Shown here one piece after another: positions 1-52,646 of a stretch of 52,646 bases of DNA; position 1 is the stretch's first letter, and every line of letters starts with the position of its first letter. The stretch spans positions 1 through 52,646 of the forward strand of contig JAJCXZ010000048.1 of the NCBI GenBank assembly GCA_029263175.1, in the 5' to 3' direction. Position numbers and translations under genes: made by a program. The notes beneath the pieces are model-generated. The model was not told where the DNA came from, made no database searches, and saw only the letters and a program-made list of their open reading frames with translations. Origin of the DNA: Acidimicrobiales bacterium. GTDB lineage: Bacteria; Actinomycetota; Acidimicrobiia; Acidimicrobiales; Aldehydirespiratoraceae.

Positions 1-2
1 CC

Positions 3-677
3 GACTTTGGCTGGCGCAGCGTCGCTCAGGTCACCAGCGACCCGAGCAGCGGGGCCGGTGGGCCACAGTCCGTCAACTTCGCCTACAAGACCGACGAACC
101 GACCTATCGACTCGGCGAGATCGATGCGACACCGGGCGTCATCCGCATCTGGGGTGACATGGACGTCACCTTCGAGGACTCGCCGCTCGGCGACGAGAGC
201 GGATACCGGATCGATGCCTCGATGACCGCCCAGCCGAACTTCATCCCGATCCCTCTCCTCGATGCGCTGTTCAGTGAGGTGCCCGTTGCCCCCGGGGCCC
301 GTCTCACCGATCTCAGCTTCCGCACCCGAACCCGCAGCGAGGACTCCTTCAGCGCCGATGAGGGCCTGCGCTACTGGGACCTCGAGTACACGTGTGACCT
401 GCTGCCCAACTCGGCGAACGCCGCGCAGGAGGTCTACAGCGTCGGCCTCGCCGGCACCGTCTACCAGATGGGCGAAGAGGACTTCTTCGAGCCCGGATTC
501 ATCCGGGTCCGCGATGCGACCGTGAGCGGTGACACCTGGACCCAGCCGGTGATCGTGCTCGACCGCTACCCCGGCGTGATTGCCGTCACCAGCGACCCGG
601 AGACCGGCGAGGTCACCTCGACAGTGCGGATCACGCTGGAACCAAACCGCGAGATCCTGCGACCGCTCCTCGACTGA
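3..677 (+). CDS. Hypothetical protein, 3' part (5' end outside window)
   Basis: The frame is open from the first bases of the window to a TGA at 675-677, giving at least 224 residues; the true start lies upstream. I do not recognise the family. The visible part has no transmembrane segment, is acidic and rich in short beta-prone stretches, and has a single Cys (near the DLEYTCDLLP segment). It ends about 85 nt before a convergent HNH gene, with a strong hairpin between them. The composition would suit a secreted or cell-surface beta-rich protein, but that is a guess. Confidence 0.7.
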   Translation, partial: DFGWRSVAQVTSDPSSGAGGPQSVNFAYKTDEPTYRLGEIDATPGVIRIWGDMDVTFEDSPLGDESGYRIDASMTAQPNFIPIPLLDALFSEVPVAPGARLTDLSFRTRTRSEDSFSADEGLRYWDLEYTCDLLPNSANAAQEVYSVGLAGTVYQMGEEDFFEPGFIRVRDATVSGDTWTQPVIVLDRYPGVIAVTSDPETGEVTSTVRITLEPNREILRPLLD

Positions 678-686
678 GCCGGACCT

Positions 687-743
687 CCCGAACCCCGGAC
701 GCGACGCCGACCCGCGCAGCCGTGGTCGGCTGACGGGTTCGGG
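687..743. terminator. Two-tier hairpin between convergent genes
   Basis: CCCGAACCC (687-695) pairs with GGGTTCGGG (735-743), and inside it GCCGACC (706-712) pairs with GGTCGGC (724-730). It occupies the gap between the unknown plus-strand gene and the minus-strand HNH gene, so a bidirectional terminator is the simple reading. There is no clear U-tract, which is common in high-GC actinobacteria. Confidence 0.5.
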
Positions 744-761
744 CATAGCTGCCTTTGGTGG

Positions 762-2000
762 TCAGGAGAACAGGCCGAGCTCGTCCTTGGGCGGATCGGC
801 AGTGGCTCGATACACCTGACTGTCGTGACGCGTTGGTCTGTCCCGGAATTTAAGCGTCGCAACGCCATATTCCTGAACGAGCTCGAGGTCGTGATCGTGC
901 AATAGGTGGTGATGGTGACTGCACAAAAGCACGAGGTTCGTTATGTCGGTGTCGCCGTGGTGCTCCCAGAACACAACGTGATGCGCCTCACAGCGTGACG
1001 GGTCGGCCCCGCACACCACACAACCTTTGTCTCGCACGATCAGGGCTCGCCATTGTGCGGCGGTGGCAGTACGGACGTCGCGTCCCATCCACAACGGCGC
1101 TCCGTGCCGATCCACGATCATGGGCGCCAAGGCCATGTCGCACATCATGCGATCGAGCACCGAATCCGGAATCGGACCCGACCCGACCAGCTCCGCACGG
1201 GCATCGGCAGTCGGGCCGTGCAAGAACCGGTCGAGCGGGATCTGAATCAGACCCTGGTACTTCGGATGCGGCGCTTTGGTGGCGCCGGCGCCGGGTGTGC
1301 GGCCTGCGCCGCGCTGGACCAAGCCGACCAGGGCATCCCACCGGCGCTGCGCGCTGGTGCGAGACGCCGACGCGTCGGTTCCTCGGCCACCGTCATCGCG
1401 AAACAGTTTGTCGGCCTCTTGCTCGATCAGGCCCCACAATTCCTTGCCTTCATCGGCATCGGTGGTGCCTGACATTCCGAATGACCCATCGTCCTTGCTC
1501 GTGAACGTGCGGAGGTTACGGTTGCGGCGCTGCCGCGCCCGCTCATCGCCATCGTCGTCGAGCCGGTTCTTCTCCGCCCACTCCCGCGCCCGCTTTGCAA
1601 ACATGTCGGCCGGCTGCTTGTCAGCATCGCCGGACAGCGCATCATCGGCCTTCTCTGCATCCCCCACGGTGGCGGCGGCATCCGCAGCGGCGTCGGCGTG
1701 TTCTTCGGAAATGTCGCCATCGGCGAGCTTCTTGCGGGTTTTGGGCATCGAGGCCAACTTCTTGGCCGTCTTCGATGACTGCTTCGCCTTACGAGCCGAC
1801 GCCTTCGCCTTCGTGCGTGCCACCCCAGACGAGTCCAACCCTCCGTCGTCAAGGCGATCAATGGCCGACAGTGCATCCAGCCGACGCGCCGCCACCGCCG
1901 ATTCGAGCGATGACAGCTCGACCACCAGCAACTCCAAGCCGGGACGCGACAGGCCCTCCGTCACCACCTTCCCCAACTCGCCTCTCGCCGTCTCGAACAT
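762..2000 (-). CDS. HNH endonuclease, DUF222 (13E12-repeat type)
   Basis: 412 residues from an ATG at 2000. The C-terminal HNH nuclease module (about residues 320-370) shows CVVC (327-330), the EAHH pair (339-341), a D-T-D-ITNLVLLC stretch and a run of histidines (362-364), as expected for a zinc-bound HNH fold. The N-terminal two thirds resembles the DUF222 region, with a Lys/Ala-rich, probably helical segment (about 60-115). Such proteins are abundant and repeated in actinobacteria; most have no proven role, but DNA cleavage or repair is likely. A near-perfect LexA-type SOS box sits 12-31 nt upstream of the start codon, so DNA-damage control is likely. The gene is divergent from the DUF1800/DUF1501 pair. 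Confidence 0.88.
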   Translation of the reverse strand: MFETARGELGKVVTEGLSRPGLELLVVELSSLESAVAARRLDALSAIDRLDDGGLDSSGVARTKAKASARKAKQSSKTAKKLASMPKTRKKLADGDISEEHADAAADAAATVGDAEKADDALSGDADKQPADMFAKRAREWAEKNRLDDDGDERARQRRNRNLRTFTSKDDGSFGMSGTTDADEGKELWGLIEQEADKLFRDDGGRGTDASASRTSAQRRWDALVGLVQRGAGRTPGAGATKAPHPKYQGLIQIPLDRFLHGPTADARAELVGSGPIPDSVLDRMMCDMALAPMIVDRHGAPLWMGRDVRTATAAQWRALIVRDKGCVVCGADPSRCEAHHVVFWEHHGDTDITNLVLLCSHHHHLLHDHDLELVQEYGVATLKFRDRPTRHDSQVYRATADPPKDELGLFS

Positions 2001-2011
2001 GATTCGACCTT

Positions 2012-2031
2012 ACACGAACACATGTTCGTGT
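2012..2031. promoter_or_regulatory. LexA/SOS box
   Basis: The inverted repeat has 9-bp arms ACACGAACA/TGTTCGTGT around a 2-nt centre. Its core CGAACACATGTTCG (2015-2028) matches the actinobacterial/mycobacterial SOS consensus CGAAC-N4-GTTCG exactly. It lies immediately upstream of the minus-strand HNH/DUF222 gene and about 90 nt from the divergent DUF1800 gene; proximity favours the HNH gene as target. Confidence 0.8.
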
Positions 2032-2121
2032 GCAACAGAATTTCTAGGTCATTCGACCCAGTTTCGGCCCAGGCCAAAAAACCTGCTTGAGTCCCGGCCT
2101 GTCTGGGCCGAATGACTCACC

Positions 2122-3417
2122 ATGACGCTGACCGCAGATGACGCGCGCCACCTCATGCGACGAGCTGGATACGGCGCGCTCGACGCCGACGTCCAGGCCC
2201 TCACCGGGTTGACCCGGGCGGCCGCCGTCGACCGGGTGATGAACCTGAACAACCGGATCGACGGTACCCAGGTGCCCGCGGTGACCACGAGCTGGTCCGA
2301 GCGCCGAGGTCTCGCCCACTGGTGGGTCGAGCAGATGACCTCGTCGCCGGCACCGATTTCGGAGCGATTGATCTACTTCTGGCACTCGCACTTCGCCTGC
2401 AGCTCGGATCGTGTCCGCGATCCGCGCAACATGAAGGACCAGCACTACTTCTTCCGGCAGTACGGACTCGGTGGTTTCCATGCCCTGTTGACGAAGACCG
2501 CTTTCGGGCCGGCGATGCTGATCGACCTCGACAACGCGTCGAATGTGGCTGGAGACGAGCAGGAGAACTTCGCTCGCGAACTCCTCGAGCTCTACACGAT
2601 CGGCAACGGCCGATTCACCGAGGACGAGGTCATCGCGGTGGCGCGTGCCTGGACCGGCCACAACATCGAGGACCGCAGCAAGCCCCCGGTCTACGCCTTC
2701 TACGCCGATCGTCACGACAAGCACGACAAGACCCTGTTCGGCATCACGAAGAAGTGGGACGCGATCGACACGATCGACGAACTCGTCAACGGTGTCCGTC
2801 GATCGTGGACCGCTGACTTTCTCGCCTGGAAGCTCTGGCGCGAGTTCGGAGATCCGTCGTGGTGGACCGAGGACCTGATCACCGATCTTGCCAACGTGAT
2901 GATGGGGTCCGACATGTCGGCCGTCGAGGTCGTGCGGGCGATCTTCATGCGCGACGAGTTCTGGGCTCCGGAGCGACGGTTCGCCACCGTGAAACAACCA
3001 CTGGCGTGGATCGTCGAACTCCAGAAGCGGACCGGTCTACGGCTGAGCGAGTCCCAGCTCGATTCGCGCTGCAGTGTCCTCGGCCAGCAACTGTTCCTTC
3101 CCCCTTCGGTGGCCGGATGGGGACACAACGGCGCCTGGCTGTCGGCTGCATCACTTCTGGCCCGCGCCAGAGTGGCAAGGGACTTCGCCTCAGGTGTCCG
3201 CGACTCCGGAGCCTTCAACGGGATCGCCGATCAGACGCCATCGAACGCCGCCACCCGGGTCCTCGACTTCTTCGGTGTTCCCGACGCATCCGCCAGTACA
3301 CGAACTGTGGTGGAGAACTGGCACATCGCGCTCGCCGAGGAAACCAGTTCTGACAGTTGGTTCGAACGCGAGGCCTTCCGCGTCGGTGCCCTTCTCCCCG
3401 AGGTGAATCTCGCATGA
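2122..3417 (+). CDS. DUF1800 family protein
   Basis: 431 residues from ATG 2122. The start (AD-DARHLMRRAGYGA), the central FWHSHFA segment and the ENFARELLELYTIG-N-FTEDEV stretch are hallmarks of the DUF1800 family. Members are almost always encoded next to a DUF1501 protein, as here: the stop overlaps the next start as ATGA (3414-3417). The biochemical role is unknown; the pair is thought to act at or outside the cell envelope. No signal peptide is visible on this protein, whereas its partner has a Tat signal, so co-export or peripheral association is possible (inference). Confidence 0.9.
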   Translation: MTLTADDARHLMRRAGYGALDADVQALTGLTRAAAVDRVMNLNNRIDGTQVPAVTTSWSERRGLAHWWVEQMTSSPAPISERLIYFWHSHFACSSDRVRDPRNMKDQHYFFRQYGLGGFHALLTKTAFGPAMLIDLDNASNVAGDEQENFARELLELYTIGNGRFTEDEVIAVARAWTGHNIEDRSKPPVYAFYADRHDKHDKTLFGITKKWDAIDTIDELVNGVRRSWTADFLAWKLWREFGDPSWWTEDLITDLANVMMGSDMSAVEVVRAIFMRDEFWAPERRFATVKQPLAWIVELQKRTGLRLSESQLDSRCSVLGQQLFLPPSVAGWGHNGAWLSAASLLARARVARDFASGVRDSGAFNGIADQTPSNAATRVLDFFGVPDASASTRTVVENWHIALAEETSSDSWFEREAFRVGALLPEVNLA

Positions 3418-5204
3418 CCCGATCAGCCGTCCTCCCCGCAGGCACCCCGCTCCCTTCGTCGCTCCGGGTCACCCGCCGCGGGTTTCTCGGCAGCGCGGGT
3501 GCTGCCGGGCTTGCCACCACACTTCCACTATCGGTGCTTGCCGATGCTGCCGGCGCGGCGCCACCGGACGCCGATCAGGGAGTGCTGCTCGTTGTCTTCC
3601 TTCGCGGCGGCAACGACAGCCTCAATACGTTCGGTCCATTCGACAACGGGACCTACCAGGATCAGCGCCAAGGTCTCGCCGTGCAGCCGAGTCAGGGACT
3701 CTCCGCCGGCGGAGGTCATTGGTGGCACCCCTCGCTCAGCTATGTCCGACAGCGTTGGCAACAAGGTGACGTCGCCGTGCTGCCGGGCGTCGGCGAACCG
3801 GACAACGACCACTCACACTTCTCGTCGACCACCACATGGATGAGCGGCCGCCCCCTGGGCGAGAACCGGTCGACGGGTTGGCTCGGCCGATGGCTCGACA
3901 CTCAAGGCGATGATGTCCTGGGGGCAAGTGTCGACGGTGGCACCGCGAAGCAGATCAAGGGAATCGAACCCCGTGTCATCGGCGTCAGTCGGAGCTCGGG
4001 AAACCTTCTCCCGAGCGGCTCACGGGAGCAAGCGGGCAACACCTCACTCTGGCGCCACAACCACGGCGCCCTCAACGACATGGGCAACCAGTACGGCGAT
4101 GCCCTGCGAGTGGCCGCCGAGTTCTCCGGCAAGCAGCGGCCGCTGTATGCCGAAGGTGTCCTTCGAAGCTCGGACCGGTTCGCCGCGGATCTCGAACGAG
4201 CCGCCGATCTGCTCAACCTGGGCCTCGGCGTCCGCGTGATCTCGGCGACGCTCGGCGGGTTCGACACCCACTCAGACCAGGCTGATCGTCACGCAGAGAA
4301 GCTCCTCTCCCTCGATCTGGGCATTCGAGGATTCTTCGACACTCTGCTCCCGGCTCTCCACGGCCAGACCACTGTGCTCGTGGTCTCGGAGTTCGGGCGG
4401 CGAGTGCGGCGCAACAACTCGCTCGGCACCGATCACGGTTCCGCCGGCATGGCGATGGCAATCGGACAACGGGTGAAGGGCGGGCTCAAAGGGGCGTACC
4501 CATCGCTCAGCGACCTCACCCGCCGCGGTGACCTGAAGTTCAACACCGACTTCCGGAGCCTCTACACGACCGTCGCGCAGCGCTGGCTGGCGACCGACGG
4601 CGCAACGCTGCTCGGTTCCTCGCACGATGAACTCGACCTCTTCGTCGGTGGGCCCGCCGGCACCGGCGTGGCCGGGTTCCTCGATGTCGATGGCTCGAAG
4701 TTCTACGCCGGCGCCTTGCGGTGGGCTGCTGCCACCGGCGTGGTCACCGGGTCGACGCCAACCACGTTCGAGCCGGGCCGCAACATGACACGCGGCGAGT
4801 TCGCGACCGTGATGTGGCGCGCCGCAGGGTCGCCAAGCCCCGGCCGCGGTTCCGACTTCCATGATGTACCGGCCAACGCCTACTACGCCGATGCCGTCGC
4901 CTGGATGGTCGAGCAAGGAATCACAACCGGCACCAGCCGGACCGAGTTCTCGCCTGGTCGCTCGCTCACTCGTGGCGAGGTCGCCACTCTGCTCTGGCGG
5001 TCCCGTGGACGACCGGCTCGCGCCACCGCGCAGCAGTTCGATGATGTCCCCGGCGGCCGATTCTACTCTGACGCCGTGCGTTGGATGGCGGCTGATGGGA
5101 TCACCACCGGCACCAGCCCGACACGCTTCTCGCCCCACGACCCGGTCGACCGAGCACAGGCCGTGACGTTCCTGTGGCGCGACGCAGGCGAACCGACGGT
5201 CTGA
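3414..5204 (+). CDS. Tat-exported DUF1501 protein with three SLH-like repeats
   Basis: 596 residues from ATG 3414, chosen because it overlaps the preceding stop as ATGA; an in-frame upstream codon at 3357 would only add a tail ahead of the signal peptide. A twin-arginine motif (TRRGFLG, residues 20-26) and hydrophobic stretch indicate Tat export. The DUF1501 body follows, with its typical VVFLRGGNDSLN start, a central DNDHSHFSSTTTWMSG stretch and the GGFDTHSDQ and VVSEFGRR motifs near residues 280-345. From about residue 424 there are three repeats of 55-58 residues (F.DV...YADAVAWMVEQGITTGTS..FSP), an S-layer-homology-like module that should hold the protein at the cell surface. DUF1501 belongs to the sulfatase/alkaline phosphatase-like superfamily, but its reaction is unknown. 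Confidence 0.9.
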   Translation: MTRSAVLPAGTPLPSSLRVTRRGFLGSAGAAGLATTLPLSVLADAAGAAPPDADQGVLLVVFLRGGNDSLNTFGPFDNGTYQDQRQGLAVQPSQGLSAGGGHWWHPSLSYVRQRWQQGDVAVLPGVGEPDNDHSHFSSTTTWMSGRPLGENRSTGWLGRWLDTQGDDVLGASVDGGTAKQIKGIEPRVIGVSRSSGNLLPSGSREQAGNTSLWRHNHGALNDMGNQYGDALRVAAEFSGKQRPLYAEGVLRSSDRFAADLERAADLLNLGLGVRVISATLGGFDTHSDQADRHAEKLLSLDLGIRGFFDTLLPALHGQTTVLVVSEFGRRVRRNNSLGTDHGSAGMAMAIGQRVKGGLKGAYPSLSDLTRRGDLKFNTDFRSLYTTVAQRWLATDGATLLGSSHDELDLFVGGPAGTGVAGFLDVDGSKFYAGALRWAAATGVVTGSTPTTFEPGRNMTRGEFATVMWRAAGSPSPGRGSDFHDVPANAYYADAVAWMVEQGITTGTSRTEFSPGRSLTRGEVATLLWRSRGRPARATAQQFDDVPGGRFYSDAVRWMAADGITTGTSPTRFSPHDPVDRAQAVTFLWRDAGEPTV

Positions 5205-5213
5205 CTCGATACG

Positions 5214-6188
5214 TCAGTCCGTTGCGTCGAGGCGGCTTCCACCTTCGGTGAGGTTGATGTCCCACAACACCTTGTCGAGCGCATCACTCGCCGCGATCGC
5301 GGAATAGCGCAGCGGACTCTCCGGGGTGACCGTTGATGCCATCGGCGTCAACACGGTCCAGGGCGTCGGGTGGGCGAATTGGACGACCGAGTAGCGGTCA
5401 CCCTGTTGCCCCTCGCCGGATACGACTCGATGGATGCCCGATGAGATGACACCGTTGCTGAGGCGTTCGAGCATGAGGCCGGTGTTGATGATCGCCCGGT
5501 TCTCCGGTGGCGAAGCGGCGATCCAACCCTCGTCGGTCTTGACCTGAAGGCCCGCAGCGGTGGCTCGGGGCAGCGCGGTGATGAGGTTGATGTCCGCGTG
5601 TTCGCCGGCCCAGACGTGTTGTTCGCCCGGCGCCTGTTCCATGGCCGGATAGTGGATCGCCCGCGTGAGGGTGGCGCCGTCGACCAGCATCTCGTCGAAG
5701 AACGTCTCGTGAGCACCAAGACCTTCGGCGATGATCCGCAGCACGCGTGACTGAAGGTTCGCCACCCGCTCGTGGAAATGCAGCAGGAGATCATGAACAC
5801 CGGGCAGGTCGGCCTCGGGCAGAGCCGGCGGGCCGTAGCGATGCGGATACCTGTCGCGCAGCGGGTGCCCCTGACCGAGCGGCATGCCCCAGTTGAGCAT
5901 CTCTTTCCAGTCGGGGACGTCGGCGATCGCCGCGGTCTCGACCAGCAGGCCCGTGTATCCGGTCTGCCCGTGGGAGCCCGCAACGATGTAGGTGTCCTTC
6001 TTGTCCTGCGGAAGGGTGAAGAACGCTTCGAGCTGGCTGTACACCTCGTCGATCATGTCGATTTCCATGTCGTGCTCGACGTAGACGAAACCGGTCACGA
6101 GGCTCCGACTCACGCCGTCGACGACAGCCCGTCGTTCGGACGCTGATCCGTTCTCGAATGCCAGCAGGTCGACATCAAGTATCTCCAT
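5214..6188 (-). CDS. 2-oxoglutarate/Fe(II) oxygenase, isopenicillin-N-synthase-like
   Basis: 324 residues from ATG 6188; an in-frame TTG two codons upstream is less likely. The N-terminal DIOX_N region includes GFVYVEHD and the LEAFFTLPQDKK segment. The C-terminal jelly-roll has the Fe(II) triad H197-x-D199...H253 and the RYS co-substrate motif (265-267), all intact, so the enzyme should be active. Substrate cannot be read from sequence; this family includes ethylene-forming, flavone and beta-lactam enzymes and many unassigned bacterial oxygenases. It lies convergent to and 9 nt from the DUF1501 gene, with no biosynthetic neighbours to give a pathway. Confidence 0.85.
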   Translation of the reverse strand: MEILDVDLLAFENGSASERRAVVDGVSRSLVTGFVYVEHDMEIDMIDEVYSQLEAFFTLPQDKKDTYIVAGSHGQTGYTGLLVETAAIADVPDWKEMLNWGMPLGQGHPLRDRYPHRYGPPALPEADLPGVHDLLLHFHERVANLQSRVLRIIAEGLGAHETFFDEMLVDGATLTRAIHYPAMEQAPGEQHVWAGEHADINLITALPRATAAGLQVKTDEGWIAASPPENRAIINTGLMLERLSNGVISSGIHRVVSGEGQQGDRYSVVQFAHPTPWTVLTPMASTVTPESPLRYSAIAASDALDKVLWDINLTEGGSRLDATD

Positions 6189-6253
6189 GCGCAAACGCTA
6201 GCGCCCCGGCCCCCGGTGCTGCGGGCCGAACGCCTCGTGCTCGTCTTCGCGAC

Positions 6254-6262
6254 TTATCCACA
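6254..6262 (+). promoter_or_regulatory. Consensus DnaA box (TTATCCACA)
   Basis: A perfect 9-mer TTATCCACA lies about 140 nt upstream of the predicted nrdA promoter, in the 366-bp gap between the oxygenase and nrdA. DnaA boxes control nrdAB in Escherichia coli, so a link between replication initiation and dNTP supply is plausible. A single 9-mer can also occur by chance. Confidence 0.5.
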
Positions 6263-6403
6263 GGACGGCGTTCAAATTACAATGAATGCGAAAGTCGCGT
6301 TTCGACGCCGTGCGTGACTGCGTCAGCACGACCACGCTCTGCGCGAATCTGGCTGCGACTTCCTTGTATTTCTGGGGATTTCCCGGATTGTTTCGATGAC
6401 CCC

Positions 6404-6433
6404 TTGACGTCCATGTAATTACGCGGCTGTAAT
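6404..6433 (+). promoter_or_regulatory. Predicted sigma-70-type promoter for nrdAB
   Basis: TTGACG (6404-6409), an 18-bp spacer and TGTAAT (6428-6433) form a good housekeeping-type promoter on the strand of nrdA. The octamer TGTAATTA (6414-6421) also precedes TGTAATTG (6428-6435), a 14-bp direct repeat. I could not find a pair of NrdR-type palindromes with confidence. Confidence 0.5.
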
Positions 6434-6440
6434 TGCAAGT

Positions 6441-6456
6441 CCCTCCTCTCGGAGGG
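6441..6456 (+). promoter_or_regulatory. Leader hairpin upstream of nrdA
   Basis: CCCTCC (6441-6446) pairs with GGAGGG (6451-6456) over a TCTC tetraloop, just downstream of the predicted promoter and about 100 nt before nrdA. It would be near the 5' end of the transcript; stability or attenuation roles are possible. The rest of the leader (6457-6554) shows no recognised riboswitch. Confidence 0.3.
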
Positions 6457-6554
6457 CGAATGACAACGGTGAAGTCGAGTGCTGTTGTCGTGGGTTCCGG
6501 TCTGGTTGGCCGGGATGTTTCGGGTGGGCTCGACGCGGATGAGGGGCGCCCCAC

Positions 6555-9032
6555 ATGGCGATCATTGAGGATCGACTGACAGCAGTCGACAACACGGCAA
6601 CCGCGGTCGAAGCCGCGACGAGTATGCGGGTGCGAAAGCGCAACGGCAGTCTCGAACCGGTCGACGTCAACAAGATCGTCAACGCGGTTGCCCGTGCCAC
6701 CGAAGGGCTGATGGGTGTCGACCCGATGGTCGTGTCCACCCGCACCATTGCGGCGCTCGCTGATGGCGCAACGACACAAGAGCTCGACGAGCTGTCGATC
6801 CGCACCGCGGCGGGCCTCATCGTGGAGGAGCCCAGCTACTCCAAGCTCGCTGCTCGCATGCTGTCGACCTACATCGACAAGGAAGTTCGCAATCAGAACG
6901 CTCCGTGGTTCTCGGAGTCGGTGGCGCTCGGCCACCAGATCGGTCTGATCGGTGACGAAGTCCTCGAGTTCGTCAACGCCAACGCACCCACGCTCAACGC
7001 CGCCATCAACTCCCAGCGCGACAAGAACTTCGAGTTCTTCGGCCTGCGCACCGTCTACGACCGATACCTGCTGCGTCACCCCGAGACCCGCCAGGTCATC
7101 GAGACTCCCCAGTACTTCTTCCTCCGTGTTGCCTGTGGCCTTTCCACCAACGCCGAGGAAGCCATCAAGTTCTACGACCTCATGTCGTCGTTGGCCTATC
7201 TGCCATCGTCGCCGACGCTCTTCAACTCGGGCACGACCCACCCACAGATGTCGAGCTGCTACCTGCTCGACTCCCCCGAGGACTCCCTCGAGGGCATCTA
7301 CAAGCGTTATACCGACATCGCCCGTCTTTCGAAGTTCGCCGGCGGCATCGGCGTCGCCTGGCACCGAATTCGTTCGAAGAACAGCCTGATCGTCGGCACC
7401 AACGGCCTGTCCAACGGCATCGTTCCGTGGCTCAAGACCCTCGATGCTTCTGTTGCGGCCGTCAACCAGGGTGGCCGCCGCAAGGGTGCAGCCTGCGTCT
7501 ATCTCGAGTCATGGCACGCCGACATCGAGCAGTTCCTCGAGCTGAAAGACAACACCGGCGATCACGCCCGCCGCACCCACAACATCAACCTCGCCAACTG
7601 GATCCCCGACATGTTCATGGAGCGCGTCGAGAAGGACTGGCAGTGGAGCCTCTTCGACCCGAAGAGGGTCCCTGCACTCATCGACACCTACGGCGACGAG
7701 TTCCGTGCCATCTACGAGCAGGCCGAGGCCGACGGGATCTACGAGAAGCAGGTCCCTGCCCGGCAGCTCTACCAGCGCATGATGAAGTCGCTGGCCGAGA
7801 CCGGCAATGGTTGGATGACCTTCAAGGATCCGTCCAACACGAAGTGCAACCAGACCGGCCCCGGTGCCGCTGGCGACAACAAGAACGACCGCGATCGGGT
7901 CGTGCACCTCTCCAACCTGTGCACCGAGATCCTCGAGGTCACCAGCCAGAGCGAAACCGCCGTGTGCAACCTCGGCTCGGTCAACCTCGGTGAGTTCGTC
8001 GAGACCTCCGAAGGTGTCACCGCCGTCGACTTCATCAAGCTCGGTGAGGTCGTCCGGCATGTGGTGCCCTTCCTCGACCGAGTGATCGACATCAACTACT
8101 ACCCCACCGACGAAGCGGCTGTCTCCAACGACCGCTGGCGTCCCGTGGGCCTTGGTCTGATGGGTCTGCAGGACGTCTTCTTCAAGCTCGGCGTTCCGTT
8201 CGACTCCCCCGTCGCTCGCGACGTCAGCCGTCGTATCTCCGAGGAGATCTATTTCAACGCCCTGTGGGCCTCCACCGAGCTGGCCGAGGCCAACGGTCCC
8301 CACGCCGCCTTCAAGGAGACCCGTGCTGCGGCCGGCGACCTCCAGTTCGACCTGTGGGGGGTGGAGCCGAGCGACGCTGAGCGTTGGGCTCCGCTGCGCG
8401 AGCGAATCGAGAAGCACGGCCTGCGCAACTCCCTCATGATCGCCATCGCTCCCACCGCCACGATCGCTTCGATCGCCGGTTGCTACGAGTGCATCGAGCC
8501 GCAGGTGTCCAACCTGTTCAAGCGCGAGACCCTGTCGGGTGAGTTCATGCAGATCAACCGCTACCTGGTGAAGGAACTCCAGAGCCGGGGGCTGTGGGAC
8601 GCACAGATGATCGCCGACGTGAAGAAGTCGGAGGGTTCGATCCAGGACCTCGATCGCATCCCCGACGACATCAAGGCCATCTACCGCACCGCCTGGGAAG
8701 TTCCGATGAAATGCCTGATCGAGATGGCCGCCGATCGCGGCGCCTTCATCGATCAGAGCCAGTCGCTCAACCTCTTCATGGAGTCGCCCACCATCGGCAA
8801 GCTCTCGTCGATGTACATGTACGCATGGAAGGCCGGTCTGAAGACCACGTACTACCTGCGCAGCCGTCCGGCCACCCGCATCAACAAGACCACGTCGAGC
8901 AACGACCCGACCACCTCAGGCCCTGCGCCTGACGGTCCCGGCGGTGGCGGACAACCCAAGCCGACATTCACCGACGAAGAGGCCCTGGCTTGCTCGTTGG
9001 AAAACCCTGAGCATTGCGAAGCGTGCGACTGA
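6555..9032 (+). CDS. nrdA: Ribonucleoside-diphosphate reductase, alpha subunit
   Basis: 825 residues from ATG 6555. The protein reduces ribonucleoside diphosphates to deoxyribonucleotides together with the next gene product. An N-terminal ATP-cone (about 24-110, beginning MRVRKRNGSLEPVDV) is the allosteric activity site. The catalytic barrel has the active-site cysteines C235 (MSSCYLLD) and C471 (AVCNLGSVNL), and the N-L-C-T-E motif (454-458), where C456 is the thiyl radical site and N454/E458 assist. PTATIAS-I-AGCYE-C-IEP follows near residues 635-655. A C-terminal CEAC (821-824) is the swinging redox pair that is re-reduced by thioredoxin or glutaredoxin. All key residues are present. The stop overlaps nrdB by one base (TGATG). 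Confidence 0.97.
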   Translation: MAIIEDRLTAVDNTATAVEAATSMRVRKRNGSLEPVDVNKIVNAVARATEGLMGVDPMVVSTRTIAALADGATTQELDELSIRTAAGLIVEEPSYSKLAARMLSTYIDKEVRNQNAPWFSESVALGHQIGLIGDEVLEFVNANAPTLNAAINSQRDKNFEFFGLRTVYDRYLLRHPETRQVIETPQYFFLRVACGLSTNAEEAIKFYDLMSSLAYLPSSPTLFNSGTTHPQMSSCYLLDSPEDSLEGIYKRYTDIARLSKFAGGIGVAWHRIRSKNSLIVGTNGLSNGIVPWLKTLDASVAAVNQGGRRKGAACVYLESWHADIEQFLELKDNTGDHARRTHNINLANWIPDMFMERVEKDWQWSLFDPKRVPALIDTYGDEFRAIYEQAEADGIYEKQVPARQLYQRMMKSLAETGNGWMTFKDPSNTKCNQTGPGAAGDNKNDRDRVVHLSNLCTEILEVTSQSETAVCNLGSVNLGEFVETSEGVTAVDFIKLGEVVRHVVPFLDRVIDINYYPTDEAAVSNDRWRPVGLGLMGLQDVFFKLGVPFDSPVARDVSRRISEEIYFNALWASTELAEANGPHAAFKETRAAAGDLQFDLWGVEPSDAERWAPLRERIEKHGLRNSLMIAIAPTATIASIAGCYECIEPQVSNLFKRETLSGEFMQINRYLVKELQSRGLWDAQMIADVKKSEGSIQDLDRIPDDIKAIYRTAWEVPMKCLIEMAADRGAFIDQSQSLNLFMESPTIGKLSSMYMYAWKAGLKTTYYLRSRPATRINKTTSSNDPTTSGPAPDGPGGGGQPKPTFTDEEALACSLENPEHCEACD

Positions 9033-10114
9033 TGGCACTCGCCGACGACCTCAACCTTGCGCCGACATACAACCCGGAGACGCTCGGGCATACGGCCACC
9101 CCGGCTTCTGTCCGCACCAACATCCTTGATCCGGGTTTCGACCTGACGCTGCGGCCGATGCGTTACCCGCAGTTCTTCGAGATGTACAAGGACGCCATCA
9201 AGAACACGTGGACCGTCGAGGAGATCGACTTCTCCGATGACCTAACCGACCTCGACCGCAAGCTCATGCCGGCCGAGAAGCACATGATCAGCCGCCTGGT
9301 GGCGTTCTTCGCCACCGGCGACTCGATTGTGGCCAACAACCTCGTCCTCAACCTCTACGAGCACATCAACGCTCCTGAGGCCCGGATGTACCTGTCGCGC
9401 CAGCTCTACGAGGAAGCGTTGCACGTCCAGTTCTATTTGAACCTGCTCGACAACTACATCCCTGATCAGGACGAGCGGGCCGAGGCATTCGCCGCCATCG
9501 AGAACATTCCCTCCATCAAGGCGAAAGCCGAGTTCTGCTTCACGTGGATGAGTTCGGTTGGCAGCGGGCCGTTGCAGACCAGGGAGGACCGCAAGCGGTT
9601 CCTCATGAACCTGATCTGTTTCGCCGCCTGCATCGAGGGCATGTTTTTCTATGGCGCCTTCGCCTACGTTTACTTTTTGCGCTCGAAGGGTCTGCTCAAC
9701 GGCCTGGCGGCCGGCACCAACTGGGTGTTCCGCGATGAGTCGATGCACATGAACTTCGCCTTCGAAGTGATCGAAACGGTCCGGGCCGAAGAGCCCGACC
9801 TGTTCGACGAGGACTTCGGCCATCGTGTCACCGCCATGATCGAGGATTCCGTCGAAGCCGAGTTCCAGTTCGCCGAGGATCTCCTGGGCGAAGGCGTGCC
9901 TGGCATGTCCACCGGCGACACCCGGATCTACCTTCAGTTCGTGGCCGATCAGCGCCTCCAGCAGCTTGGCCTGCCCAAGCGCTACGGCTCCAGCAACCCG
10001 TTCAGCTTCATGGAGTTGCAAGACGTACAGGAGTTGTCCAACTTCTTCGAGCGCACCGTGTCGGCCTATCAGGTCGGTGTCGAAGGCGACGTCTCGTTCG
10101 ACGAGGACTTCTAG
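9032..10114 (+). CDS. nrdB: Ribonucleoside-diphosphate reductase, beta (radical) subunit
   Basis: 360 residues from ATG 9032, which overlaps the nrdA stop; an in-frame TTG six codons upstream inside nrdA is less likely. The ferritin-like fold carries the di-metal ligands D97, E128, H131, E202, E236 and H239. Y135 follows H131 at the spacing of the E. coli radical tyrosine (E-x-x-H-x-x-x-Y), so this is a tyrosyl-radical subunit and not one of the Tyr-less class Ic/Ie types. The C-terminus (VSFDEDF) is the acidic/aromatic tail that docks onto the alpha subunit. It is co-transcribed with nrdA and followed by a strong hairpin. Confidence 0.96.
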   Translation: MALADDLNLAPTYNPETLGHTATPASVRTNILDPGFDLTLRPMRYPQFFEMYKDAIKNTWTVEEIDFSDDLTDLDRKLMPAEKHMISRLVAFFATGDSIVANNLVLNLYEHINAPEARMYLSRQLYEEALHVQFYLNLLDNYIPDQDERAEAFAAIENIPSIKAKAEFCFTWMSSVGSGPLQTREDRKRFLMNLICFAACIEGMFFYGAFAYVYFLRSKGLLNGLAAGTNWVFRDESMHMNFAFEVIETVRAEEPDLFDEDFGHRVTAMIEDSVEAEFQFAEDLLGEGVPGMSTGDTRIYLQFVADQRLQQLGLPKRYGSSNPFSFMELQDVQELSNFFERTVSAYQVGVEGDVSFDEDF

Positions 10115-10159
10115 GTCCCAAGCTCGATCACCGCCCGCCTCACCAGCGGGTGACCCTCA

Positions 10160-10192
10160 AACGGCCGCTCTGTCATCGACAGGGCGGCCGTT
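10160..10192. terminator. Strong hairpin after nrdB
   Basis: AACGGCCGC-T-CTGTC pairs with GACAG-G-GCGGCCGTT around an ATC loop, 15 pairs counting one G-U. It lies between nrdB and the convergent methyltransferase-like gene and can serve both directions. The remainder of 10115-10258 holds nothing else I recognise. Confidence 0.7.
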
Positions 10193-10258
10193 CCGCGCCA
10201 ACGAAGATGCAGCACGTGCTCCGAGGGTGTGCTGCATCTCAAGCCGGCAGGGCCGGGC

Positions 10259-10726
10259 TCACAGCCAGCGCCGGGCCCGCGTGCAGTACTGGTCGTAGAC
10301 AACCCCGAACTTCGCCGACAGCATCCTTTCCTCAGGCTGAATCTGGAGTCGAGTCATCACCGCCACGAACAAGACTTCGCCAGCGACGAGTCCGACGAGC
10401 GTTCCGACTCCGAGCGACCACGCCGCGATCAACAGGGCCATACCCAGATACATCGGATTCCGGGTGAACCGATAGGGACCATTCGAGACCAACGCGGAGG
10501 CGCTCTCGATGTCGTGGGGATTCACCGTGGTGGAGGATTGCCGAAATGCGACCACTCCCGCCACTGCGATCGCGATACCTGCGACGCCGGCGATTGTTGC
10601 GACGATGTCGCTACCGCTGCCGGCGATCCACCACTCGTCGAGACTCAGCCTCGAAATCAGCCACGAGACCAGCATCGCCAGCATCATCCAGATCAGAGGA
10701 GGAACCGTGGTCTCGAGTCGCAACAT
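10259..10726 (-). CDS. Isoprenylcysteine carboxyl methyltransferase-like membrane protein
   Basis: 155 residues from ATG 10726. There are four to five hydrophobic segments, then the family signature: G-PYRFTRNPMYLG (about residues 84-97), further membrane segments, and a cytosolic E-E-RML...F...YDQYCTRARRWL tail. This matches the ICMT/phospholipid methyltransferase superfamily, which uses S-adenosylmethionine at the membrane. Bacterial members mostly have unknown substrates, since proteins are not prenylated there; lipids or quinones are likelier. It follows the next minus-strand membrane gene by about 20 nt, so co-expression is likely. Confidence 0.82.
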   Translation of the reverse strand: MLRLETTVPPLIWMMLAMLVSWLISRLSLDEWWIAGSGSDIVATIAGVAGIAIAVAGVVAFRQSSTTVNPHDIESASALVSNGPYRFTRNPMYLGMALLIAAWSLGVGTLVGLVAGEVLFVAVMTRLQIQPEERMLSAKFGVVYDQYCTRARRWL

Positions 10727-10747
10727 GTCGAGGGCGAGGTTACGGAA

Positions 10748-11275
10748 CTACCGCCGCGGACCCAACCAACGCACCGCCACGAGCGAGCCGATGAGGCCCC
10801 CGGTCGATGACAGCAACAGATCCCCGATCGTGTCGCCGTAGGTCAGAGACAAAGCTCCGGCGCCGCCGACCCCATCCTCGGAGACGAGCCACTCCATGAG
10901 CTCCCACCACACGATGGCGACGGCACCGAAGCCGTAGCCGAGGAGCACCGCGTCGCGCCGATCGGTGACATTGCGGAAACGGAACGCATGGAACGCCGCT
11001 ACGAGCAGGATCCAGTTGACCGCGTGCAGCACATCGTCGGTTTGCGGGTACTCGTCGTAGATCCCGAGCAGATTTCCGAGTGTGTCGAGGAGAAACGGCG
11101 CCGCCAGGAGGGCATCACCAACGTGGGCGTAGGGGCTCCAGTGCCGGCGCTTGCCAATGATCGGCACCAAGACAGCCGACGCGAGAAAGAGCGGAGCCCG
11201 AAACCCCATTGCCTTGCCCTCGAGCACAGCGAGAGGAACGGTGAGTGCAACGGCGAACGAGGCGAAGAGCGCCAC
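10748..11275 (-). CDS. Small integral membrane protein, YjdF/DUF2238-like
   Basis: 175 residues from a GTG at 11275; the frame stays open further upstream without an ATG, so the start is uncertain. About five membrane segments are visible, with conserved-looking motifs TDDVLHAVNWILL and WWELMEWL...YGDTIGDLLLSSTGG. The latter, an acidic D-x-x-x-D in a membrane helix, is typical of the DUF2238/YjdF group of unknown function. The gene is probably in one transcript with the selenoprotein gene upstream. Confidence 0.65.
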   Translation of the reverse strand: MALFASFAVALTVPLAVLEGKAMGFRAPLFLASAVLVPIIGKRRHWSPYAHVGDALLAAPFLLDTLGNLLGIYDEYPQTDDVLHAVNWILLVAAFHAFRFRNVTDRRDAVLLGYGFGAVAIVWWELMEWLVSEDGVGGAGALSLTYGDTIGDLLLSSTGGLIGSLVAVRWLGPRR

Positions 11276-11337
11276 CTTGACAGTGACATTGACCCGCCTT
11301 GCCCAGAGCGTGCGGTCGAGGTCGAGAACCCTGCTGG

Positions 11338-12336
11338 TCAGTAGCCCCGCACTCCGTGATAGGGCAGACCCGCGGCCTTCGCCTCGGTGTAGAGCACCAT
11401 GAAGTTCTCGCCGAATGGGTCCCTGCCCTGAAGCGGCAAGGAGGCCCGGCGAATGGTCCAGTCATGCGGTGCGAGCTCGCCGGCGCGGTCATAGTTGCGA
11501 GCCGCACCGTCGACATCGCCTCGATGGCGGAGCTCGTTGGCGATCCGGAAGTGCAAGCGAGCGAGCTCCTCATCGGGGCTGAGATCACCCACGGCGGAAC
11601 GGATCTCATCGTCGGAGAGTTCGGTGGCGCCGGTGCGCACCCAATCACGGATGCGGTCGTGCTGCCGGTCGGAATCGATGCCCGTGAAGTCGCGGTAGGC
11701 ATCGGTGCCCGCTGCGCTCCAATTCGGGTGCACGATCCGATCGTTCTCATTGATCATCAGCACAGTCGGCACGTTGGAGATCGCGTAGAGCTCGGTGACG
11801 AGATGATCGGCATCCATCAGCACGGGGAACGAGATGCCGTCGGCAAAGCCGCGAATGGCATCGGTGTTCTCATCGATCGCGACAGCGATCACCTGAAAGT
11901 CGGTGTGACCCTCGCCGTGAAGTTCATTCTGCAGTGCCTGCCACCCGGGCAGGTCATGGGCGCAACCTCACCAGCTGGAGAAGGCGACGAGCAATCGTTT
12001 CTTGCTTCGGTGATCCGACAACGCCATGAGGTCGCCGTTGATCGTCGGGAGCGAGAAGTCGGGGGCGACGAGGTTCTGCAGTGCCGAGCGGCGGCGACTG
12101 CGCGGTGCACCCACCGCGGTGATACCCGACTCGTCGGATACCGCTGGCCGGTCGAGAAGACCAGCGACGGCAACCAGATCTATGGCGGTTTCGCGGCCCA
12201 ACGAGGCGCGATCCCGCACAGGAACACACACCTCGTCTCGGCACAGCCCTTCCGGCTTCAACGACCAACCGATCAGGGAGGGGAGCTGATCCACGGTCGC
12301 GGTCGGCGAGTCGAACAGCAAGAGGTCGGTGTCCAT
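11338..12336 (-). CDS. Predicted selenoprotein, thioredoxin-fold redoxin (Sec123, in-frame TGA)
   Basis: 332 codons from ATG 12336 to the stop at 11338, interrupted by one in-frame TGA at 11970-11968 (codon 123). Both halves are in the same frame and form one thioredoxin-like protein. An APDFSLPT entry strand and the LLVAFSSW strand end precisely at the TGA, followed by GCAHDLPGWQ, and later by the cis-Pro loop NVPTVLMI (P190). The TGA therefore falls where redoxin/TlpA relatives carry the catalytic Cys (SWCGC-type), giving a U-G-C motif. A SECIS-like hairpin starts 14 nt after the TGA. The N-terminus has C-x4-C (LCRDEVC), and the C-terminal 80 residues are helical and TPR-like. Membrane signal is absent, so it is probably cytosolic. 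The alternative is a nonsense mutation exactly at the active site, which is less likely. Confidence 0.8.
11937..11953 (-). promoter_or_regulatory. Bacterial SECIS-like element
   Basis: On the minus strand, CCTGCC (11953-11948) pairs with GGCAGG (11942-11937) around the loop CGGGT. The loop begins 20 nt after the TGA codon and has G in its first two bases, as in the bacterial SECIS model (short stem, small G-containing apical loop about 16-37 nt from UGA). It overlaps coding sequence, as bacterial SECIS elements do. Confidence 0.65.
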
Positions 12337-12347
12337 AGAACGGGCTC

Positions 12348-12674
12348 TCAGTCGTTGCGGGGGAAACCCAGGTCAACCGACGAGCCGGCCGGGTCGGGCC
12401 AGCGGGAGGTGATGGCCTGGGCCTTTGTGTAGAAGCGGATTCCCTCGGGACCATACATGTGCGTGTCGCCGAGATTCCAGGCGCATTCGATGTTGTCGAG
12501 GCCACGAGCAACCTCGCCGAGGGCATCGGCGATGTCGACCTCCTCAACGGAGGCAAACACCATGCTGCCGGTCTGCTGGCCGGTGGTCGGGGTGTTGACC
12601 ACACCAGTGTTGCCAGAACTGCCGGCGACGGCCTGGCCGTTGATGAAGTGTCCGAGTTGGGTGATTTCGCTCAT
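12348..12674 (-). pseudogene. mmsA: Internally deleted methylmalonate-semialdehyde dehydrogenase remnant
   Basis: 108 residues remain in frame from ATG 12674, against about 500 in intact MmsA. The first about 48 residues (GHFINGQAV...GNTGVVNTPTTG) are the MmsA N-terminus. Residues about 48-68 (ALGEVARGLDNIECAWN) resemble the GE-x-RG-x-E-VEFACN helix of the NAD-binding domain. The last about 40 residues (GDTHMYGPEGIRFYTKAQ then TSRWPDP and DLGFPRND) are the MmsA C-terminus. The cofactor-binding core and catalytic Cys are missing, so it cannot be a dehydrogenase. The frame is intact, suggesting either recent in-frame deletions or retention of a short product. It lies 11 nt upstream of the selenoprotein start. 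Confidence 0.75.
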
Positions 12675-12739
12675 GATGCGTCTCTCGGTTTCGGTTGCGA
12701 GTTCAATTGTCGAGGTCCGGCCCTTGCCGCAAAGCTCGC

Positions 12740-14167
12740 CTACCAGTTGGCGGCGATGTATTGCGTTTCGCAGAACTCGAAGATGCCCTCGTGGGCGCCC
12801 TCACGACCGAGACCGCTCTGCTTCATGCCACCGAACGGCGCCGCCGGATCCGACATCGCCCCGCGGTTGATTCCCACCATGCCGGCGTGGATGCGCTCGC
12901 CGACCGACATGGCCCGAGCCACGTCACCCGAGAACACATAGCTGGCGAGACCGAGCTCGGTGTCGTTCGCCCAATCGATCACTGTGTCGGTGTCGGTGAA
13001 CGTGATGACAGGGGCAACCGGGCCGAAGATCTCCTCCTGGGCGATCGGCGACTCCATGGTGACGTCGCCGAGAACGGTCGGGGCATAGAAGAAGCCGGGC
13101 CCATCGATCGGCGAGCCACCGACCGCGGCGGTGGCACCCGCGGCAAGTGCGCCCCGAACGAGGCCGTCGATCGTCTCGATCGCCCCGGCGTTGATCATCG
13201 GGCCGCAGGTGACGCCCTCTTCGTCGCCGGGACCGACCTTCATGGCGCCCATGGCCGCAGCCAGGCGCCCGGTGAACTCGTCGGCCACGCCGGCCTCGAC
13301 GAACATGCGGTTGGCGGCCGTGCAGACCTCGGCGGAGTGACGCATCTTCGCTGTCATGGCGCCCTCGACCGCCAGGTCCATGTCGGCATCGTCGAACACG
13401 ATGAATGGCGCATTGCCACCGAGTTCCATGCCAGTCTTGAGTACACGATCGGCGCATCGCTTCAGGAGAATCCGGCCGACCTCGGTGGAGCCGGTGAAGG
13501 AGACCATGCGCGTGGCGCGGTGCTCGGTGGCGGCGTCGAACCACGAACCCGAGGACTGGGTGGGGACGACGTTGACGAGACCAGCAGGCACCCCGGCCCC
13601 TTCGAGAAGCTCGGCGACACGCAGCGCGGTGAGAGGCGTCTCCTTCGGCGGCTTGATGACGCAAGCGTTGCCGGCGGCAAGCGCCGGCGCGACCTTGCGG
13701 GTGATCATGGCGGCCGGGAAGTTCCACGGTGTGACCATCACGACGACGCCGACCGGCGGGTGATGAATGAGGATCTTGTGGGCACCGCTCGGCGCCGTCT
13801 TGATGACACCATCGATCCGCACTGCCTCTTCAGCGTTCCAGCGGAAGAACTCGGCGGCGTAGGCGATCTCGCCCTTGGCATCGGCCGTCGGCTTGCCATG
13901 TTCAGCGGTGATCAGAGCGGCAAGTTCATCGGTGTGGTCGATCAGGGTCTGCCAGCAGTTGCGAAGCACTTCACTACGGACTCTGGGAGCGGTGGCGGCC
14001 CAGCCCCGTTGCGCCAGATCGGCAGCATCGACTGCCGCGGTCGCGTCGCCAGGAGTGCCGGCGGCGACTTCGGCGATCACGTCGCCGGTGGCCGGGTTGA
14101 GGACCTCGATCCGGGTGCCGTCGCTGCCGTCGAGCCAGTTGCCACCGATGAGCATTTGCGTCTGCAT
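12740..14167 (-). CDS. NAD(P)-dependent succinate-semialdehyde-type aldehyde dehydrogenase
   Basis: 475 residues from ATG 14167, full length for the ALDH superfamily. Visible are the TPWNFP coenzyme motif (146-151), the IKPPKETPLTA lysine region (171-181), FTGSTEVG (224-231), catalytic general base E248 in ELGG and nucleophile C282 in EVCTAANR. The C-terminal PFGGMKQSGLGREG motif supports the GabD/succinate-semialdehyde or related group; the product would be a carboxylic acid such as succinate. The exact aldehyde is uncertain. The next gene downstream (65 nt) is the deleted mmsA relic, which may point to a decayed semialdehyde pathway. Confidence 0.88.
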   Translation of the reverse strand: MQTQMLIGGNWLDGSDGTRIEVLNPATGDVIAEVAAGTPGDATAAVDAADLAQRGWAATAPRVRSEVLRNCWQTLIDHTDELAALITAEHGKPTADAKGEIAYAAEFFRWNAEEAVRIDGVIKTAPSGAHKILIHHPPVGVVVMVTPWNFPAAMITRKVAPALAAGNACVIKPPKETPLTALRVAELLEGAGVPAGLVNVVPTQSSGSWFDAATEHRATRMVSFTGSTEVGRILLKRCADRVLKTGMELGGNAPFIVFDDADMDLAVEGAMTAKMRHSAEVCTAANRMFVEAGVADEFTGRLAAAMGAMKVGPGDEEGVTCGPMINAGAIETIDGLVRGALAAGATAAVGGSPIDGPGFFYAPTVLGDVTMESPIAQEEIFGPVAPVITFTDTDTVIDWANDTELGLASYVFSGDVARAMSVGERIHAGMVGINRGAMSDPAAPFGGMKQSGLGREGAHEGIFEFCETQYIAANW

Positions 14168-14265
14168 TGGGTCCTCAGAGATTTCTGTCGCGGTGGACGA
14201 ATCCTGGCATCGCCGACGACAGCCGACAACCTCGGCGGAGGTTCTTTCGTGACCAACCGGCCGGG

Positions 14266-15636
14266 TCAGGAGTCGATGTCGACCAGTTCTTCTGAGAGTG
14301 CCTGGGTCGTGACCACTCGACCCTTTCCTTGCCCTTTCGCGGCAAAGAGCGCGGCATCAGCGTCACGCAACATGTTGTTGAGGTCAAAGGCCTGGGCAGG
14401 GGCGACCGCGGCACCGACGCTCGCGCCGACTACGACTGCCTCGCCGTCGATGATCGAAGGCTCGCAGACACCGGCGACGATTCGTTGACCCACCGCCACG
14501 ATGTCGTTCGGGTCTTGCACGCTCGGCAGGAGAATGACGAACTCATCGCCGCCGATTCGAGCGACGATGTCGCCGCCGCGCACCGCGGCAAGGAGCCGAG
14601 CCGCCACGATCTTCAACACCTCGTCGCCGGCATGGTGCCCACTGCGATCGTTGACTTGTTTGAACCCATCGAGGTCGACGAAAAGAAGACCGATCTGGCG
14701 CTCGCGGTTCGGACGAATCTTGCGAGCAGCTCGTTCCAGGTGAGCCCTGTTGCACAGGCCTGTCAACGGATCGTGATGGGCAGCGTGGGTCAACCGCTGA
14801 ATTGTCGCGGATCCTCGACGTCGCCCGCCGACCAACATCACCACTCCCAATGCGGTGACGAGAGCGGAAAGTGCCGCAAAGACGAGCATCCCGAGCAGCG
14901 ACGAGCGGACCGTCGAGGACACCGCTTCGCTCTCGGCTGCGGCCGTGAATGTCACGAGCAGCTCACTGACTTCATCGAGCGATTCGGCATCTGCGCCGGC
15001 GTCCGTCTCCCAGCCGATCTCGACTTCGGGATCCAAGTGGGCAGCGCTGACTGCCTCTGCCGCGGCTGCGGCTCGAGTCGAGAGTTCAGCAGCTGAGGCA
15101 GTGATGTCCTGCTCGACCAGCATGCTGCGGAGGATCGATCGTTGATGTGTCGCAGCGGCCGAGCGGGCGGTCAGCAACTCAGTGGAGAACCAACTCGACA
15201 CCGACGCGAGAACCTCGCCGTTTGCGAATCGCAGATCGCCGGACATCTCGAGAGCGATCGCAGGGTCGAGGGCCTCGACCTCGTCATCCACCAGGTTCTG
15301 AAGATCGGTCAACACGTCCTCGTAGATCGAGGCGGTCGCCGAGTCGATCTCGAGCTGCCCGAGAAGTGTCTCGACCGATTCGATCTCGTCATCGACATCC
15401 TCGCGGATGTCCTCGATCGTGTCTTCATCTCGGAACTCGGGTACAAGATTGAGCACTGACGTCGCGAGCTCGTCGCCCACCTCCACCAACTCGATCGAGT
15501 CGATGGCCACCAGACGCCCCGTCTTCAGCTCGCCTTCATCGACCACCCGTATCACCATCACGACCAGGCCGACGACCGCCAGAACCATCACGAGGAGGAC
15601 AGCAGCGGCCATCGGGTTCGTGCGGCGAAAAGACAT
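14266..15636 (-). CDS. Membrane-bound diguanylate cyclase (GGDEF)
   Basis: 456 residues from ATG 15636. A first membrane helix (about 10-30), an extracytoplasmic helical sensor region (31-245), a second membrane helix (247-270) and a cytosolic GGDEF domain (about 285-445) follow in order. The domain starts HHDPLTGLCNRAHLER, has DLDGFKQVND, an intact GGDEF active site (362-366) and an intact inhibitory I-site RGGD (353-356) five residues before it. It should make c-di-GMP from two GTP under product inhibition, in response to an unknown external signal. No EAL domain is present. It is divergent from the SLH surface protein gene. Confidence 0.93.
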   Translation of the reverse strand: MSFRRTNPMAAAVLLVMVLAVVGLVVMVIRVVDEGELKTGRLVAIDSIELVEVGDELATSVLNLVPEFRDEDTIEDIREDVDDEIESVETLLGQLEIDSATASIYEDVLTDLQNLVDDEVEALDPAIALEMSGDLRFANGEVLASVSSWFSTELLTARSAAATHQRSILRSMLVEQDITASAAELSTRAAAAAEAVSAAHLDPEVEIGWETDAGADAESLDEVSELLVTFTAAAESEAVSSTVRSSLLGMLVFAALSALVTALGVVMLVGGRRRGSATIQRLTHAAHHDPLTGLCNRAHLERAARKIRPNRERQIGLLFVDLDGFKQVNDRSGHHAGDEVLKIVAARLLAAVRGGDIVARIGGDEFVILLPSVQDPNDIVAVGQRIVAGVCEPSIIDGEAVVVGASVGAAVAPAQAFDLNNMLRDADAALFAAKGQGKGRVVTTQALSEELVDIDS

Positions 15637-15825
15637 GGCCGACTATCGGCACTTGGACGCTGGATTCAAGCGTTCCTTGGACCGCGTGTTGCCCGGTCGA
15701 CCCGCGTGGCAGTAGCTTGTCGAAGACGAAGAATGACCACATAGAGTGATCGGAATCACCGAGTCATCCCACCGTGAGCTATTCCCGAAATACCACCCTG
15801 AGTCACCTTATGCCCACAATCAGCG

Positions 15826-15854
15826 TTGCATGCAGCAGCTAATTCGGGTAATAG
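15826..15854 (+). promoter_or_regulatory. Possible promoter for the SLH/Excalibur surface protein
   Basis: TTGCAT (15826-15831), a 17-bp spacer and TAATAG (15849-15854) are a fair sigma-70-like match, 39 nt before the start codon at 15894. The intergenic stretch 15637-15893 otherwise holds no feature I recognise. Confidence 0.35.
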
Positions 15855-15893
15855 TGGTGTCTTCTCGATAGTACGGCGAACAATGAGGGCGAA

Positions 15894-17918
15894 ATGAGAA
15901 CTGCGCGAAGTGTCATCCTGGTCATGGTGGCGGGCCTAATCAGCTCACTACTCTCCGTCAACCCGGCTGGCGGCGTGGCCGACTTCGGCGACGTCGCGCC
16001 TATGGAGTTCTACACCGCGGCAGTCCAGTGGATGGTCGACGACGACATCACCACCGGCACCAGCGCCAACTGCTTCTCCCCCCACGACGCAGTCACCCGC
16101 GGCCAAGCGGCGGCGTTCATGTGGCGCATGGAGGGCGAGCCGACCCCGGCCAGCCCCCATCCCTTCAACGACGTGTCCAAGGCGTGGCAACAGGACCCGA
16201 TCTCCTGGATGTTCGCCGAAGACATCACCACCGGCACGTCGTCCACCATGTTCTCACCAGAGGATGTCTTGACACGGGGCCAGATGGCCGCCCTGCTCTG
16301 GCGTCTGGCGGGGTCGCCCACCGGCAACCCGCCCCACCCGTTCGACGACGTCACCGCAAGCTGGCAGCAGGAAGCGATCTCGTGGATGAAGGCCCTCGGT
16401 ATCACCACGGGCACGTCGGCCACCAAGTTCTCGCCCGACGACACGGTGACCCGCGCCCAACTGGCCACCTTCCTCTACCGCTACAAGGGTTCACCCGCCG
16501 TCGAGATCAGTGCCCACAGCCCCGCCTGTGGAACCCCACCGAGCCCCGGTGACGTGAAGAACTGCTCCAGCTTCACCTATCAGGAAGACGCGCAGCGCTA
16601 CCACGACTACTACCTGCCGTTCTACGGCGACGTCGCCAACCTCGACTCCGACGGCGATGGCGTGGTCTGCGAGAGCCTGCCCTCGAACGGCACAACCACC
16701 ACAACCACCACCACAACCACCACCACAACCACGACGACCACAACGACGACCACCATTCCGGGCTCACCGGCAGTCACGTCTCTCGTTGCGACGCCCAACC
16801 CCGCGCTCGTCGGCTCAGTCGTGCAGTTCAATGCCATCACGACGGGCACCATCGTGCAGTATGAATGGGACTACGAGAACGACGGCACGTTCGTCGTGGG
16901 TACGAGTATCGGGTCGCACACCTTCAACGCACCGGGGCTGCAGACCGTCACCCTCAGGGTCACCGACGCGAACACGCTGACCGGCACCGGGACAGTGGAC
17001 GTCAACGCCTACCACCCGACCCTGGTCGACGACGCCGACATCTTCATCTTCACGCCGGACGGAGGCCACACCGGCTCCAACACGAGCGGATCGTTCTCGT
17101 TCCACTTCGACGGCAGTGACGTGGGCCTCTTCGGGAGCACCGGCGCGCTGCCCCCTGACGTCGACGGTTTCGACACCAACCACGAGGACATCGACGCCCT
17201 GTGGGAGGACGCCGCCAGCGGCGATCTGTTCATCTCCACCAACTCCAACGCGAACGTGCCCAGCATTTCCACCGCTGGAGACGAGGATCTGATCCGGTTC
17301 GCCGACGTCACCTATGGGACGACAACCAGTGGTTCGTGGAGCCTGTATTTCGATGGCAGCGACGTCGGCCTCGTCGCCAGCGGCGACGACCTGTATGCCG
17401 TGGCCTTCGACGGCACCGAGATGTTGTGGTCGAGCCAGGGCCCATCGGTGCCGCCGTACCTGAACAGTGTGCCCGGCAGCACCCGAATCGACGTCAACCG
17501 GTTCACCGGCACCTACGGCAGCAACACCAGCGGAACCGCCGCGATCGACCTGGCCCTCGGCCCCCTCGGCTTCAGCATTCCTGTCAACAACGACAACGTC
17601 GGCGCACTCCACTACGTGCCGGGCATCGGGCTCGACGCCACCTACTACCTGGCCTTCTGGACGCCGACAAGCGTTCCGGGCCTCGGAACGGTCAGTGACT
17701 CCGACATCGTGAGCTACAACAACACGTCGGGCACGTGGGCCATGGTCTTCGACGCCTCCGACGTCGGTATCGACAAGGGCACCCTCGATGCGTTCCACAT
17801 CCGTGCCAATGGTCAGATCCTCATGTCGACCGGGCTGGATGCGGACGATCCGGAGATCGAACTCGACGACAAGCTCCTCGTGCCGGGGATAACCGGGCCC
17901 TACTCCTTGGGGAGCTAG
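15894..17918 (+). CDS. Secreted surface protein: SLH-like x3, Excalibur, Thr linker, PKD and novel repeats
   Basis: 674 residues from ATG 15894 with a GAGGG 4 nt ahead. A signal peptide (about 1-28) is followed by three SLH-like repeats (30-82, 90-142, 149-201; each ITTGTS..FSP...TR.Q). Next come an Excalibur calcium-binding motif (about 222-261, ending LDSDGDGVVCE), a run of 21 threonines (267-287) and a PKD-type beta domain (about 290-370). The remaining 300 residues hold about four copies of a unit recognisable by TSG-S-W/F-x-x-YFDGSDVGL, which I cannot assign to a family. It is likely held at the cell surface with an exposed C-terminal repeat region. Role unknown; it faces the start of the polysaccharide locus. 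Confidence 0.85.
   Translation: MRTARSVILVMVAGLISSLLSVNPAGGVADFGDVAPMEFYTAAVQWMVDDDITTGTSANCFSPHDAVTRGQAAAFMWRMEGEPTPASPHPFNDVSKAWQQDPISWMFAEDITTGTSSTMFSPEDVLTRGQMAALLWRLAGSPTGNPPHPFDDVTASWQQEAISWMKALGITTGTSATKFSPDDTVTRAQLATFLYRYKGSPAVEISAHSPACGTPPSPGDVKNCSSFTYQEDAQRYHDYYLPFYGDVANLDSDGDGVVCESLPSNGTTTTTTTTTTTTTTTTTTTTTIPGSPAVTSLVATPNPALVGSVVQFNAITTGTIVQYEWDYENDGTFVVGTSIGSHTFNAPGLQTVTLRVTDANTLTGTGTVDVNAYHPTLVDDADIFIFTPDGGHTGSNTSGSFSFHFDGSDVGLFGSTGALPPDVDGFDTNHEDIDALWEDAASGDLFISTNSNANVPSISTAGDEDLIRFADVTYGTTTSGSWSLYFDGSDVGLVASGDDLYAVAFDGTEMLWSSQGPSVPPYLNSVPGSTRIDVNRFTGTYGSNTSGTAAIDLALGPLGFSIPVNNDNVGALHYVPGIGLDATYYLAFWTPTSVPGLGTVSDSDIVSYNNTSGTWAMVFDASDVGIDKGTLDAFHIRANGQILMSTGLDADDPEIELDDKLLVPGITGPYSLGS
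16692..16754 (+). repeat. ACN trinucleotide repeat encoding poly-Thr
   Basis: Twenty-one consecutive Thr codons, mostly ACC and ACA in an ACA-ACC-ACC pattern, code for a flexible, probably glycosylated linker between the Excalibur and PKD domains. The regular trinucleotide pattern could expand or contract by slippage without changing frame. Confidence 0.85.
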
Positions 17919-17936
17919 GAGTCGAGTCGTTTACGC

Positions 17937-17973
17937 GGCCGGCGTCGTCATCGTTGCGATGGCGGCGCCGGCC
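17937..17973. terminator. 17-bp hairpin between convergent genes
   Basis: GGCCGGCGTCGTCATCG (17937-17953) pairs with CGATGGCGGCGCCGGCC (17957-17973) around a TTG loop, with two G-U pairs in RNA and no mismatch. It fills the gap between the surface protein gene and the sugar dehydrogenase gene and probably ends transcription from both sides. Confidence 0.65.
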
Positions 17974-17984
17974 GGTACGCGAGA

Positions 17985-19331
17985 TCAAGCGCCGGCTGCG
18001 TGGATTCCCGGTGTCGATGGCCAGAACAGACCGTCGTAGCCCGGGTGGGCCCGGAGGGTGTCAACGCCGACCGTGTCGATGATGGAGGCCTCGGCCGGGA
18101 GGGCGACCTCGGCCCAATCGACCGTGCCGTCGAGCCGATGGCTCACAACGATCACGTCGGCTTCGTTCACCACGGCAATGATGTCGTCGCTGACGAGGTC
18201 GGCGAGGTGGGGCACGGTGGCCAGTGCGTAGGCCGCGTTGGCGCCGACGAGCTCATCCACGGCGAGGGTGGCGTCGTAGATCGCCACGTCGACACCTTTG
18301 CCGATCAGGCGCTCGACCACGGGAACCATGGGCGCCTCGCGGAGGTCGTCGGTTCCTTCCTTGAACGCGAATCCGATCACGGCGACCCGTGACGGCCCAT
18401 CGCTGAGGATCCGGTCGGCCAACGCTTCGATCTGGTCGTGGTTCGACAGCAATGTTGCCTGCAGCATCGGCACGACGATGGCCATTTCGCGGGCCGCGTC
18501 GAGCACGGCGCGGAGATCCTTCGGGAGACACGACCCACCAAAGGGGCTGCCGGGCCGAAGGTATTTCGTCGAGATGTTGAGCTTGTCGTCGAGACAGAAG
18601 ATGTCCATCACCGATGACGAGTCGATGCCTTGGCGGTGGCACAACTCGCCGATTTCGTTGGCGAAGGTGACCTTGGCGGCATGCCAGCAGTTGGACGCAT
18701 ACTTCACCATGGCGGCCTCGCCAACGCCCACCTCGATGACGTCTGCGTCGAGGGCCGGGTAAAGCTCGCGGCAGCGGGCTGTTGTGGCCGCGCTGTCGGT
18801 CCCGAAGACGACGACGGGAGGATCGAAGAAGTCGCTCAACCCCGTGGCCTCCCGAAGGAACTCAGGATGGCAGGCGTAGCCGACCCCGTCGCCGAGGGCT
18901 CGGCCCGACGTCGCCTCGAGCTCGGCCATCAGCTCGGCATGCACGGCCGGCAATGAGGTGGAGCGATTGACCACAGCCACGAACGGTCGCGGGTTGGTCC
19001 TGATTCCTTCGGCGATCTGGTGCGTGGCGGTGAGCAGATGGCGCCCGTCGACGCCCCCCGAGGAGGTAGAGGGTGTTCCCACCGCGAGCATCATGAGATC
19101 GACGGAAGCCGCCACCTCGAGTCCGTCGGTGGTGGCGCTGATTCGGCCCGACCCCACGTGGCGGGCCAGCAGCTCCTCGACGCCGGGTTCGGTCACGGGG
19201 GACCGGCCGGCCAGGATGGCTTCGACCTTGGCGGGGTTGATGTCGACGCCGACGACGTCGTGGCCCAACTCGGCCAAGCCCGCGACACTCACTGCGCCCA
19301 CATAGCCGAGCCCGTACACACCGATCCTCAT
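17985..19331 (-). CDS. GDP-mannose 6-dehydrogenase / UDP-glucose 6-dehydrogenase family
   Basis: 448 residues from ATG 19331, which has AGGAGG 9 nt upstream; the frame is open further upstream but that extension has no similarity and no ribosome site. The N-terminus is the NAD-binding GLGYVG (7-12), the middle shows the HPEFLREA segment (155-162) and YASNCWHAAKVTFANE (211-226), and catalytic C268 lies in FGGSCLPKD. The FCLDDKLNIS and YLRPG wording ahead of it is closer to AlgD-type GDP-mannose dehydrogenase than to UDP-glucose dehydrogenase. It oxidises a nucleotide hexose to the uronic acid, supplying an acidic sugar to the polysaccharide. It has its own 112-nt upstream gap, so a separate promoter is possible. 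Confidence 0.9.
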   Translation of the reverse strand: MRIGVYGLGYVGAVSVAGLAELGHDVVGVDINPAKVEAILAGRSPVTEPGVEELLARHVGSGRISATTDGLEVAASVDLMMLAVGTPSTSSGGVDGRHLLTATHQIAEGIRTNPRPFVAVVNRSTSLPAVHAELMAELEATSGRALGDGVGYACHPEFLREATGLSDFFDPPVVVFGTDSAATTARCRELYPALDADVIEVGVGEAAMVKYASNCWHAAKVTFANEIGELCHRQGIDSSSVMDIFCLDDKLNISTKYLRPGSPFGGSCLPKDLRAVLDAAREMAIVVPMLQATLLSNHDQIEALADRILSDGPSRVAVIGFAFKEGTDDLREAPMVPVVERLIGKGVDVAIYDATLAVDELVGANAAYALATVPHLADLVSDDIIAVVNEADVIVVSHRLDGTVDWAEVALPAEASIIDTVGVDTLRAHPGYDGLFWPSTPGIHAAGA

Positions 19332-19443
19332 CGCTGAGCCTCCTTGGAACTGATCATGGTGCCGCCTGAAGGGTTCAGAATACGAAGGAGAGTGGTCGAT
19401 CGCACCGGAGCGTGGCCACCCTCGCGCCCGTGGCCCAACCCGC

Positions 19444-20934
19444 TCACAGGGCCCGCCAGGCAGCAGAATGGACGTCGGCGAGAACGGCCGGATGAGGCTG
19501 CGAGGCATCGATGACCTCGGCCTCCTGCGCTTCCCAGTCGACCGACCAGACTTCCTCGGCGCGCCGGCGCACGAAGTCCTCGTCCTGTTCGGACCGCCGG
19601 GCAACAGCGAGGGTGGGGTCGACCCGAAGCACCAGCAATCGGTCGGGTGGTTGGATCCGGCGGTAGTAGGCCGCTTCAGCGGCAGCGAGCCGGCGCGCCA
19701 GCGGCCGCCGCTCGAGACCGGGCAGATGGGCGCAGCGCGGCCCGTCCATGAGCGTGATGGAGTCGAGCGGAAAGCGGTCGCACACCACCACGGTTCCTCG
19801 GGCGGCTGCTCGCCGGGCCCGCTGGTACGCGCGGTACCGATCGCGGGCGGTGAGCGTGTGGGCCACGACAAACGCGAACCCGGGGTATCCGGTGGTCTCG
19901 AAGTCGGTCCAGGCGGGCAGGGAGGTACGCGAGTCGTTTCTCGTACCGGGTAGGCGGCGCAGGATCGCCCGAACGAGGCGGGTGCGAAACGACCGCACCG
20001 GCTTGCCCATGTGGACGACGTGGGTGGGGAAATGTCGCGAAAAGGTCTGCCCGAGAGCCGCCACCGCTGATGACTTGCCGGATCCATCCCCGCCGACGAC
20101 GGCCAGGAGCAGGCCACCGCTGTCGAGAACCCGGCGGCTACGAGGGGCACCGTCGGTTCGTCGCCGCCGCCACCGTCTCCAGAGCTTGCGCCCGAGGTCG
20201 GTTCGCAGCGACGATCGCGCCCAGGGCTCGAGTGCCTTCACCAGGTGCCGTCCCGCGACAGCCCGGGTCAGGCGACCCGCATCATCGGCGATGGCTCGGC
20301 GACACTCGGCGAACAGCTCGGCCGATACGGTCGGCAGGTGCTCGGCGCGAAGCGCTTCCACGATGGCGGGATCCGCACCGGCCTCCAGATGGGCGAGCTC
20401 TCGACGCTCCGACGGAGTGAGCCGGCCCTTTCGCGAAACCTGGGCATCCAGCGGACAGTGCTTGACCACCATTCGAAGGACGAAGATCAGAAGTTCGAAG
20501 TCGTGACTCGGCACCGGGATCGGCCCGGCGAGGACCCGAGACTCGAGGTAGGATTCCTCGAGCGGGATCCGGAAGTTCTTGGTCATGTCATCGCCGAGCA
20601 CCAACTGGTAGTGGGCTTGCACATGCACCATCCGACCGGTCTCGGCGTCCAGACCGAGGTAGTCGACCATGCCCGGAATCATCCGGTCCGGCGACGGTCG
20701 GGCGACGCGGAATCCGAGCGCGTGCAGCGCCGCCGAGAATGCAGGCGCATCCCGCCGAGAAACCAGGAGATCGAGGTCGTTGTCGGCCACGAGGGACTTT
20801 TCGATGGCCTCGTTGCTCTTCCAGTGGCAGTAGACGACGCCGGCTTCCTCGAGGGCGCCGAGCATCCCGGCGATCAGCCCGAGAGGGCACATCGTTGTCG
20901 CGGACCGGGGAGCCGAGCGCGTCGTGTCATTCAT
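19444..20934 (-). CDS. Nucleotidyltransferase-like domain fused to thymidylate-kinase-like P-loop kinase
   Basis: 496 residues from ATG 20934, overlapping the preceding GT4 stop by 8 nt. The N-terminal part (about 25-240) has a nucleotidyltransferase-like acidic motif DNDLDLLV (51-58) after HWKSNEAIEKSL, as in proteins annotated as uridylyl/nucleotidyltransferases in polysaccharide loci. The C-terminal part (about 272-496) has a Walker A GGDGSGKSS (281-289) and a DRFPLDS segment like the DRY/DRF of thymidylate kinases, with a late lid R-R-x-EQDEDF-VRRRAEE. It is unlikely to be the housekeeping Tmk; a role in phosphorylating or activating a sugar or lipid in this locus is inference. Confidence 0.7.
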   Translation of the reverse strand: MNDTTRSAPRSATTMCPLGLIAGMLGALEEAGVVYCHWKSNEAIEKSLVADNDLDLLVSRRDAPAFSAALHALGFRVARPSPDRMIPGMVDYLGLDAETGRMVHVQAHYQLVLGDDMTKNFRIPLEESYLESRVLAGPIPVPSHDFELLIFVLRMVVKHCPLDAQVSRKGRLTPSERRELAHLEAGADPAIVEALRAEHLPTVSAELFAECRRAIADDAGRLTRAVAGRHLVKALEPWARSSLRTDLGRKLWRRWRRRRTDGAPRSRRVLDSGGLLLAVVGGDGSGKSSAVAALGQTFSRHFPTHVVHMGKPVRSFRTRLVRAILRRLPGTRNDSRTSLPAWTDFETTGYPGFAFVVAHTLTARDRYRAYQRARRAAARGTVVVCDRFPLDSITLMDGPRCAHLPGLERRPLARRLAAAEAAYYRRIQPPDRLLVLRVDPTLAVARRSEQDEDFVRRRAEEVWSVDWEAQEAEVIDASQPHPAVLADVHSAAWRAL

Positions 20935-22117
20935 CGTGCCCCCTTTTCACCAGGTCTTCGTACAGCGATATGTAGCGAGCGGTGATCTCCGCCAAGGCGT
21001 AGTGCGACTCCACCGACTCGCGTGCCTGTCGGCCGAGATCACCACGTTTTGACTCGTCACCGACGAGCAGTTCCAACCGGTCGGCAAGAGCGCCGGGATC
21101 ACCTGGCGCGAACAACAAGCCGTTCCTCCCGTCGGTGATCAGGTCCGAGTTGCCCGGGATGTCTGACGCGACAGCGGGCAGTCCGTGCGCCATTGCCTCG
21201 AGCAGGGCGTTCGAAAGGCCTTCGGCGCGCGATGGCAGCACGAACATGTCGGCCTGCTCGAGCACTGATCGGACGTCATCGGTCTCTCCCGGCAGCGCGA
21301 CGATCTCGGTCAACCCGAGCCGGTCGACCAGCGACTCGAGCGTGCTTCGGTGGGGGCCCTCACCGACAAGGGTGACGCGGACGCGACCGCGGGTGCGCTG
21401 CTCCAACATCGCGACCGCCTCGATGAGGACCTCGAGCTCCTTCTGCTCGTGGAGTCGACCGACGAACACGACGTGGGCACGACCCTCGATCCGATAGTCC
21501 GGCTTGGGCGTCACCCCATCGAGTACCACTCCATTCGGGAGGGCGATGATGCGTTCACGCGGCACACCGACGGCGGCGAGATCGTCGATCACCGCCTGAT
21601 TGAGAGCAATGAACCGATCGCTGCGCAGGGCGGTCGAGAGGAAGAATCGAGCACCGCGGAGCTGGCGGTCGAGCCTCATCTTGTCGACATCGCTCGCCGC
21701 CCCACTGTTGGCCAACTTGGTGATGGCCGGAGTTCCGCACCACTGCGCGACGCGGACGGCCACGGCGCTGTGGTAGTTCATCCCGTGGATATGAACGACG
21801 TCGTAGGTCCGTCGCGTCCACCAGAGGTGCCACGCCAGACTGACCACGTAGAGGTATCCACCGAGCGTTCGTAGACCGCGGATACCGAAGAACTCCCACA
21901 GGGTGAGGTTCCGGAAGACGGGCACGCCGTCGATGGTCTCGCGGCGAGGGGTCCCCCGGAACCACCACCCGCTCACGATCCGCACGTCCACTCCGGCCGC
22001 GATCAGGCTCTTGGCAAGGGCGAGCGCCTGGCGCTCGGTGCCGCCCACCCACGGGTGGAAGAGGCGAACCACCATGACCACCCGAATACGGTCGGGCGAG
22101 CCGTCTGCGCCCGTCAT
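20927..22117 (-). CDS. Glycosyltransferase family 4
   Basis: 396 residues from ATG 22117, which overlaps the upstream stop as ATGA. The N-terminal Rossmann domain has the acceptor-side HPWVGGTERQALALAKSL loop; the C-terminal domain has VVFVGRLHEQKELEVLIEA, and the GT4 E-x7-E nucleotide-sugar motif appears as SRAEGLSNALLEAMAHGLP. It is a retaining GT-B enzyme that probably adds a sugar to the lipid-linked repeat unit at the cytosolic face of the membrane. Donor and linkage cannot be told. Confidence 0.9.
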   Translation of the reverse strand: MTGADGSPDRIRVVMVVRLFHPWVGGTERQALALAKSLIAAGVDVRIVSGWWFRGTPRRETIDGVPVFRNLTLWEFFGIRGLRTLGGYLYVVSLAWHLWWTRRTYDVVHIHGMNYHSAVAVRVAQWCGTPAITKLANSGAASDVDKMRLDRQLRGARFFLSTALRSDRFIALNQAVIDDLAAVGVPRERIIALPNGVVLDGVTPKPDYRIEGRAHVVFVGRLHEQKELEVLIEAVAMLEQRTRGRVRVTLVGEGPHRSTLESLVDRLGLTEIVALPGETDDVRSVLEQADMFVLPSRAEGLSNALLEAMAHGLPAVASDIPGNSDLITDGRNGLLFAPGDPGALADRLELLVGDESKRGDLGRQARESVESHYALAEITARYISLYEDLVKRGHDE

Positions 22118-23178
22118 GACCCTGGGGCCAGGGCGTGATCGGGGCCGGCCTCCACCGCAGCGACACGGCCGCGTGCCGTGACGAGTCGCTCGGCCCCTCC
22201 GAGTTCGGAGAAACGCTCCCACGAACGGATGGCACCGGACAGGAGGTGAAAGCGCCAGAGGACAGGGAGAACCGCGAACTCCACGGGCGACAGCACCCGG
22301 GTGGTTCGGTATCCCGAGACAAACGCGGCCTGGTTCCGTGGGGCGACGCGCCCAAAGGTGATCACCAGATCGAGGAGTCGCCAGTCGTAGCGGCTCAACT
22401 CGAAGTCGTGCACGACCGCGGTGCCGTCGCGTCGAAAGAGGAGATTATGGGTGCCATAGTCGCCATGGATGATCGACATCGGCAGATCCACACGGCTGAG
22501 CAGATCGTCGAGGTGGGTGAGGGAATCACTGATGTAGCCCGCTCTGGAACGGAGCCACTCGATGTTGCCGTGCTCCGCACCGTCGGTGCTCTCCACCGAC
22601 TCCAATCGCGCCAGTGTCTCGCGATGCCAGGTCAGGTCCCGCTCGCGTCGGCCGGTGCCAGGATCGCATCCGAGGTGATGACGACCGCTCGCCACGAAAC
22701 CGTCCAGGGCCGAATGGAGCCGTCCCAGTGTGGCGCCCGCCTCACCGAGCAGGCGCCGCCGGGTGCGGGTCGACAGAAAGCAGGCGGTGAGGCTGCGCCC
22801 TGGTTCGTAGTCGAAGACGGCGAAGAGAGCGCCGTCGACTTCGACGATGGTCGCATCGCCGTCGGCCCGATCGAGGCGCACCGCGGGGAAAGCGGCGGTC
22901 TCCAGGTGAGAGAGGATCGAATGCTCGTGGGCTATCGAGTCGAGGTTCGACGTTTCGCGATACTGCTTGATCACCTTCGTGCCGGCCGACGTCTCGGCGA
23001 CGACCAGGCGATTCCGCCAGCTCATGGACAGATTCGAGGGTCGACGTTCGAGCCGGGAGCCATAGCGGCCCAGCACCGCATCAGCGATGTCGGCCGGGAT
23101 GCCGGGGGCATGGAGCCGGGCACGCACTGCACCCACCAGCCGACTCGGCTTGGCCACGACGACGGGTGGGTACGCCAT
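22114..23178 (-). CDS. Aminoglycoside-phosphotransferase-like (APH family) kinase
   Basis: 354 residues from ATG 23178, overlapping the preceding stop by one base. The fold marks are a VIKQY lysine strand (about 69-73), FDYEPGRSL hinge (122-130), the catalytic loop IIHGDYGTHNLLF (236-248, with D240 as base and N245) and the metal-binding HDFELSRYDWRLLD (257-270). All key residues are present, so it is likely an active small-molecule kinase. In this setting a sugar, amino sugar or lipid head group is a more likely target than an antibiotic. Confidence 0.82.
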   Translation of the reverse strand: MAYPPVVVAKPSRLVGAVRARLHAPGIPADIADAVLGRYGSRLERRPSNLSMSWRNRLVVAETSAGTKVIKQYRETSNLDSIAHEHSILSHLETAAFPAVRLDRADGDATIVEVDGALFAVFDYEPGRSLTACFLSTRTRRRLLGEAGATLGRLHSALDGFVASGRHHLGCDPGTGRRERDLTWHRETLARLESVESTDGAEHGNIEWLRSRAGYISDSLTHLDDLLSRVDLPMSIIHGDYGTHNLLFRRDGTAVVHDFELSRYDWRLLDLVITFGRVAPRNQAAFVSGYRTTRVLSPVEFAVLPVLWRFHLLSGAIRSWERFSELGGAERLVTARGRVAAVEAGPDHALAPGS

Positions 23179-23960
23179 CAGCGCGACTCGTCCTCGAACT
23201 GGCCGGCGAGCGTCGCGGCCAGCGTCTGGCGAAGCTCGGAGCGACTGTCCTGCAGATCATCGTGGTTGTCGTGGTCGAGCACACACCATCCCTGATCGTG
23301 GAGAATGTCGCGGATCGAGATCACCGCGTCGTGGGCGTTTGCGACGAACCGGTCGATCTCCTCGTCCGCGCGGTGTGACACCCGCTGCCAGACGCCTCGG
23401 CTTCGCACCCGGCGCTGGCAGGTGCCCAGATCGGCACGGATGTGAATCATGAGGTCGGGGCGCGGAAGCGCGGCCGCATAGGCCGCCAGGTCGCTCTGCG
23501 CCGCGCTCTCGATGCTCGAGGTGAAGAGCTGCACCACCCGGTGGGCGAACCCTTCATCGAGGATCAACACCTCGGCGGGTCGGAGGTGGGTTCGGAGGAA
23601 TGCGAACGACCCTACGGTGCGAAGGAACCAGTAGAGAACTCGACGGTGGCCGGCGTCGGACTCTGGAGGCCGACCACGCTGTGACCGAAGGACGATTCGG
23701 GTGAGCTGACGGTTCGCAACGATGTAACGCACTGTGTACAGCCCGCTCAATATCCGGAAAACGCCCCAGAGGGCACGTTGGCGCATCGACCGGGGCGCCA
23801 CACTGACGACAAGGCGCCCCAGAGCTGTTCGCGCCGCGATGGGCCGCGCCGCCTGCTCAACGGTGAGCGGCGTCCGGTCGTGCTCGGCGACCACCACACA
23901 GATGTCGTCGAGCAGGGTCGTCTTGCCCGCCCCTGGAGCACCGATCAGCTCGATGATCAC
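23178..23960 (-). CDS. P-loop kinase/ATPase of unknown substrate
   Basis: 260 residues from GTG 23960, chosen because it overlaps the preceding stop as GTGA and places the first strand VIIELIGAPGAGKTTLL at the N-terminus, as in nucleotide-kinase-like proteins. The Walker A GAPGAGKT is at residues 7-14; a LILDEGFAHRVVQLF segment resembles Walker B plus the DEG motif of deoxynucleoside/thymidylate-like kinases, and RRVRSRGVWQRVS would be the lid. It is paired with the APH-like kinase and the nucleotidyltransferase-kinase gene, suggesting a small module for phosphorylated sugars. No firm substrate. Confidence 0.7.
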   Translation of the reverse strand: MIIELIGAPGAGKTTLLDDICVVVAEHDRTPLTVEQAARPIAARTALGRLVVSVAPRSMRQRALWGVFRILSGLYTVRYIVANRQLTRIVLRSQRGRPPESDAGHRRVLYWFLRTVGSFAFLRTHLRPAEVLILDEGFAHRVVQLFTSSIESAAQSDLAAYAAALPRPDLMIHIRADLGTCQRRVRSRGVWQRVSHRADEEIDRFVANAHDAVISIRDILHDQGWCVLDHDNHDDLQDSRSELRQTLAATLAGQFEDESR

Positions 23961-24889
23961 AGTTGGCCGTATCTCTCGAGGAAGGGCACCGAAGCAACGA
24001 GGTCGGCGAGTGCGTCGCTTGACCCGTCGGGCCAGTCGACCCACGAACGCTCGGCGTCACGATGCGGATCGACGAGGCGTGCACATGCCGCCAGATGGTC
24101 GTCGTGGCGGGCCAGGCCCAGGAAGTCACAGGCGGACGCCACGCCCGCCGACGGATCACCGACGAGTGTCTCGTAGTTGACGGTGAGCACGCGTGATGGC
24201 GACACCAGCTCCCGGATCTTCACGAGCCGATGACACTGGCTCTCGTAGTCCGCCAGAGCGTTGGCGAAGGTCCGCTCGCCGCGCCGCATCATCGCCGCGA
24301 TCGGATCGCGGGGATCACGCACGACGTGGATGAACCTGACTTCTGAGGGAGCGGCCATTCGCGCCAGGTCATCGAGTAGAGCCGGGTCGTCGCCGAGGCG
24401 GCGGGTCGTGGGGCCGGCCCTGGTGTCTCCGACCACCCGGACGTGCTCGGATCGTCCCTGATACATGTCCGGTACCGCGAGCGAGTAGGGCTCGAGACGC
24501 CGGGCGGTGACCCTGCCCTTGACGGCTTCGCGGCGCGAACCCTTCTCGATGAGATGGTACGTCTGCTCCCGGCTGAAGCCCGCCTCCAGATACTTCAACA
24601 CGCCGACTTCATCGGATACCAGAGCGTCCGGATGGGCATCGAGCATCGCCCCGAGCAGGCTCCCTCCGCTCTTCACGTGGCCGATGAACACGCAGAGCAC
24701 GTCGGTTGCCGCGAACCTCTCCGGATTCCGGATCTGGCGGTATCTCGACATGGCGGAGCGTCGTGCCAGGTCGGCCGCGCGAAACGGACGGCCACGAAAC
24801 AGACGCGAGCCGAGCTCGGACCGCGTGAAGCGACGCCATTGGTTCGAGTCGAGGAAGGAGACCCATCCTCGATCCATACGCTCGCTCAC
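23957..24889 (-). CDS. Sulfotransferase A
   Basis: 310 residues from GTG 24889 (GTGA overlap with the ligase gene). The PAPS 5'-phosphosulfate loop appears as GHVKSGGSLLGAMLDAHP (about 70-87), and the 3'-phosphate site as RFIHVVRDPRDPIAAMM (about 184-200). Both strand-loop-helix elements of the sulfotransferase fold are therefore present, though the loop lacks the usual SGT. A 60-residue basic N-terminal extension precedes the fold. It probably transfers sulfate from PAPS to a sugar hydroxyl of the polysaccharide. Sequence is well apart from the other six in the locus. Confidence 0.82.
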   Translation of the reverse strand: MSERMDRGWVSFLDSNQWRRFTRSELGSRLFRGRPFRAADLARRSAMSRYRQIRNPERFAATDVLCVFIGHVKSGGSLLGAMLDAHPDALVSDEVGVLKYLEAGFSREQTYHLIEKGSRREAVKGRVTARRLEPYSLAVPDMYQGRSEHVRVVGDTRAGPTTRRLGDDPALLDDLARMAAPSEVRFIHVVRDPRDPIAAMMRRGERTFANALADYESQCHRLVKIRELVSPSRVLTVNYETLVGDPSAGVASACDFLGLARHDDHLAACARLVDPHRDAERSWVDWPDGSSDALADLVASVPFLERYGQL

Positions 24890-26394
24890 GATGATCGACC
24901 GGTCCGAGCCTCGATTGCGTCCATGGCGAGGGAGCGGCCGTGATCGCCGCCCGTCGCCGAGCCACCGTTTCCATCGATCTCAGCGGGTGACGAGACGATC
25001 ACGGCGATGAGGCCCAGTATCAGCCACCACTGGCCGAGCCCGTAGACCACCCGCATGTTCGAGAGGTTGTTGACCACCACGTGCCCGGCGAGCACCGTCC
25101 ACAAAATGACGAGGAGTGTGCGGCTCGCGAAACTCGACCGGGAAAGCCTCGGGTACGCGGCGATCGATCTGAGGAACCACCAGACCGCAGGGCCGATATA
25201 GAGCGCGGCGACGAGGATTCCCTGCTCCGCGAGAAGGGTGAGGTAGAGATTGTGCGAGGCGCGGTCCTTTTCGGGCAGGAAGCCGGCCACCTCGCGCTGG
25301 TATTCCCGATCGAACTTGTCGTAGTTGCCGAAACCGAAGCCGGTGATCGGCTTCTCCTCCACCATCTGGAGAGCGGCATCGGCGAGCGGGAGTCGCTGGA
25401 GCGCGGTGTCCTCGGTTCCGAAGCGCTTCTCGATCGTGGTGACCTGTCGTTGGATGGTGCCGGTCAGCAACAGCACGATGACGATCGGGATCCCCGCCAG
25501 TGCCACGGGACGCATCTCCCGGCGATGGACGACGAGGAGGACGAACACACCTACGAACGCGGCGCCCCACACCGCCCGCGTGAAGGTGACCACCATCAAC
25601 ACCACGGACAGGGCGAAGAGGACCCGGAGCAGAATCCGCCGCACCCGACGGGTCTCGAACGCGGCCGCGTGGAGGGCGAGTGAGCCGGCCGCGAGCATGG
25701 TGACGCCGAAAACGCTCGGCGAGGCCAGTGAACCGGTGGTGCGGGTTCCGGCCCGACCCAGCCAGTCCTGGGGCAGGACTTCAGGCGCAGACCAGGAGAG
25801 CGCTCCGATGATGCCCTGGGTGACAATCACGAAGGCCGCGGCGGGAACGAGCCGCTGGATCGCATCCGATGAGGGCTGCATGACCCGGACCAGGAGATAG
25901 AGCAGCATCGGCACGCCGACCCGGTCGTAGAAGTCGATGATCGACGCGCCGGGCGCGTCGGACGTGTAGCCGATCGACACGAGCGTGAGCGCCACGTACC
26001 CCGCCATCATCAGCTCGGCCCGACCGAGCCGTGGCAGGCGGCCGGTTCGAAAACCGAGCAGTCTCGAAACGGCGACCAGGACGAGCACGACGATCGGCAA
26101 CAACCGGTGCACGGCCCAGAATCCGTACCGCACGGCACCGCCGGTCTGGAGGACGAAGGGGGCCACCACGAACCAGATGGCGACGGTCGCGAGCGGAGCC
26201 CGGTGCAACAACACGAACAACGGCAGAATGAGAAGCGCGGCCACGACGAGATACCAGAGTCCGGCTTGCACGAGAGACGCCGCCAGCGAACCCCCGAGCC
26301 CCGCAACCACGAACAGCGGGAGCGAGGGCGGCACCGGAAGCGACTTTGGTCGCCGGAGTCGGGAGCGGGGATCGTCGTGGAGGATCGAGCTCAT
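24886..26394 (-). CDS. O-antigen ligase / Wzy-type polymerase membrane protein
   Basis: 502 residues from ATG 26394, overlapping the preceding stop as ATGA. The protein is hydrophobic, with about 10-12 membrane helices and a large loop toward the C-terminus containing EEKPITGFGFGNYDKF...DRASHNLYLTLLAEQGIL. The G-FG-N...H-N-x-YL-x-L-x-E-G pattern is the WzyC/O-antigen-ligase signature. It should join lipid-linked repeats into polymer or transfer the polymer to an acceptor on the outer face. No other Wzy candidate is seen in the window, so this is the most likely polymerase. Confidence 0.85.
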   Translation of the reverse strand: MSSILHDDPRSRLRRPKSLPVPPSLPLFVVAGLGGSLAASLVQAGLWYLVVAALLILPLFVLLHRAPLATVAIWFVVAPFVLQTGGAVRYGFWAVHRLLPIVVLVLVAVSRLLGFRTGRLPRLGRAELMMAGYVALTLVSIGYTSDAPGASIIDFYDRVGVPMLLYLLVRVMQPSSDAIQRLVPAAAFVIVTQGIIGALSWSAPEVLPQDWLGRAGTRTTGSLASPSVFGVTMLAAGSLALHAAAFETRRVRRILLRVLFALSVVLMVVTFTRAVWGAAFVGVFVLLVVHRREMRPVALAGIPIVIVLLLTGTIQRQVTTIEKRFGTEDTALQRLPLADAALQMVEEKPITGFGFGNYDKFDREYQREVAGFLPEKDRASHNLYLTLLAEQGILVAALYIGPAVWWFLRSIAAYPRLSRSSFASRTLLVILWTVLAGHVVVNNLSNMRVVYGLGQWWLILGLIAVIVSSPAEIDGNGGSATGGDHGRSLAMDAIEARTGRSS

Positions 26395-27392
26395 TGGTCG
26401 TCGACGATCATCCGCGCGCCGGGTTTGCGTCCCAGAATCCTGGGGAAGCGCTGCTGCGACTCCTCGACGGCGCGCCAGGCGACGAGCCGGGCAGCCTGAT
26501 TGGGCCAGTCGAGGGCACCGAAGCGAAGACGGCCCGCGACGCCGAGTCTGGTCCGGGTCGCCTCGTAGCCGTGGGCCCTCATTCGTCGGCCGGCGTGCAG
26601 CTCCATGAAGGCCAGCTCACGCTCGGGCACCTTGCCCGCGAACCGGCCGATGTGGTCTGGCGAGAGCAACTCCTCCGGGTTTCCCACGGCGGCAGTCTCC
26701 CGGAGTCGCCCGCGGTGCCGAGGCGCAGCATCCATCTCCAGCATGGCGGGGTGGTAGTCCTCCCCGAGGAAGCCACAGACTTCCCTCAGGGTGCATTCCG
26801 TGTCGTGGACCAGGTCCTCGAACCGCACGATGAGGTAGTGGTGCGGATGGTTGGCGACGTGGCGGTCCGCGAGGCGGGTGGAGTAGTTCCAGCGGGCAGT
26901 GGCGCCACCGGCGCGACCCTTGCCGTTGGGCCAGCGCTCGAGCGACGCGAGATATCGGTCCCGAGGATCACGCAGCATGTGGACGATCCTCAAGTCGTCG
27001 TAGGCATCGAAGAGATGATCGGCGTAGCGCTCGATGAGGCCCGTCTGCGCACCCCAGCGGGCCTTGCCTTCCCCCTCGGCGAAGTGCTTCAGGAAGAGGC
27101 TGAACAGGTGGGCATAGCTGGCCGGTCCGGCGTGGAACTCCCGTTCGATGCGGGCGCGGTCCGGCTCGAGGAACCGAACGTGCTTGTAGCAGAGGAGGGC
27201 GTTGAGGCACCGTTGGAAGTTCTCTTCACGCGACAGGTCACCGTATTGGCCGTAGAAGTACGTCCACATGTTGGATCCCACGGCCGGAATCGAGATGCGG
27301 GGGTGCGAACTCAGGTAGCCGCTGAGGGTGGTCTTCCCGCTGCGGTCGAGGCCTCCGACATACACGGGACCCACGCCCCGGTCAGACTCCAC
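26391..27392 (-). CDS. Sulfotransferase B
   Basis: 333 residues from GTG 27392, which overlaps the Wzz-like gene's end by 11 nt and has CAGGA upstream; a GTG at 27374 is an alternative. The phosphosulfate loop is VGGLDRSGKTTLSGYLSSHP (about 12-31), and the 3'-phosphate element is RIVHMLRDPRDRYLASLERW further on, then YLIVRFEDLV. In this protein the SGT of the loop is SGKTT, giving a Walker-like look. Placed next to a Wzz-like gene, as are sulfotransferases C and D. It probably sulfates the polysaccharide from PAPS. Confidence 0.85.
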   Translation of the reverse strand: MESDRGVGPVYVGGLDRSGKTTLSGYLSSHPRISIPAVGSNMWTYFYGQYGDLSREENFQRCLNALLCYKHVRFLEPDRARIEREFHAGPASYAHLFSLFLKHFAEGEGKARWGAQTGLIERYADHLFDAYDDLRIVHMLRDPRDRYLASLERWPNGKGRAGGATARWNYSTRLADRHVANHPHHYLIVRFEDLVHDTECTLREVCGFLGEDYHPAMLEMDAAPRHRGRLRETAAVGNPEELLSPDHIGRFAGKVPERELAFMELHAGRRMRAHGYEATRTRLGVAGRLRFGALDWPNQAARLVAWRAVEESQQRFPRILGRKPGARMIVDDQ

Positions 27393-28572
27393 GGGCGATC
27401 CTGAGGCTCTGGGTGCCGCCGACCAGGCCATCGGCATCACAGTCGCAGGTGTCAACCGAGGCGAAGAGCGAGGATTCGTCGCCACCGTGCCGCGGGATCG
27501 AGGGGAGAGCCTCGCTCCATTCCAGGATCAGCTTCTCCGCTTCCTTCCGTCGCACGTCAGGAAGGATGACGGCGAAAGTATTGTCGCCCACATACGCAAG
27601 CACATCCTCCACGCGAAGCTGGGGAAGCAGGGCCTGGGCGGCATCTCGGAGATCAAGCGGACCAATCTCAGCCTGGGATCCACTGGTCAGGGCCCTGCCC
27701 AGCCTGATGGTCATCACCGCCAGCGAGAAGAAACCGGTGATCGGGGTGTCGGCCGGCGCGTCGCTCGTCTCCTTCCTTGGCGGCGCAGATCGGGTGGAAA
27801 CATCACGCTTCGACGGGTCGTCGCGCTTCCAGCGAGGCGCGACGGTGCCTGCCGCCTTGTTGGACCGCTCGCGACGATCCGAGGGGATGTGGCAACGACT
27901 CATCTCCTGGACGAGCCGGAAACGGAAGTAGTCCTCGGTGTGTGCACCGGTCACTCCATCGGTGATGTTCATCGTCGACCGAAGCGGCTCTTCGTCGAGA
28001 TAGTCCGCCGCGAATGCGATCGTCACCCCGACGCCGGCACCGAGCACCATGGCGAGGAACATGGTGAGACTGCCGTTGGACGCTTCGGCCGACTTGGGGG
28101 TGGTCGGGGCATCGAGTTGCACGAGGAGGAACACCTCATCGAGTTCCTCGAGGTAGGCACTGGTCTCCTGCCCGATGGCGTTGGCGAACACGGCAACCAC
28201 GTCCGGGTCGGGGCCACTCGCGCCGATCTGGATGATGTTGGTGCCAGGCAACACGGAGGCTGTGACCGACAGTCCCGATGTGGACAACCCATCGGACCTC
28301 AGCACCGATCGGGCGCGATCGTTCACCGCGTCGCTGCGGGCGATCCGCGCGTAGGTGGAGTTGATCTCCGCTCCCCGGTTGAGCGCGTCGGTGGCGCGGA
28401 CGACCTCATCGGTCTCGAGGTCCCGCGGTCGCACGACGTAGGTGCCGCTCGACTCGTAGACCGAGTCCTGTTGCCAGACGAATACCGCGCTGAGCAGGGT
28501 GGCGGTCACCGTCGCGATGACGATGACCTTCCACCGACTCAGAACGAGCTGGAGATATCGCTTCAGCTCCAC
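27382..28572 (-). CDS. Wzz-like chain-length protein with C-terminal degenerate GGDEF (copy 1)
   Basis: 396 residues from GTG 28572, preferred over GTG 28587 because a GGGGAG lies about 8 nt before it and the product then begins like Wzz proteins (ELKRYLQLVLSRW). The first membrane helix is at about 15-35, the extracytoplasmic Wzz region follows, and the second helix is at about 170-190. The cytosolic part has a Ser/Lys/Arg-rich linker and then a domain aligning with GGDEF: FFSLAVMTI, RVEDVLAYVGDNTFAVILP. The active site is GDNTF (329-333) in place of GGDEF, yet RVED (320-323) matches an I-site RxxD at the right spacing of five residues. It would set polymer length and may sense c-di-GMP (inference). 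Confidence 0.8.
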   Translation of the reverse strand: MELKRYLQLVLSRWKVIVIATVTATLLSAVFVWQQDSVYESSGTYVVRPRDLETDEVVRATDALNRGAEINSTYARIARSDAVNDRARSVLRSDGLSTSGLSVTASVLPGTNIIQIGASGPDPDVVAVFANAIGQETSAYLEELDEVFLLVQLDAPTTPKSAEASNGSLTMFLAMVLGAGVGVTIAFAADYLDEEPLRSTMNITDGVTGAHTEDYFRFRLVQEMSRCHIPSDRRERSNKAAGTVAPRWKRDDPSKRDVSTRSAPPRKETSDAPADTPITGFFSLAVMTIRLGRALTSGSQAEIGPLDLRDAAQALLPQLRVEDVLAYVGDNTFAVILPDVRRKEAEKLILEWSEALPSIPRHGGDESSLFASVDTCDCDADGLVGGTQSLRIARGV

Positions 28573-28696
28573 GTGCCTGCTCCCCACCCTCCGCTCAGCT
28601 CACGGGCCGGAAGTATACGAGCGGCCAGGGGGCTCACGGAGAACAGCGATCCCGGCAATGGACGACTCCGACTCGTGAAACGATGGGTTCTGTTCA

Positions 28697-30247
28697 TCAG
28701 CTCTTCCTCGATGCAGCAGGCTTGGTCGACCCTTTTCGGCCCGCAGAGCGGAGTTTCTCGCTGACCCGGGTGACGACGAGACGGTCGTCGGGATCGAGTC
28801 CGAAGGCGACGAACAGGGCGAGGAAGACCGCACCCAGCCCGGTCGACACTGCCAGCAGGAGTCCGATGCCGAGCACGTCGGGCAGCAGTTCGAGGGCCAG
28901 GAGACCCAGGCCGGAAGTGACTGCGGCCGCCACAATCGGCTTCCAACTCCGTCGATCCCAGGGAAGGATGCGCAGCAACACCCACAACTCCACCACACGA
29001 ACGACATTGATCGTGGTGGTCGAGATGAGCACCGCAATGGCGGCGCCGATCACCCCCCAGATCGGAATCAGCACGACGTTCGCGGCGATTGCCGTGACCA
29101 TCCACACGACCGAGTTGGCCATCTTCATCTTGTTGTGACTCGACATCGAGATCACCGGGCCGCACATACCCGTGGCCGCGTTGGCGAGTTCGGCAAAGGC
29201 GACGATTCGCAGCGCCGTCGCGCCGGCCTGGAAGTCGGCGCCGAAGATGGCGAGAAGCGACTCGGGCACGAGCACCATGACGAGGAACACCGGGAGATTG
29301 GCGGCCATGGTCCATCGGGTGGTCGTTGCGTACAGGCGTCCGAGTTGTTCGGTGTCACCGGCATCGTGGAGCTCGGCGAGGGTGGGCCGAAGGGCATCAC
29401 GAATCGAGGCATTGGCAACCCGACCGAGAGCGTTTGCGCTCGTGACGACCGAGAAGACACCCACATTGGCGGTCGAGCCGAACACCCCCAGCAGGAGCGG
29501 TTGAAGGCGGGTACGCACCACCCGCAGGACTCCGGCGAACCAGAACGGAAAGGAGAACGCGGTGATCTCACGCACATCGCGCCGGGCATCTCTGACCCCC
29601 ACGTGAAGCGGGAGACGGCGGTGAACGAAGTACACCAACAACACGATCGACGCGCCATACGAGAGGCCGAATGCGACGCCGGCTCGAAACGACGTCATCC
29701 CGAACACGGCCAACGACAACAACAGCAGGAATCGGATGACGGGCTGGACGATGTCCTCGGCCACTGTGGCCTGATCCATACGCTTGAACCCGCGGACCGA
29801 GGAGATCAGGAGCGTCTGGAGCGCCAGCACCGGCGCCGCCACCGCCGAGACGTGGATCAGGGGCACCAGTCTGGGCTCGTCGAACACATCGCGGGCAATG
29901 GGATCTGCGAAGACAGCCAGCACCGCGGCGACAAGCAACCCCGAGGTCATGGTGCCCACGAACCCGACCTGGAGCCCGCCCCGTACGCCACTCAGATCAC
30001 CGCGTCTGACCCGAACCGCTACGTGGCGCTCCATCGCCGTGTGCAGTCCGAGCGAAGCGACACCCGATGCTGCGAAGGCGACGCTCACGACCAGGATGTA
30101 GAGGCCATAGTCATCGGCTCCCAGCCAGCGGGCGAGAAGGGCAGCCATCACCAGTCTGATCGCGTAGGAGAAGACGCGGCCGGCGGCCACTACGCTCGCC
30201 CCGCGGGCGACGGACAGCAGCTCACCATCGGCTTGCACGGAGGTCAC
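28697..30247 (-). CDS. Wzx-type polysaccharide flippase (MOP superfamily)
   Basis: 516 residues from GTG 30247, which overlaps the copy 2 Wzz-like stop as GTGA. About 12-14 membrane helices are visible; the N-terminus VARGASVVAAGRVFSYAIRL and the ARWLGADDYGLYILV segment are typical of polysaccharide_synt/Wzx proteins. It should move lipid-linked repeat units across the membrane. The tail after the last helix is basic and Ser-rich. A gap of about 125 nt separates it from the Wzz-like gene downstream and contains TATACT, possibly an internal promoter. Confidence 0.88.
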   Translation of the reverse strand: MTSVQADGELLSVARGASVVAAGRVFSYAIRLVMAALLARWLGADDYGLYILVVSVAFAASGVASLGLHTAMERHVAVRVRRGDLSGVRGGLQVGFVGTMTSGLLVAAVLAVFADPIARDVFDEPRLVPLIHVSAVAAPVLALQTLLISSVRGFKRMDQATVAEDIVQPVIRFLLLLSLAVFGMTSFRAGVAFGLSYGASIVLLVYFVHRRLPLHVGVRDARRDVREITAFSFPFWFAGVLRVVRTRLQPLLLGVFGSTANVGVFSVVTSANALGRVANASIRDALRPTLAELHDAGDTEQLGRLYATTTRWTMAANLPVFLVMVLVPESLLAIFGADFQAGATALRIVAFAELANAATGMCGPVISMSSHNKMKMANSVVWMVTAIAANVVLIPIWGVIGAAIAVLISTTTINVVRVVELWVLLRILPWDRRSWKPIVAAAVTSGLGLLALELLPDVLGIGLLLAVSTGLGAVFLALFVAFGLDPDDRLVVTRVSEKLRSAGRKGSTKPAASRKS

Positions 30248-31305
30248 CGTCGGCCCCCCGACAGTCGAGCTTCCGGGTCGCCGAGAGGTTGGGGCGAGTA
30301 CTCGCACGCGCGCACGGTGAATTCCACGTCATGAACCAGCGAGTGCCGCTGGAAGGCGGTCGCCGTCACTGTCTTCCATGCTTCCACTACCGAGCGGGCT
30401 TGCTCGAGTTCGACATTGGGCAGGATCGCCACAAAGCGGCTCTCCCCGACATACCCGAGCATTTCTGGCTCGATCAGGGTCTGCCGTAGCCCCCCGACGA
30501 TCAACCGGAGTTCTTCATCTGAGAATGTGGCCGGCAGGGGCTCGTCACTCAGTCGTCGATGTCGCATCTCGATCTGCATCACGATCAGACTGAACTTGGC
30601 GTCCGCGGTCTGGCACCGAGAGATCTCCTCGTCGAACCGAAGCACCATGTACCGCCGATTGAACGCGGTCGAGCGCTCGTCGACGATGTTGCGCAACCGT
30701 ACTCGAGGCGAACTCAAGGTGTGCTGGGACTCCACCGCCACGGCAACCGTGGTAGATGCCACCAGACCCAACATCGCTGCTCCCAGGACGATCCACCCGA
30801 CCGGTCGCCCCGCCGAGGCGTCCGGCAGGGCCGGAGCATCGAGGGCGGTGAGGACAAACAAGTCGTCGATCTCGCGAACGAATTCCTGGGTGGCCTCGCC
30901 CACCGCGGCGGCCATCGCCTGGGCGACTTGAGGATCGTCGGCCCGGGCTCCGATCTTCAAGATGTTGGTGTCGGGCACCACGGCGCTGGTGATCTCGAGA
31001 CTGTCGTCGGTAGCGGGGCCGCCTGCAGCCGACAGGTCGTTCCGGGCCTGGTCGGCAACGAGTTCGCTGCCCGCGATCTCCGCGAAGGTGGCGGTGATCT
31101 CGTCGCTCGCGGTGAGCGTCGCGGTTGCCCGGACGAGTTCTGATTCGTTGGCGGCCAGCGCGCCCACCACATAGGTCCCCTCGGACGCGTACAGCGCCTG
31201 ACCGCGGCTGGCCCAGGCAAAAGCCACCACGGCGGCGACGATCGCAGTGAGCGCGACAACAAGCGCCCATCGCCGAAGCAGCCAGCCGACTCGATCTGCA
31301 GTCAC
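30244..31305 (-). CDS. Wzz-like chain-length protein with C-terminal degenerate GGDEF (copy 2)
   Basis: 353 residues from GTG 31305, with AAGGAG about 9 nt upstream. Membrane helices are at about 14-32 and 169-190 with the extracytoplasmic Wzz region (SEGTYVVGAL...TNILKIGA) between. The cytosolic part (about 213-345) aligns with GGDEF domains: FNRRYMVLRFDEEISR is the N-terminal LTGLxNRRYF-like helix, FSLIVMQIE the first strand, and YVGESRFVAILP the hairpin. The active site is GESRF (287-291), and no RxxD precedes it, so neither catalysis nor I-site binding is expected. It heads the minus-strand arm of the locus. Confidence 0.8.
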   Translation of the reverse strand: MTADRVGWLLRRWALVVALTAIVAAVVAFAWASRGQALYASEGTYVVGALAANESELVRATATLTASDEITATFAEIAGSELVADQARNDLSAAGGPATDDSLEITSAVVPDTNILKIGARADDPQVAQAMAAAVGEATQEFVREIDDLFVLTALDAPALPDASAGRPVGWIVLGAAMLGLVASTTVAVAVESQHTLSSPRVRLRNIVDERSTAFNRRYMVLRFDEEISRCQTADAKFSLIVMQIEMRHRRLSDEPLPATFSDEELRLIVGGLRQTLIEPEMLGYVGESRFVAILPNVELEQARSVVEAWKTVTATAFQRHSLVHDVEFTVRACEYSPQPLGDPEARLSGGRR

Positions 31306-31318
31306 GCCAACAACTCCT

Positions 31319-31354
31319 TCAGCAACAGTGCCTTTCCCTCAGCAACAGTGCCTT
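31319..31354. repeat. Two-copy 20-bp tandem repeat upstream of Wzz-like copy 2
   Basis: TCAGCAACAGTGCCTT occurs at 31319-31334 and again at 31339-31354, just ahead of the minus-strand gene starting at 31305 and in the 202-bp gap before the divergent sulfotransferase. It could be a doubled regulator site or a slippage duplication. Nothing else is recognised in 31355-31507. Confidence 0.6.
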
Positions 31355-31507
31355 CCTCGCCACTCCACGCCAAGTCGCCACACCGGACAGTGAATCCGGG
31401 AGCAGCGCGAACTCGCCCGACAGCCCGTTCTCGGGGCCTCCGGAGCGCAATCGTACACCACTAATCGCGTTCATGGAAACACGTAGCGTGCAACCCGTTC
31501 ATACGAG

Positions 31508-32491
31508 ATGGAGGCCGAGACAGGGCCGAGTATCCTTGCCGCCATGTCGAGCGGAGGACCCTCATCCGGGGGGCCCATCTTCCTTGCCGGGGTGGATCGA
31601 TCGGGAATCGGCCTCCTCTGCGAGGTGCTCGAATCCCACCGCCACGTGTCAATGACACGAAGGACCGACTTCTGGTCGAACTATGCCCGGCGGCTGGGCG
31701 ACCTCGCCGACCGAGCGGGCCTCGACCGCGCCCTCGTCACCATGATGCGCGATTCACGAATGCGGGTCCTCGAGCCAGACGTCGACCGCCTACACCTCGA
31801 CATGGCCGCCGGCCCGGCCACCCCCGCCCGTCTCTTCGAACTACTCCAGGTCCAGCTGATGGAACGGCGGGGATGCTCGCGCTGGGGCGACAAGTCGCTG
31901 GGGGCGGAGCGCCATGCGGAGCTGATCCTGTCGTCGTACCCGGCAGCTCGGATCGTCCATGTGTTGCGCGACCCGCGAGACCGATATGCCTCCCACAAAC
32001 TCCATCGGGGGCTCGGTGGCGGCGGTCTCGGTTCGGCGACCGCGCTCGGGCGGTGGTCCGCGCGGCTGGCCTCGATCAACGAGCAGCGCTTCGACGGGCG
32101 ATACCTCGTGGTGCGCTACGAGGATCTCGTCACCGATCCCGAGCCGACACTGCTCAGGATCAGCAAGTTTCTCGATCTCGACCCGCGTGACGGCGAGCAC
32201 GCACTCCCCGGAGAGGCGGAGCCGCTCCCTCTCACCACTGCGTCGGTGGGTCGTTTTCACGACGACATCTCCCGACCGGAGCGCCGCTTCATCGAGCTCC
32301 TGACGCGGAACGGGATGGCACGGTGGGGCTACGAGGGCACCGATCACGCGATGTCGCGTGCGGCAGCGTTTCGCTTCTGGTGCCGAGTAGTACCAAGGCA
32401 GACAATCTACGCCACACTGTGGCGCCCGAGAATGGCGCTGCGTGAGTCCCGGGGCCGCGGTCCCTCGCGACACCGCCTGACCGAGGTCTGA
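31508..32491 (+). CDS. Sulfotransferase C
   Basis: 327 residues from ATG 31508 (ATG 31544 is an alternative that removes a 12-residue tail). The phosphosulfate region is FLAGVDRSGIGLLCEVLESH (about 25-44), where the usual GT is replaced by IG, and it is followed by the MTRRTDFWSNY segment shared with sulfotransferase E. The 3'-phosphate element is RIVHVLRDPRDRYASH, then YLVVRYEDLVTDPE. It is the first gene of the short plus-strand pair with the APS-kinase-like gene. The altered loop leaves some doubt about activity. Confidence 0.82.
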   Translation: MEAETGPSILAAMSSGGPSSGGPIFLAGVDRSGIGLLCEVLESHRHVSMTRRTDFWSNYARRLGDLADRAGLDRALVTMMRDSRMRVLEPDVDRLHLDMAAGPATPARLFELLQVQLMERRGCSRWGDKSLGAERHAELILSSYPAARIVHVLRDPRDRYASHKLHRGLGGGGLGSATALGRWSARLASINEQRFDGRYLVVRYEDLVTDPEPTLLRISKFLDLDPRDGEHALPGEAEPLPLTTASVGRFHDDISRPERRFIELLTRNGMARWGYEGTDHAMSRAAAFRFWCRVVPRQTIYATLWRPRMALRESRGRGPSRHRLTEV

Positions 32492-32512
32492 ACCGAAGGC
32501 GAGCTCAGCGAC

Positions 32513-33094
32513 GTGAACATGCCCAATGCACGAGACCACGACTTCCCGGCCCCAGCGCCCGGCGTCTGCATCTGGCTCACCGGCCGGAGCGGAGCGGGTA
32601 AGTCGACCGTGACGGCCGCCCTCCTCCCGATGCTCGCCGCCCGAGGTCGGGTGGTCACCGTGCTCGACACCGTGCCCCTCCTGGCGAAGACTCCCGGAGA
32701 ACAGGGGAGCCAAGGGAAGCTCCTGCGCAAGGCATTTGTCGCGTCCGAAGTGGTACGCCACGGCGGCATCGCCATCTGCGTCACGGTGAGTGCCCGCAGC
32801 TCGGTCCGCAGAGAAGCGCGAGAGATCGTCGGGACGCACGGCTTCTTCGAAGTCCACTTTGATCTGAGCAAGGACATCGCCGAGCAGCGCCGGCTTCAGC
32901 GCGGGAGCAAGCGAGCCTTCACCAAGCGGTTGAAAGGTTCAATGAAGTCGCTGCTCGCGGTGTTCGGCGAGCGTCACCGAACCGACTATGAACCACCCGA
33001 GAACGCGGCCGTGACCATCGATGCCGGCCGCCAGACGCCCGAAGAGGCCGCGGACGCGATCATGACCGCCCTCATCGCGGCAGACCACGTCTAG
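32513..33094 (+). CDS. Adenylylsulfate-kinase-like P-loop protein, divergent
   Basis: 193 residues from GTG 32513; ATG 32519 is also possible. Walker A GRSGAGKS (24-31) inside CIWLTGRSGAGKSTV and a late YEPPENA (159-165) match APS kinase, which makes the sulfate donor PAPS from adenylylsulfate and ATP. However the DGD-x-(V/L)R motif after VVTVL is LDTVPLL (51-57), and the FTG-x-x-x-PYE motif is reduced to RTDYEPP. The basic stretch RGSKRAFTKRLKGSMKS (130-146) replaces the usual KGLY-x-K region. It may have shifted substrate. Its place 21 nt after a sulfotransferase still ties it to sulfation. Confidence 0.7.
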   Translation: MNMPNARDHDFPAPAPGVCIWLTGRSGAGKSTVTAALLPMLAARGRVVTVLDTVPLLAKTPGEQGSQGKLLRKAFVASEVVRHGGIAICVTVSARSSVRREAREIVGTHGFFEVHFDLSKDIAEQRRLQRGSKRAFTKRLKGSMKSLLAVFGERHRTDYEPPENAAVTIDAGRQTPEEAADAIMTALIAADHV

Positions 33095-33100
33095 GCCGGG

Positions 33101-34084
33101 TCAGGCCACCTCACTCGACCCCATCGGCTCCTCGTGAGCACAGCGGGCGAGCCGGTGATGGGCGAGCTGTTGGCGAAGACCCTCTTCGAGCCCTACGACC
33201 GGCTGCCAGCCGAGCATGGACTGGGCGAGTTCGGTGCTGCCCCCGGTGCGATGGACATCGCCGATCTGGGCGTCCTTGGCCAGGATCGGAACTTCACTGC
33301 CGGCGAGCGAGCCGACCAGATCGATCGCCTCTCGCATCGAGGTGTGGCCGCCGCCCGCGATGTTGAAGCAGCTGCCCGGTTCGACATCAGCAGCGGCCGC
33401 GGCGATGTTGGCGGCCACGATGTCAGAGACGAATGTGAAGTCGCGTATCTGCGACCCATCACCGAAGAGCGGGAACGCGGGGCCGCCCAGAACCGCCTCA
33501 GACAGGCGATGGAAGGCCATGTCAGGCCGCTGACGGGGCCCGTAGACGGTGAAGTAGCGCAGGGACACCGTGTGCACACCGAGATTGCTGCCGTAGAGCC
33601 GGCACAGGTGTTCTGCGGCGAGTTTCGTGACACCGTAGGGGCTGTGCGGCTTGGGCAGATCGGCTTCGGTGGTCGGGTAGTGCTCAGCATTGCCGTAGAC
33701 CGATGACGAGGACGCGTAGACGACGCGGGGTCGTCGGACCGAGTTCGCCACCGCTTCGAGGAGGATCTGGGTTGCCGCGATGTTGTCGTGTTGGTACGTC
33801 GCGAAGTCCGATCCCCACGACGCACGAACGCCGGCCTGAGCGGCCTGGTGGAAGATCACGTCGACGTCGTCGACGACGTGCTCGAGGCCGGCGGCGCACA
33901 AATCAACCTCGCGGAGCTCGAAACTCGGGTTCGCAATTGCGTCGGCGAGATTGGCGCGCTTGATCGGCTCGGCGTAGTAGTCTGAGAACCGGTCGATCCC
34001 AATGACCGACCAGTCACGGGCTAGCAACGCATCACAGAGATTGCTGCCCACAAAGCCGGCCGCACCGGTCACTACTGCCCTCAT
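33101..34084 (-). CDS. NAD-dependent sugar epimerase/dehydratase (extended SDR)
   Basis: 327 residues from ATG 34084 with AGAGGA upstream. The Rossmann motif GAAGFVGS (7-14), the S-Y-K triad in ASSSSVYG (S126) and SPYGVTK (Y150, K154), and the RYFTVYGPRQRPDMAF segment are those of UDP-sugar epimerases of the UDP-glucuronate/UDP-glucose 4-epimerase group. It would interconvert a nucleotide sugar for the polysaccharide. It is convergent with the APS-kinase-like gene, 6 nt apart, and divergent from the sugar transferase. Confidence 0.9.
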   Translation of the reverse strand: MRAVVTGAAGFVGSNLCDALLARDWSVIGIDRFSDYYAEPIKRANLADAIANPSFELREVDLCAAGLEHVVDDVDVIFHQAAQAGVRASWGSDFATYQHDNIAATQILLEAVANSVRRPRVVYASSSSVYGNAEHYPTTEADLPKPHSPYGVTKLAAEHLCRLYGSNLGVHTVSLRYFTVYGPRQRPDMAFHRLSEAVLGGPAFPLFGDGSQIRDFTFVSDIVAANIAAAAADVEPGSCFNIAGGGHTSMREAIDLVGSLAGSEVPILAKDAQIGDVHRTGGSTELAQSMLGWQPVVGLEEGLRQQLAHHRLARCAHEEPMGSSEVA

Positions 34085-34274
34085 CGGTTCCTCTTCTCCG
34101 CTGTTCTAATCGCGCTCAGCGTGATCAACGTTACCTCATTGAACGTTCGAGTCAACACGGTAAGTGGTCCTACTTCAGGCTCTCTCGACCTGCCGCAAGC
34201 CGTCGCATAGATAGCGACTTGCTTCAAATGTTCGGTGAGGTCGAAACATACCATGCGTGGTTTCACAAGAAAAC

Positions 34275-34303
34275 TTGCCACGCTGAGTGGTCATGGTGAT
34301 ACT
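34275..34303 (+). promoter_or_regulatory. Predicted promoter for the plus-strand EPS arm
   Basis: TTGCCA (34275-34280), a 17-bp spacer and GATACT (34298-34303) lie about 85 nt before the chosen start of the priming sugar transferase. The region 34085-34388 has no gene; it also holds AT-rich AACGTT repeats (around 34128 and 34142) next to the divergent epimerase, which might bind a regulator, but I cannot name one. Confidence 0.45.
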
Positions 34304-34364
34304 GTGATTCCAACGGGTCCGAATGGGCCCGTTCGACGGGATTGGACAACCGTCAGTTCTCAAC

Positions 34365-34379
34365 TTCTGGAAGAGGAGC
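34365..34379 (+). promoter_or_regulatory. Ribosome-binding site for the sugar transferase, repeated downstream
   Basis: TTCTGGAAGAGGAGC (34365-34379) contains GAGGAG and lies about 10 nt before GTG 34389. The same 15 bases recur at 35168-35182, where they serve as ribosome-binding site for the Gfo/Idh gene at 35191. The match supports GTG 34389 as the start of the sugar transferase over the ATG at 34323. Confidence 0.55.
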
Positions 34380-34388
34380 CAAACGGCG

Positions 34389-35189
34389 GTGGGGCGAAAC
34401 AATGCGAGGGCGAACAACCAGGCACGGGCAACATTTGACGCGGCAGACGCTGCGGTCGACGAAGCCGATGAAGAAACGATCATCGTCGTCAGACCCGATG
34501 TCAGCAATCGTCGGACGTACTACGTAACCAAACGATTCATCGACATCGTCGTGGTGTTGGTGGCGGCGCCGGTCGTCGTTCCCGTCGTCGCTCTCCTCGG
34601 TCTGCTCGTCAAGCTCGACTCGCGCGGACCGGTCATCTTCACGCAACAACGATTCGGCGCTCGACCGGTTCGAGTCAACGGAACCGTGGCGTGGGAGCTG
34701 CGCCCGTTTCGCTTCTACAAGCTGCGCACGATGTACACCAGCACCGACTCCGCCGTTCATCAGGCCTACCTCGAGGCGTACATCGCAGGCGATGAGTTGG
34801 CCATGCGTCGCTTCGACGCCCACCGCAGCGACGGCAGCTACAAGATGACCAACGACAAGCGGATCACTCGTATCGGCGGACTCCTGCGGCGCCTCAGCCT
34901 CGATGAGCTGCCTCAGCTCTGGAACATCCTCAAGGGCGACATGAGCCTGGTCGGCCCACGACCGCCGCTCGCGTACGAGATCGCCAAGTACGCCACCACC
35001 GACTACCAGCGGGTGGCCGGTCCGGCCGGGCTCACCGGATCGTGGCAGGTCAGCGGCCGCAGCACGCTCAACTTCGAGGAGATGGTCGAACTCGACACCG
35101 AGTACCTCGCACAGCAGTCCATCTGGCTCGATCTGAAGATCATGGCGCGCACCGCGCCGGCAGCAATTTCTGGAAGAGGAGCGGGTTGA
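34389..35189 (+). CDS. Priming undecaprenyl-phosphate sugar phosphotransferase
   Basis: 266 residues from GTG 34389; an ATG at 34323 would add 22 residues. After a polar N-terminus come TYYVTKRFIDI and one membrane helix (about 52-74), then the conserved catalytic part: GPVIFTQQRFG, PFRFYKLRTMY, RRLSLDELPQLWNILKGDMSLVGPRP split over two motifs, and GLTGSWQVSGR. This is the WbaP/ExoY-type bacterial sugar transferase that loads the first sugar phosphate on the lipid carrier. It heads the plus-strand arm and so begins repeat-unit assembly. Confidence 0.92.
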   Translation: MGRNNARANNQARATFDAADAAVDEADEETIIVVRPDVSNRRTYYVTKRFIDIVVVLVAAPVVVPVVALLGLLVKLDSRGPVIFTQQRFGARPVRVNGTVAWELRPFRFYKLRTMYTSTDSAVHQAYLEAYIAGDELAMRRFDAHRSDGSYKMTNDKRITRIGGLLRRLSLDELPQLWNILKGDMSLVGPRPPLAYEIAKYATTDYQRVAGPAGLTGSWQVSGRSTLNFEEMVELDTEYLAQQSIWLDLKIMARTAPAAISGRGAG

Positions 35190-35190
35190 C

Positions 35191-36294
35191 ATGGAAGCAC
35201 TGAACGTCGCAGCGATCGGCTGCGGATACTGGGGCCCCAACCTCGTGCGCAACCTCGTGGAGATTCCCGGCAGCAACCTGAGGGCGGTTGCCGACCTCGA
35301 CCCGGCGCGACTCGCGGCGATCACGACCCGTTACCCCCAGATCGAGGCCACGACGACCGACTACCGCGAGCTGTTCGACCTCGGCCTCGATGCGGTAACG
35401 ATCAGCACACCTCCCGAGACCCACTTCGAGATCGCCAAGGACTGCATCGAGAACGGCCTGCACGTCCTTGTCGAGAAGCCTCTCACCACAAACAGTGACG
35501 ATGCCAGGGCCCTGATCGAGCTTGCCGACAGGCACGACCGGATCCTGATGGTCGGACATACGTTCGTCTACAACCCGGCCGTCCGCGAGCTGAAACGGTT
35601 GATGGCCAGCGGCGCTCTCGGTGAGATTCGCTACATCGATGCGGTCCGAGTCGGTCTGGGCCTCTTCCACCCGACGCTCAACGTGGTCTGGGACCTCGCC
35701 CCCCACGACATCTCGATCCTCATCTACTTGCTCGATGCCCTGCCTACCCATGTGGCCGGCCAGTCGGTGGCAAGCCTGCGGCCCGACGTCGACGACGTCG
35801 CCTACCTCACCATGATGTTCCCCGAGAAGATCCTCTCCCACGTGAGGGTGAGCTGGCTCGATCCGTCAAAGACCCGTCGGATCACCGTCGTCGGTAGCGA
35901 GAAGATGGTGATCTACGACGACGTCGAGCCCAACGAGAAGCTCAAGATCTACGACAAGGGCGTCGAGGCCCTCCAGTCGGCCGAGACGTTCGGCGAGTTC
36001 CAGTTCAACTACCGCTACGGCGACATCGTGTCACCGTTCATCGACTTCAAGGAACCGCTCCGGGTCCAGGCCGAGCACTTCCTCGACTGCATTCGTGAGG
36101 GGAAGCAACCCCTCACCGACGGCCGCAACGGTCTTCTCGTGGTCAACGTCATCGAGGCCCTCCAGGAGGCAATCAGCAGCACCGGCGACCAGGTCCCGGT
36201 GACCGGTGAGCTCCAGATCGGTTTGAACGGACATCATTCAGACCCGGCCGACGCACGACCCGCACGGGATCTGATCCAGCTCACGCAGTCATGA
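35191..36294 (+). CDS. Gfo/Idh/MocA family sugar oxidoreductase
   Basis: 367 residues from ATG 35191. The NAD-binding GCGYWGPN (10-17) and the EKPL motif (95-98) of the family are intact, followed by GHTFVYNPAVRELK. WlbA-like relatives oxidise nucleotide-linked amino sugar uronates at C3, and the adjacent DegT aminotransferase would then put in an amino group, so the pair may make a 2,3-diamino or 3-amino sugar. The stop overlaps the DegT start as ATGA. Confidence 0.9.
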   Translation: MEALNVAAIGCGYWGPNLVRNLVEIPGSNLRAVADLDPARLAAITTRYPQIEATTTDYRELFDLGLDAVTISTPPETHFEIAKDCIENGLHVLVEKPLTTNSDDARALIELADRHDRILMVGHTFVYNPAVRELKRLMASGALGEIRYIDAVRVGLGLFHPTLNVVWDLAPHDISILIYLLDALPTHVAGQSVASLRPDVDDVAYLTMMFPEKILSHVRVSWLDPSKTRRITVVGSEKMVIYDDVEPNEKLKIYDKGVEALQSAETFGEFQFNYRYGDIVSPFIDFKEPLRVQAEHFLDCIREGKQPLTDGRNGLLVVNVIEALQEAISSTGDQVPVTGELQIGLNGHHSDPADARPARDLIQLTQS

Positions 36295-37445
36295 CCGATC
36301 TGAAAGCGGGAAGCTCTTCGGAGCTCAAGGGCGTACCTTTCGTCGACCTGTCCGCCGAGCACCAGCCGATCAACGACGAGATCCGCGCCGCGGTCAATGC
36401 CGTGATCGACCGTGGCGATTTCATCCTCGGTGAGGCGACTGCCCGGTTCGAGAGCGACTTCGCGTCCTATTGCGGAACAGCCCATGCGCTTGGTGTCGAC
36501 TCGGGATTCTCGGCTCTCGAGCTCATCCTACGGGCGTTCGGAATAGGCCCCGGTGACGAGGTCATCACGGTGGCCAACACGTTCTACTCGACGGTCCGTC
36601 CGATCGAAGTGGTCGGTGCGACCCCGGTCCTCGTTGACGCCGACCCCGAGCTTCGCAACATCGATCCGAACCTGATCGAATCGGCGATCACGGCTTCGAC
36701 GAAGGCGATCCTGCCCGTTCACCTCTACGGCCACCCCGCCGACATGGCGCCGATCCGCGAGCTCGCCGACGCCCATGGTCTTCATGTTTTCGAGGACGCT
36801 TGCCAGGCGCACGGCAGCCTCTATCGCGGCGCCCGAGCGGGCTCGCTGTCCGATGCCGCAGCATTCAGCTTCTACCCCAGCAAGAACCTCGGCGCGTTCG
36901 GCGATGCCGGCATCGTCGTCACCGACAACCCCGACGTCGCAGACCGGATTCGAGCCCTCCGCAACCTCGGCTCGGTTGTGAAGTACCAACACGAGGGCGA
37001 CGGGTTCAACCGCCGGCTCGACACCATTCAGGCGGCCGTACTCGGCGTCAAGCTCCGCCACCTCGATGGCCACAACCAAGCTCGTCGCGAAGCGGCATCG
37101 TACTACCGCGATGCACTTGCAGAGCTCGATGTCGCGCTTCCGACAGTGGCCGAATGGGCAGAACCGGTGTATCACCTCTATGTGATCGAGACTGCGAACC
37201 GCGATGCACTTGCGCATGCCCTCGGTGAGCGCGGTATCCAGACCGGAATTCACTACCCGGTAGCCATCCATCTCCAGCCGGCATTCCGATCGCTCGGGTA
37301 CCAGGCCGGCGATTTCCCCGTCAGCGAAGAACTCGCCGGTCGGATCCTCTCCTTGCCGATGCATCCCAATTTGGCGTGCAGCGATGTCGCAGTCGTCGCC
37401 GATGCCGTGCGGGATTTCAGCACTACATCAGCGACGGTTTCATGA
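36291..37445 (+). CDS. DegT/DnrJ/EryC1-type sugar aminotransferase
   Basis: 384 residues from ATG 36291. The PLP lysine K198 lies in FSFYPSKNLGAFGDAG and the ring-contacting acid D169 in VFEDACQAHG. VPFVDLSAEHQPI at the start and GIQTGIHYPVAIHLQPAF near the end are typical for nucleotide-sugar aminotransferases such as WlbC/WecE-like enzymes. It probably aminates the keto-sugar formed by the Gfo/Idh enzyme before it. Its stop overlaps the third Wzz-like gene as ATGA. Confidence 0.93.
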   Translation: MTDLKAGSSSELKGVPFVDLSAEHQPINDEIRAAVNAVIDRGDFILGEATARFESDFASYCGTAHALGVDSGFSALELILRAFGIGPGDEVITVANTFYSTVRPIEVVGATPVLVDADPELRNIDPNLIESAITASTKAILPVHLYGHPADMAPIRELADAHGLHVFEDACQAHGSLYRGARAGSLSDAAAFSFYPSKNLGAFGDAGIVVTDNPDVADRIRALRNLGSVVKYQHEGDGFNRRLDTIQAAVLGVKLRHLDGHNQARREAASYYRDALAELDVALPTVAEWAEPVYHLYVIETANRDALAHALGERGIQTGIHYPVAIHLQPAFRSLGYQAGDFPVSEELAGRILSLPMHPNLACSDVAVVADAVRDFSTTSATVS

Positions 37446-38479
37446 CCCGGGTCACTCTGGTCGACCTCGTTCGCCGCTGGGCGTGGCTCTTGGTCACAAC
37501 AGCCATCGCGTCGGTCCTCATCCTGCTGTTTTTCACGACCAGAGGCCAGGACACATTCGTCTCGACCGGTACCTACGTCGTTCGTGCCGGCGCCGTCGAC
37601 GATGGAGATCAGGTGCGGGCGGTCGCAAATCTGAGCGACGCAACCAAGATCGGTGAGTCCTACGCCCAGATCAGCGAGAGTGAACTGATCCTGAACCAAG
37701 CCCGAGACGCCATCGACTCGGTGTCCGACGATCGGTCCGACATCTCGGTGAACGCATCGCTCATCGCCGGGTCCAACATCCTCACCATTTCCGCGACCAG
37801 CGGAAACCAACAGGTGTCCTATGACTTGGCCGTCGCTCTCGGGGATGCCACCGTCGCATACGTGGCCGGGTTGAACGATGTCTACGACCTCGTCCAACTC
37901 GATGCACCGTCCGTGCCGGTTCGAGCAGAGGCGGGTGGGCTACGGCTCGGCATCGCCCTTCTCGCGGCGGTCGGTGGCGTTCTGATCGGTGCGGCAGCAG
38001 CCACCATGATCGATCGGATGAAAGCCACTCGGCCCCACCTGCCCTCTGCGGACATGCGCGACGCGAGCTACCACCGCGCCCGTGTCCTCGAGGAGATCGC
38101 AAGAAGCGATGACACCGGTGCTCCGTTGACCTTCGGCGTTCTCCGGATCCGGACGCCGTGGCGCGACAAGACGGTCGACGACGATGAGAATGCCGCGCCT
38201 GATCGTTTCGACATCGACCGGCTCATGGTGGATCTGTCAGGTGCCCTCCGCCCGCACGAGTGGCTCCACAGCGACCCCGACGGGACCTTCAGTGCCCTGT
38301 TGCCCGGACTCGACGAGGAAACGGTCGCCCAACGACTCGCGGGCATGGAAGATGCGGCCGCCCGACGCATGCATCAGGCCTACGGCAGCGACGTCGAGAT
38401 CATCACCGCATCGTGTTCCTATCGCGATCAGACGTTTTCCGGCGACGACATCGCCGTTGCGATCGCGACTTCGTTGTGA
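37442..38479 (+). CDS. Wzz-like chain-length protein with C-terminal degenerate GGDEF (copy 3)
   Basis: 345 residues from ATG 37442 (ATGA overlap). Membrane helices are at about 13-31 and 168-188, with the Wzz-type region STGTYVVRAG...SNILTISATS between. The cytosolic domain (about 208-343) follows the pattern of copies 1 and 2: HRARVLEEIARS, LTFGVLRI, RPHEWLHSDPDGTFSALLP. The GGDEF position reads PDGTF (279-283) and the I-site position RPHE (270-273), so both are degenerate. It directly precedes three sulfotransferase genes. Confidence 0.78.
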   Translation: MTRVTLVDLVRRWAWLLVTTAIASVLILLFFTTRGQDTFVSTGTYVVRAGAVDDGDQVRAVANLSDATKIGESYAQISESELILNQARDAIDSVSDDRSDISVNASLIAGSNILTISATSGNQQVSYDLAVALGDATVAYVAGLNDVYDLVQLDAPSVPVRAEAGGLRLGIALLAAVGGVLIGAAAATMIDRMKATRPHLPSADMRDASYHRARVLEEIARSDDTGAPLTFGVLRIRTPWRDKTVDDDENAAPDRFDIDRLMVDLSGALRPHEWLHSDPDGTFSALLPGLDEETVAQRLAGMEDAAARRMHQAYGSDVEIITASCSYRDQTFSGDDIAVAIATSL

Positions 38480-39363
38480 GCCTCGCTCGCTCCGGGCCGA
38501 TCTTCATCGGCGGAATCGCGGGCACGGGCAAGACCCGTCTCGCCGCAATCGTGGGTTCGCATTCCCGAATCGAGGCGACACGAAAGACCTACCTGTGGCG
38601 CGACCACTATGGCCGTTGTCGCGATCTGGGCGATCTCCACGAGCGCATGCGCTACGTCGAGTCCGTTCTCCGCAGCCCAGGGGTACAGCGTCTCGGAATC
38701 GATCCGGATCGGGTCCGGCGCGAATTCGCCGATGGTCCGGCCACCTACGAGAATCTCTTCGCTCTGATCCATCGCCACAACGCCGAAGCCAAGGGAAAGG
38801 CCCGGTGGTGCGATCAGCTCGGCATGGTGGAGGCCTTCGCCGACCCGATCTTTCGCGCCTACCCCGACGCCAAGATGGTGCACATGGTTCGCGATCCTCG
38901 AGCGCTGCGCGCCTCGGGCACCTCACCGGGCCGAGTCGGCTGGATGACCGGCCGCTGGCTGACGTCGATCGAGCACGCGGAGCGAAACAGCGAGCGCTAC
39001 CGCGATCGCTACCTCGTCGTTCGCGCCGAGGACGTCGAGGCCAACGAGGAGTCCTCCATCCGAGCAGTCTGCGGGTTCCTCGGCGAGACGTTCGAGTCGA
39101 CCATGATGGACACGGGCGCTCAGTCGAACCCGAGCACCATCACGGGCGACGTCAGCACCGCTGAGGCCGGCTCCAGGCGCTTCGTGGAGACCGCGGCCGG
39201 CCAGGCCATGATCCGCCAGGGCTACGCGATCTCGGACCAGTTGGTGGCGCCCGATCTTCGCTATCGACTGCTCGACTGGCCAACCAATCGCCTGACCCTT
39301 GCCGCGTGGCGGCGGGTGAAGGCCCCGTCGATCGTGCGCGTGAGCGGAGGTGCCCATGGATGA
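38476..39363 (+). CDS. Sulfotransferase D (Walker-A-like loop)
   Basis: 295 residues from GTG 38476 (GTGA overlap). The N-terminal loop reads FIGGIAGTGKTRLAAIVGSH (10-29), which fits a Walker A (GxxGTGKT) better than the SGTT of sulfotransferases. The rest follows its neighbours: FADGPATYENLF, KARWCDQ, KMVHMVRDPRALRASG for the 3'-phosphate site, YLVVRAEDVE and a C-terminal VETAAGQAMIRQGYAI. It is clearly of the same family as E and F and likely uses PAPS, but the loop change might mean altered donor binding. Confidence 0.78.
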   Translation: MSLARSGPIFIGGIAGTGKTRLAAIVGSHSRIEATRKTYLWRDHYGRCRDLGDLHERMRYVESVLRSPGVQRLGIDPDRVRREFADGPATYENLFALIHRHNAEAKGKARWCDQLGMVEAFADPIFRAYPDAKMVHMVRDPRALRASGTSPGRVGWMTGRWLTSIEHAERNSERYRDRYLVVRAEDVEANEESSIRAVCGFLGETFESTMMDTGAQSNPSTITGDVSTAEAGSRRFVETAAGQAMIRQGYAISDQLVAPDLRYRLLDWPTNRLTLAAWRRVKAPSIVRVSGGAHG

Positions 39364-40333
39364 CGATCCTGTCTTCATCGCCGGGCTCGAGCGCACCGGC
39401 ACGAGCCTGATGTACGCGTTGCTGGCGTCTCACGAGCACATCTCGATGACGCGCCGCACCAACTTCTGGCGCTACTTCGCGGACCAGTTCGGCAACCTCG
39501 ACAACGACGAGAACCTCGACCGCTGCATGGCGAAGCTGCGCGTCTACAAGCGAATGGCCCCACTCGAACTCGACTTCGCGCAGCTCCGAGCCGACTTCGT
39601 GACGGGCCCCCGAACCTATGGTCGCCTGTTTGGCGAACTGCAGCGACAGGTTGCCAACCGCCGCGGGAAACCGAGGTGGGGTGACAAGTCGCTCAACATC
39701 GAACGCCACACCGACCGGCTGCTCGCGGAGTACCCCAATGCCCGCGTCCTTCACATGATGCGCGACCCGCGTGACCGGCTGGCCTCGGTGATGTCGCGTT
39801 GGACCAGGCGCAGAGGTGCCGTGGCGGTAGGGACCGCCGGGTGGCTGTGGTCTTCGCGACTGGCTCGCCGCAACGCCGCCCGCTATCCCGACAGATACCG
39901 GATCGTGCGCTACGAGTCGTTGGTCCGTGATCCCGAGGGCGAGCTTCGGGAGATCTGCGATTTCATCGGTGAACCCTTTGACGAGCAGATGCTCACGATG
40001 AGTGGGGCGAGCCGATTCCGAGACGCCGGTTCGAACAGCTCCTACGGACCCCGCGCTGCAGGCAGCATCACCACGGACTCCATCCGCAAATACGAAGCAG
40101 TCCTCGCGCCACGCCAGATCGCGTATGTCCAGAACGCGGCGCGAACCGAGATGATCGCGCACGGGTACGAAGCCCATCCGGTGTCGCTCACCACCTGGGA
40201 CCGCCTACGTCTCGTGCTCGGCGAGCATCCGATCAACGGCGGCACCATCGCCGCGTGGCGAGTTCGAGAGGCAATCCGGCAACGGCGGGGCCGCGAGCTC
40301 CCCGACTACCGGATCGTCAAGGAGCCGGTATGA
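39356..40333 (+). CDS. Sulfotransferase E
   Basis: 325 residues from ATG 39356, with GGAGG 6 nt upstream and an 8-nt overlap with the preceding gene. FIAGLERTGTSLMYALLASH (7-26) is the phosphosulfate loop, followed by MTRRTNFWRYF; RVLHMMRDPRDRLASVMSRW forms the 3'-phosphate site, then YRIVRYESLVRDPE. Both PAPS motifs are intact. It is the middle gene of three consecutive sulfotransferases and is closest to sulfotransferase F in sequence. Confidence 0.87.
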   Translation: MDDDPVFIAGLERTGTSLMYALLASHEHISMTRRTNFWRYFADQFGNLDNDENLDRCMAKLRVYKRMAPLELDFAQLRADFVTGPRTYGRLFGELQRQVANRRGKPRWGDKSLNIERHTDRLLAEYPNARVLHMMRDPRDRLASVMSRWTRRRGAVAVGTAGWLWSSRLARRNAARYPDRYRIVRYESLVRDPEGELREICDFIGEPFDEQMLTMSGASRFRDAGSNSSYGPRAAGSITTDSIRKYEAVLAPRQIAYVQNAARTEMIAHGYEAHPVSLTTWDRLRLVLGEHPINGGTIAAWRVREAIRQRRGRELPDYRIVKEPV

Positions 40334-41307
40334 GCGCCACCGAACCCCGCCCAGTGTTCATCTGCGGTGCGGAACGCAGCGGAACGAGCCTCATGTTCGC
40401 GCTCCTCGCATCCCACCCGTCACTCTCGATGGTCCGCCGGTCCAATATCTGGCGGTGGTTCAACCAGAAGTTCGGCGACCTCGCCGACCCTGCCAATCTC
40501 GAAAACGCGATCCACACCCTCGAGCGCTACACCCGCCTCGACCAGATCCAACCCGACTGGCCCCGGATCCGCGATGAGTTCGACCACGGCGATCCGACCT
40601 ACGCCCGCCTGTTCGACCTCATGCACGGTCACCATGCGGCACGGCTCGGCCGCAGCCGCTGGGGCGACAAGTCACTGCACTCCGAATACTTCGCTTCCGA
40701 CATCTTCTCGGCCTATCCCGAAGCCCGCGTCGTTCAGCTCATCCGCGATCCCCGCGATCGCTACGTGTCGATCTCCAACCGCTACGACGAGGAGTCGAAG
40801 GGCATCAGCTCGGCCACGGGTCGATGGCTGAAGTCAGTGAGGGCGGGCCGGGCCAACGAGGCCCGCTACCCCGGCCGCTACCTCGTTGTCCGGTTCGAGG
40901 ACCTCGCCCGCGAACCGGTCGCCACCACCTCCACGGTCTGCACGTTCCTCGGCGAGGAGTTCGATCCCGCGATGATGGCGATGACGGGCGCGCCGGAGCA
41001 CGAACACGGCAACAGCTCGTTCACCGACCTCGCGCCAAAGGCCATCTCCACCAAGCCCATCGGCCGCTACCGCACCCTGCTGTCGGCATCTGAGATCGCC
41101 TTCATCCAGCTCGCTGCGGGCCGCGCCATGCGACGGCTCGGCTACGAACTCGACCCTGTCGACTTCGCGGCGACGAGCCGCGTCGAGTTCGCCCTCCGCC
41201 GCGCTCCACTGGGGCTGGGACGGATGGCCGCGTGGTCCGTGCGAGAACGAGCAGGACGAACGCGGGCGACCCCTCCCGAGCGCCGACTCGCGGTGGAACT
41301 CAAATGA
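40330..41307 (+). CDS. Sulfotransferase F
   Basis: 325 residues from ATG 40330 (ATGA overlap). FICGAERSGTSLMFALLASH (10-29) and VVQLIRDPRDRYVSISNRYD are intact PAPS-binding elements; the RWGDKSLHSEYFASDIF segment between them is shared with C and E. Same length as E, and likely its tandem duplicate with diverged acceptor side. Ends in an ATGA overlap with the first glycosyltransferase of this arm. Confidence 0.87.
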   Translation: MSATEPRPVFICGAERSGTSLMFALLASHPSLSMVRRSNIWRWFNQKFGDLADPANLENAIHTLERYTRLDQIQPDWPRIRDEFDHGDPTYARLFDLMHGHHAARLGRSRWGDKSLHSEYFASDIFSAYPEARVVQLIRDPRDRYVSISNRYDEESKGISSATGRWLKSVRAGRANEARYPGRYLVVRFEDLAREPVATTSTVCTFLGEEFDPAMMAMTGAPEHEHGNSSFTDLAPKAISTKPIGRYRTLLSASEIAFIQLAAGRAMRRLGYELDPVDFAATSRVEFALRRAPLGLGRMAAWSVRERAGRTRATPPERRLAVELK

Positions 41308-42572
41308 CCAACGTCCTTCCCCTCGACGTCAGCAGAACGGCTGAGCCGATCACGCAAAGTGTGACCTACATCATCGGCACCTACCCCCTGCTGACCACGA
41401 CGTTCATCGACCGCGAGATCCGCGCCATCCGGGCCCGGGGCACGTCGGTCGAAGTGGTCTCTCTGCGCCGTCCCACCCACGAACTGTCGCCCGACCAGGC
41501 CGGTTTGGCCGCCGACACCACCTACATCCGACCGGTGAAAATCAGTGCCGTCGTACGTCACCATGCCCACTTCGCCATCCGCCGGCCGGTTCGCTACGCG
41601 TCGACTCTCCTGCGCCTCGCCACCGGCGAAGGCCAGTCCATGCGGGATCGAGCCCGCACGATCGGCCACTTCGGCCTCGGCGTGCACGTTGCCGGCCAGC
41701 TCCTCGGTGGTGAGACCCCCGACCGGCTCCACGCCCATTTCATCGACCGGGCCGCGGTGGTGTCCCTCGTGGCAGCCCGCCTCCTCGACGTGCCCTACAG
41801 CGTGACCGCCCACGCCAGCGACATCTACGTCTCCCCCGTCCTGCTGAACGCCAAGATCGGCGGGGCCGACTTCGTCGTGACCTGCACCGGCTACAACGAA
41901 TCACATCTCGTCCGCGAGTTCCAGGAGGCCGCCGGCAAGGTCACCCGCATCTATCACGGGCTCGATCTCGATCGCTATGAGCCCGGCGAAGGCAACGACT
42001 CAGCGCCGCCGACGATCCTTGCGGTCGGTCAGCTGCGCGAGAAGAAGGGTTTCGTGCACCTCGTCGACGCCTCACGCGCCCTCGTCGACGCCGGTGTGGC
42101 CTTCCGCTGCGAGATCATCGGTGAGGGCCCCCAACGGACCGAACTCGAGCACCGGATCGACGAGCTCGGGCTCGCTGACCACATCTTCCTGCGCGGTGCG
42201 CTCCCCCACAACGAGGTCATCGACGCCTACCGTCGGGCGTCGATGTTCGTCCTGCCGAGCATCGTGGGTGCAGACGGCGACCGCGACGGCATTCCCAATG
42301 TGATCCTGGAAGCCATGGCCATGGAGCTCCCGGTCGTCTCGACCACCAACTCCGGGATCCCGGAGGCGGTCGAGCACGAGGAAACCGGTCTCTTGGTGCC
42401 GCCCAGCGATGTCACAGCACTCGCAGCAGCGCTCGAACGGCTGCTGGCCGACCGCCCGACAGCCCACACGATGGGTGTCCGTGGACGCGCGGCAGTGGTG
42501 GCCCGCTTCGATGCCGACACCAACATCGGTGCCCTGTACGACCGATTCGTCGGGGCGGGCGCAGCCTCATGA
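41304..42572 (+). CDS. Glycosyltransferase family 4
   Basis: 422 residues from ATG 41304 (ATGA overlap). The N-terminal domain begins TQSVTYIIGTYPLLTTTFIDREI, typical of EPS GT4 enzymes of the colanic acid WcaL type; HAHFIDRAA and VTAHASDIY follow. The C-terminal donor domain has ILAVGQLREKKGFVHLVDA and the E-x7-E motif in DGIPNVILEAMAMELPVVST. Likely adds a sugar to the repeat unit. Confidence 0.9.
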   Translation: MTNVLPLDVSRTAEPITQSVTYIIGTYPLLTTTFIDREIRAIRARGTSVEVVSLRRPTHELSPDQAGLAADTTYIRPVKISAVVRHHAHFAIRRPVRYASTLLRLATGEGQSMRDRARTIGHFGLGVHVAGQLLGGETPDRLHAHFIDRAAVVSLVAARLLDVPYSVTAHASDIYVSPVLLNAKIGGADFVVTCTGYNESHLVREFQEAAGKVTRIYHGLDLDRYEPGEGNDSAPPTILAVGQLREKKGFVHLVDASRALVDAGVAFRCEIIGEGPQRTELEHRIDELGLADHIFLRGALPHNEVIDAYRRASMFVLPSIVGADGDRDGIPNVILEAMAMELPVVSTTNSGIPEAVEHEETGLLVPPSDVTALAAALERLLADRPTAHTMGVRGRAAVVARFDADTNIGALYDRFVGAGAAS

Positions 42573-43624
42573 CCAGCACCGGACTACCGCGCGATCTCGC
42601 AGCCGACTCTGTCTTCATCGTCTGGGGACCACCCGCCTACACCAACCGCACTCGCCTGCTGGCCACCGCCCTCGGTATCTCGGTGGAGCACATCTACTCC
42701 ACCCGCCGGCGCGGCGCGCTCGCGGCTCCGATCAAGTACCCGTACCAGGCCTTCAAGACCCTCGTCTATCTCCTGAGGAATCGACCCGCGGTCATCTTCG
42801 TCCAGAATCCGCCGAGCTTCGCCGCCGTTCTCGTCGCCTTGGCCTGCCTCTTCAGCAGGGCACGGTTCGTCGTCGATGCTCACAGTGATGCATTCACCGC
42901 CGCCCACTGGAGCCGGCCGAGATGGCTCTACCGCTGGGTGGCGCGGCGGGCCACCACCACGATCGTCACCAACGAGCACTTCGCAGGCTCCCTTCGAGAC
43001 TCCGGCGCGCACGCTTCGGTGATCCGCGACATCCCCAGCCGGTTCGACGCGGGTTCGTTCCCCCTCGGTCCCGAGTTCAACATCGTTGTCGTCGCCACCT
43101 ACGCTCCTGATGAACCTCTCGAGGAAGTGGTCGTGGCCGCCCGGTCGCTCCCCGACGTCAGCTTCCGAGTCACGGGCGACACCGACCGCGAGAACGCCAC
43201 CATTCCCAGCGCGCTCCCGCCCAACGTCGAGCTCACCGGCTTCTTGTCCGTCGACGACTACCGCGCTCTGCTTCGCCACAGCGATGCCGTGATGGCGCTC
43301 ACGACACGGGATCACACCATGCAGAGAGGTGCATGTGAGGCCCTGTCTGCCGGCACACCGATCATCACCTCCGACTGGCCCCTTCTCGTCGACTACTTCC
43401 GCAAGGGGACCGTGCACGTCGACAACACCGCCGATGGAATCAAGCGCGGCGTTGCCCGGCTGAGAAAAGACATCGACCAGCATCGGCGCGGCATCATCGA
43501 GCTGCGCGACGAGGTCGACGCAGAGTGGGTCGCCGCGCGCGACGGACTCGTCGCGCTGATCGTCGACGGTCCCGCGGCCTCAGGCGCCGTTTCGACGACG
43601 GATTCGCCGGCAGTGCGATCATGA
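42569..43624 (+). CDS. Glycosyltransferase (GT-B fold)
   Basis: 351 residues from ATG 42569 (ATGA overlap). The N-terminus SVFIVWGPPAYTNRTRLLA and VIFVQNPPSF resemble polysaccharide glycosyltransferases with a PP-binding loop; ARFVVDAHSDAF follows. The C-terminal half has FNIVVVATYAPDEPLEEVV and GACEALSAGTPIITSDWPL, a GT4-like donor site with E in GACEA. Shorter than usual GT4 proteins. Substrate unknown. Confidence 0.82.
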   Translation: MTSTGLPRDLAADSVFIVWGPPAYTNRTRLLATALGISVEHIYSTRRRGALAAPIKYPYQAFKTLVYLLRNRPAVIFVQNPPSFAAVLVALACLFSRARFVVDAHSDAFTAAHWSRPRWLYRWVARRATTTIVTNEHFAGSLRDSGAHASVIRDIPSRFDAGSFPLGPEFNIVVVATYAPDEPLEEVVVAARSLPDVSFRVTGDTDRENATIPSALPPNVELTGFLSVDDYRALLRHSDAVMALTTRDHTMQRGACEALSAGTPIITSDWPLLVDYFRKGTVHVDNTADGIKRGVARLRKDIDQHRRGIIELRDEVDAEWVAARDGLVALIVDGPAASGAVSTTDSPAVRS

Positions 43625-44799
43625 CCCGGCACTGCATGGTCGTGCACTCCCACTACCCGGTGGGCGAGACGCGCGTTCAGCGCCAGGCGCTGGCCCTCGT
43701 GGACGCCGGCGTCGATGTCGACGTGTTGTGCCTGCGCGGCGAGGGTGAACCCCGTCGTGAAATGGTCGACGGCGTCACTGTCCGGAGGCTCCCGGTGAAG
43801 CGCCACCGCGATCGCGGTTTCGCATGGCAGCTGGTCGAGTATTTCGTCTTCTTCGTCCTGGCCGGCGCCGTGCTCACCCGGCGGCATCTCCGACGTCGCT
43901 ATCAGAGCGTCCAGGTGCACAACCTCCCCGACTTTCTGGTCTTCTGCGCCCTCATCCCCAAACTCAGCGGGGCCGAGGTCATCCTCGATCTGCACGACCT
44001 CATGCCCGAGTTCTTCGCCGCCAAGACCAAACGAGGCTTCGGGCATCCGCTCGTGCGGGTCGTCGCGCTCCAGGAACGGCTGTCGTGCGCCTTCGCCGAT
44101 CAGGTGATCACCGTCAGCAAACGGTGGGAGCGCACGCTCATCGAGAGGGGCGTCCCCGCCTCCAAGGTGACGATCGTGATGAATCTGGCCGATCAGCGGA
44201 TGTTCGCGCCATCACCGCGCGATCGCAGCAGTTACAACGGCACGTGGAGAGTGCTCTACCACGGCACGATCACCCATCGGTACGGGGTCGATCTGCTGGT
44301 CCGCGCCGTGCATGCGGTGGGCGGCGAGATCCCGGGAATCCACCTCGATCTCGTCGGCGACTGCGACGGCCGCGCCGAGGTCGAGGCCCTGATCGACACC
44401 CTCGACCTCCAGGACACGGTCAAGGTGAGCGAGGGGATGGTCGACGCGACCCTCCTGCCCTCCTTTCTCCGCAAGGCCGACCTCGGAGTAGTACCCAATC
44501 GCCGCGACGTGTTCACCGACGATCTGCTGCCGACCAAGCTGCTGGAGTACGTCGCGGTGGGGACACCGGTTGCGGCCGCCCGCACTTCCGGCGTGATGGA
44601 GTACTTCGACGACACGATGCTGGCCTACTTCGATGCGGGCGATGTCGACAGCCTCGCCGACTGCCTACGCTCGCTCTACCAGGAGCTCCCCCGCCTCAAC
44701 CAACTCGCCGACTCGGCGGCCGGCTTCAACTCTCGCTACAACTGGGACTCCACCGCGGCCGACTACGTCGAGATGATCAAGGGGTCGAGCCGTGACTGA
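43621..44799 (+). CDS. Glycosyltransferase family 4
   Basis: 392 residues from ATG 43621 (ATGA overlap). VVHSHYPVGETRVQRQALAL at the start and VILDLHDLMPEFFAAK are acceptor-domain features. WRVLYHGTITHRYGVDLLVRA opens the donor domain, and TDDLLPTKLLEYVAVGTPVAA replaces the usual E-x7-E with a K-LLE motif seen in many GT4 enzymes. Third consecutive glycosyltransferase of the plus-strand arm. Confidence 0.88.
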   Translation: MTRHCMVVHSHYPVGETRVQRQALALVDAGVDVDVLCLRGEGEPRREMVDGVTVRRLPVKRHRDRGFAWQLVEYFVFFVLAGAVLTRRHLRRRYQSVQVHNLPDFLVFCALIPKLSGAEVILDLHDLMPEFFAAKTKRGFGHPLVRVVALQERLSCAFADQVITVSKRWERTLIERGVPASKVTIVMNLADQRMFAPSPRDRSSYNGTWRVLYHGTITHRYGVDLLVRAVHAVGGEIPGIHLDLVGDCDGRAEVEALIDTLDLQDTVKVSEGMVDATLLPSFLRKADLGVVPNRRDVFTDDLLPTKLLEYVAVGTPVAAARTSGVMEYFDDTMLAYFDAGDVDSLADCLRSLYQELPRLNQLADSAAGFNSRYNWDSTAADYVEMIKGSSRD

Positions 44800-45907
44800 A
44801 CTCATGACCGACCTGCCCGCCGGCCTCCAGATCCGCATCGACGCGGCCCCCGACGATCCGCACTGGGATGAATTCCTCGAGCAAGTGCCGGGCGGCCATC
44901 ACGTGCAATCGAGCATGTGGGCGCGCGTCAAGGCCACTGTCGGGTTCCGTGCCGATCGGGTGATCGCCGAGCGTGACGGTCAGATCGTTGCCGGCGCCCA
45001 GATCCTCTCGCGGCCGGTCTCTCGGCTCGGACGGGTCGGCTACCTCGCGAACGGGCCGATCGCCGCCCCGTCGGAGAGCACCGCGGCTGCTGCGGTGCTC
45101 AACGGCGTGGAGACGGTGGCACGCGAACAACGGATTCGGCATCTCACCGTGCAGCCCCCTGTCGGTGCGGCACAACCATTCCAGGGCGACGAGCGCACCT
45201 ACCGGCCCGCCAGCGTCTACGTGACTCCCGGCGCCACGATCATGCTCGACCTGACCGACGACATCGACTCCATCCTCGCGGCCATGCAGCGCAAGACCCG
45301 CTACAACATTCGCGTTTCGGCCCGTAAGGGCATCCTCGTGCGTTCGGGATCCGCCGACGACCTCGGCCTCTACCATCAGATGCTCGTCGAAACAGCAAAA
45401 CGCCAAGGATTCACACCCTTCCCCCGTGAGTACTTCGACGAGATGTGGCGGGCGCTCAGCCCCGGCGGTCACCTCCGCATGGCAGTGGCGGAACACGAAG
45501 GCAGTCCGATCTCGGCTCAGCTGGCGGTCGCGTTCGGAGGAACCGTCGTCAACAAACTCAGCGTGTGGTCGGGGAGCGAGGGCGCGCGCCGACCCAACGA
45601 GGCGATCCAGTGGTCGACGATGCAGTGGGCCAAGGAGAACGGATACGCGAGCTATGACCTCGAGGGCATCAGCCCCGAAGCCGCTCATCTCCTGCTCGAT
45701 GGGAAGTCGCTCCCCGACAGCTTCGACCAGACGGTCACGTCGTTCAAGCTCGGCTTCGGGGGCCAGGTCGTCGTGGCGCCGGCGCCCCGCGAATACCTCT
45801 ACAACCGTGCGGCGCGTTGGGCGTTCACCGAGCTGTATCCCCGCGTACGCAGCCGCCGGGTGGTCAAGCGCTTCGTGAAGCGACTTCGAACCGGCTCACC
45901 GAGATGA
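44792..45907 (+). CDS. FemAB-like aminoacyl/acyl transferase 1
   Basis: 371 residues from GTG 44792 (8-nt overlap with the GT4 stop); ATG 44804 is an alternative start. Two GNAT-like halves are visible: HHVQSSMWARVKATVGFRAD opens the first and MQRKTRYNIRVSARKGI begins the second, with SAQLAVAFGGTVVNKLSVWSG and a C-terminal SFKLGFGGQVVV as in FemABX/lipid II glycyltransferase proteins. Relatives add amino acids from aminoacyl-tRNA to peptidoglycan, but in polysaccharide loci similar proteins may decorate sugars. No coiled-coil arm for tRNA binding, as found in true FemA, is obvious. Confidence 0.82.
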   Translation: MTELMTDLPAGLQIRIDAAPDDPHWDEFLEQVPGGHHVQSSMWARVKATVGFRADRVIAERDGQIVAGAQILSRPVSRLGRVGYLANGPIAAPSESTAAAAVLNGVETVAREQRIRHLTVQPPVGAAQPFQGDERTYRPASVYVTPGATIMLDLTDDIDSILAAMQRKTRYNIRVSARKGILVRSGSADDLGLYHQMLVETAKRQGFTPFPREYFDEMWRALSPGGHLRMAVAEHEGSPISAQLAVAFGGTVVNKLSVWSGSEGARRPNEAIQWSTMQWAKENGYASYDLEGISPEAAHLLLDGKSLPDSFDQTVTSFKLGFGGQVVVAPAPREYLYNRAARWAFTELYPRVRSRRVVKRFVKRLRTGSPR

Positions 45908-46881
45908 AGGACGATTGCCAGATGCCATCTGATGACAACCACATCAAAGTGCTGTTCATCGCCGGACAGGGTCGCAGCGGCAGCACGATCCTGCACAACC
46001 TGCTCGGCCAGGTCGACGGGTTCGAGGCCGTGGGCGAGCTGCGTGAACTCTGGGAACGGGGGGTATTGAAGAACCAGCTCTGCGGATGTCGCCAACCCTT
46101 CTGCGAGTGCCCGATGTGGCGCGAGGTGTTCGAGCGCGCCGGCGAAGACATGACCGCCGAACGAGCCGAAGAACTCGACGCTGCCATCGAGAGCTTTCGC
46201 CTCAAGGACCTTCCCCGCACAAAGGTGCCCGTGCTGCGACGCCGCGACCTCGCGCGCCTCGCGCCACTGCTCGAGACGCTCGGCAACATCTACCGGTCGA
46301 TCAACGAGGTGACCGGATGCAAGGTGATCGTCGATTCAACGAAGAACCCTTCGTTCGGCTACCTGCTTCGCCATGTGCCGGGGCTTGATGTGCGGTTCCT
46401 CCACTTCGTTCGCGACCCACCGGCAGTCGCCTACTCGTGGGCACAGCACAAAGAGTTCCAGCCCGGGGTCCTCATGCCTCGCAAGTCGACGCTCAACTCG
46501 ACTCTTCAATGGGCGGCTCGCAACGGCTGCACCGACCTCTTTCTCGGGCCCCGAGACGAGGTCATGCGGATGCGCTACGAGGACTTCCTCATCGATCCTC
46601 GATCCTCGGTGGCCGAGATCGTGGCGTGGGCAGGGGAAGGCGGTGCCGAGTTACCGTTCACCGACTCGCACACCGCGGTACTCGATCGGGTCATCCACTC
46701 GGTGTTCGGCAACGAGGTGCGGTTCGCCAACGGCCCGGTCACGCTCCGAGCGGACAACCGCTGGCGCCAGCACATGGCGCCGAGCGAGGTCCGCAAGGTG
46801 AAGACCATCACCTGGCCGCTACGGCGCCGATACGGATACACCGCCGACCGCCCGGACTCACCTGTCGAGGTACTTCCATGA
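45904..46881 (+). CDS. Sulfotransferase G
   Basis: 325 residues from ATG 45904 (ATGA overlap); ATG 45922 also possible. FIAGQGRSGSTILHNLLGQV (18-37) is the phosphosulfate loop, and RFLHFVRDPPAVAYSWAQ the 3'-phosphate site. A Cys-rich insert CGCRQPFCECPMW (60-72) and TGCKVIVDSTKNPSFGYLL belong to a different sulfotransferase subgroup from C-F. It sits between the two FemAB-like genes and overlaps the second as ATGA. Confidence 0.88.
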   Translation: MKDDCQMPSDDNHIKVLFIAGQGRSGSTILHNLLGQVDGFEAVGELRELWERGVLKNQLCGCRQPFCECPMWREVFERAGEDMTAERAEELDAAIESFRLKDLPRTKVPVLRRRDLARLAPLLETLGNIYRSINEVTGCKVIVDSTKNPSFGYLLRHVPGLDVRFLHFVRDPPAVAYSWAQHKEFQPGVLMPRKSTLNSTLQWAARNGCTDLFLGPRDEVMRMRYEDFLIDPRSSVAEIVAWAGEGGAELPFTDSHTAVLDRVIHSVFGNEVRFANGPVTLRADNRWRQHMAPSEVRKVKTITWPLRRRYGYTADRPDSPVEVLP

Positions 46882-47969
46882 GTGCGGCAGACAACGCCGT
46901 CGCATCCGCGACCATCGCTCACGATGCCCGGTTGGTGACCATCGACCCCACCACTGACGAACGCTGGGAGCTCCTCACCACCGGCACCCGGGCCGACATC
47001 TTCCATTCGGCGGGTTGGTTGCGGGTGCTGCGCGACACCTACGATCTGGCGATCGAGGCGCGCATCCTCGTCGATGGCACCGGTACCCCGGTCGCCGGAA
47101 TCGTCTATGCCCAAATCGTGGACATCATGGATCGCCGTACCGTGAGCCTGCCCTTCTCGGACTTCTGCGACCCGCTGGTGTCGACCCGGGACGAGTGGAT
47201 CGCGATCACCGCAGATGTCATCGCCGAGGGTGAGCGGTTCCACACCAAGTGCCTGCACTCCGAGTTCCCGAGCTGCGATGCGCGTCTGGTCGAGACCGGC
47301 TGGGCCTACTGGCACTCGGTCGACCTACAACGCAGCACCGACGAGATCTGGGCCGCGATCGACCCGTCCGCCCGACGATCTGTGCGCAAGGCCCAGAAGA
47401 CGGGAGTGACGGTCCGTGCGGCCGAGACACTCGATGACGTGCGGGCCTTCTTCGAGCTCCACCTTCGTGTCCGCAAGGTGAAGTACGGGTTGTTGGCGCA
47501 ACCGTGGCGCTTCTTCGAGAACATCTGGCACCATCTGCTGAGCGCAGGAGCAGGCCGGCTGCTGCTGGCCGAAGTCGGCGATGAGTTGGTGGGTGGCGTT
47601 CTCTTCCTCGAGTGGAACGACACGTTCTATTACAAGTTCAACGCGTCCGACGCGGGGCAGCTCGGCGTCCGACCGAACGATCTCTTGATCTGGGAGGGCA
47701 TCTGCCTCGCATCGAGTCGAGCCCTACGCACCCTCGACTTCGGTACAAGCGATTGGGAGCAAGAAGGGCTGGTGCGGTTCAAGCGAAAGTACGCATCGGA
47801 CGAGAAGGTGATCAGGTCGCTGCAGCAGATGCCAACAAGCGCGCCGACCGACAGGGAGAAGCAGATGCGTTCGCTGCTTCCCGACCTCACGCGGCTCTTC
47901 ACGGGCGACGACATCCCCGACGACGTCACCGAGCAGGCCGGCGACACCCTCTATCGATACTTCACCTGA
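46878..47969 (+). CDS. FemAB-like (GNAT) transferase 2
   Basis: 363 residues from ATG 46878 (ATGA overlap). DIFHSAGWLRVLRDTYDL opens the first half, SVDLQRSTDEIWAAIDPSAR with RRSVRKAQKTGVTVR the second, and the latter K/R-rich helix is the typical start of the second FemAB/GNAT domain. LVGGVLFLEWNDTFYYKFNA and TLDFGTSDWEQEGLVRFKRK match the BioF2-like/FemAB-related exopolysaccharide proteins (PEP-CTERM/XrtA type). Acyl or aminoacyl transfer to the polysaccharide is the likely role. Little sequence likeness to FemAB-like 1 beyond the fold. Confidence 0.8.
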   Translation: MSAADNAVASATIAHDARLVTIDPTTDERWELLTTGTRADIFHSAGWLRVLRDTYDLAIEARILVDGTGTPVAGIVYAQIVDIMDRRTVSLPFSDFCDPLVSTRDEWIAITADVIAEGERFHTKCLHSEFPSCDARLVETGWAYWHSVDLQRSTDEIWAAIDPSARRSVRKAQKTGVTVRAAETLDDVRAFFELHLRVRKVKYGLLAQPWRFFENIWHHLLSAGAGRLLLAEVGDELVGGVLFLEWNDTFYYKFNASDAGQLGVRPNDLLIWEGICLASSRALRTLDFGTSDWEQEGLVRFKRKYASDEKVIRSLQQMPTSAPTDREKQMRSLLPDLTRLFTGDDIPDDVTEQAGDTLYRYFT

Positions 47970-47982
47970 TCAGGCACCGTCC

Positions 47983-49812
47983 TTGTCCCTCAAGCGCAGC
48001 AAGTCGGTAATGACGGCACTCATTTGTGCCCTCGTCGCGGCCGCGACACTCCTCGCCCCCGCCGCCGGAGCCGCGCCCGGTCCGGGCGTCCTGTGTGAGT
48101 ACTGGGTGGGTCCGGCCGGAAGCGATGGCCACGCAGGTACGGCGGCGAGCCCGTGGCTCACGCTCGAGCACGCCGCCGAGCAGGTGCCCGATGCCGGCTG
48201 CACCGTCTGGTTCGAACCGGGTCTCTACCGCGGGCCACAGCAGATCACGCGTCGGTTCCAGACCATCACGACATTTCGCGCCGCGACTCCGTACCAGTCG
48301 GTCTTCGAGCACTCGGGCACCGTCATCGACGTCGACGGGGCACGAAACATCGTGCTGGACGGCTTCGAGATCAGCCACGCCGGCCCCTCATCCTCGGGCT
48401 ACGTGGTGATCATCGACCAGGGCAACGGGCAGTGGGCGGAGAACATCGTCGTCCGCAACAGCATCATCCACGACTCCTTCGAAAACGACCTGCTGAAGAT
48501 CCACAACGGGGTGCGGAACGCGGTGGTGGAAGGGAACCTGTTCTTCAATCAGGGCACGTCTGAACAACACATGGACGTCAACAGCGTCACCGACATCGTC
48601 ATCCAGGACAACATCTTCTTCAACGACTTCGCGGCAAGCGGGAGACCGGTCGGCGACAAGGCCAAGCACTTCATCATCGTGAAGGACAGCAACGAGAGTG
48701 ACGACGGGCAGATCGGCGCTGAACGAATCACCATTCGTCGCAACGTGTTTCTCAACTGGCAGGGTGGCCGAGAGACGATGGTGAAGCTCGGCAACGACGG
48801 CAAGCCGTATTTTGAAGCCAACACGATCGATGTCCTCAACAACCTGCTGATCGGCAACTCGACGGACCGCGTCGACGCGTCGTTCGGGGTGGCGGGAGCC
48901 AGGCGGGTGACGTTCGCGAACAACACCGTCGTGGGCGATCTGCCATCGGGAAGCTTCGGCTTCGAGGCCGAGGTCAAGGTGAGCAACCCGATCAACGAGG
49001 ACATCGATCTCGCCAACAACATCTGGTCGGACCCCACCGGCACGATGGACGAGTTCTCCAACGGCTCACCCGATGAGGTCGTGGGCCTCTCTCTCACCAG
49101 GAACCTCTACTGGAACGGCGGATTCATCGTGCCGGATGGTGATCTCGTCAGCCCACTCCTCCACGATCCGTCACCGGTGCTGGCGGACCCCCAATTGGAG
49201 ACAGACCACGAAGCCATTGTGCTCCCTCACTGGCTCGGCACCCGTTTCGCCAGTGGGCGCGTGTCGATACGCGGCGAGTTCATCCGCCTGGTCGAGGGCT
49301 ACGCCCGGATCGGCGACTCCAGCGGGGCGATCGATCGGGCCGATCGGGCGTTCGCGCCTCGTGACGACATCCTCGGCCGCGATCGGGGGCCCAGTCCCGA
49401 CCTCGGGGCCTACGAACTGGACCCGGTGGCGGGCACCGGCCTCTGCCCCAGTACGGGTACGAACTTCTTCGACGTGGCCCCGGGCCGCTACTACAGCGCC
49501 GCGGTGCGGTGGATGCTGTGCGAGGGAATCACGACAGGCACAAGTCCCATCACCTTCTCCCCTGAAGCTCCTGTCACCCGCGCCCAAAACGCCACTTTCC
49601 TGTGGCGCGCCGGGGGGCGCCCGTCTGCTTGGCCGATCACCCCGTTCTCCGACGTCAGCCCCGGCGCCTACTACGCCAATGCCGTCGCCTGGATGGTCCA
49701 AACCGGCATCACCACCGGCACCAGCACCACCACATTCTCCCCCGACGACCCCGCCACCCGCGCCCAAATCGCCACCTTCCTGTGGCGCCAAGCCGGCCAA
49801 CCGGTCATCTAG
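47983..49812 (+). CDS. Secreted right-handed beta-helix protein with two SLH-like repeats
   Basis: 609 residues from TTG 47983, 13 nt after the preceding stop; this start gives the basic n-region of the signal peptide (about 1-30), whereas ATG 48010 would cut it off. Residues about 38-460 look like a parallel beta-helix: a DUF1565-like YWVGPAGSDGHAGTAASPW start, then many turns such as NIVLDGFEISHAG, NIVVRNSIIHDS, DIVIQDNIFFND and ITIRRNVFLN. Such proteins include polysaccharide lyases and mannuronan epimerases. Two SLH-like repeats (about 490-545, 550-605) end the protein. As last gene of the operon it may trim or modify the exported polymer at the surface. Confidence 0.85.
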   Translation: MSLKRSKSVMTALICALVAAATLLAPAAGAAPGPGVLCEYWVGPAGSDGHAGTAASPWLTLEHAAEQVPDAGCTVWFEPGLYRGPQQITRRFQTITTFRAATPYQSVFEHSGTVIDVDGARNIVLDGFEISHAGPSSSGYVVIIDQGNGQWAENIVVRNSIIHDSFENDLLKIHNGVRNAVVEGNLFFNQGTSEQHMDVNSVTDIVIQDNIFFNDFAASGRPVGDKAKHFIIVKDSNESDDGQIGAERITIRRNVFLNWQGGRETMVKLGNDGKPYFEANTIDVLNNLLIGNSTDRVDASFGVAGARRVTFANNTVVGDLPSGSFGFEAEVKVSNPINEDIDLANNIWSDPTGTMDEFSNGSPDEVVGLSLTRNLYWNGGFIVPDGDLVSPLLHDPSPVLADPQLETDHEAIVLPHWLGTRFASGRVSIRGEFIRLVEGYARIGDSSGAIDRADRAFAPRDDILGRDRGPSPDLGAYELDPVAGTGLCPSTGTNFFDVAPGRYYSAAVRWMLCEGITTGTSPITFSPEAPVTRAQNATFLWRAGGRPSAWPITPFSDVSPGAYYANAVAWMVQTGITTGTSTTTFSPDDPATRAQIATFLWRQAGQPVI

Positions 49813-49889
49813 CCGGGAGGGTCGCGATCGCACCAATCTCCAGCATGGTGTTCGATGCGAGTGTGGGGTATCCTCACTGTGAGTGAGCA

Positions 49890-49932
49890 CCGGATATACG
49901 GGCTGAGGGCGTCAGTTCATTGAGATATCCGG
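49890..49932. repeat. Inverted repeat just before the repeat-protein start codon
   Basis: CCGGATAT (49890-49897) and ATATCCGG (49925-49932) are exact inverted repeats separated by 27 nt and end 3 nt before ATG 49936. In RNA this could fold over the ribosome-binding region; in DNA it could be a dimeric operator. The gap 49813-49935 otherwise holds no clear promoter. Confidence 0.5.
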
Positions 49933-49935
49933 CGG

Positions 49936-52646
49936 ATGGGGAAAACGGTGCAAAGAATTCATGGCCTTCGGCGGGTACTTGCGGTGATCGGCCTCGTTGC
50001 CGTGTCCTTGATCGGCACGGATCTGGCCACCGTCGGTGAGCACCTCGTAACCCCGAGCCGAGATCAAGTCGCCGGTGCGCAAGTGTCCCAGGCCCCGCCG
50101 GCCGACACTGTTGAGGCCAACACTGTTGAGGCCAACACTGGTGAGGGCGTAGAGCCACTCATCGAGGTCCCCATCGACCCCCACCCGCCGCTCGTCACGA
50201 TCGCCGACCAGGAGCCGGTGGCCGAGCCCGCCACGATTCCGGTGATCGCGGACGCCCCGGAGGCCGACCTCTCCCTCGAGGTCGTCGATCCGCTCAACAA
50301 TTCGATCGACAACTCCGGCGCGTTCGTCATCACGCTCTCCGACGACGGCCTCGTCGCCGTCCCGATCGCCGGCGGAGAGCCGCGTGTCATCAACCCCTCT
50401 CCCGGGCTCGCCGAGCCCGTCGGCCTCACCGTCGATCGGGCCGGTTCCGGGATCTACGTGCTCGACGCCAACGGTCCGATGCTCGTGCGATTCAACGACG
50501 ACGGTGAACGGTCGGTCATCGAGCTCGAGGATCTGTCCGCGGTCACGGTCAGCGGCCTCGCCCACAACGACCAGGCAGGCCAGTTCTACATCGGCGCGCC
50601 GGATCTCCAGCGGGTTGTCGCCGTCGACGGCGCCGGGCAGCTGGTCGACTCGTGGGACCTCTCCGCCACGGGCCTCTCCGGCGTCCAGTCCCTCGCCTAC
50701 GGCTCCACCGCCGAGTCCCGCTCCATGGCACTGCGCGTCACTGACCCTGCCGGCGACGTCGTGGAGTTGGTCCTCGAGTCGCCGCTGAGCCTGATGGCGA
50801 CGACCGCCACTGCCAACCTCGTGGCCACCGTGCCAACGTCTGGTCTCACCCCACCGAGTACCGACTCCGCCGGAATCGCCTACCTCGAGCACAGAGGCAA
50901 CCTGCTGATGAGCGATTCCGAGATCAACGAGGAGGGACCCCCACTCTTCCTCGACGTGAACCTGTGGGAGATGTCAACCAGCGCGTCCGTCAGCCAGACC
51001 GGCAACACCGTGCCGTGGTCCCTCGAGCCGACCGGCGTGGGTTACAACCCCACCACCCACCACATCTACATCAGCGACGACACGGGTGGCTCCTCCGTTC
51101 ACGACGTCGATCCCGGCACGGACGGCCTCTACGGGACGGCCGACGACACGGTGACCAGCCTGAGCCTGGGCGGGGATCCCGAAGGGGTGGCGTGGGACCG
51201 CGTCACTGGCACCATCTTCGTAGTCGACGGCGTGGGTGCCGAAATCACCCAAATCCACCCCGGCCCCGATGGGCTGTTCAACGGCGTGGGAGACACCGTT
51301 GTCGGGAGTTTCGACGTCGGCGGGTTCGGCGCGGGAGACCCGGAGGGCATCACCCACAACACCTTCGACGACACCCTGCTGGTGCTCGACAACTCGTCTG
51401 ACTCCGTCTACGAGATCTCCAAGACAGGAGTGTTGATCCGCACCATCAGCATCCTTGGTGCCTCCGCAGTCAAGGCAGCAGGAATCACCTTGGCCCCGGC
51501 CACCGTCGGCCCGGGCTGGAACATGTTCATCGTCGATCGCGGCATCGACAACAGCGCCAACCCCACCCCCGTCGACGGAATGATGTACGAGATGAGCGTC
51601 GACTTCGGGCCGACGATCGGGCAACTGCCCGTCGCGGTGAACGACGCGGCCGGCACCACCGAGGAGGTTGCCGTCGTGATCGATGTGGCGGCCAATGACT
51701 CCGATCCCGACGGCAACCTCGATGCCACCACCGCCACCTCCACCACGTCCCCTGCCGGAGGATCCACCACCGACAATGGCGACGGCACCATCACCTACAC
51801 CCCCGACACCGACTTCTTCGGCGTCGACACGTTCGACTACCGCATCTGCGACACCACCTCCAACTGCGCGACGGCCCGCGTCACCGTCACCGTCACCGGT
51901 ACGCCGGATCCCCCGACGGCCGTGGCCGATGTGGTGGGCACACCCCAGGACGCGGCCATAGAGATCGATGTGGCCGCCAATGACTCCGACCCCGACGGGG
52001 ACCTCGACCTCACCAGCGCCGCCGCAACCTCCACCCCAAGCTCCGGTGCCACCACCGACAACGGCGACGGCACCATCACCTACACCCCCGACACCGGCTT
52101 CTTCGGGCCCGACTCCTTCAGTTACGAGATCTGCGACACCACCGCCATCTGCGACACCGCCACCGTCAGCATCACCGTGGTGCCCGCCGCCCGCGTTCCA
52201 GTCGCCGTGAACGATCCGGCCGCAACACCCGAGGACACGGCCATCGAGATCAATGTGGCCGCCAATGACTCCGACCCCGACGGCAACCTCGACCTCACCA
52301 GCGCCGCCGCAACCTCCACCCCCGCCTCCGGAACGACTACCGACAACGGCGACGGCACCATCACCTACACCCCCGACACGAACTTCTTCGGGCCCGACAC
52401 ATTCGACTACCGCATCTGCGACACCACCGCGCTGTGCGACACCGCCACCGTCAACATCACCGTCACATCCGTCGCGGATTCGCCCACCGCGATCGGCGAC
52501 AGCGCCGCCACCGGCGACGACCTACCGGCGGTGATCGATGTCGCGGCCAATGACTCCGACCCCGACGGCAACCTCGACCCCACGACCGCCACCGCCACCA
52601 CCACCCCTGCCTCCGGAACGACTACCGACAACGGCGACGGCACCAT
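49936..52646 (+). CDS. Large secreted protein with beta-propeller-like region and tandem-95 repeats (3' end outside window)
   Basis: At least 903 residues from ATG 49936; no stop occurs before the window ends. A basic n-region and hydrophobic segment (about 1-30) form a signal peptide. Residues about 90-560 have repeated GLTVDRAGSGIYVLD / GVAWDRVTGTIFVVDG / GITHNTFDDTLLVLDN blades, like a beta-propeller of SdiA-regulated or NHL type. From about residue 570 the protein is built of 95-residue repeats (V.D.A.NDSDPDGNLD...DNGDGTITYTPDT.FFG.D.F.Y.ICDT), the cadherin-like tandem-95 type found in surface adhesins, with D-rich likely calcium sites. The short TVEAN repeat near residue 60 is a linker. 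Confidence 0.85.
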   Translation, partial: MGKTVQRIHGLRRVLAVIGLVAVSLIGTDLATVGEHLVTPSRDQVAGAQVSQAPPADTVEANTVEANTGEGVEPLIEVPIDPHPPLVTIADQEPVAEPATIPVIADAPEADLSLEVVDPLNNSIDNSGAFVITLSDDGLVAVPIAGGEPRVINPSPGLAEPVGLTVDRAGSGIYVLDANGPMLVRFNDDGERSVIELEDLSAVTVSGLAHNDQAGQFYIGAPDLQRVVAVDGAGQLVDSWDLSATGLSGVQSLAYGSTAESRSMALRVTDPAGDVVELVLESPLSLMATTATANLVATVPTSGLTPPSTDSAGIAYLEHRGNLLMSDSEINEEGPPLFLDVNLWEMSTSASVSQTGNTVPWSLEPTGVGYNPTTHHIYISDDTGGSSVHDVDPGTDGLYGTADDTVTSLSLGGDPEGVAWDRVTGTIFVVDGVGAEITQIHPGPDGLFNGVGDTVVGSFDVGGFGAGDPEGITHNTFDDTLLVLDNSSDSVYEISKTGVLIRTISILGASAVKAAGITLAPATVGPGWNMFIVDRGIDNSANPTPVDGMMYEMSVDFGPTIGQLPVAVNDAAGTTEEVAVVIDVAANDSDPDGNLDATTATSTTSPAGGSTTDNGDGTITYTPDTDFFGVDTFDYRICDTTSNCATARVTVTVTGTPDPPTAVADVVGTPQDAAIEIDVAANDSDPDGDLDLTSAAATSTPSSGATTDNGDGTITYTPDTGFFGPDSFSYEICDTTAICDTATVSITVVPAARVPVAVNDPAATPEDTAIEINVAANDSDPDGNLDLTSAAATSTPASGTTTDNGDGTITYTPDTNFFGPDTFDYRICDTTALCDTATVNITVTSVADSPTAIGDSAATGDDLPAVIDVAANDSDPDGNLDPTTATATTTPASGTTTDNGDGT
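50106..50150 (+). repeat. Three-copy 15-bp tandem repeat in the N-terminal linker
   Basis: Units related to AACACTGTTGAGGCC occur three times in tandem (the last one altered), coding for TVEAN-TVEAN-TGEG. In frame and within the linker after the signal peptide, so copy number can change without breaking the protein. Confidence 0.6.
51677..52646 (+). repeat. 285-bp coding tandem repeat, about 3.4 copies, continuing beyond the window
   Basis: The marker AATGACTCC lies at 51694, 51979, 52264 and 52549, so spacing is exactly 285 bp (95 codons) each time. DNA identity between units is very high in stretches such as GACAACGGCGACGGCACCAT, more than protein conservation would need, indicating recent duplication or gene conversion. 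Confidence 0.9.

Follow-up and report, generated by a model that had tools for sequence, protein, structure and literature searches.

The minus strand of the window, by which we mean the whole analysed stretch of 52,646 nucleotides (contig C48 of a source genome of 4.40 Mb in 111 contigs), carries a thioredoxin-fold reading frame interrupted by a TGA at its active-site position, which raises the question whether this triplet is a stop, an error or a codon for selenocysteine (Sec). The frame begins with ATG at 12336, ends with the stop TGA at 11340-11338 and is open except for codon 123; when the TGA at this codon is taken as a residue, a product of 332 residues with one internal TGA is obtained, and when it is taken as a stop, the gene falls into two ORFs of 122 and 184 codons. 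The first-pass annotation had reported a single TGA interrupting an otherwise open frame between 12336 and 11338, and its coordinates proved correct on direct reading. The site reads LLVAFSSW-U-GCAHDLPGWQ, and the fold elements named in that annotation were all located in the product, namely the U-G-C motif after the AFSSW strand (W-U-G-C, residues 122-125), the APDFSLP strand (residues 91-97) and the cis-proline motif N-V-P-T (residues 188-191). The coding features of the site are as follows.

11338..12336, minus strand: predicted selenoprotein gene of 332 codons with a single in-frame TGA (frame reading and homologue codons)
11968..11970, minus strand: TGA very probably read as selenocysteine, residue 123, at the N-terminal active-site position (78 TGA and 26 Cys codons in 104 distinct homologues)
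11962..11964, minus strand: codon of Cys125, which presumably acts together with Sec in the U-G-C motif (all 104 homologues have Cys here)

Codon 123 among homologues

Homologous loci were obtained by family, protein and profile searches, and reading was continued through TGA; from the profile search of 395 genomes, the DNA of 50 matches was used (30 + 20 loci). One gene per locus was counted, so that five Frankia loci did not contribute their second copies, all of the Cys form, and 16 loci that duplicate another one around the site (6 + 10) were removed before the count, which also omits L067 and L068, members of another family, and L077, a locus without the site. Codon 123 of the 104 distinct homologues thus aligned, 16 of them from named records, is TGA in 78, TGC in 21 and TGT in 5, with no other codon, i.e., a Sec or Cys codon is present in every homologue; C-G-C is found in all 26 Cys homologues. 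As judged from these codons, the split of 78 TGA to 26 Cys excludes a chance origin of the TGA. The ten nearest named relatives (59-84% identity) come from metagenome-assembled genomes (MAGs) labelled Acidimicrobiaceae, Acidimicrobiales or Actinomycetota, which places the source genome in this group, near Acidimicrobiales; further named Sec forms belong, by MAG label, to a Chloroflexi MAG, a "Rhizobium" MAG and a proteobacterial MAG, and the named Cys forms (W-C-G-C) to Nocardioides, Frankia and Gordonia. A quick tree of 100 of the 104 sequences (those of at least 300 residues), in which long branches meet and the direction of change is not given, requires at least 8 exchanges between Sec and Cys, five of them forced by well-supported branches.

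The part of the gene downstream of the TGA is under purifying selection and thus kept as protein, since its dN/dS is low, 0.05 against L058 and 0.07 against L048, the two nearest relatives compared; before the TGA the respective values are 0.21 and 0.10, all four being rough at a dS of already 1.1-1.8. Against six more distant relatives, the ratio for the part downstream of the TGA could be computed for five, with values of 0.14-0.36, but not for the sixth. A mistake in sequencing or assembly, or decay of the gene, in which case the TGA would be a genuine stop or a TGC/TGT called wrongly and the half beyond it would be dead, would fit the mechanical split into two ORFs and the adjacent methylmalonate-semialdehyde dehydrogenase-like (mmsA-like) gene, which is truly a remnant, but deserves practically no credence, being refuted by the recurrence of TGA at the identical position in 78 distinct homologues and by the selection that persists beyond it (0.05-0.07 against the two nearest relatives compared).

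Several further TGA-containing genes were encountered in these searches. One genome (G040) has five members of the UGC family, on contigs C140, C156, C164, C176 and C193, each with an in-frame TGA, the member on C176 being listed in two pieces. The source genome itself contains two TlpA-like genes, L067 (G000:C32:67207-67569) and L068 (G000:C26:188971-189339), with an in-frame TGA at H-T-Y-U-A-A-C, which are probably U-x-x-C selenoproteins. A plasmid search matched 41 records, none over 80% of the query, and the 20 matches listed of these 41 are annotated mostly as ResA/TlpA/redoxin proteins.

Recoding signal and selenocysteine machinery

A 6-bp hairpin with the loop CGGGT, beginning 14 nt after the TGA, had been noted in the first pass as lying where bacterial SECIS elements are placed. 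The hairpin itself was confirmed by direct reading, its stem being CCTGCC/GGCAGG and its start lying 14 nt past the TGA.

11937..11953, minus strand: SECIS-type stem-loop (stem 11953-11948 with 11942-11937, loop 11947-11943)

Folded alone (46 nt), it is no better than shuffled sequences (z = +0.52; of 200 shuffles, 143 equal or surpass it), and single-sequence folding was consequently rejected as proof of a SECIS element; because the lone hairpin is not significant, a comparison across homologues was needed. All 78 Sec genes keep the inner 5-bp stem, with G-U pairs counted, as against 9 of the 26 Cys genes (Fisher p = 2e-13, not corrected for relatedness), and all six pairs are present in 60 of the Sec genes. 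An independent-pairs test of Sec against stem integrity on the tree never pointed in the wrong direction but, with too few pairs, was not significant (median p 0.5). Since the hairpin overlaps the conserved L-P-G/V-W-Q motif, part of its conservation follows from the protein, and it is the synonymous sites that decide. The stem Leu codon must end in G, because this G pairs with the C that opens the Gln codon, and it does so in all 78 Sec genes (75 CTG, 3 TTG) and in 14 of the 26 Cys genes; at 27 other Leu columns G-ending codons amount to 665 of 1424 (47%), reaching 73% in the highest column. Two of the three TTG genes have CAA rather than CAG as the Gln codon, which makes a compensatory U-A pair, and the third retains a U-G pair in the stem. 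The loops are similarly restricted, with four sequences only in the 78 Sec genes (CGGGT 42, GGTCT 16, CGTGT 13, AGGTT 7) as against 12 sequences among the 26 Cys genes; none of these four, which were defined on the Sec set, occurs in the nine stem-intact Cys genes. The loop Gly codon, present in 49 Sec genes, is GGG in 42, GGT in 7 and never GGC, whereas of the 23 other Gly columns 21 use GGC most often. A more extended structure that takes in the UGA was rejected, as RNAalifold, applied to four stretches from 8 codons before to 20 codons after the UGA, found the apical 5-bp stem alone. A bacterial SECIS element is outlined in PMC1088965 as a stem-loop just downstream of the UGA with a G in its small apical loop; here the stem is present in 78 of 78 Sec genes, and each of the four loops contains a G. 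Taken together, these comparisons show that selection acts on the hairpin as RNA, and they support a recoding signal, Sec/Cys exchange and selection on the whole frame; the proposed SECIS identity, for which single-sequence folding was insufficient, is thus borne out by the homologues.

A codon preference was also seen on the other side of the site, where the Ser codon at -2 is AGT in 38 of the 70 Sec genes having Ser there, in comparison with 59 of 1211 other Ser codons of the same genes and with 1 of 26 Cys genes at -2. Its pairing with bases at +35 was only weakly associated (complementarity in 34 of 38 vs 27 of 40; Fisher p = 0.027, relatedness ignored) and was dropped.

The components required for Sec insertion were sought in the source genome, and all of them were found there: tRNA-Sec (64 bits, over the cut-off, with ARAGORN in agreement and the anticodon tca), SelB (278 bits) and SelA (386 bits), each scoring above its cut-off and the two being encoded side by side on contig C75, and SelD (355 bits; G000:C3:15979-16917). 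The SelD gene is predicted to encode a selenoprotein too, its own in-frame TGA lying in G-A-G-U-G-C-K; the UGCK of this site fits the UxxK motif that PMC13188914 gives for selenophosphate synthetase.

In a class-wide sample of 395 genomes, 116 gave a profile match at E <= 1e-30, among them 98 with the TGA form, 17 with the Cys form and one (G020) with fragments that do not span the site and which was therefore excluded from the SelA table. Of the 98 TGA genomes 94 gave SelA, whereas of the 17 Cys genomes one did (Fisher p = 5e-15, without correction for relatedness); tRNA-Sec, at E <= 1e-9, was found in none of the 17. Two of the four SelA-negative TGA genomes (G337, G239) have tRNA-Sec, the other two (G226, G404) are without it and 70-75% complete, and SelB at E <= 1e-65 is absent from all four. 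The exceptional Cys-form genome, G214, carries SelA and SelB on one contig, with no tRNA-Sec found. In the nearer sample of 61 genomes, the three that have a Cys form (G038, G058, G059) are without SelA, and three TGA genomes with SelA (G003, G008, G009) have no tRNA-Sec above 51 bits, clear ones scoring 58-70. Across genomes, as far as their sequences tell, the TGA form tracks the Sec machinery.

Reading of the UGA as tryptophan, or its unspecific readthrough, would likewise preserve the frame, as any readthrough does, but is scarcely credible with a column that contains TGA, TGC or TGT and never TGG, a terminal stop of the same gene that is itself TGA, and Sec machinery that the genome possesses and that varies together with the TGA form. 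The translation of the TGA as selenocysteine, put forward in the first pass, is supported by the machinery of the genome and by the Sec and Cys codons of the homologues. We therefore consider it very probable that UGA codon 123 is decoded as Sec by SelA, SelB, SelC and SelD, directed by the stem-loop, in what is probably a cytosolic thioredoxin-fold oxidoreductase.

Domains, probable function and gene neighbourhood

Three parts were distinguished in the product, and a structure model built with 22 sequences (pLDDT 92.9, pTM 0.90) comprises the same N-terminal domain, thioredoxin fold and C-terminal helices.

12097..12336, minus strand: N-terminal domain, residues 1-80 (neither Pfam nor the PDB gave a match)
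12226..12243, minus strand: Cys32/Cys37, a C-X4-C pair in the N-terminal domain (102 of 104 homologues have the full pair)
11629..12093, minus strand: thioredoxin-fold domain of ResA/TlpA type, residues 82-236 (Pfam, structure model, profile and fold searches)
11767..11769, minus strand: codon of the cis-proline in NVPT, Pro190 (all 26 Cys forms and 77 of the 78 Sec forms have Pro; one Sec form has a gap)
11374..11613, minus strand: C-terminal helices, TPR-like, residues 242-321 (Pfam, model, PDB profile search)

The central domain matches PF00578 at 37.8 bits (cut-off 26), and both profile and fold searches ranked ResA, TlpA and DsbE-type proteins first, with 1st9, 3kcm and 3gl3 as the best PDB matches; VIA-align gave Z values up to 16.3 at rmsd 2.2 over 138 residues. 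The fold is therefore closer to ResA/TlpA than to a peroxiredoxin. For the C-terminal helices, TPR chains are among the matches of the PDB profile search, and Pfam TPR_2 (residues 259-292) scores 20 bits, below its cut-off of 27. For the N-terminal domain, a Pfam search with 21 members gave nothing better than E = 0.18, and among PDB folds nothing was better than E = 0.66, which is no evidence for a new fold. In NCBIfam it matched a single model at E below 0.006, NF041054, with 21 of 21 members, and all 51 matches of the domain in the 61 genomes, some of them short fragments, lie, on comparison by eye, at places of NF041054 matches; as far as tested on these sequences, the domain appears family-specific. 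Just four alignment columns have Cys or Sec in over 20 of the 104 sequences, namely C32, C37, U/C123 and C125. The two homologues without the full Cys pair are L064, which has a gap at Cys32, and L091, which begins at a contig end. As Cys125 stands two residues past Sec123, the motif is U-x-C and not U-x-x-C.

Considering this fold and motif, the enzyme is most likely a cytosolic selenol-based thiol-disulfide reductase or a related peroxidase. The selenolate of Sec123, at the position of the ResA/TlpA nucleophile, would attack a disulfide or peroxide substrate, and Cys125 would resolve the intermediate as a selenenylsulfide across the one-residue gap, U-G-C replacing C-x-x-C. The C-terminal helices may bind a partner, and Cys32/Cys37 would either relay electrons to the selenenylsulfide or hold the N-terminal domain together. 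A two-centre selenoenzyme, in which the CX4C domain serves as the built-in reductant of the Sec123-Cys125 selenenylsulfide within one cytosolic polypeptide, is a tentative proposal that we hold to be possible but rather doubtful; if true, a single cytosolic polypeptide would hold the selenium catalyst plus its own electron relay. The U-x-C geometry and the second conserved Cys pair pose a testable enzymological question.

It is unlikely, in our estimation, that the protein acts mainly as a Sec peroxidase of peroxiredoxin/AhpC type rather than as a TlpA/ResA-type thiol-disulfide reductase. The former function is suggested by the best Pfam matches, AhpC-TSA and Redoxin, and by the name Prx-like given to the UGC family in the 2008 survey (PMC2398784); against it, proteins of ResA/TlpA type come out on top in NCBIfam, in the PDB profile search and in the fold searches, and the TxxU motif of Sec peroxiredoxins (PMC13188914) is missing, Ala or Ser standing three residues before the site in all 78 Sec forms.

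The gene neighbourhood was inspected as a possible clue to function. Genes for ribonucleotide reductase alpha and beta (by eye; window 6555-10114, plus strand) lie convergently downstream of the selenoprotein gene, and the convergent pair is present in 10 of 10 close loci, the window included and L077 omitted as too short. A conserved operon was nevertheless rejected as a clue, as distant homologues have other neighbours: by eye and with rough gene calling, no neighbour common to six distant loci (L079 of Nocardioides; L080, L084, L085, L087 and L089 of Frankia) was seen. Just upstream, a 108-codon ORF (window 12348-12674, minus strand) resembles, by eye, a methylmalonate-semialdehyde dehydrogenase that has lost about 50 and 338 codons through two internal in-frame deletions; L069 and L070 have mmsA-like copies of 498-499 residues directly upstream of the selenoprotein gene.

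Relation to known families

With ResA, TlpA and CcmG the product has in common the thioredoxin fold and the cis-proline. W122 directly precedes Sec123 in the same manner as W directly precedes the nucleophilic first Cys in the ResA motif. The active site of ResA, TlpA and CcmG is C-x-x-C, whereas that of the present protein is U-x-C, and N- and C-terminal domains are added to the fold. ResA and TlpA are extracytoplasmic thiol-disulfide oxidoreductases; in the present product sequence, inspected by eye, no hydrophobic N-terminal segment was seen.

Selenoproteins with a UGC motif have been predicted before. In the Global Ocean Sampling survey of Zhang and Gladyshev (2008; PMC2398784), a 'Prx-like (UGC-containing)' family of pfam00578, with 46 Sec sequences and 855 Cys homologues, is placed among the families known from earlier work and is said to be more abundant outside marine samples, and a 'UGC-containing TlpA disulfide reductase family protein', represented by MDE0950781.1, is given in Table 1 of a 2026 review as predicted with high confidence (PMC13188914). 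For this family the review cites PMC5029168, the main text of which uses neither 'UGC-containing' nor 'TlpA'. The characteristic combination, a UGC motif in a protein of pfam00578 (2008) or cd02966 (2026), is found here as UGC at residues 123-125 and the PF00578 match, and Cys homologues exist in both cases, the likeness being one of description. The passages on the UGC families in the two papers (PMC2398784, PMC13188914) assign the family to no lineage and do not mention an N-terminal CX4C domain such as the one present here. The first-pass remark that a U-x-C redoxin is not among the familiar bacterial selenoproteins is accordingly right in that the type is unusual, but in view of these papers and of NCBIfam NF041054 it is not an unknown one. 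In the open PMC literature, 'WAxxUGC' has no occurrence, and no paper contains Acidimicrobi, selenoprotein and selenocysteine together.

The closest curated model is NF041054 (WAxxUGC_long, 'ResA-like WAxxUGC motif-containing protein'), which matches residues 7-209 with E = 5e-57, shares the U-G-C site and with its N-terminal part also covers the N-terminal domain. The product nevertheless scores 193.8 bits and does not reach the cut-off of 300; it has 332 residues as compared with 354 model positions, and its motif is F-S-S-W-U-G-C instead of WAxxUGC, 42 of the 78 Sec forms having F where the model has W. Matches over the cut-off occur in only 9 of the 61 genomes. The branch therefore scores below the curated model, and it would look like a truncated gene to callers that treat TGA as a stop.

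The present data add independent support for a selenoprotein family so far listed as predicted (PMC2398784, PMC13188914). They also provide a clean example of SECIS selection at synonymous sites, as well as a natural set of Sec/Cys exchanges following the presence or absence of Sec machinery. Assigned by motif, fold and published descriptions, the gene represents a shorter subfamily of already predicted UGC selenoproteins; what is new here is the subfamily below the NCBIfam cut-off, the codon-level SECIS evidence and the family-specific second Cys pair.
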